NCBI GenBank assembly: GCA_030648005.1
Contig: JAUSIP010000015.1
Location: 1 to 54,315 of the forward strand
From: a bacterium
GTDB taxonomy: Bacteria > Patescibacteriota > Minisyncoccia > Phycocordibacterales > UBA12445
DNA length: 54,315 nucleotides
Direction: 5' to 3'
The notes beneath the pieces were generated by a model. It saw only the letters and a program-made list of their open reading frames with translations. It was not told where the DNA came from and did not search any database. Of this stretch, positions 1 through 54,315 are shown piece by piece (the first letter of the stretch is position 1; each line of letters starts with the position of its first letter). A program made the position numbers and the translations under genes.

Positions 1-996
1 TTTACTTATGTCGATATTTCCATATCAAGCGGAGAAACATTATCGGGAAAGGTTGTAGGTAGAGATGAACAAGCTGATTTAGCAGTTATTAAAATAACTG
101 CTGATAGAACTTTTTCAAAGGTAGATTTTGGAGACTCGACCAAAACAGAGCAGGGTGATGAAGTTTTCGCTTTGGGCTTTCCTTTTGGAATTAAGGGTGA
201 TGTAAGTTTCAAGGAGGGAACAATCTCAAGAAGAATAGAAGGTTATTTTGAAACATCAGCAGAAATTCATCCAGGTAACAGTGGTGGACCTCTTGTAAAT
301 AGGTACGGTCAAGTCATTGGTATCAACACTGCGATTTATGGAAAAACAATTTCCGGACTTCAGTTGGGAGAAACTATAAAGCTCGCCATTCCCATAAACA
401 CCGCAAAAAATCTTACTGACGATCTTAAGGCAGGAAGAAATATTGTAGTTGAATCACAAGAGGAAAAACAAGCAAAACAAGAGGTTGTGACTAGAAGCAC
501 ATGCCTCGCCCAAAGCGAGACCTATTATCAAAATCTTGTTGCCCAAATTACACAGTTAACTTCAAATGATTCAGAATTACAAAATTTACTATCCAAATTA
601 GATCGAGAGATTGAGTCAATCAAACAAAGCCTGAGTAATGATATCTCTAGAATTTCAAGTGAATATGATGGGCTTATTGCACAGGTTAGACAATCTTATG
701 AGAAGCGTTTACAATCTATCGTCGTGGCAGGTTCACGTTATAGGAGCGTAACAGAAGAGGCAGTAGCAAATCAAACCGAATCTGTCCGCGCACAAATGGA
801 TGAACAAATTTCAAGGTATGAAAACCAGAAGCAATCGTCAATTTCTTCGGTTCAGTTAAGTGCGAATAGTTATATATCAAAATATGAAACCCTAAAAACG
901 AAAGCCAGGAGCGATAGGGAGATAAGTAACAGTAATATGCTTAAAGGTGCTAAGGATAAAAAGGTGGAATATTATGATAGTTGCGTTAATCAATAA
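1..996 (+). CDS. Trypsin-like serine protease (HtrA/S1C-like), 5'-truncated, with C-terminal coiled-coil extension
   Basis: Frame 1 is open from base 1 (FTYVDISISSGETLSGKVVGRDEQADLAVIKI...) and contains the catalytic motif HPGNSGGPLVN; Q/E/S-rich helical C-terminus. Confidence 0.88.
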   Translation, partial: FTYVDISISSGETLSGKVVGRDEQADLAVIKITADRTFSKVDFGDSTKTEQGDEVFALGFPFGIKGDVSFKEGTISRRIEGYFETSAEIHPGNSGGPLVNRYGQVIGINTAIYGKTISGLQLGETIKLAIPINTAKNLTDDLKAGRNIVVESQEEKQAKQEVVTRSTCLAQSETYYQNLVAQITQLTSNDSELQNLLSKLDREIESIKQSLSNDISRISSEYDGLIAQVRQSYEKRLQSIVVAGSRYRSVTEEAVANQTESVRAQMDEQISRYENQKQSSISSVQLSANSYISKYETLKTKARSDREISNSNMLKGAKDKKVEYYDSCVNQ

Positions 997-1126
997 TATG
1001 AATCCATCCAAACAATTTATCCAAAAGAGGAGGGATAAAAAACTTGAACAAAAGGTTGGCAGGAGCACTTGGAAGTGGTGAGGAGATAAGGGGTTTGTAT
1101 AATAGCAATAAGATAAATTAACTGTA

Positions 1127-1612
1127 ATGAACAAAGATATAATCATTGCCACCCTAGTAGTAGTTATTTTGTTGGGATATCAACTTGATAATAAAAAAGG
1201 AGCTGAAGAAGTAACTATAACTCCTAAGGCTAGCCCGGAATTAAGAGCGGACTTTATTGAGTCCAAGGATCACTCTCACTTAGCTGATATAGCAGAACTT
1301 TCATGTTTCCCAAATATGCGTTACGACTGCAATCTGGATGGTTGCAAACCAGGGACACCCGGGACCTATTATTTTTTAGATTACGGTATAGAAAGTGGAA
1401 CATACTTCAGATGTGATAAAAAGGGGTGTGATTCATATCCTGTTACTGTTACGGAGTCTGGTGATTATACAAATTTTACTCCAGTAAATGGTCAAGCAAT
1501 GTTATTTAAGGTTGCTAATAAAAATGCGTCTATATTAAGTAGCCCGGGAGAATTCGTAGATATAGCAACAATAGGTACACAGTCCTTAATATCGACAGGA
1601 AAGTGCGAATAG
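1127..1612 (+). CDS. Hypothetical membrane-anchored Cys-containing protein
   Basis: 161-aa ORF with N-terminal hydrophobic segment and several Cys; co-directional with neighbours. Confidence 0.6.
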   Translation: MNKDIIIATLVVVILLGYQLDNKKGAEEVTITPKASPELRADFIESKDHSHLADIAELSCFPNMRYDCNLDGCKPGTPGTYYFLDYGIESGTYFRCDKKGCDSYPVTVTESGDYTNFTPVNGQAMLFKVANKNASILSSPGEFVDIATIGTQSLISTGKCE

Positions 1613-1632
1613 TTTTTAATCCTATTCTATAA

Positions 1633-2268
1633 ATGAACAAGGACGCAGACAATGAGGCTGAGATCGTAAGACGGTATATAAAACTAGCGGGTCTCATTAA
1701 AGACGGACGTATGGTAAACAGGGATAAGGAAAGTAGGGCGCGAGAATATGTGAAGTTAAATAAAAGAATCATTGACCAAATAGACGAAAGAAATAAAATC
1801 TTTGAAACTACTAATTATGGAAAGTTAATCCTTCAATCAAACAGTGTTCAATATTATCTAATAAAACTAATTATCCTAAGATCTTTTAGTCATAATAATG
1901 AGTTTGAGAAGGATCTAGAAAGACTACCATTTGGTGCACTAGTTGGTTACTTAAACGTTTGTGCTCAAACAACTAAAGATCTAGAACAGATTAATCAACT
2001 TAAAAATTATAAGGACAAAAGAGATGCGTTGGCACATAAAATGTTTACGGCTAAAAAACTAACTCCAAAGGAGTGTGAGCTTGCTATCCAACTTGGTGAT
2101 AAAATTATTAAATATTTATTAGAGAGTTTAAAACAAAAATATATGATTAATGGAGCTGATAAAATTAGTGAGTTTCCAGAAAAATTTAACAAATTGGCCA
2201 AGTTGGTAGAATCCATGGAGGACAGAATGGTAAAATTAGAGAAGGAAGTCAAGGAATTAAAAAAGTAA
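1633..2268 (+). CDS. Hypothetical protein, possible HEPN-like helical domain, C-terminal coiled coil
   Basis: 211-aa ORF; KDKRDALAHKM matches R-x4-H; Lys/Glu heptad-like C-terminus. Confidence 0.6.
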   Translation: MNKDADNEAEIVRRYIKLAGLIKDGRMVNRDKESRAREYVKLNKRIIDQIDERNKIFETTNYGKLILQSNSVQYYLIKLIILRSFSHNNEFEKDLERLPFGALVGYLNVCAQTTKDLEQINQLKNYKDKRDALAHKMFTAKKLTPKECELAIQLGDKIIKYLLESLKQKYMINGADKISEFPEKFNKLAKLVESMEDRMVKLEKEVKELKK

Positions 2269-2271
2269 GAT

Positions 2272-2538
2272 ATGACAAATAAAGTTACAAAATCATTGCT
2301 TGCAATAGTTTTAGTCCTTGTTGTGTGGCTTACTTATGAAAATTTTAAATTTCCGATTAAATATATAATTTGTGATCAGTTATATGAGAATTGTTTTGTT
2401 CATGCAAAGTTTAAATATATGGATAGCTGTCAAATAATAAAAGAAAAAGGCGGTTGGTATTGTGATCAGACAGATAAGAGAAATATAAAGTGTGAAGAAA
2501 GGGACAGCCAAATTTCTACTGCCTATTGTTCCGAATAA
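2272..2538 (+). CDS. Small membrane-anchored hypothetical protein
   Basis: 88-aa ORF with N-terminal TM, 3 bp after the preceding stop. Confidence 0.5.
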   Translation: MTNKVTKSLLAIVLVLVVWLTYENFKFPIKYIICDQLYENCFVHAKFKYMDSCQIIKEKGGWYCDQTDKRNIKCEERDSQISTAYCSE

Positions 2539-2736
2539 TTTCTCAATTAAATAATAGGTACTCAGGTCGTGGCTATGTGATAGTATAAAATTTAATCAAT
2601 CGGCATAAAATGTCACTTATCCACATTTCATTGAAAATTCGACGCAAGTAGTGTATAGTATAGACTATCTCATTTACCTAGCGTAAAAAGAGTTCTTGAA
2701 CCGCCCACCAGGGCGTTTCTTGCTTTATATATAAGG

Positions 2737-3240
2737 CTAGGATTTGGTATTTTTAAATTTGTTGTAGGCCTTTAGATGTTTCTTTTTCTGATTGGGATTG
2801 TCTACATAAATTGCTGTAATAAGGTAATGACCCCATTTTATTTCTTCGAGAACTATAAGGAAATTTTCTTGCTCAAGAAAAAGATGGGTTCTGACGGTAG
2901 TTTTTTTAGAGGTTTTCTGCTCTTTTTCCCATACTAAAACTGCGGGATCGTCATGGTGTTCGATAATTGCTCTTATCCACTCGATGCGCTCACATCTTCG
3001 TAAGCATAACTCTCTTTGTCCAGTTTCTTGATTTTCTTCGGTAGTAATATGAACAAACGCTCTGGGTTTTCCGGCGTCATCCGCTTTGTCATGCAGAATG
3101 TCCTTGCCCTTAAAAAGTGGCCTAGTGGTTACAAAGTCTCGCGTAAAAATAGAAAAAAGATGATCAATATAAGCGATAGGATCTCCAGAAAAATCTTTCA
3201 ACAATGTCAGCGGCCCTAGCCATTCAGGTAACGGATTCAT
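2737..3240 (-). CDS. Hypothetical protein, possibly nuclease/toxin-like (PBECR/RelE-fold style)
   Basis: 167-aa ORF; pattern HITTEEN...LRRCERIEWIRAIIE...VLVWE...THLFLEQENFLIVLEE...YLITAIYVD resembles phage-associated Barnase/EndoU/RelE-like nucleases; 5 bp from the DUF3800 gene. Confidence 0.5.
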   Translation of the reverse strand: MNPLPEWLGPLTLLKDFSGDPIAYIDHLFSIFTRDFVTTRPLFKGKDILHDKADDAGKPRAFVHITTEENQETGQRELCLRRCERIEWIRAIIEHHDDPAVLVWEKEQKTSKKTTVRTHLFLEQENFLIVLEEIKWGHYLITAIYVDNPNQKKKHLKAYNKFKNTKS

Positions 3241-3245
3241 GGCTT

Positions 3246-3947
3246 TTATATAGTATCTCTCCCTTGCCAGTAAAAAATATTAGTCTTGGGTTCACGAACT
3301 AGAGTTGATTTCAATAGGTCGTATCCGGATCGGGCCCTTATTCGATCAACAATTTTCTTTTTAGCCTCACTTTTTACGTCGGTTCTATTTAAAAATTGTA
3401 TCGCGCCTATAAGTAAGTCGGCTAGTTGCAAGACTTCAACCTCGTCTGATCTTACCTGCTGAATCTTCTGGATAATACTGCCATCGAAGTCGTACATCTT
3501 ATTAGCCAATACTTCTTTTAATTTCCTTACTTTTTTAGCTCCCTGTGTGTCTTTAATATCTAGATAGATATTAAATTTATTTTGAGGATCAAGGATTTTA
3601 TTTAAAAGCTCAAAATACATCTTGTAATAAAAATCGTCATGGGTCTGCTTAAAACCTTCATGATTCAGGGTATTTTTATTGACGATTATTGCTCTAAAAT
3701 GTAAATCGTCATTATCAAAAAAGTAGTCGATAGCGTCAAGATAGAATGCCAGCTTGTTGTTCGATACTTTAGTCCATTTTACCTCCGTACTGGGAGAAAT
3801 TTTATGTTTTTCTTTAATCTCCCTTATCCTTTTATTAACGAGCTTAACTTTTTCTGTGGGAATATAAACAGCTCCTAAAACCATAGTCGGGATACGATCT
3901 GCCTCAAGGTGGTTGCTTTCATCACAATAAATATTTATGTCACTCAT
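3246..3947 (-). CDS. DUF3800-domain protein (predicted RNase H-like fold)
   Basis: N-terminal INIYCDESNH and C-terminal EVLQLADLLIGAIQ motifs typical of DUF3800. Confidence 0.82.
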   Translation of the reverse strand: MSDINIYCDESNHLEADRIPTMVLGAVYIPTEKVKLVNKRIREIKEKHKISPSTEVKWTKVSNNKLAFYLDAIDYFFDNDDLHFRAIIVNKNTLNHEGFKQTHDDFYYKMYFELLNKILDPQNKFNIYLDIKDTQGAKKVRKLKEVLANKMYDFDGSIIQKIQQVRSDEVEVLQLADLLIGAIQFLNRTDVKSEAKKKIVDRIRARSGYDLLKSTLVREPKTNIFYWQGRDTI

Positions 3948-4033
3948 AGCTTGTTCACAAGTATATATTAGGAAGGTTATTTAGCCAAATACTTATATAA
4001 GAAAGCTTGCATTAATGCTAAAATAGACTAAAC

Positions 4034-4531
4034 ATGTCCGACGAAACAACACAACCAGAACCATCGGCCAACCTTGAGCCAATTAGCGTGTCTCCAGAGC
4101 AAGCGGTTTCTCCAATTGAACAAGCCCCTGAAGCACCTCCTGTGGCCCCAGAAGCCCTACCAAGCACACCTATTTTGGCACCCGCCCAAACATTAGTTTC
4201 CACTCCTGAACCACAAAATCAACCTGCCGCTTCCGCTTCAGTGCTAATTGAGCCACTGCCAGTGACTCAAACCGTTATTACAGCGCCTCAAGCAGATCCT
4301 CGCTCTTTCCTCGCCAAAGCCTTAGCTTCGATCCAATTCCGCAAGAAAGCCAAGTTGGACAAGGTATTGAAGCTCGCCGCCGAAAAGCATAGTATTACAA
4401 ACGATCAAGTTGAGAAGCTCCTGCATGTCTCCGACGCGACAGCTACCCGCTACCTCGCCCAGCTTGTTAAAGAAGAGCGATTACGCAAGGTTGGCCCCGA
4501 TGGTCGCGCCCGATATGAGGTCGCCGGATAA
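4034..4531 (+). CDS. Pro/Ala-rich protein with C-terminal winged-helix domain
   Basis: Low-complexity Pro-rich N-terminus; HSITNDQVEKLLHVSDATATRYLAQLVKEERLRKVGPDGRARYEVAG reads as wHTH. Confidence 0.7.
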   Translation: MSDETTQPEPSANLEPISVSPEQAVSPIEQAPEAPPVAPEALPSTPILAPAQTLVSTPEPQNQPAASASVLIEPLPVTQTVITAPQADPRSFLAKALASIQFRKKAKLDKVLKLAAEKHSITNDQVEKLLHVSDATATRYLAQLVKEERLRKVGPDGRARYEVAG

Positions 4532-4608
4532 GTGGCGACACCTGTGGACGGCCGACACCGGCTCACTTCCCACCAATTAAGCCCCGTATATGAACGTAAG
4601 AAGAAACA

Positions 4609-5166
4609 TTATAAACCCTCATACCATCGAGGGTCCTCATCGCAAATCCTTGTAAATACAGTGACAATCCACGGAGTCGAATCTGTTAACCTATGAATGG
4701 CGATTCTCTCAGACATTCCTACTTTATTTTCTTCATGCTTCGCGAGAAGCTCATTTAGATCAGTCTCGTTACCAGGCTCAACCAGATAGTGGTTCCACTG
4801 AATCTGTGCCAAATTGCTTGTATGAAAAGGTCTCGCATCAATAATATAATTCTCGCCCTTTGACTCTTTGGCAACAGAGAGTTCGCCCAGTCTATGAAGC
4901 TGTATTCCAGATCCACCCATCATTCTAAACCCTTTAATATTTTCTATCGGTGGCTCAAATGACCTAAGCATAGATTTAGAGTTATTTACCTCAATATGGA
5001 CTTGAGACACGCCGTTTCTAGGAGAATGATAACTCTTTTTGAAGGGTTGTTTGGCGTCAATAAAATAAAGATTCCCTTTGTCCCATTTTATAACAATCGC
5101 TATACGGGGTACACCTTGATCATCTGTAAAACAGTAATTTATTCGTTTGTCCGGATTGGTGCTCAT
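4609..5166 (-). CDS. Hypothetical protein
   Basis: 185-aa ORF with globular composition; no family recognised. Confidence 0.6.
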   Translation of the reverse strand: MSTNPDKRINYCFTDDQGVPRIAIVIKWDKGNLYFIDAKQPFKKSYHSPRNGVSQVHIEVNNSKSMLRSFEPPIENIKGFRMMGGSGIQLHRLGELSVAKESKGENYIIDARPFHTSNLAQIQWNHYLVEPGNETDLNELLAKHEENKVGMSERIAIHRLTDSTPWIVTVFTRICDEDPRWYEGL

Positions 5167-5179
5167 TTCGTGATAATAG

Positions 5180-6090
5180 CATTTTTTTTAGGGAGTTCCT
5201 CCCGCTCGCGTCAGCGAGCGGATACCTTGTGCACGCACGGGTGAAGAAGCGAGCGAGCGTAGCTTCTGCAAGACTCATTGAGCGCTTTTGTGAGCGAAGC
5301 GAAACAAAAGAGCCAATGAGTGGACAGCTTCTGTAAGAAGGGAGGGGCAAAGCACATAACGATGAGCCACGCAGTGGCTCATTCGGTGGGAATTGAGCCG
5401 CTCTGCGGCTCAAGCTTAAAAAAGCCAGCCCTTCCTACAAGGAGGGGTTTGGGGAGGAATTGGAGGAAGGGCTTGTCCGTACTTCGTCTGCCTTTAGGCA
5501 GACGAGAGTGATAGCGCGCCCACACCTCTTCTCCGGATGTGCCCTGAACTGCAGGCCGAGCAAATCCTAGAATAACCACTGGCATTTTGCTAAACTATGC
5601 TCGGATCTGCGGTGAAGGGCACATATGGAGAAACGCATCGCCATCCACAGGCCTTTTCCTAAGCCGGTCGCCCCGAAACCGCCCGCGCAAAAACGACATC
5701 ACGCAAAGGCTTTGTGGATGGCGTGCGTGCGGAGGGTGTCGCAACACCCGAAGCGGTGGGGGCGCACCATTCGTGAGGTAGAGCGTACGATTAGGTTTTC
5801 AAGTCAGGATTTCCCTCCGCGCGTACGCCAGCAGATTCATTTTTAAAGAAAGTTCGAACTTCGTTCAGGACAGACAGCAAGGAGCGAAGCGAGTTCAAGG
5901 GACCTGGATTCGAACCGCGAAGGGGGTCGGGGAAACTGTAGTTTCCCCATGGAGGAAGGACTGGGTGAGAAGTCATGTTATGACTTCGCAAGACCTTGAG
6001 CATCTCTCAAGATGCGAAAGGTGTACAGTTCCTGTAAGGAAAACCGTGGGTTTCCCAGTTTGTGAGATTCCAGGTCCCGCAGCCAAAAAA
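5180..6090. other. Element E: ~900-bp hairpin-dense intergenic region (candidate large structured RNA or hairpin-array element)
   Basis: At least 12 near-perfect hairpins, e.g. CCGCTCGC/GCGAGCGG, ATGAGCCAC/GTGGCTCAT, TTGAGCCGC/GCGGCTCAA, CGTCTGCCT/AGGCAGACG, ATGTGCCCT/AGGGCACAT, CGCCATCCACA/TGTGGATGGCG, GCGTACG/CGTACGC, GGGACCTGGA/TCCAGGTCCC; no convincing ORF. Confidence 0.75.
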
Positions 6091-6102
6091 CAATTTAAAA
6101 AG

Positions 6103-6123
6103 AGCCCCGACGAATCGGGGCCC
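6103..6123 (-). terminator. Intrinsic terminator of the 6156-7217 gene
   Basis: GCCCCGATTCGTCGGGGC followed by TCTTTTT on the minus strand. Confidence 0.75.
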
Positions 6124-6155
6124 GAGATGGTAATCTTAAACTTTAGACTATTGAA

Positions 6156-7217
6156 CTAGAGCAAGGGAGGCTCGCCGGTGAAGAGTGGCTGCACGGCCTC
6201 ACGAAGCCAGGTGAACGATGCAGGATTCTGCAGACGAATGATGTCATCCTCCCAGCAGTGAAGCCAGAAGAGCTTCTCAGACAAAGCATAGTGCACACCT
6301 GGAGCGAAGAGTCCCTCCGTCGCCGGGTTGTCGAGGACTGCCTCCTTGACCATCTTATCCAAGAAGAAGATCTCATCCTTGATGAACTGGGAGACACTTG
6401 TCGGCCGAGACGGGAATTCGAGATTGACCTTCACTGAAGTCTTGACCCACTCCTTCAGAGGCTTCAGGAAGTTGGCTTTGGCGGCCAGCTTGATCTGCCA
6501 TTCGAATGGAGTCTTGGGTAGATTCTTGAGATCCATGAAATCACTCGCCTTAATGAAGCAGTTGAGTAAAGCACGAACGCGAAGACAGATCTCCTTACTG
6601 GTCTTCTTACCACACCTTACAAGGCAAGCATCAGCGAGGATTGCATGCATCTCTTCCAGTGTGAGATCAAGCTCGTCGTGGATAGACACCCGTGGCCGCA
6701 TTGGCCTTCTCTTACCTTCAGACATAGACTTGTTGCGTTCTGCGACGATCTCGTTGTCTCGAGAGAGCATCATGTTCATCGTATTAAGGATCTGATACTC
6801 AGTATACTTGTCGTCATAGAGGGCGGTAATGATCTTGACGGTCAACTTCCGAACCGACTTCTTACCAGGGTGGCAGTTATCGTGAAGCGGGGGGAAGAGA
6901 CATTTAGCAAATTTCTCCTCTGGGGTCTTAGCCCTCGTAACAATCCAGAGGTGATCTTCTACGTCTACAAAATGCGGGAAGTTGTGGTATGAATTATCTA
7001 GATGATCGCCGTGTTTAGAAACGTAATCATAGATGGAGTTGAGGCAAACATCCTGTTCTCTAACAGAGAGACACAACGGCGCATCGAGATCTCCACCGCA
7101 GACAACCTCGAACATTAGGCCAGGCGCCATCATGCCGTCGAAGTTCGGGCTAACCTTACTTCTCGCCTTGATAAGATTCGGCCAAACAGCCATGTCAGCA
7201 CCAACAACGCTGTGCAC
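6156..7217 (-). CDS. HD-domain protein, cyclic-nucleotide phosphodiesterase-like
   Basis: YHNFPHFVDV...LFPPLHDNCHPG...IKASDFMDL resembles the H / HDxxHPG / D metal ligands of PDE-type HD hydrolases; GTG start after AAGGGTGGT. Confidence 0.6.
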   Translation of the reverse strand: MHSVVGADMAVWPNLIKARSKVSPNFDGMMAPGLMFEVVCGGDLDAPLCLSVREQDVCLNSIYDYVSKHGDHLDNSYHNFPHFVDVEDHLWIVTRAKTPEEKFAKCLFPPLHDNCHPGKKSVRKLTVKIITALYDDKYTEYQILNTMNMMLSRDNEIVAERNKSMSEGKRRPMRPRVSIHDELDLTLEEMHAILADACLVRCGKKTSKEICLRVRALLNCFIKASDFMDLKNLPKTPFEWQIKLAAKANFLKPLKEWVKTSVKVNLEFPSRPTSVSQFIKDEIFFLDKMVKEAVLDNPATEGLFAPGVHYALSEKLFWLHCWEDDIIRLQNPASFTWLREAVQPLFTGEPPLL

Positions 7218-7319
7218 GCTTTACCACCCTTATATGTCAAAATTTCGGTTCTACTTATATGTTAGCACTTTTTGACTGTAAAGTCAAGGGAGACTATTAT
7301 AGCCTAAAAACAGGGCTTC

Positions 7320-8273
7320 TTAGAGCTTCAGATATCTCCTAACAGCCAAGAAACTAGATACTGCTCCGAGTCCAACACCCGTAGCGAGTAAAATCAAGAA
7401 TATCTGGAAGAAATTCTGCAGATAAAAACGGCTGACGTTAATCCCACCAAAGAAGTTCTCGGTCACACTTCCAAGCCATGACGTCGTAGGGTAAAGCAGG
7501 GCCATCGCGATGAGAGATGAGACGAAGCCATAGACTATGCCGGTGATGATGAACGGCCCGCGGATATACCAGTTGCTTGCGCCAACCAAGCTCATGACAG
7601 CTATCTCCTCTCTCGCAATGTAGATAGCCAGACGAATAGTATTAAAAGTTACAAGCACAACAATGATCACAAAAAGGAGTGACACGGCGAAGCCGAGCTT
7701 CTCAGCTGAGGTGACTATCTTGGCCAACCTATCGATAACGAGCTTGTTCTGATAAAAGTTGACCTTATCAACAATATTGATGCCATTAATAGTCAGGGAT
7801 TGATCGTTCTCTAAGAACTTGGCAATGCTCTCATACTGCGAAGGCTCTCTGGCCTTAACACTCAAGGAAGAACCTAACGGATTACCACCAATCTCATCGA
7901 GTGAAGAAAGAATGAGAGAGTTATCTTTGTGCTTCTCCTTGAAGTCTGAAAGTGCCTGATCCTTGGTTGTATAAGTGATCGACTTAACCTCCGGAAGAGC
8001 GATGAGGGATGTCTTTAGGTTCATAATATCCTGCTCCTGTGCGTCAGTCCTGAAATATATATTGATATCTACTCTATCTTTTACTAAACTCAAGGCCGAG
8101 TCGAGTATGGCCCCACCAACAAGGAGCGAGCCGATTAGAAAAAGTGTAACCACCATCACCAATACGGAAGCGAAAGAGACAAAACCGCTTCGCCAGAAAT
8201 TAACGAAACCGATCTTCAAAACTCTTTTGAAATTCACCGCCGATATTACCTTCTTTTTTTTATTCTTTGCCAT
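7320..8273 (-). CDS. ftsX: Cell division protein FtsX
   Basis: Four-TM permease with extracellular domain, directly downstream of ftsE. Confidence 0.9.
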   Translation of the reverse strand: MAKNKKKKVISAVNFKRVLKIGFVNFWRSGFVSFASVLVMVVTLFLIGSLLVGGAILDSALSLVKDRVDINIYFRTDAQEQDIMNLKTSLIALPEVKSITYTTKDQALSDFKEKHKDNSLILSSLDEIGGNPLGSSLSVKAREPSQYESIAKFLENDQSLTINGINIVDKVNFYQNKLVIDRLAKIVTSAEKLGFAVSLLFVIIVVLVTFNTIRLAIYIAREEIAVMSLVGASNWYIRGPFIITGIVYGFVSSLIAMALLYPTTSWLGSVTENFFGGINVSRFYLQNFFQIFLILLATGVGLGAVSSFLAVRRYLKL

Positions 8274-8279
8274 TATTTT

Positions 8280-8960
8280 TTATAACGCATACTTACCATG
8301 CTTCTCATCCCTCATGATCTTGCCGGAATCTAATGTTATGACCCGTTTTCCGAGTGCATCTACAGTATTCTTATTGTGAGTGGTTAGTATTATAGTCGTA
8401 CCCATCTCGTTGATCTTCTTAAGAATATTTATAATGTCTACGGTGTTGATAGGATCGAGATTACCAGTCGGCTCATCTGCGATGATCAGGTCGGGCTGAT
8501 TGATGATGGCCCTAGCGATAGCTATCCTCTGCCTCTCTCCACCAGAAAGCTCATGAGGGAAGTTCCAGATCTTATCCTGCAGTCCTACCAGTTTGAGTAC
8601 ACCCGGCACGTCAGCCTCTATCTCATCTTCCTCGCATCCGGCAACCTCCATAGCAAAAGCGATATTCTCGTATGCTGTCTTGTTGGGCAGAAGCCTACCA
8701 TCCTGGAAGATCACACCGACTCGCCTGCGATAGTCCAGGGTATCTCTTCTGTTTAATCTGTGTATGTCAGCAGAGTGAAAGAAGACGTTACCGGTCGTGG
8801 GAGCATCCTCAGCAATAATCATTTTTAAAATAGTGCTCTTACCAGCGCCTGAGTGCCCAACAATAGAAACGAATTCGCCTTTATTGATAGCGAAAGAGAC
8901 ATCGTTCAAGGCAAGCATGTTGTTCGGGTATCTCTTTGAAACTTTCTCGAGGTAGATCAC
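8280..8960 (-). CDS. ftsE: Cell division ATP-binding protein FtsE
   Basis: Walker A GHSGAGKST, signature LSGGERQRIAIARA, Walker B LIIADEPTGNLD. Confidence 0.95.
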   Translation of the reverse strand: MIYLEKVSKRYPNNMLALNDVSFAINKGEFVSIVGHSGAGKSTILKMIIAEDAPTTGNVFFHSADIHRLNRRDTLDYRRRVGVIFQDGRLLPNKTAYENIAFAMEVAGCEEDEIEADVPGVLKLVGLQDKIWNFPHELSGGERQRIAIARAIINQPDLIIADEPTGNLDPINTVDIINILKKINEMGTTIILTTHNKNTVDALGKRVITLDSGKIMRDEKHGKYAL

Positions 8961-8967
8961 TTGTTAA

Positions 8968-9891
8968 TTATACAACCTCTTCGTCGTCATGCCTAATCTT
9001 CGTTTTCTCAAAATCTTTCAGCCCCTTCTCCGCTTCGATGAACGGCTCGAGGTCGCCAGCGAGAACTGCTTCAACATCATTAACTTTAACGCCGGTGCGA
9101 TGATCCTTCACCATCTTGTATGGATGTTGGACGTAAGAACGTATCTGACTTCCCCACTCGGCCGAAGTGATCTTGCTGATATACATCCCCTCCTCTTTTT
9201 TAATTCTTTGATCTTCTAAATATTTAAAAAGTTTAGCGCGTAGAATATTCATCGCCTTCTCTCTATTCGCCGCCTGAGAACGCTCTTCTGTAGAATGCAC
9301 GGAGATGTTAGTTGGGATATGAATGACGCGCACGGCCGTCTCGCGCTTGTTCACATTCTGCCCTCCCGGACCGCCGGAACGGCTAAACTCCACCTCTATC
9401 TCATCATCGGGGATCTCGAAATCCTTCGCCCCTTTATCAAACTTCGGTATCACTTCTACCATCGAGAAAGAGGTGTGACGGAGCGATTTAGATGAGAATG
9501 GTGATATGCGAACAAGACGATGCACACCAGACTCATTCTTCAGCTCGCCATAAACTCCCTTACCGATAACTTCGAAAGTCACATTTCTATATCCGCCGAC
9601 AGTATTAGTGTTGGAATGTATCAAGTAAGAGAGCCAGCCTTTCTTCGATATATACTTCTGGTACATGTCGAAGAGAAGGCGAGAGAAGTCCTCAGCGTCA
9701 TCACCGCCGGCACCGGAGAAGATAGTGATGACGGCCCCGCCTTTGTCATACTGCCCCTCACCTGCCAAGTCGGCTCGCAACTTCGCGATCTCTCTAATCA
9801 CATCCTGCGCATGCGACTTATTCTGCCAGAAGCCCATATCCTGCATCTCCGCCTCCAGCTCACCTATTTTTTTTGTTATCTCGTCGGACAT
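8968..9891 (-). CDS. prfB: Peptide chain release factor 2, shortened domain 1
   Basis: GGQ motif SRSGGPGGQNVNKRETAVRV, SPF tripeptide (VRISPFSSKSLRHTSF); 307 aa. Confidence 0.92.
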   Translation of the reverse strand: MSDEITKKIGELEAEMQDMGFWQNKSHAQDVIREIAKLRADLAGEGQYDKGGAVITIFSGAGGDDAEDFSRLLFDMYQKYISKKGWLSYLIHSNTNTVGGYRNVTFEVIGKGVYGELKNESGVHRLVRISPFSSKSLRHTSFSMVEVIPKFDKGAKDFEIPDDEIEVEFSRSGGPGGQNVNKRETAVRVIHIPTNISVHSTEERSQAANREKAMNILRAKLFKYLEDQRIKKEEGMYISKITSAEWGSQIRSYVQHPYKMVKDHRTGVKVNDVEAVLAGDLEPFIEAEKGLKDFEKTKIRHDDEEVV

Positions 9892-9922
9892 TTATTTATA
9901 GATATTGTTTATTTAGAGCAAA

Positions 9923-10225
9923 CTAAAATCCGAAACGTTTTTGTAATTCTTTATAAATCTCTCTGCGATGTTTAATACACTCAACACTGACCTTCTGACC
10001 GATTATTCTATAAGCTACACGATAGTCGCCGACTCGGAGCGACCAGTATCCATGAAGCGGGCCTCTAAGTGGTTTACCAAAGATATCCGGGGCTATATGA
10101 AGTTTTGTCTCTATGGCAAAATACAACTCGCGCAAAACAGATTTATCAAGTCTTGGAAGATCTAATTCTACCGCCAACTCATGGTAAGAAACCTTATAGA
10201 TTAAACTGTTTCCAGACTTCTTCAT
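9923..10225 (-). CDS. RelE/ParE-superfamily toxin
   Basis: PLRGPLHGYWSLRVGDYRVAYRIIGQKVSVECIKHRREIYKEL; overlaps the upstream antitoxin ORF. Confidence 0.88.
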   Translation of the reverse strand: MKKSGNSLIYKVSYHELAVELDLPRLDKSVLRELYFAIETKLHIAPDIFGKPLRGPLHGYWSLRVGDYRVAYRIIGQKVSVECIKHRREIYKELQKRFGF

Positions 10226-10427
10226 GACTTAAATATTTACCGCCGGCTTTCACTCGTTTATCTACTATACGAGCCAGCGCCATATCCTCTTGCATCTCAA
10301 GCCAATCCTCAATAATCTCAAGAGTTTTGGTCGCAACAGGAACATTGTCTCGACCGGCCAACTCCTCGAGAGCTATTTCTGTCCATCTTGGGACACTTAT
10401 ATTAATTCTATTTTTAGTTGTACTCAT
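10194..10427 (-). CDS. Ribbon-helix-helix-type antitoxin
   Basis: NRINISVPRWTEIALEELAGRDNVPVATKTLEIIEDWLE; 32-bp overlap with the toxin. Confidence 0.8.
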   Translation of the reverse strand: MSTTKNRINISVPRWTEIALEELAGRDNVPVATKTLEIIEDWLEMQEDMALARIVDKRVKAGGKYLSHEEVWKQFNL

Positions 10428-10498
10428 ATATTATAGTGTAACAAAAGTGTAACACCAATGCAAGATGCGTAAAATTTACTTATATCCCTTGGACATTT

Positions 10499-11230
10499 TT
10501 AATATACCAACTTGTTTTCTGTATCAGCTTTTAACATTTCATCAACTACTCTTGCGGCTTCATTGATCTTTCCCATGTAAATTCTGGGGTCTTCTAAATT
10601 CCTCTTTATGAAGTCATTCAATGCGACCTTAAGACTTTTGACATTTTTCATGTTTCTACGCTTATCGTCGTCGCCTGAAAGATTCTTCCCAACCTGACCG
10701 AGATCGCCCAAAACAAAATCAATCTTTACATTTTCTGTAGCGTTTCTTTGTGTGAAGAAAAACGGCGCATCGTAAGGCAAGGAAAATTTATCTTTGGAGG
10801 CCACGACCGCTTGTTCAAAAAAGTTTTTTAAGAAATCATCAAAACTTTTCTCTTCTATTGATTTTATCTTCGCTAGCCCCAACGATTCAAGACTGCCACC
10901 GACATTTTCATTATTAGAACCTATACAGACCCATTCAGGAGTATGGCCAGTCGTCATTATCGCCTTCTTGCCATCTTCACTAATTCTAAATGTAGGGAAG
11001 ACTTTTAATCCGGCCTCCTTAGCATCCAAGTATTTTTGCAGTTCATCTTTCGCACTAACCTCGCTCTTATACTCCTTAAGAACGAATGGAAATTTATGCT
11101 TTCCTGCTTCTATCGCCACAGAGGAAGCTACTCCAAACTCGCCCCTTCCGAGCTCTTCTTTTTTTACAATCTCAACCTCAACACCCTTGTCGCTCTGATC
11201 TTGAGTTTTATAAAATCTTTCCTTCATCAT
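10499..11230 (-). CDS. Small protein-kinase-like (possibly pseudokinase) protein
   Basis: ELGRGEFGVASSV...FPFVLKEYKS (Gly-rich loop + Lys) and KIDFVLGDLGQVG (DFG-like). Confidence 0.55.
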   Translation of the reverse strand: MMKERFYKTQDQSDKGVEVEIVKKEELGRGEFGVASSVAIEAGKHKFPFVLKEYKSEVSAKDELQKYLDAKEAGLKVFPTFRISEDGKKAIMTTGHTPEWVCIGSNNENVGGSLESLGLAKIKSIEEKSFDDFLKNFFEQAVVASKDKFSLPYDAPFFFTQRNATENVKIDFVLGDLGQVGKNLSGDDDKRRNMKNVKSLKVALNDFIKRNLEDPRIYMGKINEAARVVDEMLKADTENKLVY

Positions 11231-11272
11231 ATAGACCAGATAATATCATTTTAAAGACTCTGAGCCAAATAT

Positions 11273-11346
11273 TGGAGCCAAGAGTGAGAATCGAACTCAC
11301 GTCCCCGCTTTACGAAAGCGGTGTTCTGCCACTGAACTATTTTGGC
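11273..11346 (-). tRNA. tRNA-Thr(CGT), CCA encoded
   Basis: Minus strand GCCAAAATAGTTCAGTGGCAGAACACCGCTTTCGTAAAGCGGGGACGTGAGTTCGATTCTCACTCTTGGCTCCA; cloverleaf, loop TTCGTAA. Confidence 0.95.
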
Positions 11347-11356
11347 GGATATATTA

Positions 11357-11432
11357 TGGAGCCGTTGGGCAGGATTGAACTGCCGACCTCGTCATTACCA
11401 ATGACGTGCTCTACCAACTGAGCTACAACGGC
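11357..11432 (-). tRNA. tRNA-Thr(GGT), CCA encoded
   Basis: Minus strand GCCGTTGTAGCTCAGTTGGTAGAGCACGTCATTGGTAATGACGAGGTCGGCAGTTCAATCCTGCCCAACGGCTCCA. Confidence 0.96.
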
Positions 11433-11527
11433 GGTCGTTTCAAGATAATACATTACTCACAAATTATCAATATGCAGATGTTGCATTTTAGCTAAAATTA
11501 TGGCATTTTTATTTGACATAGCCCTAC

Positions 11528-11600
11528 GTCGAGGTAGCTCAGTTGGTAGAGCACAGGACTCATAAGCCTGGGGTCGCGGGTCCGATCCCCGCCCTCGACA
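11528..11600 (+). tRNA. tRNA-Met(CAT) (elongator, or Ile-lysidine type), CCA not encoded
   Basis: GTCGAGGTAGCTCAGTTGGTAGAGCACAGGACTCATAAGCCTGGGGTCGCGGGTCCGATCCCCGCCCTCGACA. Confidence 0.94.
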
Positions 11601-11640
11601 CAAGGAGATATTTTTGTTAAGATACTTCCGTTTACACGTT

Positions 11641-11714
11641 GCGGTCTTAGCTCAGCTGGTTAGAGCGCTCCCCTGTCACGGGAGAGGTCGTGGGTTCAAG
11701 TCCCATAGACCGCG
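11641..11714 (+). tRNA. tRNA-Asp(GTC), CCA not encoded
   Basis: GCGGTCTTAGCTCAGCTGGTTAGAGCGCTCCCCTGTCACGGGAGAGGTCGTGGGTTCAAGTCCCATAGACCGCG. Confidence 0.96.
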
Positions 11715-11720
11715 CAAAAT

Positions 11721-11748
11721 AAAAAGCTCCCCAAAAGGGAGCTTTTTT
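11721..11748 (+). terminator. Rho-independent terminator after tRNA-Asp
   Basis: AAAAAGCTCCCcaaaaGGGAGCTTTTTT. Confidence 0.9.
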
Positions 11749-11845
11749 CGCGGTCTATGGGACTTGAAGCCCGATTGAGATATTTTAAGAGTGGAACGAA
11801 TTAAAATATCCAATTGGGATACTGAAACTGTAAGTTTCAAGTCCC
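11749..11845. repeat. Element F: inverted copy of the tRNA-Asp 3' end followed by a second sense copy, folding into one hairpin
   Basis: 11749-11768 CGCGGTCTATGGGACTTGAA is the exact reverse complement of 11695-11714; GGGACTTGAA (11759) pairs with TTCAAGTCCC (11836). Confidence 0.85.
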
Positions 11846-11891
11846 TTCATATTACTTGTGACCTAGTCCCAAAAAATGCTACTATCTTCTC

Positions 11892-12308
11892 ATGCAAGAC
11901 AACCGCCCCTTATACCTCACCTGGATCATCGCCATGTCAGCTATGGCCGGTAGCCTATACTTCAGCGAGGTACTCAAACTTGCACCTTGCGTCCTGTGTT
12001 GGTGGCAACGAATTTTAATATATCCACTTGTGATCATCATGCCAATCGGAATCTCAAATATGGATAAAAAACTGCATAGATATGTCCTCCCTCTCTCCAT
12101 AACCGGCATAGCGGTCGCCTCCTATCACTATCTGCTAACAATGAAGATAATCCCTGAATCCCTAGCCCCATGTCAGGCAGGTGTATCTTGTGCGGAGAAC
12201 GTGATATCGTGGTTTGGCTTCATAAACATCCCCCTCCTCTCTTTGGCATCTTTTGTCCTTATAACATTATCAATGATTTATTATAGTAAGATACAAACAA
12301 ATGAGTAA
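11892..12308 (+). CDS. Disulfide bond formation protein, DsbB/BdbC-like
   Basis: Four-TM protein with CVLC (LAPCVLCWWQRI) and second Cys pair (APCQAGVSCAENV). Confidence 0.88.
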   Translation: MQDNRPLYLTWIIAMSAMAGSLYFSEVLKLAPCVLCWWQRILIYPLVIIMPIGISNMDKKLHRYVLPLSITGIAVASYHYLLTMKIIPESLAPCQAGVSCAENVISWFGFINIPLLSLASFVLITLSMIYYSKIQTNE

Positions 12309-12945
12309 CGAAAACAAAATCGTTGGGGGCATCTGTCTGGCATTCTTCATTGTGATCGCATACCTCTTCTGGATGGGGCCCAGTCTAGATCAATCAACTC
12401 AGATTAAAAATCCCGACCTGCTTGTTAAAGATAACAGTCACATGACAGGTAAGAAGGGTGCGAAGGTTACTATGGTAGAATTCGGCGACTATCAATGCCC
12501 TGCTTGTGCAACAGTAAACCCGGATATAAAAAAAATAGTTGAAACATACAAGGATAATCCTGACTTCAACTTCGTCTTTAGAAATTTCCCTCTTTCCCAG
12601 CACAAGAACGCTATCCCGGCTGCTGAAGCAGCAGAGTCTGCGGGAGCGCAAGGCAAATACTTCGAGATGGGAACACAACTGTATGAGAATCAGAGGGAAT
12701 GGAGCGAACTTGACGACGCTATGCCGATGTTTAAGAAATATGCCATAGCTATCGGACTTGAGATGGTGCAGTTTGATTCTGATATGACTCAACATAAATT
12801 CGCTTCTGTAATACAGGCCGATGCAGTCGACGGTAATGGTCTCTTTGTCGACCACACACCTACTGTATATCTCAACGGTTTAGAAATACGCGATCTCAAC
12901 TTCCCTGTCATCAAAGCCAAGATCGACGAACTACTTGCAAAATAG
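12301..12945 (+). CDS. DsbA-like thiol oxidoreductase
   Basis: Signal anchor, FGDYQCPACATVNP active site, overlaps the dsbB-like ORF by 8 bp. Confidence 0.9.
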   Translation: MSNENKIVGGICLAFFIVIAYLFWMGPSLDQSTQIKNPDLLVKDNSHMTGKKGAKVTMVEFGDYQCPACATVNPDIKKIVETYKDNPDFNFVFRNFPLSQHKNAIPAAEAAESAGAQGKYFEMGTQLYENQREWSELDDAMPMFKKYAIAIGLEMVQFDSDMTQHKFASVIQADAVDGNGLFVDHTPTVYLNGLEIRDLNFPVIKAKIDELLAK

Positions 12946-12999
12946 AGGGCATAATGTAGTCTAAACATAGATAACTTCGACAATTGAAGGAGGTTCGGT

Positions 13000-13455
13000 G
13001 TGGGAATTTTGGACAGAGCAAAACTGATCGTTAGGTCATATTTCAATTCGGGCAAAAAAGAACTTAAAAAAATGATTCTGGATTCGGATATTCTAAAGGA
13101 AGGAGAAAAGACCGACGAAGAGAAGTTCCAAGAAATAGAAGATGAGATTGCGCTTCAGAAATTCAAGGAAGAGATGAGGGTGAAAGCAGAGAAGTTCAAA
13201 GAGGGCGTGAAGTCTATATTGCGACCCGACCCTCTTACTCAGAGCTACAAGATCCTTGGCGCAACAAAAGGTGAGAGCCTAGAAAGCATCAAGAAGAAAA
13301 TGATAGATCTTCTGCTGATACACCATCCTGATAAGTTCAACGAACCAGGAGCACAGATCAGAGCGAACCAAAAATCACAACTCATTACTGAGGCTTACAC
13401 CACAATCAAAAAAGATTTTGAGGAAAGAGAAAATAAGAAAGAAAAAACTAAGTAG
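13000..13455 (+). CDS. J-domain (DnaJ-like) protein
   Basis: SYKILGATKGESLESIKKKMIDLLLIHHPDKF..., HPD motif; GTG start after AAGGAGG. Confidence 0.8.
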   Translation: MGILDRAKLIVRSYFNSGKKELKKMILDSDILKEGEKTDEEKFQEIEDEIALQKFKEEMRVKAEKFKEGVKSILRPDPLTQSYKILGATKGESLESIKKKMIDLLLIHHPDKFNEPGAQIRANQKSQLITEAYTTIKKDFEERENKKEKTK

Positions 13456-13461
13456 CTTTGA

Positions 13462-13488
13462 CCCCCGCTAAATTTGGCGGGGGTTTTT
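13462..13488 (+). terminator. Rho-independent terminator
   Basis: CCCCCGCtaaatttGGCGGGGGTTTTT. Confidence 0.9.
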
Positions 13489-13491
13489 AAT

Positions 13492-13746
13492 TTGTTGCGG
13501 AGGCCCTCTTGACCACAAGTTACTAAGTCGCTTCGCTCCTAAGTACTTCCGGTCCTGACTCGCCTGTCCCTACGGGGACATGGCTCCGTCTTCCAATTCG
13601 GGACGCGAGCAAAGTCCCGCATTAGCGAGGATCCTCGATTCGATAAATCGAATCGGGACAGTTTACTCGCTCCTGCAACAATATAAAAAGAAGGTTCAAC
13701 CTTTACGTTAAGGTTGAACCTTCTTTTTATATTGTTGCGGAGGCCC
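13492..13746. repeat. Element D: 15-bp direct repeats of the tRNA-fMet 3' end bounding a ~240-bp hairpin-rich segment
   Basis: TTGTTGCGGAGGCCC at 13492-13506 and 13732-13746 (the latter inside the tRNA). Confidence 0.85.
13670..13743 (-). terminator. Very long hairpin overlapping the tRNA-fMet 3' end
   Basis: CTCCTGCAACAATATAAAAAGAAGGTTCAACCTT / AAGGTTGAACCTTCTTTTTATATTGTTGCGGAG, complementary apart from one extra base. Confidence 0.7.
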
Positions 13747-13805
13747 GAATTGCACGGACGCCTCCAGGTTATGAGCCTGACGAGGTACTACTCCTCCACT
13801 CCGCG
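13735..13805 (-). tRNA. Initiator tRNA-fMet(CAT), CCA not encoded
   Basis: Minus strand CGCGGAGTGGAGGAGTAGTACCTCGTCAGGCTCATAACCTGGAGGCGTCCGTGCAATTCGGGCCTCCGCAA; C1.A72 mismatch typical of initiators. Confidence 0.92.
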
Positions 13806-13854
13806 GTCAGTCATGACCAAACATAGTACGAATGTAAGAAGTATATAAGATTGT

Positions 13855-13995
13855 TTACCTTCCGTCAATCACACCAGCCGTGACCTCACTCCTAGAATCA
13901 AGCCCTGAGACGAAAGAGATCAGGAAAACTCCTACGGCGACTATCGCCAGAAACTGAAAGGTAAACTTCAAAAAGTCCTTATCGAAGAATTTCAT
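13855..13995 (-). CDS. 46-aa single-TM small protein (absent from the ORF track)
   Basis: MKFFDKDFLKFTFQFLAIVAVGVFLISFVSGLDSRSEVTAGVIDGR*. Confidence 0.5.
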   Translation of the reverse strand: MKFFDKDFLKFTFQFLAIVAVGVFLISFVSGLDSRSEVTAGVIDGR

Positions 13996-14022
13996 ACTGC
14001 CCCAATTTTATCACACCTACAA

Positions 14023-14661
14023 TCAAAAAGCATCCTCCAACTTATTGAGAATTTTGCGGTGCGGATAATCCAGAATATCTCTAATGAACTTATCGCAAAC
14101 GCTGATCCTATACCTGAAATCTTCCGTCTCAAATACTCCATAGGATAACTCTCTACCTATCTCGGCCTCCATAGACTTAACAACCTTCTCGACAACCTTC
14201 TTGCGAAGCTCATCTCCCACAACCAGAAGATCAGCTCGGCTATCCTCATCGCTTATAAAGATTCCGGCTGTTATGATGACCTTTATCCTGCCCGACCCTC
14301 GAAGCCTCCTGATAATCTCTTCTTTCCTGAAGAGCTCAGTGTTAAACAACAATTGCTTAAGAGGATTAAGAAAAGGGAATGCTTGATTAAGAAACCAGGC
14401 CGTAACACTCGTCTTACGCCCTCTACTGCCTTCTATTCGCATATTTTTCTGCTTAATAAGACCTGATTCCCTAAGACTATTAAGTTCTTTCTTACCAGAT
14501 CTTGATGAAATCTTGCTCCTCTCCAAAACTTCATTAGTAGTGAAAGTAGTCGATGAGTTAAGAATAAAAAGCCTCATTATCTTAATGCGGTCTGGACTAC
14601 CGAATAGCTTAGACAAAACCTCCATGTGAGCCCATTTTAACAAAGCAAGAACAAATAACAA
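14023..14661 (-). CDS. Winged-helix protein with nucleotidyltransferase-like C-terminal region
   Basis: MEVLSKLFGSPDRIKIMRLFILNSSTTFTTNEVLERS...; IKVIITAGIFISDEDSRADLLVVGD. Confidence 0.65.
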   Translation of the reverse strand: MLFVLALLKWAHMEVLSKLFGSPDRIKIMRLFILNSSTTFTTNEVLERSKISSRSGKKELNSLRESGLIKQKNMRIEGSRGRKTSVTAWFLNQAFPFLNPLKQLLFNTELFRKEEIIRRLRGSGRIKVIITAGIFISDEDSRADLLVVGDELRKKVVEKVVKSMEAEIGRELSYGVFETEDFRYRISVCDKFIRDILDYPHRKILNKLEDAF

Positions 14662-14682
14662 TATTGACTAGCCAACAAAAAA

Positions 14683-14700
14683 GGCCGTCTCATGACGGCC
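14683..14700. terminator. Bidirectional terminator
   Basis: AAAAAAGGCCGTCTCATGACGGCCCTTTTTT. Confidence 0.8.
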
Positions 14701-14726
14701 CTTTTTTACTATTTTTACCCATCTAT

Positions 14727-14850
14727 AATAACTTTCAGGTTTGGATGCAGAACGCGAAGAAGATGAGGCTTACGACGAAGCTGTACTAACAGTACTGCGA
14801 GGAGTAAACGTAATCTTCGACAAAGTTATGCGCCAAATATGGAAGTTATT
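14727..14850 (-). repeat. Structured repeat family A, copy A1
   Basis: Core GGATGCAGAACGCGAAG...GACAAAGTTATGCGCCAA shared with the reverse complement of 48234-48353; distinct outer stem AATAACTT/AAGTTATT; overlaps the rplL stop. Confidence 0.88.
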
Positions 14851-15235
14851 TCAATGTTACCTTGCCTCCGGCAGCCTCGATCGAAGCCTTCAAGGCCTCA
14901 GCTGAAGCCTTGTCCATCCCCTCCTTGATCATTGTAGGGGCCTTGTCTACGATATCCTTAGCCTCCTTAAGTCCGAGACCCAAAACATCCTTAACAACCT
15001 TGATAACCTGTATCTTCTGCTCGCCAAAAGAGGTCAACTCAACGTTGAATGATGACTTCTCCTCGGCAGCTGCACCTGCTGCAGGACCTGCAGCCGCAAC
15101 AGAAGCCTGTGCAGACACACCAAACTTCTCCTCTAACAAGTGAACTAGCTCAGAAAGCTCGATAACGCTCATAGACTCGATCTTGGAAACCAAGTCCTTG
15201 AACTTCTCTGGAATTATTACATCTTTATTTTCCAT
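14846..15235 (-). CDS. rplL: 50S ribosomal protein L7/L12
   Basis: [60 protein letters not shown]... Confidence 0.98.
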
Positions 15236-15259
15236 ATTATTTGATTAAGTTTAATAAAT

Positions 15260-15360
15260 TCGCTCCATCTATTTCAGATTTTTAACGTCCTCGGATCTCC
15301 TTCGCCCTCTGATGGGAGGGCTCGGCCAGACCTTCAAAATCTAAAATAGATTCCGCTAAC
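15260..15360 (+). repeat. Structured repeat family B, copy B1 (rplJ-rplL spacer)
   Basis: Core GTCCTCGGATCTCCTTCGCCCTCTGATGGGAGGGCTCGGCCAGACC (15287-15332) identical to 42381-42426; outer stem ATCTATTTcAGATTTT/AAAATCTaAAATAGAT. Confidence 0.9.
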
Positions 15361-15848
15361 TAGGCCTCCTTCTTCGATATCTGATCAAGCGCTATCGCGA
15401 ATCCTCGGACAGGCGCATTCATAATGTTGAGCAACTGACTCAAGAGCACCTCTCTTGAAGGGATCTTCGACAAGGCGATCATCTCTGATGCGCTCATGTA
15501 TTTACCCGAGAGTATTCCTCCGACGATAGCAAGCTTGTCTTTCAACTTAGACTGGAATTCAGCAATAGTCCTAGCCGGCAATACAGCATCCTTACCGTAA
15601 GCTACTGCTACCTGACCTTCGAGTACTGGCATGTCGCCCTCAACTTTATTGTCATTAAGTGCCCTCTTCAAGAGAGTCTTCTTAGAGACAAAGTAACTGA
15701 TCCCCTTCTCCCTGAGATTGCTTCTCATGGCATTGGAGTCAGCTACAGTCAGACCTCCGAACTTCACGAAGACCGTCGACTCCGCACCGCCAATATTCTC
15801 GGTCAGAGAATCCAAGATAACCTTCTTCTGTTCTTTTTTTAATGGCAT
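15360..15848 (-). CDS. rplJ: 50S ribosomal protein L10
   Basis: MPLKKEQKKVILDSLTENIGGAESTVFVKFGGLTVADSNAMRSNLREKGISYFVSKKTLLKRAL. Confidence 0.97.
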   Translation of the reverse strand: MPLKKEQKKVILDSLTENIGGAESTVFVKFGGLTVADSNAMRSNLREKGISYFVSKKTLLKRALNDNKVEGDMPVLEGQVAVAYGKDAVLPARTIAEFQSKLKDKLAIVGGILSGKYMSASEMIALSKIPSREVLLSQLLNIMNAPVRGFAIALDQISKKEA

Positions 15849-15869
15849 ATAAATTATAATGCCCCGCCA

Positions 15870-15960
15870 AAGTGGCGGGGCTACTGGTGTTTAAACCGTA
15901 ATCGACCCTCAATAGGACTTCTAACCTTTCGGTTTGCCTACTTTCTTCGGTTTCATTAGT
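15870..15960 (-). promoter_or_regulatory. Putative ribosomal protein L10 leader
   Basis: Upstream of rplJ, minus strand AGTAGGCAAACCGAAAGGTTAGAAGTCCTATTGAGGG resembles the L10-leader conserved block. Confidence 0.65.
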
Positions 15961-16000
15961 CTACTTTAAAATGCAAATATGTCAACAATATATAAAAAAA

Positions 16001-16019
16001 CCTCGGCAGGATGCCGAGG
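16001..16019 (-). terminator. Terminator of the 16028-18250 gene
   Basis: CCCTCGGCATCCTGCCGAGGTTTTTTT on the minus strand. Confidence 0.85.
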
Positions 16020-16027
16020 GGGTAGGG

Positions 16028-18250
16028 TTACTTGATCGTCTTCTTCAGGTCAACCCACTGACCGATACCAAAACTATCCAAGAACGACCGAATCAATTCG
16101 TCATTGTCGAAAGAAGTGTTAGGATTCAACCCAAGGAAATTAGTCTCAGCAGAAATGATTCGAGCATTAGCTGACCAAACCTTCAAGAGTCCGACGCCGA
16201 AATCTGTAGTCTTACCCTTAGTGTCTTCGAAATCTGACATCGACATGAGAGTTGGGACCTGCATAGCAACTCGTAGCCCCTTATCGGCTTCCCATTCTTC
16301 AACCGACTCTTCAACGTGAAAGTTGGCGACCCAGCACAATTGGGCCTTCTTCATATGCTTAAGCGCGCGTTGACACCAAGTACTAGAGGTAGAAGTTCGT
16401 CCGGCATAATAATGCCGTCCGCCAATTACAAGCCCTGAGGGCATCGTATAGTAAGTCTTATTCTTGATCCTATGAATCTTATCCTCGATAATCTCGCCAA
16501 GTGAAATGTGAGACAGATTAAATTTCTTGAGAATGTTGACTATCCCCTTATAAAGACTGTCACGGAGAGTCTGCTCCATAGTGTGAAGAGGCTTGTGTCC
16601 ATCAGAACTCATCCAATCGTCATGATTACCCTTCCAGAAGAGGAAGTCTATAAGATTATAGCGAATGAGCGCTTCAATATCGGCATTCGTCATACCGACT
16701 CTATCAGCCTGGTTAACACAAGCGAGCTTCTTCTCAAGCCTCATATTGAGTACCTTGAGCATAATCGTAGCGACCATGACACCAACAGCTTGTTCCTGGA
16801 CGGTATTATTCATGCCACTAACAATCTCACCCTTACACTGCAAGTCATGCTTCAGACCCTGAATAAAGTCGCCAACTCCCAAAAGATGAGTAACCTCGTG
16901 CTCTAAGATCAACTTGGGCATCTCATTGACTATGAAATCGTAAGCGGTATGAATACTGCCAGCATGGAGACAAGCGAAACCAAGAAGGACATCCTTAATC
17001 AAAGGTTCACTTGGCCAGGAATACCTGACCTCCTTCTGCAGGAAATCTTGAGACAGGAAATACTTCTGTGAGTCTTCATCGTGATCCACAATCTTGGGAT
17101 TAAGCTTCAAAAGACTCTTTAGCGCCTTCTCAACCTGGAGTCTAGAAACACCAAGATGCTCCTCAAGCCAGCCGAGGCTGGCCTCACTACCGGAAGTTGT
17201 CTTGATCTCCTCAATAACACGCTTCTGGATCTCCGGCATATCAGCAGGAGGAACAGTAAAACTACTTTCATCGCTAATCATGTCTTTCATGCAAATGGTC
17301 TTAACGGTGCAATTCTCCCTACCCGGCACAAAGGTCACAACACTCACTCCAACCATATTTTCGGAAGTCCGAGGATCTTCAAGTTTGTGGAGTGCCGGAA
17401 CAGTTATGCGCTGGAAGGGCATCTCGCCAAAACCTCTGTTGATACTGGATGCACCGCAACCAATGGCGTAGAAATCGCAAAGTGGTTTAGCCGTACGCTT
17501 CATCTCATCCTCAAGAAGACGATCAGCATTGGTAGAATAGTAACCGCTACGCCAGACGGCCTTGGTAGGCACGACTGCAGCGAAAGTTCTACCGCTTCTC
17601 TTTAGCGGGATCTTAAAAGTCGTATTCTCCTCATACCTACTGGATTCATAACGGATATCGTTCTCCTCACGCCTAAGTGTAATGAGAAGCTTAACAACAT
17701 CCCGGCCAATATCTCCGTCGTAAGCCGGACTAGTCACGATATAGATCTTCATCCGTTCACCGTCAGGCCTGAAGAGAGGAGGAAGATCTTTGTTAATCTG
17801 AAGAGCAAGTTGCCCCGTCATCTCAGACAAAATCTGACCAATAGAGCGTGCCCTAGCCCCCTTTATCTTATCCTTTAGATCATCAATCCCCCACTTCTTA
17901 TTGGCGATAGCCTTAGCCATAGAATTGTAAACCTTACTCTTCTTACTCCGTTTATTCAGATTATCCATCATCTTGCGATATTCATCTTCCATCTCGGCAA
18001 GCTTCAGCTTCAGCTTGTCTTGCATCTTCTTCTCTTCATCGCGAATACGGCCAGCCGAATGCCGGCAAGCGCGCTTACTGACAATACCGCCGACAAGTAC
18101 TAGGAAATCAGCCTTGTGCTCCTCGATAGTCTCCTTCATCTTATGAAGAAGACCTACACGGCTACCATCGGCGCCATAGTCCCACCTAGAAGTGAACCCG
18201 ACAATATCTTCGCTCTTACCGTTACCGTTTCCATTAGTCTTGTTCTCCAC
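16028..18250 (-). CDS. 740-aa metallophosphoesterase-like protein with internal helical/wHTH segment
   Basis: GVGDFIQGL...FLFWKGNHDDW (GD.../GNHD metal-site motifs); internal EASLGWLEEHLGVSRLQVEKALKSLLK; GTG start after AAAGGAGGTT. Confidence 0.6.
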   Translation of the reverse strand: MENKTNGNGNGKSEDIVGFTSRWDYGADGSRVGLLHKMKETIEEHKADFLVLVGGIVSKRACRHSAGRIRDEEKKMQDKLKLKLAEMEDEYRKMMDNLNKRSKKSKVYNSMAKAIANKKWGIDDLKDKIKGARARSIGQILSEMTGQLALQINKDLPPLFRPDGERMKIYIVTSPAYDGDIGRDVVKLLITLRREENDIRYESSRYEENTTFKIPLKRSGRTFAAVVPTKAVWRSGYYSTNADRLLEDEMKRTAKPLCDFYAIGCGASSINRGFGEMPFQRITVPALHKLEDPRTSENMVGVSVVTFVPGRENCTVKTICMKDMISDESSFTVPPADMPEIQKRVIEEIKTTSGSEASLGWLEEHLGVSRLQVEKALKSLLKLNPKIVDHDEDSQKYFLSQDFLQKEVRYSWPSEPLIKDVLLGFACLHAGSIHTAYDFIVNEMPKLILEHEVTHLLGVGDFIQGLKHDLQCKGEIVSGMNNTVQEQAVGVMVATIMLKVLNMRLEKKLACVNQADRVGMTNADIEALIRYNLIDFLFWKGNHDDWMSSDGHKPLHTMEQTLRDSLYKGIVNILKKFNLSHISLGEIIEDKIHRIKNKTYYTMPSGLVIGGRHYYAGRTSTSSTWCQRALKHMKKAQLCWVANFHVEESVEEWEADKGLRVAMQVPTLMSMSDFEDTKGKTTDFGVGLLKVWSANARIISAETNFLGLNPNTSFDNDELIRSFLDSFGIGQWVDLKKTIK

Positions 18251-18424
18251 CTCGAACCTCCTTTGGCCCGCCGTAGCTTTACGCGTAGGGGGCCTTCAGC
18301 TTTAGCTTAGGTTAACGATCTAGATTGGCAAAGTACTACCAATATCTTCCACCATTCTAACCCCCTAAGAAAAAATATCCAAAGTTTTGGACACAAACAA
18401 CACCAGGGTGAACCTAAGTCAATT

Positions 18425-19000
18425 TTACAAAAATCCAAGCTCTTCGAAGACTTTTTTATAAGACTCAACAGCTATCTTAGCCTCACGCTTAGTTAAGACG
18501 AAACCTGGCTCATGCGCGATCCTGTTTCTAGTCTTATGTGCTTGCCAGGCGTCCTGAAGCGACTTAATCCCCCCTTGCGTCTCCGCCAACTTCAAACTCT
18601 CCCCGACGCCTACACCGCCGTAACCGTTCTCACGAAGTAGATTCTCCAATATCTTATCCGCGTCAATCAGTGCCAACTTCCACTGAGCTTCATTCTCGCT
18701 ATCTATATGATCCAAAATATCCTGCCATTCTTCCGCCTCCTCTGACTTAGGATTAGCAGCGACAACAAAGCCGGCTATAAAATCCGCCTCCTCTTTCTTT
18801 CTAAGTTTCTGTAATTTATACAGGGAGTAGAGAAGCCAGATAAAAAATATAAAAGAACCGAGTATTGAGATAATCCCAATGATGATCCAGATCGGCTGAG
18901 TCTCTGTACTTGCGCCGTTAACAATAAAATAGTAGACCGAATTCAACAGCAGGTAGATCTGATAGAACCAAAATTCAAAATTTAGATAGTTAACTAACAT
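18425..19000 (-). CDS. Membrane-anchored protein with HEPN-like cytoplasmic domain
   Basis: Two N-terminal TM helices; C-terminal KTRNRIAHEPGFVLTKREAKIAVESYKKVFEEL with R-x4-H. Confidence 0.6.
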   Translation of the reverse strand: MLVNYLNFEFWFYQIYLLLNSVYYFIVNGASTETQPIWIIIGIISILGSFIFFIWLLYSLYKLQKLRKKEEADFIAGFVVAANPKSEEAEEWQDILDHIDSENEAQWKLALIDADKILENLLRENGYGGVGVGESLKLAETQGGIKSLQDAWQAHKTRNRIAHEPGFVLTKREAKIAVESYKKVFEELGFL

Positions 19001-19002
19001 AA

Positions 19003-20427
19003 TTAAGAAACGTCTTTGCCTATTTTAAATAATATATCTTCACGAAAATGCGGAGCCATTATCTGGAAGCCAAGCGGGAGCGATACTTCATCTCTTTCTA
19101 CGAACCCGGACGGTATCGATATGGCGGGTATGCCGACGACATTAGCAGATACAGTGAAGATGTCTTCCAGGTACATCGCAAGAGGATCTGTCGTCTTCTC
19201 TCCTATCTTGAAAGCAGGCGAAAGAGTTGTGGGAGTGATAACTGCAGATACTCTGTCCGGCCCAGAGAAAACTCTAGCGAAGTCTCCCCTTATCAATTCT
19301 CTCACATCCATCGCTTTCTTGTAATAGGCATCATAATACCCAGCAGAAAGCACATATGCACCAAGCAAGATTCTCCTTCTTACTTCTCGTCCAAAACCAA
19401 TACCCCTAGACTTAGAGTAATCTTCAAAAAGATTAGCCCCGTCGACATGCAGGCCGAAACGCACGCCGTCCATACGCGCCAAGTTGGTAGAAACTTCCGC
19501 CGGCATGATCACATAGTAGACTGGTAGAGAATATTTAATATTAGGCAAATCTATATCGACTATCTCGTAACCCTTGCTCTTCAACTTCTCTACAGTGTCG
19601 TTGAAATTCTTCAAAACATCAGCCGCTATCCCCTCGCCAACGAAGCCCCTTGGTATACCGATCCTCTTTCCGCCAGCTGGCAGATCTATCAAGGCCGGAT
19701 ATTCAACGCTCGTCGAGTCCATGGCATCATATCCCTTGATCGCATTAAAAAGTATCTCCGCATCTTCCACACTTCTGGTCAGAGGCCCTATCTGATCGAG
19801 CGAACTACCCATCGCTATTAGGCCATGCCTTGAGACTGATCCATAAGTGGTTTTCAATCCCACAATCCCGCACAAACTTGCCGGCTGTCTCACCGATCCA
19901 CCAGTGTCCGAACCAAGCGTTGCGACAGCCATGTCAGCCGCTATTGCCGCCGCTGATCCACCCGAAGAACCACCCGACACTCTGCTCTTATCTATGGGAT
20001 TTTTAGCTACTCCATAAGCGGAATTTTCGGTCGAGCTTCCCATCGCGAACTCATCCATGTTCGTTCTACCCAGAAATACAGCCCCGGCTTCCTTTAATTT
20101 TTTAATGACCGTCGAGTCATACGTCGCACGATAATTCTTAAGTATATTTGAGCCAGCCGAAGCGATCTTACCGTCTATTAGAATATTATCCTTCAATGCT
20201 AGTGGTATGCCGTCGAGAACCCCCAACATCTTGCCTTCAGCAATCCTCTTATCAGCCTCCATCGCCTGTGTCTTGCAGTCCTCGAAAACTTCGATATAGA
20301 TATTTAGATCTTTATTTAACTTCTCAATATTCGCCAGATAATATTCAGTCAACTCCAAAGATGTTACTTCTTTATTTACCAAAAGTTCATGTGCTTTCTC
20401 TATTGTTAGTTTTTTTAAATCTGTCAT
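19003..20427 (-). CDS. gatA: Glutamyl-tRNA(Gln) amidotransferase subunit A
   Basis: Amidase signature GGSSGGSAAAIAADMAVATLGSDTGGSVRQPA. Confidence 0.97.
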   Translation of the reverse strand: MTDLKKLTIEKAHELLVNKEVTSLELTEYYLANIEKLNKDLNIYIEVFEDCKTQAMEADKRIAEGKMLGVLDGIPLALKDNILIDGKIASAGSNILKNYRATYDSTVIKKLKEAGAVFLGRTNMDEFAMGSSTENSAYGVAKNPIDKSRVSGGSSGGSAAAIAADMAVATLGSDTGGSVRQPASLCGIVGLKTTYGSVSRHGLIAMGSSLDQIGPLTRSVEDAEILFNAIKGYDAMDSTSVEYPALIDLPAGGKRIGIPRGFVGEGIAADVLKNFNDTVEKLKSKGYEIVDIDLPNIKYSLPVYYVIMPAEVSTNLARMDGVRFGLHVDGANLFEDYSKSRGIGFGREVRRRILLGAYVLSAGYYDAYYKKAMDVRELIRGDFARVFSGPDRVSAVITPTTLSPAFKIGEKTTDPLAMYLEDIFTVSANVVGIPAISIPSGFVERDEVSLPLGFQIMAPHFREDILFKIGKDVS

Positions 20428-20438
20428 CCCTTATACTT

Positions 20439-20750
20439 TTACCTTATACTGTCTACGGCCCCCTTCTCTCCTATAACCTGCTTCACAAGTATATAACCAT
20501 CCTCCGTCCTTGGCGCATCCGCTAAAATCTTAGCAGTATGAATTCCCGGCTCTTCAGCGCCTTCATCTTCTCTGAAAATATTCCTGTGGGTATCTAGCGT
20601 ATCAACCACCGAGGAGGTGTCAGATGAGGACAACTCAGACACGTAACCCAAAATAGCCTCGAGGTCGGCAACCATCGAATCTTTCTCCTCCTCGGAGATC
20701 TCTACTCGTGTTAATTTAGCCAGCTTCTCTACCGTCTCTCTATCTATCAT
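20439..20750 (-). CDS. gatC: Glutamyl-tRNA(Gln) amidotransferase subunit C
   Basis: VEKLAKLTRVEISEEEKDSMVADLEAILGYV, directly upstream of gatA. Confidence 0.93.
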   Translation of the reverse strand: MIDRETVEKLAKLTRVEISEEEKDSMVADLEAILGYVSELSSSDTSSVVDTLDTHRNIFREDEGAEEPGIHTAKILADAPRTEDGYILVKQVIGEKGAVDSIR

Positions 20751-20849
20751 ATGAAAATAATGTTATCACAATTGCCCTGGTTTATAAAGCTTATCCCCCT
20801 TCGCTAAAAAGCTACGGAGGGATTATTTTTGTAAAACAAAAATAAAAAA

Positions 20850-20870
20850 GAGCCCCGTGATTCGGGGCTC
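20850..20870 (-). terminator. Terminator of the 46-aa ORF
   Basis: GAGCCCCGAATCACGGGGCTCTTTTTTATTTTT on the minus strand. Confidence 0.85.
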
Positions 20871-20900
20871 GGTGTCCCGCTTAGCGGGAACTTGTGGTAG

Positions 20901-21041
20901 TTAATATGGTCCCTGGACATACCAGGTGATGTGGCTGTTAATCAGCCGACACTGACCAGTGCGCTGACCGGTGTTGCAGTCGTATTCGTATTCATAATCT
21001 CTGCCCTCTCGCACCCACTTAGTCCATCTGATGACGCTCAT
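20901..21041 (-). CDS. 46-aa small protein (absent from the ORF track)
   Basis: MSVIRWTKWVREGRDYEYEYDCNTGQRTGQCRLINSHITWYVQGPY*, Shine-Dalgarno GAGGAGGTTGGTC upstream and terminator downstream. Confidence 0.75.
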   Translation of the reverse strand: MSVIRWTKWVREGRDYEYEYDCNTGQRTGQCRLINSHITWYVQGPY

Positions 21042-21134
21042 GACCAACCTCCTCAGGTTGTGTTTAATTCACAAGGTTCTCTTACCTTAATATTGTAGCA
21101 TGATTAGTGCCTATTTGTCAATGGCTCATAACAC

Positions 21135-21196
21135 GTCATTGCGAGGCACGAAGCAATCTATGGTTATTTTGAGATTGCTTCGTACCTCGCAATGAC
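21135..21196. repeat. Palindromic CGTCATTGCGAGG...CCTCGCAATGAC repeat, copy 1
   Basis: GTCATTGCGAGG / CCTCGCAATGAC with inner ACGAAGCAATCT/AGATTGCTTCGT. Confidence 0.92.
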
Positions 21197-21206
21197 AACA
21201 TTCAAA

Positions 21207-23198
21207 CTAACCAACCATCTCTTGGAATTCGGCTTCGTCTAGGATCTTAACCCCGAGCTTCTTAGCTTTATCATATTTTGACCCAGCGGATTCACCAGCA
21301 ACGAGATAGGTAGTATTAGCCGATACTGATTCACTTACTTCCCCACCCAAAGCCCTAACTTTCTGCTTCGCCTCCTCGCGCGACATTGTCATCGTGCCAG
21401 TAAAGACGAAACTCTTGCCCAAGAGTAACCCAAATACTGAGTGAGGCTCCACCTCATTCAGTATTTTCACATAATTCAGCAGATCCTCTACTAGTTTCTT
21501 GTTAGACTTATTTTGAAACCATTCATACACGGACTTCGCCACAACATCACCAATACCATTAATCTTCATCAAATCCTCCATAGACGCCTCTGATAACTCT
21601 TTAATATTTTTAAAATTCTTAGCCAAGTCATAGGCCGTCTCCTCCCCTACCTGCGGTATGCCTAGAGAGATTATAAACCGGGGCATAGGAATAGTACGTC
21701 TATCGCTTATAGCCTTGATCAAATTCTCCGCCGACTTCTCGCCGAAGCGTGGCAACTCTTTCAGATCCGAAAGTTTTATTTTAAAAAAGTCCGCCGGTGT
21801 CACAACTAGTCCATTGTCAGCTAGCAAATCTACAACCTTCGGACCAAGATGATTGATATCGAAGGCGGATTTGGAAGTGAAGTAGTACAACCGTCGCCTT
21901 TCTTTAGCCGGACATTTCTTGTTGGTGCATTTATGTGCAGCTTCCCCTTCCACTCTCACAACTTCATGTCCGCATACAGGACATTTATCAGGAAAAATAA
22001 ATCTCTTCTCGTGCCCCGTCCGCATCTCCTTGACTACTGAGATAACTGAAGGTATGACGTCACCAGCCTTCTCTATAATCACCGTATCACCGATCTTTAA
22101 GTCCAATCGGCCTATCTCATCTTCGTTATGAAGCGTCGCACGTGATACTGTCGAGCCAGCTAGAAGTACAGGGTCCAAGTGCGCGACAGGAGTCAACACA
22201 CCTGTCCTACCAACCTGTATACCGATATCCAGCAGTTTAGTCGTCGCCTGTTTGGCACGGAATTTAAAAGCAATAGCGAAGCGCGGAGCTTTGCCTGTGT
22301 AGCCGAGGACATCCTGATCCTTCCTACTATCAACTTTCAACACCACCCCGTCGATCCAATAGTCCTCCTTGTCTGCTTTCTTACCCCAATGCTTCCAGTA
22401 TTCAATGACCTCTTTAATATTCTTGCAGTGCTTAAAATTCTTATTTACTAAAAAGCCAAGATCTCGGATCTTCTCCAACTCTTTGGTCTGCGAATCAGGT
22501 AGCTGGAAGTCCGCGCGAGCTATATCGTAGACGAAAGCCCGGAGTTTTCTGTCTGCCACAACCTTGGAATCAAGCTGGCGAATAGTGCCAGCAGCCACAT
22601 TGCGAGGATTAGCAAAAAGTGGGAGCTGCTCTTTCGTCCTCTCTTTATTTAACTTCTCAAAATCACTCTTACTCATCCAGATCTCGCCTTCAAAAATCGC
22701 ATCGATCGGTTCTTCAAGCTTAAGTGGTATCGACTCTATCGTTCGAACATTCATTGTAACATCCTCCCCAACTGTGCCGTCTCCGCGAGTTGCCGCAGTC
22801 TTGAATAGCCCCTTCTCATATACCAACACTATCTTGAAGCCATCTATTTTTAATTCACACGTATATGCAACATCTTTATCTGTTTTTAAAAATCTCTTAA
22901 CTCTATTATCGAAATTTATAATATCTTCCTCCGTGAAAGCATCGTTGAAAGACCATTGCGGTATGACATGTTTGATTTTCACAAACTTATCGAGTGCTAC
23001 TCCAGCCACACGCTGTGTCGGCGAGTCTGGAGTTATAAGTTCAGGATACTTCTCTTCAAGCTTGGAGAGCTCATATTTAAGCGAATCTAAGGCCTCGTCA
23101 GATATCTCCTGTTTATCTAAGACGTGATACTGATATCGGTGATAATCAATAGTCTCCCGGAGCTTCTCTACCCTCTTCTTGATTTCGTCCATCAACAA
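21207..23198 (-). CDS. ligA: NAD-dependent DNA ligase
   Basis: CELKIDGFKIVL, zinc-finger CPVCGHEV...CTNKKCPAK, HhH and C-terminal BRCT. Confidence 0.98.
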   Translation of the reverse strand: MLMDEIKKRVEKLRETIDYHRYQYHVLDKQEISDEALDSLKYELSKLEEKYPELITPDSPTQRVAGVALDKFVKIKHVIPQWSFNDAFTEEDIINFDNRVKRFLKTDKDVAYTCELKIDGFKIVLVYEKGLFKTAATRGDGTVGEDVTMNVRTIESIPLKLEEPIDAIFEGEIWMSKSDFEKLNKERTKEQLPLFANPRNVAAGTIRQLDSKVVADRKLRAFVYDIARADFQLPDSQTKELEKIRDLGFLVNKNFKHCKNIKEVIEYWKHWGKKADKEDYWIDGVVLKVDSRKDQDVLGYTGKAPRFAIAFKFRAKQATTKLLDIGIQVGRTGVLTPVAHLDPVLLAGSTVSRATLHNEDEIGRLDLKIGDTVIIEKAGDVIPSVISVVKEMRTGHEKRFIFPDKCPVCGHEVVRVEGEAAHKCTNKKCPAKERRRLYYFTSKSAFDINHLGPKVVDLLADNGLVVTPADFFKIKLSDLKELPRFGEKSAENLIKAISDRRTIPMPRFIISLGIPQVGEETAYDLAKNFKNIKELSEASMEDLMKINGIGDVVAKSVYEWFQNKSNKKLVEDLLNYVKILNEVEPHSVFGLLLGKSFVFTGTMTMSREEAKQKVRALGGEVSESVSANTTYLVAGESAGSKYDKAKKLGVKILDEAEFQEMVG

Positions 23199-23201
23199 AT
23201 T

Positions 23202-23783
23202 CTACTCGTTCAAGAGGGTGATTTCAAGTGTTCTTTGTAGAAGATTCGGTGCATTCATATTACACCGATTATAACCATTAGACGTTATCGTAGTGAAGCC
23301 GGATGCGATATTGCTCTTGTCTACTGTCACAAAAACACAGGCTGAGTTATTGGCCAACGCGAAAGTGAAGCAACTCCTGTCACCTCCGTTTATAATACTC
23401 TTATCAGGCGGTTCCGGTTGCGCGCTAGGGTCACAAGCAACCTGGTTCTGTGCTCCAGTTATACCCTGTGGATCTGCCTGAAAGCCGTCCTTAATAATAG
23501 CTCCATTGCAATAAATAGTCTGATTGAGTGTGAGTGGTGTTGCCGGATCAAATCTACCGAAAGTGTCCCAATGCAAGGCGCACTCCAGTCCGCTATCAGC
23601 CGCAAACAAAGCCACCTGTGACTCTCTAGAAAGAGAAGCTAAGCTGATCTGCCGGATCATCAAGCGGGAAATACCGAGACCGGTAGCAAGAAGAATAGAT
23701 GAGATAAGAAGTGAGAAAAGGAGAACGAATGCCCTGTTTTTATTAAATTTATTTTTCATTTTAAATACTGAACAGATTCTCAC
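23202..23783 (-). CDS. Pilus assembly protein, PilX-like
   Basis: N-terminal NRAFVLLFSLLISSILLATGLGISRLMIRQISLAS; end of the pseudopilin cluster. Confidence 0.7.
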   Translation of the reverse strand: MRICSVFKMKNKFNKNRAFVLLFSLLISSILLATGLGISRLMIRQISLASLSRESQVALFAADSGLECALHWDTFGRFDPATPLTLNQTIYCNGAIIKDGFQADPQGITGAQNQVACDPSAQPEPPDKSIINGGDRSCFTFALANNSACVFVTVDKSNIASGFTTITSNGYNRCNMNAPNLLQRTLEITLLNE

Positions 23784-24447
23784 TCACTGTGATCGATCTT
23801 GGATTGCCGGTTCTAGTCCATGACACCTCAACGGACACATTTATCTCATCTATTCCGCTCGGATCAAGAGTAAGCAAACCCCTCTCACTAACAGGTATTT
23901 TAACGGGATCCATAGCCAGATAATCATTCGTCACATTCCTTATTGTTATCTTTCTGGAAAAAATGGAGTCAACCGGCGGATGTTGAGGATTATTCAGAAT
24001 ATTAGCTGAGAAATCTCGCCCATACAGTCGAATGGTACTTCCAGAACCAACATCTACCACCTTCAATTTATTGCAAATCTCTTCCGGTTCTGCGCCACAC
24101 CCCACTATCCCGTAATTTGGTTCATTAAACTTCCAAATATCTATTCTGCAAGGCACACCGTTGTCTCCATTGCCGGTCATGCAAACTCCCTTTATCCCAT
24201 CAAGCCAATCGATATTATTTTTTTTATTTGTATCTATTATATTTTTAATCGCTTCAACTGACTCTTGCGCCAAATAGAAGCCAGTTATCTCATCCTTCAC
24301 ATAATCCGCAAATACAATACCCTTAGAAGCCAGCGAGAGCGGGCCGACAATCGTGATCATCAAGATAGAGATCGCTACGATCGTTTCCAACAATGAGAAG
24401 CCATTATTCTTTTTTATTCTAACATTTTGCATTTTTAATTTGTCCAA
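23761..24447 (-). CDS. Type IV pilus minor prepilin (PilV-like)
   Basis: NNGFSLLETIVAISILMITIVGPLSLAS prepilin motif. Confidence 0.8.
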   Translation of the reverse strand: MDKLKMQNVRIKKNNGFSLLETIVAISILMITIVGPLSLASKGIVFADYVKDEITGFYLAQESVEAIKNIIDTNKKNNIDWLDGIKGVCMTGNGDNGVPCRIDIWKFNEPNYGIVGCGAEPEEICNKLKVVDVGSGSTIRLYGRDFSANILNNPQHPPVDSIFSRKITIRNVTNDYLAMDPVKIPVSERGLLTLDPSGIDEINVSVEVSWTRTGNPRSITVSENLFSI

Positions 24448-25112
24448 TCCATTCCCCTTTTTGATATCGCTGTTTGCAAGCTGAAGTCGGTTCGAAGTTT
24501 ATCTTTCTTAAGATCAACAACTCCGGAAATATTCAGGATTACCATCGCCTGCTTATTCGGATCTTCGGCGCCGATAACCCTGAATTCCATCCTCCGAATA
24601 TTCACTTCCGGAGAGGTTATGACCTCTTCGGAAGCAAGACTCGTGCCTCCGCCGGGATTACTTATTCTCTGCACTATACTTCCTTGGTCAGTTATAGGAT
24701 CTTTCTTGAAAATATAAACCGCCCAAATATGGCTACCGCTTTGAGGATCCTTTTCTTGTGTTCGAAGAGAGATAGCTACGCCGGCAGGGTCGCCGGAACA
24801 ATCTTCACCAACAAGAGCAGCTCCTAAAGCGAGATCAGAAAGTGCACTCTCAGTATAACAATGATATGAATCTCCGGTCCTGATCTTCCTGTTCATATCT
24901 TCTACTGCGAAATTAAGATTGTCTATCACGGTTCGGAGAGACTGCGCCTTGCGACTAGCGTCATTTAGAGAAAGTAGTGCACCAACAGTAACAAGCATCA
25001 CGACGGTAAAGAGCGACGTGGCGACTATTATTTCAATCAATGTAAAACCACGACTAAGAGACCGGGTTAATTCACTACCACCGCCGAATTGTATACCATT
25101 TTCTTTTTGCAT
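24435..25112 (-). CDS. Type IV pilus minor prepilin (PilW/PilJ-like)
   Basis: SRGFTLIEIIVATSLFTVVMLVTVGALLSL. Confidence 0.85.
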   Translation of the reverse strand: MQKENGIQFGGGSELTRSLSRGFTLIEIIVATSLFTVVMLVTVGALLSLNDASRKAQSLRTVIDNLNFAVEDMNRKIRTGDSYHCYTESALSDLALGAALVGEDCSGDPAGVAISLRTQEKDPQSGSHIWAVYIFKKDPITDQGSIVQRISNPGGGTSLASEEVITSPEVNIRRMEFRVIGAEDPNKQAMVILNISGVVDLKKDKLRTDFSLQTAISKRGMDWTN

Positions 25113-25144
25113 TACTTCATAATTAACCCGGTCTCTTAGTCTGC

Positions 25145-25873
25145 CTACTCCACCGATATCTGCCCTGTTTTCCAGACCACTATCGTCTTATGATACTCCC
25201 CACCCGGCGACTCCAGGACTATACCGACATTTGAAATAGGTACATTTATTATTGGGCCAGTGATATCCATTGGAACAAGATGGGCATCAAGATTTGGTCT
25301 AACGAAGACGATATCCAGAGCGTTAAGCTGATTGTTCGAATCACCGGCACAGTTGGCCACTCGATCAGGAACATCTACAAGGGGGATGAAATTAGCGCAT
25401 AGATATTTGATCTTATTCCTACCGGAAACCAGGAACTTCTGCAGACATTCATTATCTTGATCTGGATCTCCGCAAGGCAAGTTCACGTCTAGGGGTACGC
25501 CAGGCCCGGGTTCAGGATCAAGATTAAAACGTCTGATGCTATTCTGTGTATCAAACGAGCTGTCACTAATATTGGCAAATAAAAGATAGGTGTAGGCCGG
25601 CAGGTCAGGAGTTGGAGTCTGGAAATGTATCCCGTATGCTCCGAAGGTCTTGGTTTGACCGGGAATGCCGGTGCTCTTCGACCCGAGAACCGAGGAGCCG
25701 AATATCTGCGCCTGCCTCAAAGAGAGGGCGAGGTCTTGCGCTAGAAGATCAAGAGAGAGCTTGTTGCTGAACTTTGGATAGTTGGCCAGAGTGAAAGATG
25801 TGAGCATAATAAAAATGGATATGGTCACCATTAGTTCGATTAAAGAAAATCCCCTGTTGTTTACTTTATACAT
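25145..25873 (-). CDS. Prepilin (FimT/GspH-like)
   Basis: NRGFSLIELMVTISIFIMLTSFTLANYPKF. Confidence 0.82.
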   Translation of the reverse strand: MYKVNNRGFSLIELMVTISIFIMLTSFTLANYPKFSNKLSLDLLAQDLALSLRQAQIFGSSVLGSKSTGIPGQTKTFGAYGIHFQTPTPDLPAYTYLLFANISDSSFDTQNSIRRFNLDPEPGPGVPLDVNLPCGDPDQDNECLQKFLVSGRNKIKYLCANFIPLVDVPDRVANCAGDSNNQLNALDIVFVRPNLDAHLVPMDITGPIINVPISNVGIVLESPGGEYHKTIVVWKTGQISVE

Positions 25874-26658
25874 GCCGTTGACCCCAAATAAGAGAAGAGA
25901 TTAGAATTATAAAAAAATACAACCAGAAAGCCGACAATGAGAAACGGGGCAAACGGAACCTCCTTAATTCGCTTAAAGAAAAGATTAATAAAGATGCCAA
26001 TTATTGCACCGAGCCAGAAAGAGTATACCAACGAAGTGAGGGCGTAACAGAAAGTACTCAACCAACCAAGCGCCAAAACCAGCTTAGCATCACCGAGCCC
26101 CATCCATGCTCCGCCCGAGAAGAACCAAAACGATCCAAGAAACAAGAACATCAACGAGCCGGCCAAGAAACCCGAAATCGCCATGTCTGGAGATATTACT
26201 GAATAAACATAAGCTAGGCGCAAAAAACCAAGCGTGATCAATAGATATACCAACTCATCGGGTATTATCTTATGGCGAAAGTCGTAGACAGCTATTACAG
26301 TCAAAACAGAGAAGATAAAAGCATAAAATATAAAATCAAGAGTTGGTCCAAGCTTCAAATAAAGCATTGTGTACAAAACTGCCGTGACGAACTCCACCAG
26401 CGGATACTGCCAAGAGACCTTAGACAAGCAACTGTGACACTTCCCTCCTTGAAGAAGGAAACTGAAGATCGGAAACATATTGTACCAATGTAGCCGTGTT
26501 CCACAAGAGAAACAGATCGAACGACCGGAAACAATAGAACGGCCGGTGTTGTATCGCAAAATCACAACATTCAAGAAACTGCCAATGATGGAGCCGAAGA
26601 TAAAAACAAAAAGTAAAATTAGGGAATTCATACTCTCATTATAACATAAACCCCTCAA
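25861..26658 (-). CDS. pilD: Prepilin peptidase
   Basis: GSFLNVVILR, CFSCGTRLHWYNMFPIFSFLLQGGKCHSC, AVYDFRHKIIPDELV, GMGD-like MGLGDAKLV. Confidence 0.95.
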   Translation of the reverse strand: MRGLCYNESMNSLILLFVFIFGSIIGSFLNVVILRYNTGRSIVSGRSICFSCGTRLHWYNMFPIFSFLLQGGKCHSCLSKVSWQYPLVEFVTAVLYTMLYLKLGPTLDFIFYAFIFSVLTVIAVYDFRHKIIPDELVYLLITLGFLRLAYVYSVISPDMAISGFLAGSLMFLFLGSFWFFSGGAWMGLGDAKLVLALGWLSTFCYALTSLVYSFWLGAIIGIFINLFFKRIKEVPFAPFLIVGFLVVFFYNSNLFSYLGSTACIK

Positions 26659-26698
26659 TTCAAGAGGGGTTTAACATCTACAGATGGTTTTAGTAATC

Positions 26699-26765
26699 GT
26701 CATTGCGAGGAGCCGTGCGACGAAGCAATCTATAATACAGAGATTGCTTCGTACCTCGCAATGAC
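26699..26765. repeat. Palindromic CGTCATTGCGAGG...CCTCGCAATGAC repeat, copy 2
   Basis: Same arms as 21135-21196. Confidence 0.92.
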
Positions 26766-26780
26766 AACGAGAAGTTTTAA

Positions 26781-27257
26781 CTAAGGAGTTACATCAAGCA
26801 TTGGATCTACACCGTTGAATGGTACGGCACCGGGATAATTGGGACGATCAACGAAACCTGGGCAATTAGTAGGAGGGGTGTCGTTGCTGTTGCAGTCTCT
26901 ATCGTTAGCAAGTACTCCACCCGAGACAATACCCTCCAAGTCAGTCCCCAAGTGGTAGCTTAGGGCATCATTGGACCTGACATAGTGATAGCTCTCACCG
27001 ATATTTGGTGCAACCGGAGTTGTAGACAAAAGACCAGCAGTCACAAGACTTCCTATTGCATCGGGGTAGCTGTTATTTGAATCATAATAAAGGGCGAGAG
27101 CCTTCTGGATCGCCTCCATATCCACCTCTCTCTTTGCATTTCGTGCCTTGCCCCTTGAACTATTAAGAGAAACAATGACAACTGATGACAATATGCCAAT
27201 AATGGCGATAACAACAAGAAGCTCTATTAATGTGAATCCAGACTTTTTATTATACAT
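26781..27257 (-). CDS. Type IV pilin, paralog 1
   Basis: [41 protein letters not shown]-terminal SYHLGTDLEG. Confidence 0.92.
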   Translation of the reverse strand: MYNKKSGFTLIELLVVIAIIGILSSVVIVSLNSSRGKARNAKREVDMEAIQKALALYYDSNNSYPDAIGSLVTAGLLSTTPVAPNIGESYHYVRSNDALSYHLGTDLEGIVSGGVLANDRDCNSNDTPPTNCPGFVDRPNYPGAVPFNGVDPMLDVTP

Positions 27258-27317
27258 AATTTTGAAATTATAAATTCTAACATCTAAATAATATCACAAT
27301 CTAACTACAAAAAGAAA

Positions 27318-27342
27318 ACTCCTCAAATAAATGAGGAGTTTT
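27318..27342 (-). terminator. Terminator after pilin paralog 2
   Basis: AAAACTCCTCATTTATTTGAGGAGTTTTC on the minus strand. Confidence 0.75.
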
Positions 27343-27368
27343 GCTTATACTAGACCCTTATACTTCTC

Positions 27369-27905
27369 TTATGGTGTTACGTCGTATAGAACAGTGGTTG
27401 CGTCGCCATTGAATGGAAGGTCTCCGGCGGTTGGAGTACCTGCGGCATTCAAGAATCCACAGAATGTTCCAGCACCATCGTTACAGTCGGCATCACTTGC
27501 CAAAACACCGTTAGGTTCTGTAATTCCCTCCAATTTTGCTCCCAAGTGAAAGCTCAAACCGTTAGGAGCCACTGAGTAACTATATGACTCACCTGAATTT
27601 GGAGCTACTGGGACAGATGCCAAGAACTTCTCAGTTATCAAGACACCAGGAGCAAGTACCGTACCTAGGGCATTAAGAGCAGGGTTAGTATTCGCGCCTG
27701 GAGGGTAGAAACCGTGTGAGTCATAGTAAAGTGCCAAAGCCTGCTGTATTGAACCTACGTCTGAGATCCTCTTAGCATCTCTAGCCTTAACTCTAGCGCT
27801 GTTTAAAGAAACTAGAACTACTGATGACAAGATACCGATGATAGCGATAACCACCAAGAGCTCGATCAATGTGAATCCCTTCTGTCCCAACTTTTTCTTG
27901 AACAT
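27369..27905 (-). CDS. Type IV pilin, paralog 2
   Basis: [49 protein letters not shown]. Confidence 0.93.
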   Translation of the reverse strand: MFKKKLGQKGFTLIELLVVIAIIGILSSVVLVSLNSARVKARDAKRISDVGSIQQALALYYDSHGFYPPGANTNPALNALGTVLAPGVLITEKFLASVPVAPNSGESYSYSVAPNGLSFHLGAKLEGITEPNGVLASDADCNDGAGTFCGFLNAAGTPTAGDLPFNGDATTVLYDVTP

Positions 27906-27949
27906 AAATTAATTAAATAATATTAATAATGGCTGATAAATAAATAAAA

Positions 27950-28510
27950 TTATGGCGTTATATCAAAGCACTTATCGGTTCCTGTACCAATCGCACAATC
28001 TGACTTACCGTTAAATATAACACCGGGTGTCAGTCCTGAAACGTGAGGTACGCAGGCAATATTACCATAGAAGAGATCAGCGTCACCATTGATAGCCGGT
28101 GAAGCACCAGTGGTATCTTCAAGGATTGCACCTAAGTGATAACTTTGACATGAACCAGCAACACTGCTAGGACTTTGTGCGGCATACACGTACGACAGAT
28201 CAGTAAGTGGATCCTTAGACACATTAGGTATGAAGTCAGGAGCAAGATAGTTTGCGCCAGCAATAGGTGAGCCAGGCTTTTGAGCGAACTCCTCTAATGC
28301 CGGATATCTATTGTAGGTGTTAAAGTACAACTCCAAAGAAGTCTGCAGCGACTTAATGTCAGATATCCTCCTCGCATCTCTTGCCTTAGAACGAGCTGAC
28401 CCTAGTGAGGTAAGCACGACTGAAGACAAGATGCCTATAATGGCGATCACAACTAAAAGTTCTATCAATGTAAATCCTCTATCTCGCGCGCCAAATACAG
28501 GTGACCGCAT
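27950..28510 (-). CDS. Type IV pilin, paralog 3
   Basis: [49 protein letters not shown]. Confidence 0.93.
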
Positions 28511-28553
28511 AAATACAATAATACTACCTAATGTTATTTTTTCAAGTGGATAA

Positions 28554-29759
28554 CTAAATTCCTGCTGTTATATTATATATCGGACCAAGCACAGATACCA
28601 AGAGAAGTCCTACTGCAACACCTAGGAAAATGATCATCATCGGCTCTATCAAGGCGATAAGTGTATCAATGGCAGTATCCACTTCCCTCTTATAGAATCT
28701 AGCCATAGTCTTCAATACGAAGCCGAGGTTGCCCGTCTCCTCACCAATCTTCGTCATCTGTGCCATGATCTTCGGCACATCCTTACTTTGAGAGAAGATG
28801 GATGAAAGCGGATTGCCCCCTTTCACTCCGGCAATAGCATCAGTAAGCACCTTCTTATATATGTCATTGCCCACCACATCGGCTGTCACTTCAAGCGAAC
28901 GCACCATTGAGACGCCGGCGGTGATCAATGTATCCATGTTGTCAGCAATACGAGAGAGATAGAAACGTCGATAAAGAGTTCCAACATATGGAACCTTAAG
29001 CTGAACAGAATTAAATATCGCCTTACCGGCATCGGTCAACATAAATCTCCATAAGCCGACACAGCCGATTATAAAAAGAATTAGGATAAATATGCCGTAG
29101 TTAACAAAAAGGGATGAAAGCCAGAGTACGAACTTTGTATAAAGCGGTATAGCCTGCCCCGTCTCCTTCAATATATCAGCCAAACGCGGTATAACCATGA
29201 CGAGCATTAAAACCATAACCACAATGAAAGATACAACGACGAATGCCGGATAGATCAGAGCTCCTTTAACCTTTGAAACTATCGCATACTGCCGTTCAAG
29301 GTAGTCGGCCAGATAGTTGAAAGACTCAGAAAGCTTGCCGGACTCCTCACCGGAACGAATAAGGCTGACATAGAAAGGTGAGAAGACGGCTGAATGCTTG
29401 CCCATGGCGGCAGAGATCGGTATACCGCTCTGAATGTCATCGGTTACCTCGGAAAGCTTCTTACGTAATACCGGGTTCTCCGTCTCTGAAGACAGGAGTT
29501 TGAAAGTGTCGAGTACAGAAACCTTAGCTTCAAATAAAGTAGCAAGCTGTCTAGATAAAATAACGACATCCTTAGTCTTAACACTGTCAAACATAGCCAG
29601 AAATCTCTTAAGGAGATCGCCTGCTTCACCAGATTCGACGGAAATAACAATCAGAGCGCGCTTCTGTAAAGCTCCGATTGCAACATCAACGCTTATAGCG
29701 TCTATGCTACCGTTTCTCTCCTCACCGTCTTTAGTTGTGGCTTTGTATTTAAATAACAT
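28554..29759 (-). CDS. pilC: Type IV pilus inner-membrane platform protein
   Basis: GspF/PilC repeats ([15 protein letters not shown]...; [17 protein letters not shown]...). Confidence 0.95.
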
Positions 29760-29769
29760 GTTGTGAAAT

Positions 29770-29870
29770 TTTCAATTCTTAATTTTACAATTTTCAGTGA
29801 ATTTCCAATGTATAAATGTTTAAAAATTGAGACATTGATTGAAAATTAAAAATTGGAAATTAAAAATTAT
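29770..29870. repeat. AT-rich palindromic repeat between pilC and pilT
   Basis: AAATTTTCAATTCTTAATTTTACAATTTTCA...TTTAAAAATTGAGACATTGATTGAAAATTAAAAATTGGAAATTAAAAATT. Confidence 0.7.
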
Positions 29871-29871
29871 T

Positions 29872-30936
29872 TTAGAGCAGTCTCTCCAGCGCCCTAGTGT
29901 TCAGCGAATAAGCCCTGGCGACTTCAGGCGTTATCTCCCCTTTTCTAACCAATTCAGCCAGAGAGTGGTTCATATCTATCATGCCAGATTCTGAACCGGT
30001 CTCAATAACGACATTGATCTCACTGACCCTCCCCTCTCGGATCAAGTTGGAAACAGCACTGTTATTGATCAGAAGTTCGTAAGCCGGCACGAGTCCGCCG
30101 GAGATCTTAGGTAGAAGACGCTGAGAGAAGACGCCAAGCAAGCTTCCGGCTAGCTGGGCCTTGATTTGATTCTGCTGTGCTGCGGGGAAGGAGTCTATGA
30201 TACGATCGACAGTCTGCGCGGCGTTGTTGGTGTGAAGAGTGGAGAAGACCAAGTGGCCTGTCTCTGCCGCCGTCACGGCTGCAGAAATAGTTTCGGAAGT
30301 TCTCATCTCTCCTATCATCGCGACGTTAATATCTTCGCGAAACATCGAACGTAGCGCTGTCTGGAATGTATCCGTATCGAAACGCACTTCTCGCTGGTCG
30401 ATAATAGAGCGGTCGGAATTAAATATATATTCGATAGGATCTTCGATTGTAAGAATATGCTCCATCCTTTCATGATTTATAAGCTCGATCATCGCCGCCA
30501 AAGTGGTAGACTTGCCCTGCCCGACCGGACCAACAACCAAGAAGAACCCCTGTTTCTTGTTGATAAAATCCTTAAGTATCGGCGGTAAAGAAAGTTCTTC
30601 TATAGTTTTTATTTTTGTCTGAATAGCTCGAAGCGCACAACCGATGAAACCTCGCTGGAAGAAAGCGTTACCTCGGAAACGAATCCCACCGGGCCCGCTG
30701 TAAGCGAAATCCATATCTTTTGTCTCAAGAAATATCTTCTTATTACTCTCTCCCATCAGCTCGTATACGAGCCCTGCAGCATCTTCCGGACTAAGCACCG
30801 GCCTGCTAACTAGAGGAATAAGTTGGCCGGAAACTCTGATGGCTGGCTGGCGAAGCGCAGAGATATGCAGATCAGACGCACCCTCGCGCTGGATGATCTC
30901 AACTAACTCTTCCAACTCTTTTTTAAAATCTGTCAT
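29872..30936 (-). CDS. pilT: Twitching motility ATPase
   Basis: VVGPVGQGKSTTLAAMIELIN, EDPIEYIF, GEMRTSETISAAVTAAETGHLVFSTLHTN. Confidence 0.93.
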   Translation of the reverse strand: MTDFKKELEELVEIIQREGASDLHISALRQPAIRVSGQLIPLVSRPVLSPEDAAGLVYELMGESNKKIFLETKDMDFAYSGPGGIRFRGNAFFQRGFIGCALRAIQTKIKTIEELSLPPILKDFINKKQGFFLVVGPVGQGKSTTLAAMIELINHERMEHILTIEDPIEYIFNSDRSIIDQREVRFDTDTFQTALRSMFREDINVAMIGEMRTSETISAAVTAAETGHLVFSTLHTNNAAQTVDRIIDSFPAAQQNQIKAQLAGSLLGVFSQRLLPKISGGLVPAYELLINNSAVSNLIREGRVSEINVVIETGSESGMIDMNHSLAELVRKGEITPEVARAYSLNTRALERLL

Positions 30937-30943
30937 ATTATTT

Positions 30944-32527
30944 TTACAATCTTAGAACTTCTTCCACTGGCACTGTCCCCTGGAACAACTTAATAATAGC
31001 ATCTTCCTTCAGTGTCAGCATCCCCTTCGCTCTGGCGATTTTATAGATCTCCTGTTCAACTGGATTTTTAAGAATTACGGCTCGTATATCTTTATCAATA
31101 TCAAGCACTTCAATGGCCGCCGCACGTCCACGTGTACCAGTAGAACAGGTTGGCGAAGGCACAGCATTGTAAACATTTGACGGAATAACTATATCTTTCT
31201 TAAACTGCTCAGGCAAATCTTCAAAACGCTTTGTCACAAGATCCTTTATCTCCCCAGCCATCGGAATAGGCGATTTCGACTCTTCACATAGAACTCCAAC
31301 GAGTCGCTGAGCTATAACCATCGTCAACGTCGGTGCAATCAAATAAGGCTCGATACCCATGTCTATCAATCTTGGAATTGCGGCGATGGCACTATTAGTG
31401 TGCAAAGTGGAGAGAACCAAGTGGCCGGTCAGAGCGGCTTGAATAGCCAGTCTAGCTGTCTGCTCATCTCGAATCTCTCCTACCATTATCACATCCGGGT
31501 CTTGTCTTAAAATAGAACGCAGTCCGGAAGCAAAGGTATAATCGATCTCCGGCCGAACCTGTGACTGACTGACACCGGCCATGTTGTATTCAATAGGATC
31601 TTCGAGTGAAACTACATTGTATTTCTCCTTATCGACTTCATTTAACATCGCATAAAGTGTTGTAGTTTTACCGCTTCCTGTCGGGCCGGTAAGAAGTATC
31701 AATCCGTACGGCCTTGTTATACCCTCTCTAATTGCCTCCAAATTTTTCTTAGTGAATCCGAACTGATCAAGCCTTCTTATGCCCTTGTCTGTATCCAAGA
31801 TTCTGATAACCACCTTCTCACCGAAATATGTCGGGAATGTAGAAACACGAAAGTCGACAGCTCGACTCTCAATCCTCGCAGAGAACCTGCCGTCTTGCGG
31901 TTTCCTTTTCTCGTCAAGTTTTATGCCAGTTAATATTTTTATTCTAGCTACCACCGCTTCGTGCACTGATATCGGCAAAAAAAGCGACGTATACAGAACA
32001 CCATCGACTCGGAACCGGACCTTAACCTTGTCGCCTATCGGCTCAATATGAATATCGGAAGCGAGCCCCTCCACCGCATTCTGAATGATGACCGCCACGA
32101 TCTTCGTGATCGGTGCCTCTTCGACGAAACCAGAACCCGGCTTGATCGCGATCTCCTTCATAATCTCGGCAGAAACGTCCTTCTTCACATCCTCTTCCTT
32201 CTTCTGCACGTCTATCTGGGTCAGAGCCTTGTCCACTTGTCCGGAAATACCCTTATAACTCTGCAAGACAGCGTCGAAGTCGGACTGGGATATCAGAAAT
32301 ATTTTAAAAGGCGCACCAATCTTAGAAGCGATAAAAGAGATGGCGTCACGAGCTTCAATATTGTCCGGATTTAATATGCCAACCTCCAGCACCCCCTCAA
32401 CCATATTTATCGGCACAAACTGGTAGTGAACAGCGGACTCTTCCGGTACATATTTCAAAATATCGAACGGTACCCCCTTGCCACCAAGATCTTTTATAGG
32501 TATGTCTAAATTCTTCGGGAATATCAT
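30944..32527 (-). CDS. pilB: Type IV pilus assembly ATPase
   Basis: LLTGPTGSGKTTTLYAML, VGEIRDEQTARLAIQAALTGHLVLSTLHTN; N-terminal MshEN-like domain. Confidence 0.95.
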   Translation of the reverse strand: MIFPKNLDIPIKDLGGKGVPFDILKYVPEESAVHYQFVPINMVEGVLEVGILNPDNIEARDAISFIASKIGAPFKIFLISQSDFDAVLQSYKGISGQVDKALTQIDVQKKEEDVKKDVSAEIMKEIAIKPGSGFVEEAPITKIVAVIIQNAVEGLASDIHIEPIGDKVKVRFRVDGVLYTSLFLPISVHEAVVARIKILTGIKLDEKRKPQDGRFSARIESRAVDFRVSTFPTYFGEKVVIRILDTDKGIRRLDQFGFTKKNLEAIREGITRPYGLILLTGPTGSGKTTTLYAMLNEVDKEKYNVVSLEDPIEYNMAGVSQSQVRPEIDYTFASGLRSILRQDPDVIMVGEIRDEQTARLAIQAALTGHLVLSTLHTNSAIAAIPRLIDMGIEPYLIAPTLTMVIAQRLVGVLCEESKSPIPMAGEIKDLVTKRFEDLPEQFKKDIVIPSNVYNAVPSPTCSTGTRGRAAAIEVLDIDKDIRAVILKNPVEQEIYKIARAKGMLTLKEDAIIKLFQGTVPVEEVLRL

Positions 32528-32549
32528 TTATGCGTCAAATACATTGGTC

Positions 32550-32876
32550 TTATTCTATTGGTAAGAATGGATTCTCCCTACCTAGTGGATCTTCTTTTAG
32601 ATCCTCGCTATAGTCGATCAGCGAGGCAAACGCCTTGTCCTTAAAAAAGTCTGTGTTTAATTTTAGATCCTTAAGGGACGCTAGAGATGAAAGCAGTTCT
32701 CGGCTCAGATTTTGCGTACCCGGAGCCGTTGGCACAACAGACAAGTCGCTGTCAACAGACGATCCTGCCCCCCCGAAATATATGAAGATACCTATCAGCA
32801 TGGCCGAGACCGTGACGATTATTACTACTACTGTTATATTTTTGGAATTCATTTTTCTTATACTTATTTCAGCCAA
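32550..32876 (-). CDS. Small membrane protein in the PilP position
   Basis: TM + short periplasmic tail ending DPLGRENPFLPIE; between pilO and pilB. Confidence 0.7.
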   Translation of the reverse strand: MAEISIRKMNSKNITVVVIIVTVSAMLIGIFIYFGGAGSSVDSDLSVVPTAPGTQNLSRELLSSLASLKDLKLNTDFFKDKAFASLIDYSEDLKEDPLGRENPFLPIE

Positions 32877-33394
32877 TAAGCCTTGATCTCGACGTTATAT
32901 TCATACTGATCCTTCTCCCCCGCAGTAAATGACAGCGAAGTTACATCAATCAGACGGAGACTTGTCTCCAATGCAGTTATAAATCTCAAGAAGGTCTTAT
33001 ACGGACCAGACACTGAGAAACCGAGAGTGGCCACACCAAACGGCCGAGAATCAGGACCAAGCGAAGTCTGGTCACCGCCCCTTATTGAGATATTTCTGAT
33101 TGTCATACCGAAGTCTGAGGCGATCTTGTTTATGTCGATTATCAACCTCACATTATCAATACTATCCGGAAGCATCTTCTTCAACTGTTCCTTCTTTGTC
33201 TCGTCAATCTGATTGAAAATTATATTTTTCTCTTTAAGCAGAGCCTGGAACTGATCGTTGCTCTTAACTGCCTGCGCCAAAGATGCCCTGGTTGCCTCAA
33301 CGACAACGATGCGATCGAGGATTTGACTTGTCTCCATATAAAAGAGTCCCAGGGAAGCTCCGGCGATTATTATGGGTAATAAAATATTAAACAT
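32864..33394 (-). CDS. pilO: PilO-like pilus assembly protein
   Basis: N-terminal TM, coiled coil, ferredoxin-like region; position in the operon. Confidence 0.8.
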   Translation of the reverse strand: MFNILLPIIIAGASLGLFYMETSQILDRIVVVEATRASLAQAVKSNDQFQALLKEKNIIFNQIDETKKEQLKKMLPDSIDNVRLIIDINKIASDFGMTIRNISIRGGDQTSLGPDSRPFGVATLGFSVSGPYKTFLRFITALETSLRLIDVTSLSFTAGEKDQYEYNVEIKAYWLK

Positions 33395-33400
33395 ACAAAA

Positions 33401-34051
33401 TTATTGTTGATTGTTTAGAGTCTCAGTATAAGAGATCAGCTCCGGATTAACATTCATAGTAAGATTGAAGGTGACATTATTGGCTGATCCCAAATTCAAA
33501 TCCGAGACAAGGACATTCTGGAGTACTCTGGTGTCAGAAAACTCGCGTGCCTGCTGAGCGACAGCGGCGTAATTAGCCAACCCGACGGTACCCTTAGCCT
33601 CCCCGCTCATCTTGATCTCTATCTTCTGATTATCGACATTGTTATATTTAAAATCTTTAAACCGAACGGTTGTAAGGGTCTTCTCAGATAATAGGTTAAA
33701 CAACGGCAGTAGGGTGATATGGGCGACTGTATCAGTACCTCCAGCCTCCTTCTGTAAATAAAGCAGATTTTCTGCAATTTTTAATTTCGCGTCGAATCTG
33801 GTCATATTGACGACCTGATTCGGCTGAAACTGATCCTGGGCTTTCTTCAAGATTAGCTGGAGATTCTCCACCTCAGTATTCTTCGCCTTCTCTCGATAAA
33901 TCGCGACGAAATATCCACCAACCGAGAAGATCAGGGCGACAATAGAAAGAAACAAGAAAATACCCGGCAGGTTCGCGCTAAAATCGCTCTTGGCAACCAA
34001 GGGCTTCTTTGGAATAAAGGATGGTGTTTGTTGTGTATTTATACCGTCCAT
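33401..34051 (-). CDS. pilN: PilN-like pilus assembly protein
   Basis: Single TM + coiled coil, follows pilM. Confidence 0.8.
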   Translation of the reverse strand: MDGINTQQTPSFIPKKPLVAKSDFSANLPGIFLFLSIVALIFSVGGYFVAIYREKAKNTEVENLQLILKKAQDQFQPNQVVNMTRFDAKLKIAENLLYLQKEAGGTDTVAHITLLPLFNLLSEKTLTTVRFKDFKYNNVDNQKIEIKMSGEAKGTVGLANYAAVAQQAREFSDTRVLQNVLVSDLNLGSANNVTFNLTMNVNPELISYTETLNNQQ

Positions 34052-34071
34052 GTTTTTTAAAAAATTCTATA

Positions 34072-35208
34072 TCACAAATCCCTCAACGCGACTCCGATAG
34101 CGACAGCAAACGATGGCCCAGCTTCTGCAAGTACCGGCTCAAGGAAGGCTGGGGCTTCAAGCTTCTTAAATGGATCACCAAGCTTGATCTCTATCTCCAA
34201 GCTCTTTGAGGCTATCTCCGGCAAACCCCTAAGCAGTGACCCTCCCCCAACCAAGATCGCCTTGCCTATCGAACGGCTATACTTCTTTTGATAGCTCAGG
34301 ATGATTCTAGAAGCTTCGAATAAGATGTAGTCGATAGTTGGATTGATGATGTTTAAAAGATCTCCACCCTCTATCTTGCCGACTGCACCGACTTTCCTCT
34401 TGATCTCTTCCGCCTTAGCGAACTCTATTCCTAGCGACTTAGACAGCGCGATCGTGATATCCTGCGAACCCTTATTGATCGTGTGTACTACTCTAGCAAT
34501 ACCATAATCGACGATCACAACTCTTGTGGAACTCGCCGCCATATCAATGATAGCCGTTGCAGACAGATCATGACCAAAGACTGATCTGATGGCGCTGAAA
34601 GTCTCGATCTCGAAGGGCTGGATCGACAATCCTAGATTATTAGCGATCGTCTTATAGTCTTCGATAGTATTCTTGTGAATCGCCACCAAGAGCACCTCCA
34701 CTGTATCTGTCTTCTTCTTGGCATAGCCAGGCTCTTCGAATGTTCCAGGATCCGCTCCAATGTCCGCCTCCCTCTTCGGTATCACCCACCAGTCGAGCGC
34801 CACTTCATTGATCGGCACTGGAATGTACTTGCGGGCCTCGATCGGGATCATCTCATCAATCTTGGCCTTGTCCAAGAAAGGCAACTCTATCAGACTGATC
34901 AAGCTGGCCTTGAAGGGTATAGCAATTGCCGCCCTCTTAGTGGTAATATTGGCCTCGCGAAAGAGATCAGTAAGCGCCTCTGTCATCTTCTCAGTCGACA
35001 GCGATGTGGCTCTGCCAATCTCCACGTCCTTATATGGACCAAGAGCCAGCTCACCATACGTCTCAAGCACCGCCTTGCCTTTATCTTTCTTGAACTGAAT
35101 AGCCTTTATGGTTGCTGAGCCGATATCAATGCCAACTATACTGTCATCCTCTTTTTTGAAAAGACCTGACCTTATCGAATCGAATAAACTGCTGAAAATA
35201 TTCACCAT
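34072..35208 (-). CDS. pilM: PilM, actin-like pilus assembly protein
   Basis: SIVGIDIGSATIKAIQFKKD, IIDMAASSTRVVIVD, ILVGGGSLLRGLPE. Confidence 0.95.
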   Translation of the reverse strand: MVNIFSSLFDSIRSGLFKKEDDSIVGIDIGSATIKAIQFKKDKGKAVLETYGELALGPYKDVEIGRATSLSTEKMTEALTDLFREANITTKRAAIAIPFKASLISLIELPFLDKAKIDEMIPIEARKYIPVPINEVALDWWVIPKREADIGADPGTFEEPGYAKKKTDTVEVLLVAIHKNTIEDYKTIANNLGLSIQPFEIETFSAIRSVFGHDLSATAIIDMAASSTRVVIVDYGIARVVHTINKGSQDITIALSKSLGIEFAKAEEIKRKVGAVGKIEGGDLLNIINPTIDYILFEASRIILSYQKKYSRSIGKAILVGGGSLLRGLPEIASKSLEIEIKLGDPFKKLEAPAFLEPVLAEAGPSFAVAIGVALRDL

Positions 35209-35310
35209 ACATATAATCTGTTACATAAATTATAGCACACTTACATAGTCAACCATGCAGATATCCACATGTATCCCGCGAAGCCTCGGCGAAGTGGGAC
35301 CAAAAAAAAT

Positions 35311-35985
35311 ATGTTCAAATACTATATCCAAAAAATCCTAGATATTCTCTTACCACAAAGGTGCCTTTCTTGCGGAAAATTCAGTGAGCTGATCTGCGAT
35401 GATTGTCTATATAGACTACCGAAAGAGTCCAATGTCTATGGCATTACCACACTATTCTCTTACTCTGACCCTGTCATAAAGCGGGCGCTATGGCTTTTGA
35501 AATATAAGGGGGTCAGGGCTATTGTCAGGCCTCTCGCTAAAGTAGTTCACGAAAGATTAATAGAAGATCTGTCTTCTATTATGCAACTCTCCCTCGCACT
35601 GAGTGAGGCTCCACCTCACTCAGTTGCAAAGATTGTCCTAATTCCCGTTCCCCTTTCCAAAGAACGCGAACAAGAGCGAGGATTTAATCAGTCAACGTTG
35701 TTAGTAGAAGAGCTGGTAAGAATAGACTGTCAATCTTTCAAACTTCATACCGATGTCTTAAAAAAAATCAAGAATACACCAAGCCAAGTATCTATAAAAA
35801 ATAAATCAGAAAGAATTAAAAATCTTCGTGGCGCCTTCGCTCTGGAAAATAAAGAAGTTATAAAAGATAAAATAGTCATCTTACTCGATGACATCACCAC
35901 CACTGGCACAACTCTCAACGAATGCGCCAAAGTCCTCCGCCCTGCCAAACCCAGACACATCATCAAAGTCGCCCTAGCGCATTAA
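35311..35985 (+). CDS. comF: ComF family phosphoribosyltransferase
   Basis: LPQRCLSCGKFSELICDDC, IVILLDDITTTGTTLNECAKVL; start taken at the internal ATG. Confidence 0.9.
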   Translation: MFKYYIQKILDILLPQRCLSCGKFSELICDDCLYRLPKESNVYGITTLFSYSDPVIKRALWLLKYKGVRAIVRPLAKVVHERLIEDLSSIMQLSLALSEAPPHSVAKIVLIPVPLSKEREQERGFNQSTLLVEELVRIDCQSFKLHTDVLKKIKNTPSQVSIKNKSERIKNLRGAFALENKEVIKDKIVILLDDITTTGTTLNECAKVLRPAKPRHIIKVALAH

Positions 35986-35990
35986 AAATG

Positions 35991-36008
35991 CCCCGCATGA
36001 AGCGGGGC
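35991..36008. terminator. Bidirectional terminator
   Basis: GCCCCGCatgaaGCGGGGC between convergent genes. Confidence 0.85.
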
Positions 36009-36014
36009 TTTAAA

Positions 36015-37019
36015 TTATTTGATCTGAAAGCAGTCTATGAGAGCGCATCGGCCAGTTAACGTGTCCCAACGTTTGGCGACGAAGACTTCAGAACGCAGAT
36101 TTTTGGGGATTATGTGTGAGAACTCACGCTTAACCGCCAAAGATCGAGTAACATCAACTCCCACCAAGTTACTGACCAGCTCTTCAGCCTCTGCTTGCGA
36201 CAGCTCCGAACGTATCCTGTATTTTGTCGGGCAGTCAGTTCTCGAAGGTTCCTTAAGGGTCACGAAGTATTCTGGTGCGATCTGTTCAAACATACCATCG
36301 AACATGTCATTATCAGCGACGATGCAAAACGGATTCACATTTGCCGGCAACCCCTCTTTCATCGCAGTGATCATTTTTAGGTCTTCTCTTTTTGGCTCCA
36401 TATCCTTGAACTTACACCTGAAGGCCTGTACGATCTTCCTCGGCGGAAAACTCGACTTATAACCGGAAGTTATGCCGTGCTTCACCACCATTCTCTCTTT
36501 GGAGCTAGTCGAGACCGCCTCATGCCTATTGAGCGCGAATCCGACGTGTTCGCACTCAGAGCCATCATCGAAGATCATACTCTCCCAGAAAAGGACATCA
36601 CCCGGTAATACGTCACCGGCAACCCTCTCCCAACCGGAAGCATAGGTCAAGTTCTCACGAAGACCCTTTACGGTTGTGCGAATACGTTCGTTCATCAGTC
36701 CGCATGTAGTAAGAAGACTACTGACAAAGAAGGCACAAGAACGTTCGCCGTTCTGACAGATATCTTCTGTCCCGCCGGTATCGTTCTTCCTGACGAATAT
36801 TGAACAAAACATTCGCGCACCAACAGCATTCTCGATCATCTTAAGGTAAGTCTCCTTGCGAAGAATCTCGAAGCCGGTACGAGATTTGTTGATTGATTCA
36901 AAACTCGCAACAATGGACTTGACCCGAAACTTAAGCCAACCCAAAAAACTTCCCAACATCGTCACTCGCCTCCATCTTTTTATTGTGAATGTTCCGCTAT
37001 CTGCCCTACAAACTGACAT
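36015..37019 (-). CDS. Hypothetical protein, possible NlpC/P60- or CHAP-like cysteine peptidase domain
   Basis: GERSCAFFVSSLLTTCGL...GDVLPGDVLFWES...CEHVGFALNRHEAVSTS (Cys...GDV.F...HVG). Confidence 0.5.
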   Translation of the reverse strand: MSVCRADSGTFTIKRWRRVTMLGSFLGWLKFRVKSIVASFESINKSRTGFEILRKETYLKMIENAVGARMFCSIFVRKNDTGGTEDICQNGERSCAFFVSSLLTTCGLMNERIRTTVKGLRENLTYASGWERVAGDVLPGDVLFWESMIFDDGSECEHVGFALNRHEAVSTSSKERMVVKHGITSGYKSSFPPRKIVQAFRCKFKDMEPKREDLKMITAMKEGLPANVNPFCIVADNDMFDGMFEQIAPEYFVTLKEPSRTDCPTKYRIRSELSQAEAEELVSNLVGVDVTRSLAVKREFSHIIPKNLRSEVFVAKRWDTLTGRCALIDCFQIK

Positions 37020-37354
37020 ATTTATAGTTAGTAGTCAACAGTAAATGAAAAGCCCCCATCGTTTCCAATAGGGGTCTTGAGGTGCGGTGAGATGCTAGTG
37101 TCCCATGTCTTTCTTTTCCGAATACAGGATCAGGCTAATTCCGATGGCGCACGTGATGGGATTGAACAAGATCTCGCACAAGACACGCAGAGCGTAATCC
37201 AACTTCAACGTCTCCTTATTTGTCAAAACAAAATGATTTTAAAAAGAACAGCACTCGCATTTAGAAGTATAGCATGGCCTGACTTTTTTGTCAAGCTTTT
37301 TACATCGAGCTGGGTCAAAATCCCAAAATAGCTTGTAAAATAAGGGTATTTTAG

Positions 37355-37441
37355 CGGAGGAAGTGAGATTCGAACTCACGGTCCCAATTAAGGGACGGCG
37401 GTTTAGTAAACCGCTGCCTTAAGCCACTCGGCCATTCCTCC
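37355..37441 (-). tRNA. tRNA-Ser with anticodon ACT (as read), CCA not encoded
   Basis: Minus strand GGAGGAATGGCCGAGTGGCTTAAGGCAGCGGTTTACTAAACCGCCGTCCCTTAATTGGGACCGTGAGTTCGAATCTCACTTCCTCCG; long variable arm. Confidence 0.88.
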
Positions 37442-37516
37442 ATTACGTATTTCTGCCCCATAATATCGGCAAACTAGAAAAAAGGCAAAATATATGTTAG
37501 ATTTATCGAGTATTTT

Positions 37517-37601
37517 GGAGACGTGTCAGAGTGGTCTAATGTACCTCCTTGCTAAGGAGGCGGGCTTCACGGCCCCGTGAGTTCGAATCTCACCGTCTCC
37601 G
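37517..37601 (+). tRNA. tRNA-Ser(GCT), CCA not encoded
   Basis: GGAGACGTGTCAGAGTGGTCTAATGTACCTCCTTGCTAAGGAGGCGGGCTTCACGGCCCCGTGAGTTCGAATCTCACCGTCTCCG. Confidence 0.93.
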
Positions 37602-37615
37602 CTACAGGTAAAATA

Positions 37616-39271
37616 ATGCCAACTAAGCAGAAAAAGCATAAATATATCTTCGTCTGCGGAGGGGTGATGTCCGGCGTCGGCAAAGGCATAACCACCTCTT
37701 CAATAGCACTAATACTCAAGAATAAGGGGTTCAAGGTTAATCCGATGAAGATCGACCCGTATCTGAACGTCGATGCCGGCACGATGAATCCTGGCGAGCA
37801 CGGCGAAGTTTTTGTTCTCGAATCAGGACTAGAATGCGATCAGGATATGGGCAATTATGAGCGATTTCTTGGAGTGAGCCTTCCGCGTGAGAACTATATG
37901 ACCAATGGCATGGTCTTGAAACATGTTATCGACAAAGAGCGCGCACTCGGCTATGGGGGCAAATGCGTCGAGCCTGTTACGCATGTCACAGAAGAGATCA
38001 TTAGAAGAATCGAGGTTGCAAGAAAACTGACTGATTCGGATATTACAATAGTAGAGATCGGCGGGACGGTCGGCGAATACCAGAACTCGCTCTTCATCGA
38101 AGCAGCACGCCTCATAAAGATTAAGCATCCAGGAGATGTGGCTTTCGTAATGGTCAGCTACCTGCCGATACCAGGGACTATCGGCGAGATGAAGACCAAG
38201 CCGACTCAAGCGGCTATCAGAACACTCAACTCACACGGTGTGCATCCGGATGTAATCATCGCCAGAGCAACGAAGCCATTGGATCAGAGGAGAAAGGAGA
38301 AGATCGCTGAAGCCTCAGGCATCCCTATCGAGCAGATTATCTCTGCGCCGGACATAGAATCTATATATGAGGTGCCGCTAAACTTCGAGAAGGACGGTCT
38401 CGGCGATACCCTGCTTAGGATCTTAAATGTTAAGAATAAAAAGAGTATTAAAGATAGCCTGAAGGAGTGGCGTGCAATGTTCAGTAAGATGAAGAACGCC
38501 AAAACAGATGTGAAGGTCGGTATTGTAGGCAAATATTTCAAGACTGGGGATTTCGTCCTTCGAGACGTTTACATCTCAATAATAGAATCACTCAAACATG
38601 CAGGTGGCACAGCTGGAGTAAAGGTTAATATAGATTGGCTGGATTCGGAAGACTACGAAGAGGGCAAACCTCTTGAAAATTTGTCGAATTACGACGGCAT
38701 CTTAGTGCCGGGCGGATTTGGTGGACGCGGGATTGAAGGTAAAATCAAAGCCATACAATATTTAAGGGAAAACAAGATCCCCTTCTTTGGTATCTGTTAC
38801 GGCATGCAGTTAGCGGTGATCGAATATGCTAGAAATGTTCTGGGCCTCGCCGATGCACACACCAAAGAGGTTAGCAAAAGTACAACCAACCCCGTTATAG
38901 ACGTGATGCAGGAACAGATCAAAAATCTGGACGAGAAGAAGTACGGCGGGACAATGCGATTAGGAGTTTATAAAGCGGTGCTTGAGCCAAGAACTTTAGC
39001 ACAGACACTCTATCAACAGGGCATCATCAGAGAGAGACATCGTCATAGATACGAAGTAAATCCAGAATATATTGAAAGGTTTGAGAAGGCGGGGCTCGTC
39101 TTCCCCGGCAAGTCTCCCGATGGCCGACTGATGGAAATTATGGAACTACCGACGAGCGTCCATCCATTCTTTCTCGGCACGCAATTCCACCCAGAGTTCA
39201 CCGGCAATCCACTCAAACCCCATCCCCTCTTCTTGGGATTTGTTAAGGCTTGCAAAAAGTTAAATAACTGA
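37616..39271 (+). CDS. pyrG: CTP synthase
   Basis: KYIFVCGGVMSGVGKGITTSSIALILKNKGFKVNPMKIDPYLNVDAGTMNPGEHGEVFVL; GATase FFGICYGMQLAVIE; start after the tRNA. Confidence 0.98.
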   Translation: MPTKQKKHKYIFVCGGVMSGVGKGITTSSIALILKNKGFKVNPMKIDPYLNVDAGTMNPGEHGEVFVLESGLECDQDMGNYERFLGVSLPRENYMTNGMVLKHVIDKERALGYGGKCVEPVTHVTEEIIRRIEVARKLTDSDITIVEIGGTVGEYQNSLFIEAARLIKIKHPGDVAFVMVSYLPIPGTIGEMKTKPTQAAIRTLNSHGVHPDVIIARATKPLDQRRKEKIAEASGIPIEQIISAPDIESIYEVPLNFEKDGLGDTLLRILNVKNKKSIKDSLKEWRAMFSKMKNAKTDVKVGIVGKYFKTGDFVLRDVYISIIESLKHAGGTAGVKVNIDWLDSEDYEEGKPLENLSNYDGILVPGGFGGRGIEGKIKAIQYLRENKIPFFGICYGMQLAVIEYARNVLGLADAHTKEVSKSTTNPVIDVMQEQIKNLDEKKYGGTMRLGVYKAVLEPRTLAQTLYQQGIIRERHRHRYEVNPEYIERFEKAGLVFPGKSPDGRLMEIMELPTSVHPFFLGTQFHPEFTGNPLKPHPLFLGFVKACKKLNN

Positions 39272-39322
39272 TAGAACTATGTGCAGATAAGTACATCGAC
39301 AAGCTAAATAAGGAGGTTGTGA

Positions 39323-39670
39323 ATGCATCGCATAGGTATTGATCTCTCAAATGCAGATGCCAGATTCGCATGGAGAAATGAATCCAAAAAAGCTGATACG
39401 ATATATTTCGCCTCCACCGCCAGTGAAACTATCGAGTCGATCGTCGAAAGAATTCTCAAAGACACAGGCAAGACCGTCGCCTTCGTTATAGGAGTTAACG
39501 CGGAGATCGAAAGGCAGCTCGAAGCTCTGATCCTGGTGAAATTTCACGGTAATCAGACAGAGAGGATAGCACAGACTCGGATTGATGGATGGCGGAAACT
39601 CAAAGAAGCGCCTGTGATTCTAATGATCGATTACGCCGGTGCCATGGGCGTACTCTTCTACGGAAGATAA
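39323..39670 (+). CDS. Hypothetical protein
   Basis: 115-aa ORF with AAGGAGG before the ATG and its own terminator. Confidence 0.7.
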   Translation: MHRIGIDLSNADARFAWRNESKKADTIYFASTASETIESIVERILKDTGKTVAFVIGVNAEIERQLEALILVKFHGNQTERIAQTRIDGWRKLKEAPVILMIDYAGAMGVLFYGR

Positions 39671-39683
39671 GAGCAAACCGTTA

Positions 39684-39700
39684 CCCCGAGACATCGGGGC
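39684..39700 (+). terminator. Rho-independent terminator
   Basis: CCCCGAgacaTCGGGGCTTTTTTT. Confidence 0.88.
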
Positions 39701-39723
39701 TTTTTTTATGATAAAATCAACAG

Positions 39724-40425
39724 ATGGAAAAACCATATTTACAAAAATTCAGCGAGATAGACGGGATCACTGTCTGGATCGTCGACGGATATTACATCAG
39801 GCAGAACATCGACATCAATTTCAATAACTTCGGCCAGCACTATCGTTTTAATTTCATCCCCAAAAATGAGTTCTGGCTCGACAGACAAGACAAACCGGGC
39901 GAGGAGAACTATTTCATAGCGCACCTTTTAGCTGAACATAAACTGATGGCCGAAGGCAAGGATTATAATGATGCGTTGGACGAGGGCGACAAAATTGAAC
40001 AAGAATTACGAGGACAAAATAAAAGGATTAGAGATTTAAAAGAAAGATTAAAAACCGACAGGGCTTCTGTTTTGAAAGATGTGAGGCTAAAGTTACTAAA
40101 AGAGTACACCAATGAAATAGTTAAAACCTGTGTTGTTGATAGTTTTCTAGTACGGAGCCTCTTCTATATAGACTGGGTCGCCGGCGGGCACGACAAGGTG
40201 TATCCTGCTTTTGTACCGCCAAACGAAGTCTGGCTTGACAACGACATTGTAAAAGAAGAGATGAAATATGTTTTACTTCACGAACTCCATGAGAGATATT
40301 GGATGTCGAAAGGTTGGGAGTACAATAAAGCCCATGCATCTGCTCTAGAAATAGAGGCTTATTGTTACCAAAATCCAACAGAGCTGGAGAGCAAGATCCA
40401 AGAAGAATTAGCTAGGCAGGTTTAA
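39724..40425 (+). CDS. Hypothetical protein with two related halves, HELHE motif
   Basis: IPKNEFWLD...AHLLAEHKLMAEGKDYNDAL and VPPNEVWLD...LLHELHERYWMSKGWEYNKAHASAL. Confidence 0.65.
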   Translation: MEKPYLQKFSEIDGITVWIVDGYYIRQNIDINFNNFGQHYRFNFIPKNEFWLDRQDKPGEENYFIAHLLAEHKLMAEGKDYNDALDEGDKIEQELRGQNKRIRDLKERLKTDRASVLKDVRLKLLKEYTNEIVKTCVVDSFLVRSLFYIDWVAGGHDKVYPAFVPPNEVWLDNDIVKEEMKYVLLHELHERYWMSKGWEYNKAHASALEIEAYCYQNPTELESKIQEELARQV

Positions 40426-40470
40426 TATTATGATATAGAATGTTGAATAATAATGTAAAATTTTATAAAT

Positions 40471-41601
40471 ATGGAAGGAATAAATATGGACAACCAAACT
40501 GAATCTACAGCAAACAAGCTTATACAAAAAGTAGCGGTAGTTCAAGACTCCTTTAAGCACGAACGCAACAGGAAACTTGAAGTTGGCATCGGAACTCTGG
40601 ATGAAAAATTGGAAGATGTAGCAGACAAGATACCGGATGAAGCAATACGCAACGACATTGAGAGAGTTGTTCAAATATTAAAAAAAGAGAACGTCTCAAC
40701 GGAAGCCGCACAAGAACTCTTCAATATCGTATTTAATACAAACAAAGCTCTATATATCGATAATAGACCCTATGTGAAGATGGCCAAACGAGCCCTGTCT
40801 GAGCATCGCATGGGTTTAATGATCGAGGAGTTAGTAAAAGATAAAGAGGTTACCATAGCAGACTTGCGCAAGATCGTCCGCGTCAACTTTGATCTGAATG
40901 GACTAAAGCCTATGAACGACCTGGGCGGGCACGAAATGGGTAACGAAGGCTTGCGCATCTTCTCAGACATATTAAAAGAAGGAGAAACAACAAAATGGCT
41001 GGAAGAAGCGGGGTTCAAAGTCATCCCCTCTTCAGAAGGCGGAGACGAGTTTGGTATGGTCATCTCAGGAATAGACAACAACAGGCCGATAGATGATTTG
41101 CTTTTACAAGAGATAAAGAATAGATACACTCAAGAAGTTTTATCCACGCCTGCCGGTAAACTCGTAGACTTTAAAGATGAGAAAGTCCAGAGCAGATTAC
41201 TGGAAAGCGGAAAGGATCAGGCATATATAGACCGAGCAATTGACGCTAACTTTGAATTCAAAATGAGTACCAGTATGGGCGTAGCACGTCTTGACCAGGC
41301 ATTACTGGAGATAGAAGTTTCATCAGAAAAATCCTATAAAGATACAGTGCGTGCCCTAATAGGTAAGATGTTCGGGATAGCAGACGATCAGGCGATTAAA
41401 AATAAAACTACGTTCAAACAAAAACTTGCGGAAAGTGAAGATACAAAAGATAGGATACTTTCTGATTTGATCGATAGAGACAAGGGCGCAAAGCAGAAAG
41501 ATGAGATGATTAAAGAATTAAAAGCGATGTTAGTAGAACTTGGACTCACAGATGCTCAGATACAAGAAAGATTTAGCCGAGGGCTGAAATTAGCTGCATA
41601 A
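40471..41601 (+). CDS. GGDEF-domain protein (putative diguanylate cyclase)
   Basis: VNFDLNGLKPMNDLGGHEMGNEGLRIFSDIL and SSEGGDEFGMVISG. Confidence 0.8.
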   Translation: MEGINMDNQTESTANKLIQKVAVVQDSFKHERNRKLEVGIGTLDEKLEDVADKIPDEAIRNDIERVVQILKKENVSTEAAQELFNIVFNTNKALYIDNRPYVKMAKRALSEHRMGLMIEELVKDKEVTIADLRKIVRVNFDLNGLKPMNDLGGHEMGNEGLRIFSDILKEGETTKWLEEAGFKVIPSSEGGDEFGMVISGIDNNRPIDDLLLQEIKNRYTQEVLSTPAGKLVDFKDEKVQSRLLESGKDQAYIDRAIDANFEFKMSTSMGVARLDQALLEIEVSSEKSYKDTVRALIGKMFGIADDQAIKNKTTFKQKLAESEDTKDRILSDLIDRDKGAKQKDEMIKELKAMLVELGLTDAQIQERFSRGLKLAA

Positions 41602-41612
41602 AATCTTATAAT

Positions 41613-42341
41613 ATGTCCTATTTCCTATCTGACAAACCGCTTCAGACAGAAGAAATCATAGAGCTAACCGGTGATGAGGCTAGGCATATTTTGCTATCTA
41701 GAAGAATGGAGGTTGGCGAGATTATAGAGATACAAGGGCCGGATCAGAAGAGATTTAACGCTGAGGTTGTGTTAGTGGACAGGAAATCACTCTCTATACA
41801 GGCGCTAGAAGAGATACCGACACCGAAAGAGTCCCCTCTTTCCATCACAATCTTTCAGGCACTAATAAAAGAACAACCGTTGGATTTTATAATTCAGAAG
41901 TCTACCGAGCTCGGAGTAGATAAGTTATTTTTATTCAATTCAGAAAACAGTATTGAAAGATTCAAAGAGATAGAAAAGAAGTTAGACAGATGGCGAAAGA
42001 TCGGCGAAGAGGCAGCTAAGCAGTCAGGCAGAGTCAGAGCTGTAAGTATCGAGTACATAGACGATCCAAAAGATATATATAAACTAGCAAGTGAATTAGA
42101 TCACATCTTCCTGCTCGAACCATTAACTAAAGACAGATTCTCAACTTGGGAACTCAGCTCCCAAGTGAATAAAATCGGGATATTGGTTGGACCGGAAGGC
42201 GGATTCACAGAAGAGGAGGTTGTAGAATTTTCAAAAATAAAAAACGTGATCCCTATCAGCATGGGGCCACGGATACTGCGCGCCGACACAGCCGCAATTA
42301 CATCATCGGCTATTGTCCAAGCACTTTGGGGAGATGTATAG
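41613..42341 (+). CDS. rsmE: 16S rRNA (uracil1498-N3)-methyltransferase
   Basis: LIKEQPLDFIIQKSTELGVDKL...EEAAKQSGR...GILVGPEGGFTEEEV...LGPRILRADTA-like. Confidence 0.93.
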   Translation: MSYFLSDKPLQTEEIIELTGDEARHILLSRRMEVGEIIEIQGPDQKRFNAEVVLVDRKSLSIQALEEIPTPKESPLSITIFQALIKEQPLDFIIQKSTELGVDKLFLFNSENSIERFKEIEKKLDRWRKIGEEAAKQSGRVRAVSIEYIDDPKDIYKLASELDHIFLLEPLTKDRFSTWELSSQVNKIGILVGPEGGFTEEEVVEFSKIKNVIPISMGPRILRADTAAITSSAIVQALWGDV

Positions 42342-42345
42342 GCTC

Positions 42346-42462
42346 GCGTTTGTGGCTTCCGTCTACTTCAAATTTCCAAGGTCCTCGGATCTCCTTCGCC
42401 CTCTGATGGGAGGGCTCGGCCAGACCATTGGAAATTTAAAGTAGACTCCGCTCACAAACCGC
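42346..42462 (+). repeat. Structured repeat family B, copy B2
   Basis: Core 42381-42426 identical to B1; outer stem GTCTACTTcAAATTTCC/GGAAATTTaAAGTAGAC, further GCGTTTGTG/CACAAACcGC. Confidence 0.9.
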
Positions 42463-42498
42463 TCGTTTAATACTCTTGCTTAACCACAGGCAAGAGCT

Positions 42499-42705
42499 GA
42501 GGTTTTGCATACTTGTTTGACCGGAAGGTTTCGGAAGCCAAACGGCATGGTCTCCGCCGCGGCGGGCGGAGCGTTTTGGCTGAGAACCCAACAGGATTTC
42601 ACCCGTCCCGATTTTGATTTTATCAAAATCGTGGATCCTCGACCTGAAGGGTCGGGACAGGGGTGAAATAACTGTGTTTCCGGGAGGACAAGGTATGAAA
42701 ACCTC
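42499..42705. repeat. Structured repeat family C, copy C1 (upstream of recG)
   Basis: GAGGTTTTGCATACTTGTTTGACCGGAAGGTTTCGGA...TTTCCGGGAGGACAAGGTATGAAAACCTC; inner AGCCAAACG/CGTTTTGGCT. Confidence 0.88.
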
Positions 42706-42728
42706 GGCTCGTAATATATACTGGCCCC

Positions 42729-44900
42729 ATGGAACTAGAATCACCGATTGAATCAAATTTCAGGCTAAATGACTTCCAGAAGGCCGGGCTGAAAAAACTT
42801 GGACTAAAGACCATCCGTGACCTACTTTTCTATCTCCCCTCTCGCTATGGCGATGCGGCGGAAGTTAAGCATATTACTGAACTGAAAGCCGGAGAGTTGA
42901 CAGTAATATCGGGCCGAGTTATAAAAAACGAGATCAAGAAGGCACACATCAAAAAAATTCCCATCGCGGAGGTTACACTTGAAGACGACACTGGGCGGAT
43001 CAAAGCTATCTGGTTCCACCAGGCCTACATGGCCAAGAAAGTACCGGAAGGTGGCTTAGCCAAGATCACCGGCATGGTGACCGACCGCAAAGGTACACTG
43101 TATATTGCCAACGGTGAGATAGAAGCGGTCGAAGAGATAGAGCTAGCCCACAAAAGCTCGCTCTTCGCCAAAGGCGAACTGACTAGAACTCCCGTCTATG
43201 GCGAGTCACTCGGCGCAAGTTCAAGCTGGTTCCACCACACTATTAAAAAACTTATAAAAGCAGGGGTGCATGAAAAACTGACCGATCCGATCCCGAACGA
43301 AATACTTAAAAAATATCATCTACCTGCTCTACGAAGTGCTCTGGTCTGGATCCATTGTCCCCAGAATGACAACGACGCTCTCTCTGCAAGAAAGAGGTTT
43401 GCTTTCGAAGAGATCTTCTTTATTCAACTATCAAGACAGAAAGAGAAGCTGAAATACAAAGCCAATCCGACATTCCAGATCGTAGTTGATCCAAAGCAAG
43501 TCAATGAATTCCTTGGACGATTCTCTTTCAAACCGACCGGGGCGCAGATAAACTCCATCGACCAGATCCTCAAAGATCTATCTTCCAACAAACCGATGAC
43601 TCGTCTACTAGAGGGCGATGTCGGATCCGGTAAGACAGCTGTGGCGGCGACAGTGGCACATATGACTATCTCTAACCGGCCCATGAATATTGAGGGTTCA
43701 GCCCGACAGGATTTTGGCGCGCTCCAGGTTGCATACATGGCGCCGACGGAGATCCTAGCCAAACAGCATTTTGAATCTTTCATACAGTATTTTAAACATC
43801 TTGGCATAAATGTCGGCCTCATAACCGGCTCGGGATGTTTCAAGTTCCCCTCCAAGAGTTCACCGGGTCAGTTCACCAACATCTCCCGCGCACAATTACT
43901 GAAGTGGGTCGCTAACGGCGAGATCCCAATACTCATAGGCACGCACGCCCTAATACAGAAATCGGTAAAGTTCAAACACTTAGCACTGGTCATCATCGAC
44001 GAACAACACCGCTTCGGCGTCGAGCAGAGATTCAAAATCGCTAGAAAAACCACAGAGACAGTTCCCCACCTGCTGTCCATGACCGCCACACCTATCCCCC
44101 GCACACTGGCCTTAACAATCTATGGCGACCTAGACCTGACTATCATAGATCAGATGCCGGAAGGGCGACGACAAATAATTACAGAAATAGTTTTACCGGC
44201 AAATAGGAAGTTAATCTACGAGCAAGTCAGAAAGAGTATCAACGAAGGCAGGCAAGCTTATATCATCTGTCCAAGAATAGATGAGCCGGACCCGGAGAAA
44301 GAACAAGCAGTTAATGCCAAGTCTGTGAAGGAAGAAGCAAAAAGGCTGAAAAAAGATATCTTTCCAGAGTTTGAAATAGGCATCGTTCATGGCAAGTTAG
44401 TACCGAAGGCCAAAGAGAAAGTGATGAAAGATTTCACTGATGGCAAGATAAATATTTTGATCGCCACATCTGTCATAGAAGTTGGTGTGAATGTGCCGAA
44501 CGCCACAACTATTTTAATAGAGGGTGCAGAAAGATTTGGTCTAGCCCAGCTTCATCAACTCCGAGGTAGGGTTATCAGAAGTAATCATCAGGCTTACTGT
44601 TATGTATTCACCGATTCTAAAACAGAGAAGACGCTAGACCGCCTGCGAGCTTTAAAAACTGCAAAGAACGGCTTTGAACTAGCCGAACTCGACCTGCAAC
44701 AGCGAGGCATTGGCGAACTTAATGGCAAGAAACAGTGGGGAGTCTCCGACATCGGCATGGAGGCGATCAAGAATATAAAAATGGTCGAGGCTGCCAGGAC
44801 AGAAGTGGTAAATATACTAGAAAGAGACCCTGAATTATTAAACCATCCCCTCATCTTAAACAAACTCACCTTACGCCACAAACCAACTCACTTCGAATAA
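42729..44900 (+). CDS. recG: ATP-dependent DNA helicase RecG
   Basis: LLEGDVGSGKTAVAATVA, VIIDEQHRFGVEQR, TATPIPRTLALTIYGDLD, QLHQLRGRVIRS. Confidence 0.97.
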   Translation: MELESPIESNFRLNDFQKAGLKKLGLKTIRDLLFYLPSRYGDAAEVKHITELKAGELTVISGRVIKNEIKKAHIKKIPIAEVTLEDDTGRIKAIWFHQAYMAKKVPEGGLAKITGMVTDRKGTLYIANGEIEAVEEIELAHKSSLFAKGELTRTPVYGESLGASSSWFHHTIKKLIKAGVHEKLTDPIPNEILKKYHLPALRSALVWIHCPQNDNDALSARKRFAFEEIFFIQLSRQKEKLKYKANPTFQIVVDPKQVNEFLGRFSFKPTGAQINSIDQILKDLSSNKPMTRLLEGDVGSGKTAVAATVAHMTISNRPMNIEGSARQDFGALQVAYMAPTEILAKQHFESFIQYFKHLGINVGLITGSGCFKFPSKSSPGQFTNISRAQLLKWVANGEIPILIGTHALIQKSVKFKHLALVIIDEQHRFGVEQRFKIARKTTETVPHLLSMTATPIPRTLALTIYGDLDLTIIDQMPEGRRQIITEIVLPANRKLIYEQVRKSINEGRQAYIICPRIDEPDPEKEQAVNAKSVKEEAKRLKKDIFPEFEIGIVHGKLVPKAKEKVMKDFTDGKINILIATSVIEVGVNVPNATTILIEGAERFGLAQLHQLRGRVIRSNHQAYCYVFTDSKTEKTLDRLRALKTAKNGFELAELDLQQRGIGELNGKKQWGVSDIGMEAIKNIKMVEAARTEVVNILERDPELLNHPLILNKLTLRHKPTHFE

Positions 44901-44905
44901 GGAAG

Positions 44906-45066
44906 AAAACAAAAAAAAGATTTTGCATACTTGTCTGACCAGAAGGTTTCGGAGACCAAACAGCATGGTTCCCGACGCGGCGGTCGGGATGTTTGGTCGA
45001 GAACCCAATCCCGCTTAGCGGGATGTTTCTGGGAGGACAAGGTATGAAAATCTTTTTTGTTTTTGC
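44906..45066. repeat. Structured repeat family C, copy C2 (downstream of recG)
   Basis: AGATTTTGCATACTTGTCTGACCAGAAGGTTTCGGA...TTTCTGGGAGGACAAGGTATGAAAATCT; inner GACCAAACA/TGTTTGGTC. Confidence 0.88.
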
Positions 45067-45119
45067 CCAGACAAAGATGTTTACTTCTCGGCCAAAATAA
45101 CCTATATTATTACCTACGC

Positions 45120-45196
45120 GCGCGAGTAGCTCAGTTGGTTAGAGCACGAAGCTTATACCTTCGCGGCCGTTGGTTCGAATCCAACCTCGCGCACCA
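45120..45196 (+). tRNA. tRNA-Ile(TAT), CCA encoded
   Basis: GCGCGAGTAGCTCAGTTGGTTAGAGCACGAAGCTTATACCTTCGCGGCCGTTGGTTCGAATCCAACCTCGCGCACCA. Confidence 0.94.
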
Positions 45197-45253
45197 ACAA
45201 AAAAACTCGAAGTGAGTCTTCCTATATAGGAAGACTCACTTCGAGTTTTTTGT
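45197..45253. terminator. Long bidirectional terminator between tRNA-Ile and ftsH
   Basis: AACAAAAAAACTCGAAGTGAGTCTTCC tatata GGAAGACTCACTTCGAGTTTTTTGTT. Confidence 0.9.
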
Positions 45254-45258
45254 TAATT

Positions 45259-47202
45259 CTATTCCGCTATCACTACCCCCTTGATATTCTCCGGCAGCTT
45301 CTTCGGTTTAATGCCATTCAGAATAAGTAGCTCTTCAAACTCTTTCCTTTCCAATGTCTCAACCTTTGTCAGCTCGGCTGACATATTGTCCAAAGCCTTT
45401 TTATGATTTACGAGTACTTCTTCCGCCCTCTTTAGACCCTCGTTCATAATCCTTGATACCTCTTCGTCGAGTATTGAAGCATAACCCTCAGAAAAAGCTG
45501 AAGTTTGAGTTCTGGCGCCTGTAATAGCATTGACCGCACCGGTATCGCCGAAATCCACAGGGCCTATCTTGTCTGACATACCGAAGCGAGTCACCATGTC
45601 CCTAGCAGCATGAGTTGATACGGCAATATCATTGGAAGCACCAGTCGTAACTTCGCCGAAAATCATCTTCTCCGCGGCGTAACCACCAAGCGACACGGCG
45701 ATATCATCGAGGAAGTGATTCCTGTTTCTCATCTTCTTCTCCTCTAATGGCAACTTCAAAGTATAACCGGCAGCCCTACCTCGTGAAATTATTGAAACCT
45801 TATGTACCGGATCAGAGTGAGTCAAGATAGAAGCAACAAGAGCGTGGCCCATCTCGTGGTATGCAGTAATCCCCTTCTCTTCAGCTGAAAGAATATGACT
45901 CTTCCTCTCAGGACCGAGCATCACCTTCTCTACTGATCTTATCAAGTCATACTGAGCAACTTTAGTTCTGTTCTCTCGCGCAGCCAAGATAGATGCTTCA
46001 TTCATAAGACTGGCAAGATCAGCTCCGGAGAAACCAGGCGTCCTCTCAGCTATAACTTTCAATACAACATCTTCAGCGAAAGGCTTTTTAACAGCATGGA
46101 TCTGCAAAATCTCCTCCCTCTCTTTAATATCCGGTAGATCAAGCACCACTCGTCGATCAAATCTGCCCGGTCTTAGAAGTGCTGTATCCAGCACGTCAGG
46201 TCTGTTGGTGGCCGCCATGACTATCACCTTCTCGCTTGGTTCGAAACCATCCATCTCAACAAGGATCTGGTTTAGGGTCTGCTCTCGTTCATCATTGCCT
46301 CCGCCCATACCCGAACCACGGTGCCTTCCTACTGCATCAATCTCATCAACGAAGATTATAGATGGGGCAATCTTCTTAGCGATCTTAAAGAGATCACGTA
46401 CGCGTGAAGCACCGACGCCAACGAACATCTCCACAAATTCTGAACCGGATAGATAAAGGAATGGCACATTCGCTTCACCTGCTACTGCTCGCGCGAGCAA
46501 AGTCTTGCCTGTACCCGGAGCACCCGTCAGCATCACACCCTTAGGAATTCTGGCACCAATATCGAGGAATTTCTGCGGGTTCTTCAAAAAATCTACTATC
46601 TCTATCAATTCCTCCTTCGCTTCCCTGGCACCGGCCACATCTTTGAACATGATCTTCTGCTTCTCATCTGTCGGATCTATAATCCTCGCTTTCGACTGAC
46701 CGAAAGAGAAGGCCTGCATAGAAGAACCCTTAACTTGCCTAGAGATCATAAAGAAGATTATAAGTACGAATACCAGAGGAAATATAAAAGGTGACAAAGC
46801 AATGAACCAGAAATATATTCCGGACGGATCTCTCACATCGATCAAAATCTTTGAGAGATCATCGGATGTAACACCATAATTTATCAACGTTTGAGAGAGA
46901 GATGTCTCCACCTCCTTCTTCGTCTTTTTAACAGATTCATCCTTGTAAGTCACAGCTAAGTCATCCCCTTCTACTGCGATCTTAGAGATATTGCCAATCT
47001 TAATGTCGTGAGCTAGCTCCGATACGGAAGTTACCGGCGTCTTCGTTATACTATCGCTTGCAGTCGAATAAACTGACAGAATGAGAACGAGCAGTAATAC
47101 AACCATCATGATCTGTCTGCCAAATTGAAAAATCAGATCTTTTGGATCCATCCCATTCCCCCCGCTTTCTTTATTATGTTTATTACCTTTCTTCCCCGCC
47201 AT
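45259..47202 (-). CDS. ftsH: ATP-dependent zinc metalloprotease FtsH
   Basis: [25 protein letters not shown] region, HEMGH zinc site. Confidence 0.98.
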
Positions 47203-47287
47203 TTAAGAAAGTATACATTATTTTGCTAAAAAATAAAGATGGTGTGAATTTTATAGCCAAAAAGGCAGGTGTAAGTATAATAGTTAT

Positions 47288-48232
47288 ATGGCAAAAATTG
47301 CTAAATATAAATACATCGTAGCCATGAGTGGTCTACTACTTATACTTCCTACTTATCTCTTATACACAGGAAAGTCGCCAACTCCAGATAAGTTCACCAC
47401 AAATATCGACCTAGAGAACAAGGTAATTAACGACGTGATTATAGATGAAAGCTATGATGGAGTGACGTTGCCGATTCTCCACAATTTCTTAGAAGACGGT
47501 CAGAAGTGGCTGTCCTCTAACTTCAATGTCTGGAAATTTTACCAAAACTTAGCCAGCCCCACATCGCGATATATTGTTTTAAGCTCGGGACTTCGCAAGG
47601 AAGAGGTGGCAAATATTTTAAAAAAGAACCTAAAATGGAACGATAGCGAGAAGTATGCCTTCATCAACATGGATAAAACCGTAGACAAGAAAAACATGGA
47701 AGGTAGATACCACCCAGGATCATATTTAATGCCCGCTGGGACGAAACCGACTGACGCATATAAATTTATTATGAATAAGTTCAAAGAAGATGTGAGCGGA
47801 CCGTACGCCAGCTCCACTGCAAATATAATAAATATGGACCTGGCGTTAAAAATTGCGTCCATTATAGAAAGAGAGGCAGCCGGTACAAAGGATATGCGTC
47901 TGATATCCGGCATAATCTGGAACAGGATATTCACAAATATGAATCTAGAGATGGATGCCACCCTACAGTATGCCAAAGGCAACAACAGAGTCGGCTGGTG
48001 GCCAAAAGTCGCACCAAAAGATAAATATATAAACTCACCCTATAATACTTACCGAAATGGTGGACTACCCCCAACACCAATCTCCAACGTCAGCATTGCC
48101 ACCCTCCAAGCAGCGCTAAATCCAAAAAAGACCGAGTGCATATTCTATATACACGACAAACACAGCCTCATACACTGCGCTGTTACATATAAAGATCACC
48201 TCGCTAATATCAAGAAATATTACGGCAAATAA
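47288..48232 (+). CDS. mltG: Endolytic transglycosylase MltG (YceG-like)
   Basis: ASIIEREAAGTKDMRLISGIIWNRI...ATLQYA...YNTYRNGGLPPTPISNVSIATLQAALNP. Confidence 0.93.
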   Translation: MAKIAKYKYIVAMSGLLLILPTYLLYTGKSPTPDKFTTNIDLENKVINDVIIDESYDGVTLPILHNFLEDGQKWLSSNFNVWKFYQNLASPTSRYIVLSSGLRKEEVANILKKNLKWNDSEKYAFINMDKTVDKKNMEGRYHPGSYLMPAGTKPTDAYKFIMNKFKEDVSGPYASSTANIINMDLALKIASIIEREAAGTKDMRLISGIIWNRIFTNMNLEMDATLQYAKGNNRVGWWPKVAPKDKYINSPYNTYRNGGLPPTPISNVSIATLQAALNPKKTECIFYIHDKHSLIHCAVTYKDHLANIKKYYGK

Positions 48233-48233
48233 A

Positions 48234-48353
48234 GAACCTTCAAACTTGGCGCATAACTTTGTCGAAAACTACGTTTGTTCCTCGCAGTACTAGTTGTACA
48301 GCTTCGTCACAAGCCTCGTTTCCTTCGCGTTCTGCATCCAAGTTTAAAGGTTC
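48234..48353 (+). repeat. Structured repeat family A, copy A2
   Basis: GAACCTTcAAACTTGG...CCAAGTTTaAAGGTTC around a core homologous to the reverse complement of A1. Confidence 0.88.
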
Positions 48354-48359
48354 TATAAT

Positions 48360-49289
48360 CTAAAGTCCACATAGATTTTTAAGTGCCGACAAATCAGCAG
48401 AAGTGAGCTTGGCATTAATGCCATTGTTAAGCCGATACATTATCGCCTTAGAATCTTCGAGATGATCCAGACCTAAGGCATGTCCGAGTTCGTGAGCAAG
48501 AACCCTAACGAGCTTCGCTCTATTATCAAATTGATAAATATTGATCTCTGTTCCACTTGGTCCACTAACATACTCCCCTTCCTGGAATTCTCCCGGATGT
48601 GCGGCGCCTATTGTATTATACTTCTCCGCTTCGATATTTAGCGAAGCAGCGAGGCGATTCACCACCGTCACCAGGGCGTTAACCACGTCGGCTTTTGCGT
48701 TCAAATTACCTTGCAACTGTTTAAGTTCACTAATCTCTACATTGAGCGAATCTCTTTGTGTGTTTAAATTACTGTACTCTTCTTTTGACCTATGCGGGCC
48801 CTTATTCCACCTCTCTACATCTGCCTCATATGCAGCCTGATGGCTCTCAAACAAAGCTGTGCGCGATTCAAATACAGACTTATCTTTATTGTAATCAGCC
48901 TGAGCCGTTTCATATTTTGCCTTCAAACTATCATACGAAGCCCTGCTGTCGTTTATGGCAATGCCAAGTTTCTGGAGTTTAAGAGTAGCTTCCTGACGGG
49001 TATCGAAGATTAGATTAACCTTCAATCCACCATTCGGTTCATAAACAAAAAGTTCTTTAGATATCGGCTTCTCCCAGATATTTTCCGCTTCGACAATCGC
49101 ATCAAGAAGATCTTTTCTTGTCAGGCCAAATTCACTATCGAAAGAGTTAATCGTATATGCTATGGGCCACCGGCATGGTAAGAACTGACTCCCGAGACGC
49201 GCAACAATATTCGTCAGTTGATCTTCATGCGAAGATAAAAGACTAATAGCCAGAAGTAAGATTACCGTAATTAATATTTTACGAGTCAC
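48360..49289 (-). CDS. Secreted matrixin-like zinc metalloprotease
   Basis: Signal peptide; VLAHELGHALGLDHLEDSKAIMYRLN (HExxHxxGxxH plus Met-turn). Confidence 0.82.
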   Translation of the reverse strand: MTRKILITVILLLAISLLSSHEDQLTNIVARLGSQFLPCRWPIAYTINSFDSEFGLTRKDLLDAIVEAENIWEKPISKELFVYEPNGGLKVNLIFDTRQEATLKLQKLGIAINDSRASYDSLKAKYETAQADYNKDKSVFESRTALFESHQAAYEADVERWNKGPHRSKEEYSNLNTQRDSLNVEISELKQLQGNLNAKADVVNALVTVVNRLAASLNIEAEKYNTIGAAHPGEFQEGEYVSGPSGTEINIYQFDNRAKLVRVLAHELGHALGLDHLEDSKAIMYRLNNGINAKLTSADLSALKNLCGL

Positions 49290-49304
49290 TAGTAGCTATT
49301 TCTC

Positions 49305-50474
49305 CTAACGGATTATAATAGTCCCATCTTTCTGTATGATCTTAGTGTATGGCACCGAACCCTCCACAACCTGATCGCATTGTGACAGAGGTTTGCCCTT
49401 AGAAGAATAACCACATACGCCCGATTTCTGATGATCTATGATATGGACAGTGGTAGTAGCTGTAACTGTTAAATTCTCGTATGCCTGCGTACCTCCAGTG
49501 TAAGTAAAGTCGAAACTAACAATCATGTCCAAAGTTCCGTTGCCATTCAGGTCAACAAAGGATGGTGCAACACCACTAGCATTATCGAGGGTAGCATTAG
49601 ATAACCCAAACGAACCCAGAGTCCAGATCGGTACATTAGTAGTACCGGTATTCTCATACGAAGCTATCCGAACACCGGCATTACCACCTCCATATCCTAT
49701 CGCCATATCCAGATCACCATCCTCATCAATATCTCCCAGAGTTGGTGCGCTTAAACGAGTAGAACTAACCAATGGAAGATTCCACTCCGGTTTCATAGCC
49801 CAAGTAGAACTCGCTGATGTGCCTGTATTCTCATAACCAATCAGGCTATTCAGAAGCTGAGCGCCGGATGTATAAAACTCCATAACAAGCAGGTCGTTGT
49901 CCCCATCTCCATCAACATCACTCGCGCCAACACCAATATTATAATTCGGTTCCAGATAATTAGGCCCTGTTACAATAGCACCATATCTAATCCAAGCCGG
50001 ACTTGCTGTGGTCCCTACATTATTCCATTGAATTATCTGTCCCCCCTCTCCCTCAACTAGGAAATCAAGCAGACCGTCATTATTAAGATCAACTAAGGCA
50101 GTACCGCTATTAACACCATCAGTGTAGTTGACCGCAATATTTGTTGCCAAACTATCGTCTACCTGCCAAACAGGAGATATAATACTCCCCACATTACGTA
50201 GACCAGTAACACGATTATTTATAGATAACACGATCGCATCTTTATCTGCATCGCCATCAAGGTCTCCGAAAGCAAACCTGGCTCCAGGGCCAAGAATGAA
50301 GTAGTTCGGAGGATTCCACTCCGACTTAGCTTGCCAGCCAGCGAAAGAACCGGACTGGAAAGTAGCCTGGCTTTCATGACCTGTTAACAAGCTAAAAAAT
50401 ACGACAAACGCCATAATCTTCAGAAGAGCTTTATGAATCCCCTCAGACCCGATATTGTTATTCATAGTATTCAC
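49305..50474 (-). CDS. Secreted FG-GAP/VCBS-repeat protein
   Basis: Repeated FGDLDGDADKDAIV, LVDLNNDGLLDFLV, ASDVDGDGDNDLLV, LGDIDEDGDLDMAI, FVDLNGNGTLDMIV. Confidence 0.88.
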   Translation of the reverse strand: MNTMNNNIGSEGIHKALLKIMAFVVFFSLLTGHESQATFQSGSFAGWQAKSEWNPPNYFILGPGARFAFGDLDGDADKDAIVLSINNRVTGLRNVGSIISPVWQVDDSLATNIAVNYTDGVNSGTALVDLNNDGLLDFLVEGEGGQIIQWNNVGTTASPAWIRYGAIVTGPNYLEPNYNIGVGASDVDGDGDNDLLVMEFYTSGAQLLNSLIGYENTGTSASSTWAMKPEWNLPLVSSTRLSAPTLGDIDEDGDLDMAIGYGGGNAGVRIASYENTGTTNVPIWTLGSFGLSNATLDNASGVAPSFVDLNGNGTLDMIVSFDFTYTGGTQAYENLTVTATTTVHIIDHQKSGVCGYSSKGKPLSQCDQVVEGSVPYTKIIQKDGTIIIR

Positions 50475-50519
50475 GATTATTTAATAATTATTAATTTCTG
50501 GGTTGATTATAACAAAAAA

Positions 50520-50542
50520 CCCCCGATTTGTCATCGAGGGGT
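50520..50542 (-). terminator. Terminator of the 50551-51045 gene
   Basis: CCCCTCGATGACAAATCGGGGGTTTTTTG on the minus strand. Confidence 0.75.
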
Positions 50543-50550
50543 GAGTGAAA

Positions 50551-51045
50551 TCACAGATCAGGCTGAAGTATTATACAGCCGGGAGCGTGCATCTCTTCGG
50601 CTAGAAAGTCATCAATTATTGTTTTGCCTGTAATGCTAAGTGCAGCGAAGTTCTTGCCTAAATTATGACCTTGCTGAGGAGATTCAAATCTAAACATAGG
50701 AACCATCATAATAAGAACCGGCTTAGGAAATTCAGGATAACGTTTAGTAAAAAACTCCACAGCCCCATCAGGATTCCAAGTCTGGACAATATAGGACTCT
50801 TCAGCCAGAAATTCTGCCGTAGGCTTGCCTCGAAGCGTAGGACGAGCGATACGCCCGGCTTTCATAGCAATAGTCTGATCGAAATCGATAAACCGATTGA
50901 CCTCTTCAAAAATCTTTCGTATTTCTGATGGCTCAAGTTTTTTATCCGGCCAAACTACAAACCGTGTAAGCTCATCTTCATCGATCTTATAGTCCTTAGA
51001 TGTTCCGTTCAAGTCTTGCCTCCTGGCCGTTATAGTTGTAGTCAA
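50551..51045 (-). CDS. Hypothetical protein
   Basis: 164-aa ORF with its own terminator; no family recognised. Confidence 0.7.
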   Translation of the reverse strand: MTTTITARRQDLNGTSKDYKIDEDELTRFVVWPDKKLEPSEIRKIFEEVNRFIDFDQTIAMKAGRIARPTLRGKPTAEFLAEESYIVQTWNPDGAVEFFTKRYPEFPKPVLIMMVPMFRFESPQQGHNLGKNFAALSITGKTIIDDFLAEEMHAPGCIILQPDL

Positions 51046-51071
51046 TGAACCAATAGAACTCTAAACTAAGC

Positions 51072-51728
51072 CTATTTCCCTAAAAAAGCAAGGTTTTTAA
51101 CAACTGTCAGACTGACAAGAATACCCAGTATCGCTCCGGCCACAGCATCTGAAAGCCAATGTATACTGACAGATACACCGAGACCTATATATAGAGCATA
51201 GAAAAAGGCTAAATATTTTATGAATTTATTCTTAGGGTAAAGAGCGATAAGCGCGAAAGCTCCGGCAAAGGCAACGGCAGTATGTGAAGAAGGCCAGCCC
51301 CAGAAGATGCCATGTTGAAAGAAACCGAAGTTGAAATTATGACTAATGTCGAGAGTTGAAGTGTAAGTATAAAATTCTGGCTGGATTCGACCGGTAAAAG
51401 CCTTGTATGTCGCTGCAACTATCGAAGCAACTATCTCAGCTTGGGCTATTGTCGCACCGGCAGTCATCAATCTATTATCTTTCTTTATCTCGCCCCAAAT
51501 ATACATCACCACAGGTACGATAATTGGGACAAAAAAGCCGATTATAGCAGCAGGAAGCGCAAAGGATCTTATCAATTCCCCTCTTGTCCACTCGAAGTAC
51601 CGCCAATCCAACCCGCTCTGCACAATGACAAAAGTTATCGCCATCATCAACACATGCCAAACCAAATATTCCGGTTTAAAAACCGCGACAATATTTTTGG
51701 GTAGATCTTTTAAAGACGCTCGGAACAT
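51072..51728 (-). CDS. PAP2-family phosphatase
   Basis: KAFTGRIQPE...WGWPSSHTAVAFAGAFALIAL...SIHWLSDAVAGAILG. Confidence 0.9.
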   Translation of the reverse strand: MFRASLKDLPKNIVAVFKPEYLVWHVLMMAITFVIVQSGLDWRYFEWTRGELIRSFALPAAIIGFFVPIIVPVVMYIWGEIKKDNRLMTAGATIAQAEIVASIVAATYKAFTGRIQPEFYTYTSTLDISHNFNFGFFQHGIFWGWPSSHTAVAFAGAFALIALYPKNKFIKYLAFFYALYIGLGVSVSIHWLSDAVAGAILGILVSLTVVKNLAFLGK

Positions 51729-51798
51729 ATTATTTATATTGTAACACAGAGGAGCCGTATCGATCGGTATAAGTTCGATTTTATATAAATTTAAAAAA

Positions 51799-51816
51799 CC
51801 GCCCTGTGAAGGGCGG
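51799..51816 (-). terminator. Terminator of the 51837-52067 gene
   Basis: CCGCCCTTCACAGGGCGGTTTTTT on the minus strand. Confidence 0.85.
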
Positions 51817-51836
51817 CGTGCGGTGCGTTACTGATA

Positions 51837-52067
51837 TTACTTGGGAGTTCCGTCGTGGTTGTGCTTGTCGGCGAACTCCTTCACTTCCTCCGGATCGTTG
51901 CCGGTGAAGCCGAGCTCTTCGGGCCAGGTCGGACAGTTACAATGCTCGCAGTAATCCAGAATCTTCCCCTCGAACTTCCTCTGCGAGACATCGTTGAACT
52001 TGCCGCATCTAAAGAGTGGACACTGCATCTGCCAGCTACGCACTTGGCCTGTAACCTGATTGAACAT
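51837..52067 (-). CDS. Small Cys-rich (possible zinc-binding) protein
   Basis: CPLFRCGKF...DYCEHCNCPTWPEEL; AGGAGGTGT upstream of the ATG. Confidence 0.7.
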   Translation of the reverse strand: MFNQVTGQVRSWQMQCPLFRCGKFNDVSQRKFEGKILDYCEHCNCPTWPEELGFTGNDPEEVKEFADKHNHDGTPK

Positions 52068-52149
52068 CTTACACCTCCTCTCAAAATTCTACCTTACACA
52101 GTAGCATACTTTCTACCTACTTGTCAATAGATATAAAAAGGCCTTTTTG

Positions 52150-52632
52150 TTATCGTGATATCGTTTTACGAAATCTATCTAAGCCGAGCCAGCCTGCTGT
52201 TTTCCAAGCTAGAATCAATGGAATCTGAAGTAAGATCATAATCGGATTAGTGCTAATTGTACCGGCAAATAGATAGTTAAAGTTCATGAACGCTCCGAAG
52301 AACGCCGCGAGACCTGTATACAAGCCGAATATCAGACCAAGTCCTACAGCCATCTCTCCATAGGTAACAAGGTAGGAAAATATTACAGGATGAGGTAAGG
52401 CAATATTCTGAATAAAGGCGGCATACCAAGCAGAGACGTCCGGATGCGCTCCGGCAGTCTTTTGTAAAGCACCATTTAAGAAACCTGTAATAGCAGTGCC
52501 TGCATCGCTTCCGATCCAGGCTGGATTAGTAAACTTCCCCCATCCTGCCATCAGCCAGTCATAACCGATATATATTCTCGCCAAAAGCCAGAGCGGTGAG
52601 AAGCGAGTATCAGTAAATAATGAATTTGTCAT
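52150..52632 (-). CDS. DoxX-family membrane protein
   Basis: LLARIYIGYDWLMAGWGKFTNPAW...VTYGEMAVGLGLIFGLYTGLAAFFGAFMNFNYLFAG. Confidence 0.82.
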   Translation of the reverse strand: MTNSLFTDTRFSPLWLLARIYIGYDWLMAGWGKFTNPAWIGSDAGTAITGFLNGALQKTAGAHPDVSAWYAAFIQNIALPHPVIFSYLVTYGEMAVGLGLIFGLYTGLAAFFGAFMNFNYLFAGTISTNPIMILLQIPLILAWKTAGWLGLDRFRKTISR

Positions 52633-52658
52633 ATTTTTTTATTTAATCTACTGATGAG

Positions 52659-53234
52659 CTAATTGTACCACTCTCTGTACCATTCACGCATTTGATCTAT
52701 TTCTTTAGTCTGCGCTGAAATGATGTTTTCTGCCAACTGTATCATCTCCGGTCGACTGCTTCCGCGTAAAAGCATTTGCGCCATCATGACTGCCATTTGA
52801 TGGTGCGAGATCATCTGTTCAATAAAATCCTTATCGAAAGTTGCGGAGGTACTGAGCTGTTCCATATCGGTTGTATCACCCATCATCCCCATGTGCATCT
52901 TGCCGGAGCCCATGCCATGACCCAGTGCTGTGAATTGATCTGGAACATCTGTACCAAACCAGCCCTTGTACCAAGTTCGCATTTCCTCGATCTCCTCAGT
53001 TTGTGTTCGTTTTATATCTTCCGCCAACTGTTTAATCTCCTGATGTTCTGCTTCCTCCAAAGCAATCCCCGCCATAGTAATGGCATCTTCATGATGAGGT
53101 ATCATCTGCTCAATAAAGTGGGAATCAATCTGATTCACCATCCTTCCGCCAAAGCGTACCGGCGAAGATGCTGAAAAAATAAAGGTTCCCAAAACTAATC
53201 CGATAACTCCCGATATGATTATATTTTTATTCAT
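52659..53234 (-). CDS. DUF305 protein (two repeats)
   Basis: HFIEQMIPHHEDAITMAGIALEEAEHQEIKQLA and DFIEQMISHHQMAVMMAQMLLRGSSRPEMIQLA. Confidence 0.92.
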   Translation of the reverse strand: MNKNIIISGVIGLVLGTFIFSASSPVRFGGRMVNQIDSHFIEQMIPHHEDAITMAGIALEEAEHQEIKQLAEDIKRTQTEEIEEMRTWYKGWFGTDVPDQFTALGHGMGSGKMHMGMMGDTTDMEQLSTSATFDKDFIEQMISHHQMAVMMAQMLLRGSSRPEMIQLAENIISAQTKEIDQMREWYREWYN

Positions 53235-53244
53235 ATTAATTAAA

Positions 53245-54315
53245 TTATAACAGTTTAGAACGCTTTAGTAATAGCGAGTTAGACACCACGGAGATGGAGC
53301 TTGTCGCCATCGCAATTGAAGCGAATATCGGATTGAAAAGTATGTGGAATATTGGATAGAGAACTCCCATCGCAACCGGTATAAGTATGACGTTATAGCC
53401 AAAAGCCCAGAATAGATTCTGCTTAATCGTTCTCATTGTCCTTTTTGAAAGCTTGATAGCCACGGCCACAGACTTGAGATCCTTATTCATCAATGTAATA
53501 TCAGCGGCTTCAATAGCCACATCTGTCCCTGTCCCCATAGCTATGCCGACATCAGCCGAAGCGAGAGCTGGAGCATCATTGATACCATCGCCTACCATTG
53601 CCACCTTCTTCCCCTCGGCTTGGAGCTTCTTAACTTCACTTTCTTTGTGTTCAGGCAAAACTTCAGCGAGAACTCTTTTTATACCGACCTGTTTCGCAAT
53701 AGCCTCCGCAGTACGAATATTATCGCCGGTTATCATAATGGTCTCTATGCCCATCGCATTCAGCATCTCAATCGCAGGACGTGCAGATTCCTTAACAGTA
53801 TCAGCGACGGCGATAAGGCCGATGAACTTACTGTCTAAAGCCATCGCCATAACTGTCTTCCCTTCACTCTCCAACTTTTCCATCTGTCCACTTACAGCAT
53901 CAATATTGACGCCTTCCTTATTCATCATCTTCTTATTACCGAGAACCACTCGACTTTCTCCAATAACACCCTCTACGCCGTGTCCTGCAACTGCCTTGAA
54001 TTTCGTAATTGTGATAAATTCAATCTGTCTTTTCTCTCCCTCTGCGACAATACTCTCCGCTAACGAATGTTCAGAGCCCCTCTCTATAGAAGCGGCATAC
54101 TTAAGTAACTCCTCCACATTAACACCGTCCATCGGCACAATATCTGTCACTATCGGTTTACCATTGGTAAGAGTACCGGTTTTATCAAAGATAATCGCAT
54201 TTATCTTATGAGCAATCTCCAAACTCTCAGCATCCTTAATAAGTATTCCATGCAAGGCGCCCTTGCCGGTCCCAACCATAATGGCTGTCGGTGTCGCCAA
54301 GCCCATAGCACAAGG
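53245..54315 (-). CDS. Heavy-metal (Cu-type) P1B ATPase, C-terminal part, truncated by window edge
   Basis: [58 protein letters not shown]. Confidence 0.95.

Follow-up and report, generated by a model that had tools for sequence, protein, structure and literature searches.

Downstream of its initiator tRNA gene, a Patescibacteria genome carries a hairpin, antisense stretches and a second copy of the tRNA 3' end, which raises the question of what kind of element follows this gene and how it came there. We addressed it in a contig of 54,315 nucleotides (JAUSIP010000015.1, the whole of which we call the window), in the genome to which this contig belongs (G000) and in related genomes.

Anatomy of the unit behind the initiator tRNA gene

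In agreement with the initial annotation, the end of tRNA-fMet recurs 240 bp away as a 15-bp direct repeat. GGGCCTCCGCAACAA occurs exactly twice, at 13746-13732 and 13506-13492, and the wider direct repeat around it spans 23 nt with 91% identity. When up to two mismatches were allowed, a 14-mer matched at these two sites only, with 0.19 matches expected, and 1 of 100 shuffled sequences reached two. The whole fMet segment folds with -156.4 kcal/mol, as compared to a mean of -95 kcal/mol for shuffled sequences (z = -11.5). The rarity of the 14-mer in shuffles and the fold z-scores rule out a chance origin of the repeat.

A hairpin of about 33 bp, whose far arm ends with the complement of the tRNA tail, had also been described. 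The hairpin is real: an inverted repeat of 32 nt (13675-13706 and 13707-13738) is 97% complementary, and the region 13670-13754 folded alone gives -49.6 kcal/mol with z = -13.5. Its far arm reads TGTTGCAGGAG. However, only the outermost part of the hairpin pairs with the tRNA tail, while the bulk is a predicted two-way intrinsic terminator with an A-tract and a T-tract. A similar hairpin is found elsewhere in the same genome (G000:C19:27442). A second antisense block at 13603-13594 (A2) had been overlooked, and a small hairpin lies between it and the first block, A1. The order of tRNA end, antisense and second sense copy given in the initial annotation holds, but it lacked the antisense to the T-arm, the adaptation to each tRNA and the covarying core. 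The features in the window are collected in Table 1.

Table 1. Features of the tRNA-associated units in the window
Feature	Position	Strand	Basis or remark
tRNA-fMet, Met(CAT)	13734-13805	minus	ARAGORN; Rfam RF00005, 50.0 bits
S, tRNA-fMet 3' end from T-loop position 57	about 13751-13734	minus	ARAGORN; Rfam RF00005
Spacer and predicted two-way intrinsic-terminator hairpin (AAAAAGAAGGTTCAACCTT...AAGGTTGAACCTTCTTTTT)	13681-13733	minus	inverted repeat 97%; fold z -13.5
A1, antisense to tRNA 3' tail / acceptor 3' strand (TGTTGCAGGAG)	13670-13683	minus	
P3 hairpin (GCGAGtAAACTG ... CTTTGCTCGC)	13604-13670	minus	comparison with other copies
Nested 44-bp repeat TCCCGATTCGATTTATCGAATCGAGGATCCTCGCTAATGCGGGA within P3	13615-13658	minus	alignment with copies in own genome
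A2, T-arm antisense; TCCCGAATTG pairs with CAATTCGGG of tRNA-fMet	13594-13603	minus	
Type I core, P1 (tandem-GA motif) and P2 (AGTACTTA / TTAGTAACT helix, bulged A)	13511-13593	minus	model R1, 76.3 bits, E 1.7e-13; covariation
S', sense copy of tRNA-fMet 3' end (GGGCCTCCGCAACAA), direct repeat	13492-13506	minus	
Second terminator hairpin (CCCCCGCC...GCGGGGG)	13460-13490	minus	matches terminator position in empty G001 locus
tRNA-Asp with second unit, different core	11641-11715	plus	
A, antisense of tRNA-Asp 3' end, 28 nt, 93% complementary	11744-11771	plus	
Type III core (GCCCGATTGAG...)	11769-11834	plus	also after tRNA-Leu of own genome (L143, L109)
Sense copy TTTCAAGTCCC of tRNA-Asp T-arm	11835-11845	plus	

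Read in the sense of the tRNA, the units consist of S, usually the terminator hairpin, A1, often P3, A2, the core and S'. They measure about 150-250 bp and contain no genes. P3 is a hairpin of the GCGAGCAAACTGCTTTGCTCGC type, A2 ends with ..TTGAA or ..TCGAA, and S' begins at T-loop position 57. In other copies P3 lies at the boundary of acceptor and T-stem; in the window it is split by the nested repeat. The latter belongs to a dispersed repeat, TGTCCCGATTCGATTTATCGAATCGAGGATCCTCG, which sits in the P3 loop here and is also found on contigs C5, C7, C8, C11-C15 and C19 of the same genome, with more than ten clear copies, often paired head-to-head around GAGGATCCTC. The first 35 nt of the nested repeat recur more than ten times in this genome.

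The type I core comprises two main arms, P1 with a tandem-GA internal loop at its base and P2, a long helix whose conserved strands AGTACTTA and TTAGTAACT carry a bulged A and a U-U mismatch. Covariation was evaluated on an alignment of 27 core sequences, which are related copies. Here, 86.7% of the helix cells are paired, compared to 77.5% after shuffling and 30-44% with slid partners, and 66 double changes fall into the helices, compared to 21.5 after shuffling. On this comparative basis the core qualifies as a conserved, structured, RNA-like fold with compensatory base changes. At the gathering threshold, Rfam 15 detects only tRNA in the window and ten element loci, and only tRNA, tmRNA and one upstream group I intron in 16 further element loci. 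Matches to microRNA precursors with E values of 1e-7 to 1e-3 are far under the gathering scores and merely reflect the long hairpin. Hammerhead, group I and group II ribozymes were set aside, as no fit of the core to their consensus motifs was seen and Rfam gave no match to the core.

At least three further core types, documented less fully than type I, occupy the same place. Type II (GGGGGTCGGGGA...GTGGAGGAAGG) follows Pro, Gly, Thr, Asp, Arg and Met tRNAs, type III the tRNA-Asp of the window and one tRNA-Leu of the same genome, and type IV is rarer. The claim that the fMet locus follows the same logic as tRNA-Asp is therefore correct for the flanks but not for the cores, which are of type I and type III, respectively; model R1 of the type I core scores no better than E = 10 at tRNA-Asp. 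A further stretch of the window, 5880-6085, holds a type II core with a T-arm antisense (GGGACCTGGATTCGAACC) and a sense copy (GAGATTCCAGGTCCC), split by a type IV insert. No tRNA was detected upstream of it, and it is perhaps an orphan unit. Elsewhere in the window (16028-18250), an ORF of 740 aa without Pfam matches adjoins the genes for L7/L12 and L10.

Units behind tRNA and tmRNA genes across the order

For searches in other genomes, a covariance model (R1) was built from the core alone. As it contains no tRNA sequence, the association with tRNA genes found with it is not circular. A tRNA or tmRNA gene is located on the same strand within 900 nt upstream, mostly at 40-100 nt, for 171 of 206 distinct R1 copies, while about 0.3% of random points are expected within 100 nt of such a gene. 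The host genes of the 171 copies comprise 20 tRNA labels and tmRNA, i.e. 21 kinds. The core copies inspected first all follow a same-strand tRNA (Arg, Trp, Leu, Asp, Phe, Lys, Gln, Gly, Glu, His) or tmRNA gene. Several of the remaining copies follow a cut or missed tmRNA (L228, by Rfam) or a group I intron (L242), or are located where a contig ends. The arrangement first noticed at the initiator tRNA and at tRNA-Asp thus recurs in many genomes, both at tmRNA and at the majority of the other tRNA identities. The element accounts for the odd partial tRNA copies after tRNA genes in Patescibacteria genomes.

Some sites stand apart. The group I intron of L242 (G035, 453-652; RF00028, 62.8 bits) is directly upstream of a type I element and presumably sits in a split tRNA gene. 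The 3' flank of tmRNA is a frequent site (G000, G109, G206, G344, G399) with one or two tandem units, the first of which is common to congeners, so that this unit may have been inherited vertically. At L138 and L108, type I cores lie within apparently broken tRNA genes, with a Leu-like anticodon arm and a Ser-like D/anticodon region, respectively, which suggests that other tRNA arms can serve as targets.

R1 matches at E <=0.001 were obtained in 289 of 397 genomes of the order, with at least one match each; the copy counts per genome in this search, up to about 11, are lower bounds. The window's genome has seven copies at E < 0.1, and in one genus the element is present in all 16 species with 7 to 28 copies each. 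Such counts depend on which genomes were sampled. Across the phylum, the R1 element is largely limited to the order, and the matches outside it are weaker. A pattern scan of named genomes gave 22 stretches; the informative names are Patescibacteria, Parcubacteria, Paceibacterota, Yonathbacteria, Kaiserbacteria and Nomurabacteria, and the other stretches are labelled merely 'bacterium'. An origin from phages or plasmids was set aside, as neither viral contigs, searched with the exact pattern, nor phage and plasmid records contained a match to the element.

Do the units move? The initial annotation had pointed to the likeness with the att duplication of integrative elements and proposed a comparison of relatives for an empty site. 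Such a site exists: one congener, G001, has the same fMet gene and dnaJ-like neighbor without the element (locus L009), and the second terminator of the window occupies the position of the sole terminator in G001. The unit thus behaves as an insertion with an att-like duplication. With this empty site and with homologous segments at other tRNAs, neither of the two absences that would together have spoken against the proposal was encountered. Across the order, type I or II units occupy the fMet site in 5 of about 30 genomes inspected (G000, G014, G021, G013 and G016).

The kinship of the cores points in the same direction. For 34 of 158 cores (21.5%) the nearest core is in the same genome, compared to 3.2% after shuffling (maximum 8.2%), while the nearest core of another genome is at the same tRNA type in 13%, compared to 6.4% after shuffling. 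Tandem and nested units are frequent. Some of the duplications are exact over a considerable length, with 48 nt in the sense direction at L069 and about 67 nt for another core type at the fMet gene of G016. At L251, one copy of an exact repeat that begins in the T-stem and includes the terminator and A precedes a type I core, and the other copy precedes a type II core. At L069, A contains two mismatches though the sense repeat is exact, and A was therefore probably not copied freshly at insertion. Taken together, these sequence comparisons support mobility well as the main mode of spread. Some loci are occupied in several sister species, for which a purely mobile view does not account.

Antisense strands matched to the local tRNA

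To evaluate the match between A2 and the tRNA, 137 first units with a recognisable T-loop were used, 120 of which match at least 7 of 11 T-loop/T-stem positions. In these 120 units, A2 matches its own tRNA at 10.53 of 11 positions on average, while permuted tRNAs give 8.04, with a maximum of 8.32 in 2000 permutations. The match is equal in units with P3 (10.50) and without it (10.55). In units outside the 120, e.g. many at tRNA-Glu, the junction is located at the end of the tRNA. For 54 of the 120, S' no longer matches but A2 still does so at 10 or 11 of 11 positions; hence, A keeps following the tRNA rather than S'.

The remaining A2 differences are biased towards wobble pairs. Transitions that keep a wobble pair occur at 23 of 433 sites and those that break the pair at 7 of 527 (Fisher p = 0.0006, shared descent among loci ignored). 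In S', which served as a control with the same strand and classes, the numbers are 16 of 432 and 13 of 272 (p = 0.56). As this bias is missing in S', strand-biased mutation cannot explain the excess in A2, and a simple mutational strand bias was rejected. At orthologous tmRNA sites of three congeners, the T-stem changes from ..TTCTCG.. to ..TTCCCC.., and A2 changes alongside from CGAG to GGGG. Statistically, these data support that A may pair as RNA with the host tRNA.

Explanations for the element

The reading that we consider probable, with considerable reservation, is that the fMet segment belongs to a large, undescribed family of small mobile structured elements that follow tRNA and tmRNA genes in one order of Patescibacteria, insert in the T-loop and have a tRNA-sense RNA that pairs with the host tRNA. 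Its movement and function we infer as follows. The element would enter the T-loop between positions 56 and 57. The tRNA would stay whole, and its 3' end, often together with the terminator, would be present twice after entry, as with integrative elements. Cores would move between the tRNA genes of a genome, and the tRNA-sense RNA would pair via A with the 3' half of that tRNA or its gene. Selection may maintain this pairing, either for target recognition or for folding in cis. Against this reading, no transposition was observed, no enzyme is tied to the element, and DNA-level correction of imperfect palindromes could also match A to the tRNA. That the A strand acts as a guide is a conjecture that we hold to be unlikely. 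In this view, the element RNA would find tRNA genes by pairing with their T-loop, which is universal, and with their T-stem and acceptor, which are specific; it would thereby direct its insertion or copying behind new tRNA genes without a dedicated transposase, and it would re-adapt to each tRNA.

Three enzyme families were considered as movers. Y1_Tnp (PF01797) was detected in 41 of 60 relatives, but the complete genome G014 lacks it despite having six copies of the element. A RAYT or Y1 transposase was therefore rejected as a required mover, and the dependence on a RAYT-like transposase contemplated in the initial annotation finds no support. RVT_1 (PF00078) is present in 30 of 60 relatives and absent from the complete genomes G014, G058, G030 and G019, which all have many copies; its absence from complete carriers such as G014 and G058 eliminated reverse transcriptase as a required mover. 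Two reverse transcriptases are encoded in the 757-kb genome of the window (G000:C19:3977-4591 and 15976-16587), which we take, by eye, to resemble the type of diversity-generating retroelements (DGR). Phage_integrase (PF00589) is present in 57 of 60 genomes. The tyrosine recombinase sought elsewhere in the window's genome is there: its sole PF00589 gene, XerC-like in length and sequence as judged by eye, is distant and outside any element. No unit carries an integrase. Among the three families, only a XerC-type tyrosine recombinase is thus a near-universal candidate, and no link between it and the element was found.

Of the other explanations, one is possible, although we doubt it: the units could be miniature integrative elements that are moved in trans by a T-loop-crossing tyrosine recombinase. 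S and S' would correspond to attL and attR, antisense and core to binding or folding arms, and the tRNA match would result incidentally from the identity of the att sites. Integrative elements and genomic islands at tRNA genes duplicate the tRNA 3' end as attL/attR (PMC9897764, PMC8371274), and the T stem-loop is one of three tRNA regions that serve as attachment sites (PMC8371274). In agreement with this, the direct repeats begin at the T-loop and run beyond the tRNA end, the tRNA is restored, tandem units look like accretion at one att site, and PF00589 is nearly universal. However, the one recombinase of the window's genome is XerC-like and outside any element, att identity would bind a core to one tRNA type, while the cores group by genome, and antisense that is retained after loss of S' is left unexplained.

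A cis-acting regulatory RNA of tRNA and tmRNA genes, in which read-through RNA forms S:A and the core and controls maturation or termination, with spread by duplication and gene conversion, appears to us unlikely, to the same degree as the guide function of A. It would explain the RNA-type covariation, the wobble-biased pairing on the tRNA strand, the units after tmRNA in several families and the common change of A and tRNA at orthologous tmRNA sites. The sporadic presence (at fMet in 5 of roughly 30 genomes), the different tRNAs used in different genomes, the nested and tandem copies and the several core types in one place do not fit.

We regard it as improbable that the arrangement is a product of DNA replication, in which fold-back at the terminator hairpin yields S-hairpin-A and repeated template switching maintains A as a perfect reverse copy of S that has no function. 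The stretch from the tRNA to the terminator is often part of the fold-back (L136, L204), and palindrome correction would let A track the tRNA. But this gives no conserved covarying core common across the order, A2 is equally matched where P3 splits the antisense, the mismatch bias is of the wobble kind and missing in S', and the terminator hairpin is missing in some copies (L087, L096). RNA-mediated retroposition, in which pre-tRNA and terminator would be copied by a reverse transcriptase stopping at the modified T-loop, joined to the core and inserted, agrees with duplications that begin at the T-loop and extend approximately to the end of the transcript (L069, L251) but is very improbable, given the complete many-copy genomes without an RVT_1 protein (G014, G058, G030, G019) and two reverse transcriptases in the window's genome that show no link to the element.

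Among known systems, tRNA integrative elements and genomic islands resemble the units in tRNA insertion, restored tRNA, duplicated 3' end and tandem accretion (PMC9897764, PMC8371274). The present units, however, are about 0.2 kb long, compared to roughly 9-23 kb in the cited cases (PMC9897764, PMC8371274), and have no integrase or genes, while they contain internal tRNA antisense and an RNA-like core, with cores that are not bound to one tRNA. MITEs and the RAYT/Y1-moved REP/BIME are likewise short, gene-less, dispersed and hairpin-rich, with several to dozens per genome, whereas the present units are fixed after tRNA/tmRNA, adapt their flanks to the local tRNA and occur without Y1_Tnp (G014). 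Folded strands with covarying stems and array-like tandem units by a fixed anchor are shared with integron attC sites and cassette arrays; here, cassette genes are missing, the anchor is a tRNA and the stem sequence is the tRNA 3' end.

T-box riboswitches and other tRNA-binding RNAs are structured RNAs that also recognise one tRNA via pairing. A T-box pairs with the anticodon and NCCA, while the antisense described here covers T-arm and acceptor, and the unit sits after the tRNA gene itself with no downstream gene to control; Rfam gave no T-box match in the window. The tRNA primer-binding sites of LTR retroelements are similarly complementary to the tRNA 3' end up to the T-loop, but several carriers have no reverse transcriptase, there are no LTRs, and the unit adjoins the gene of the matched tRNA. 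No description of tRNA-matched hairpin elements was found in the open-access literature and, judged against this literature and Rfam 15, the kind of element is undescribed.

If the preferred reading of a mobile element behind tRNA and tmRNA genes is true, hundreds of small-genome Patescibacteria would host a mobile structured element that tracks tRNA genes via base pairing. This would be relevant to the choice of safe insertion sites by parasites of reduced genomes and to the expression of tRNA and tmRNA in the candidate phyla radiation, and it may be relevant to RNA-guided DNA insertion as well.
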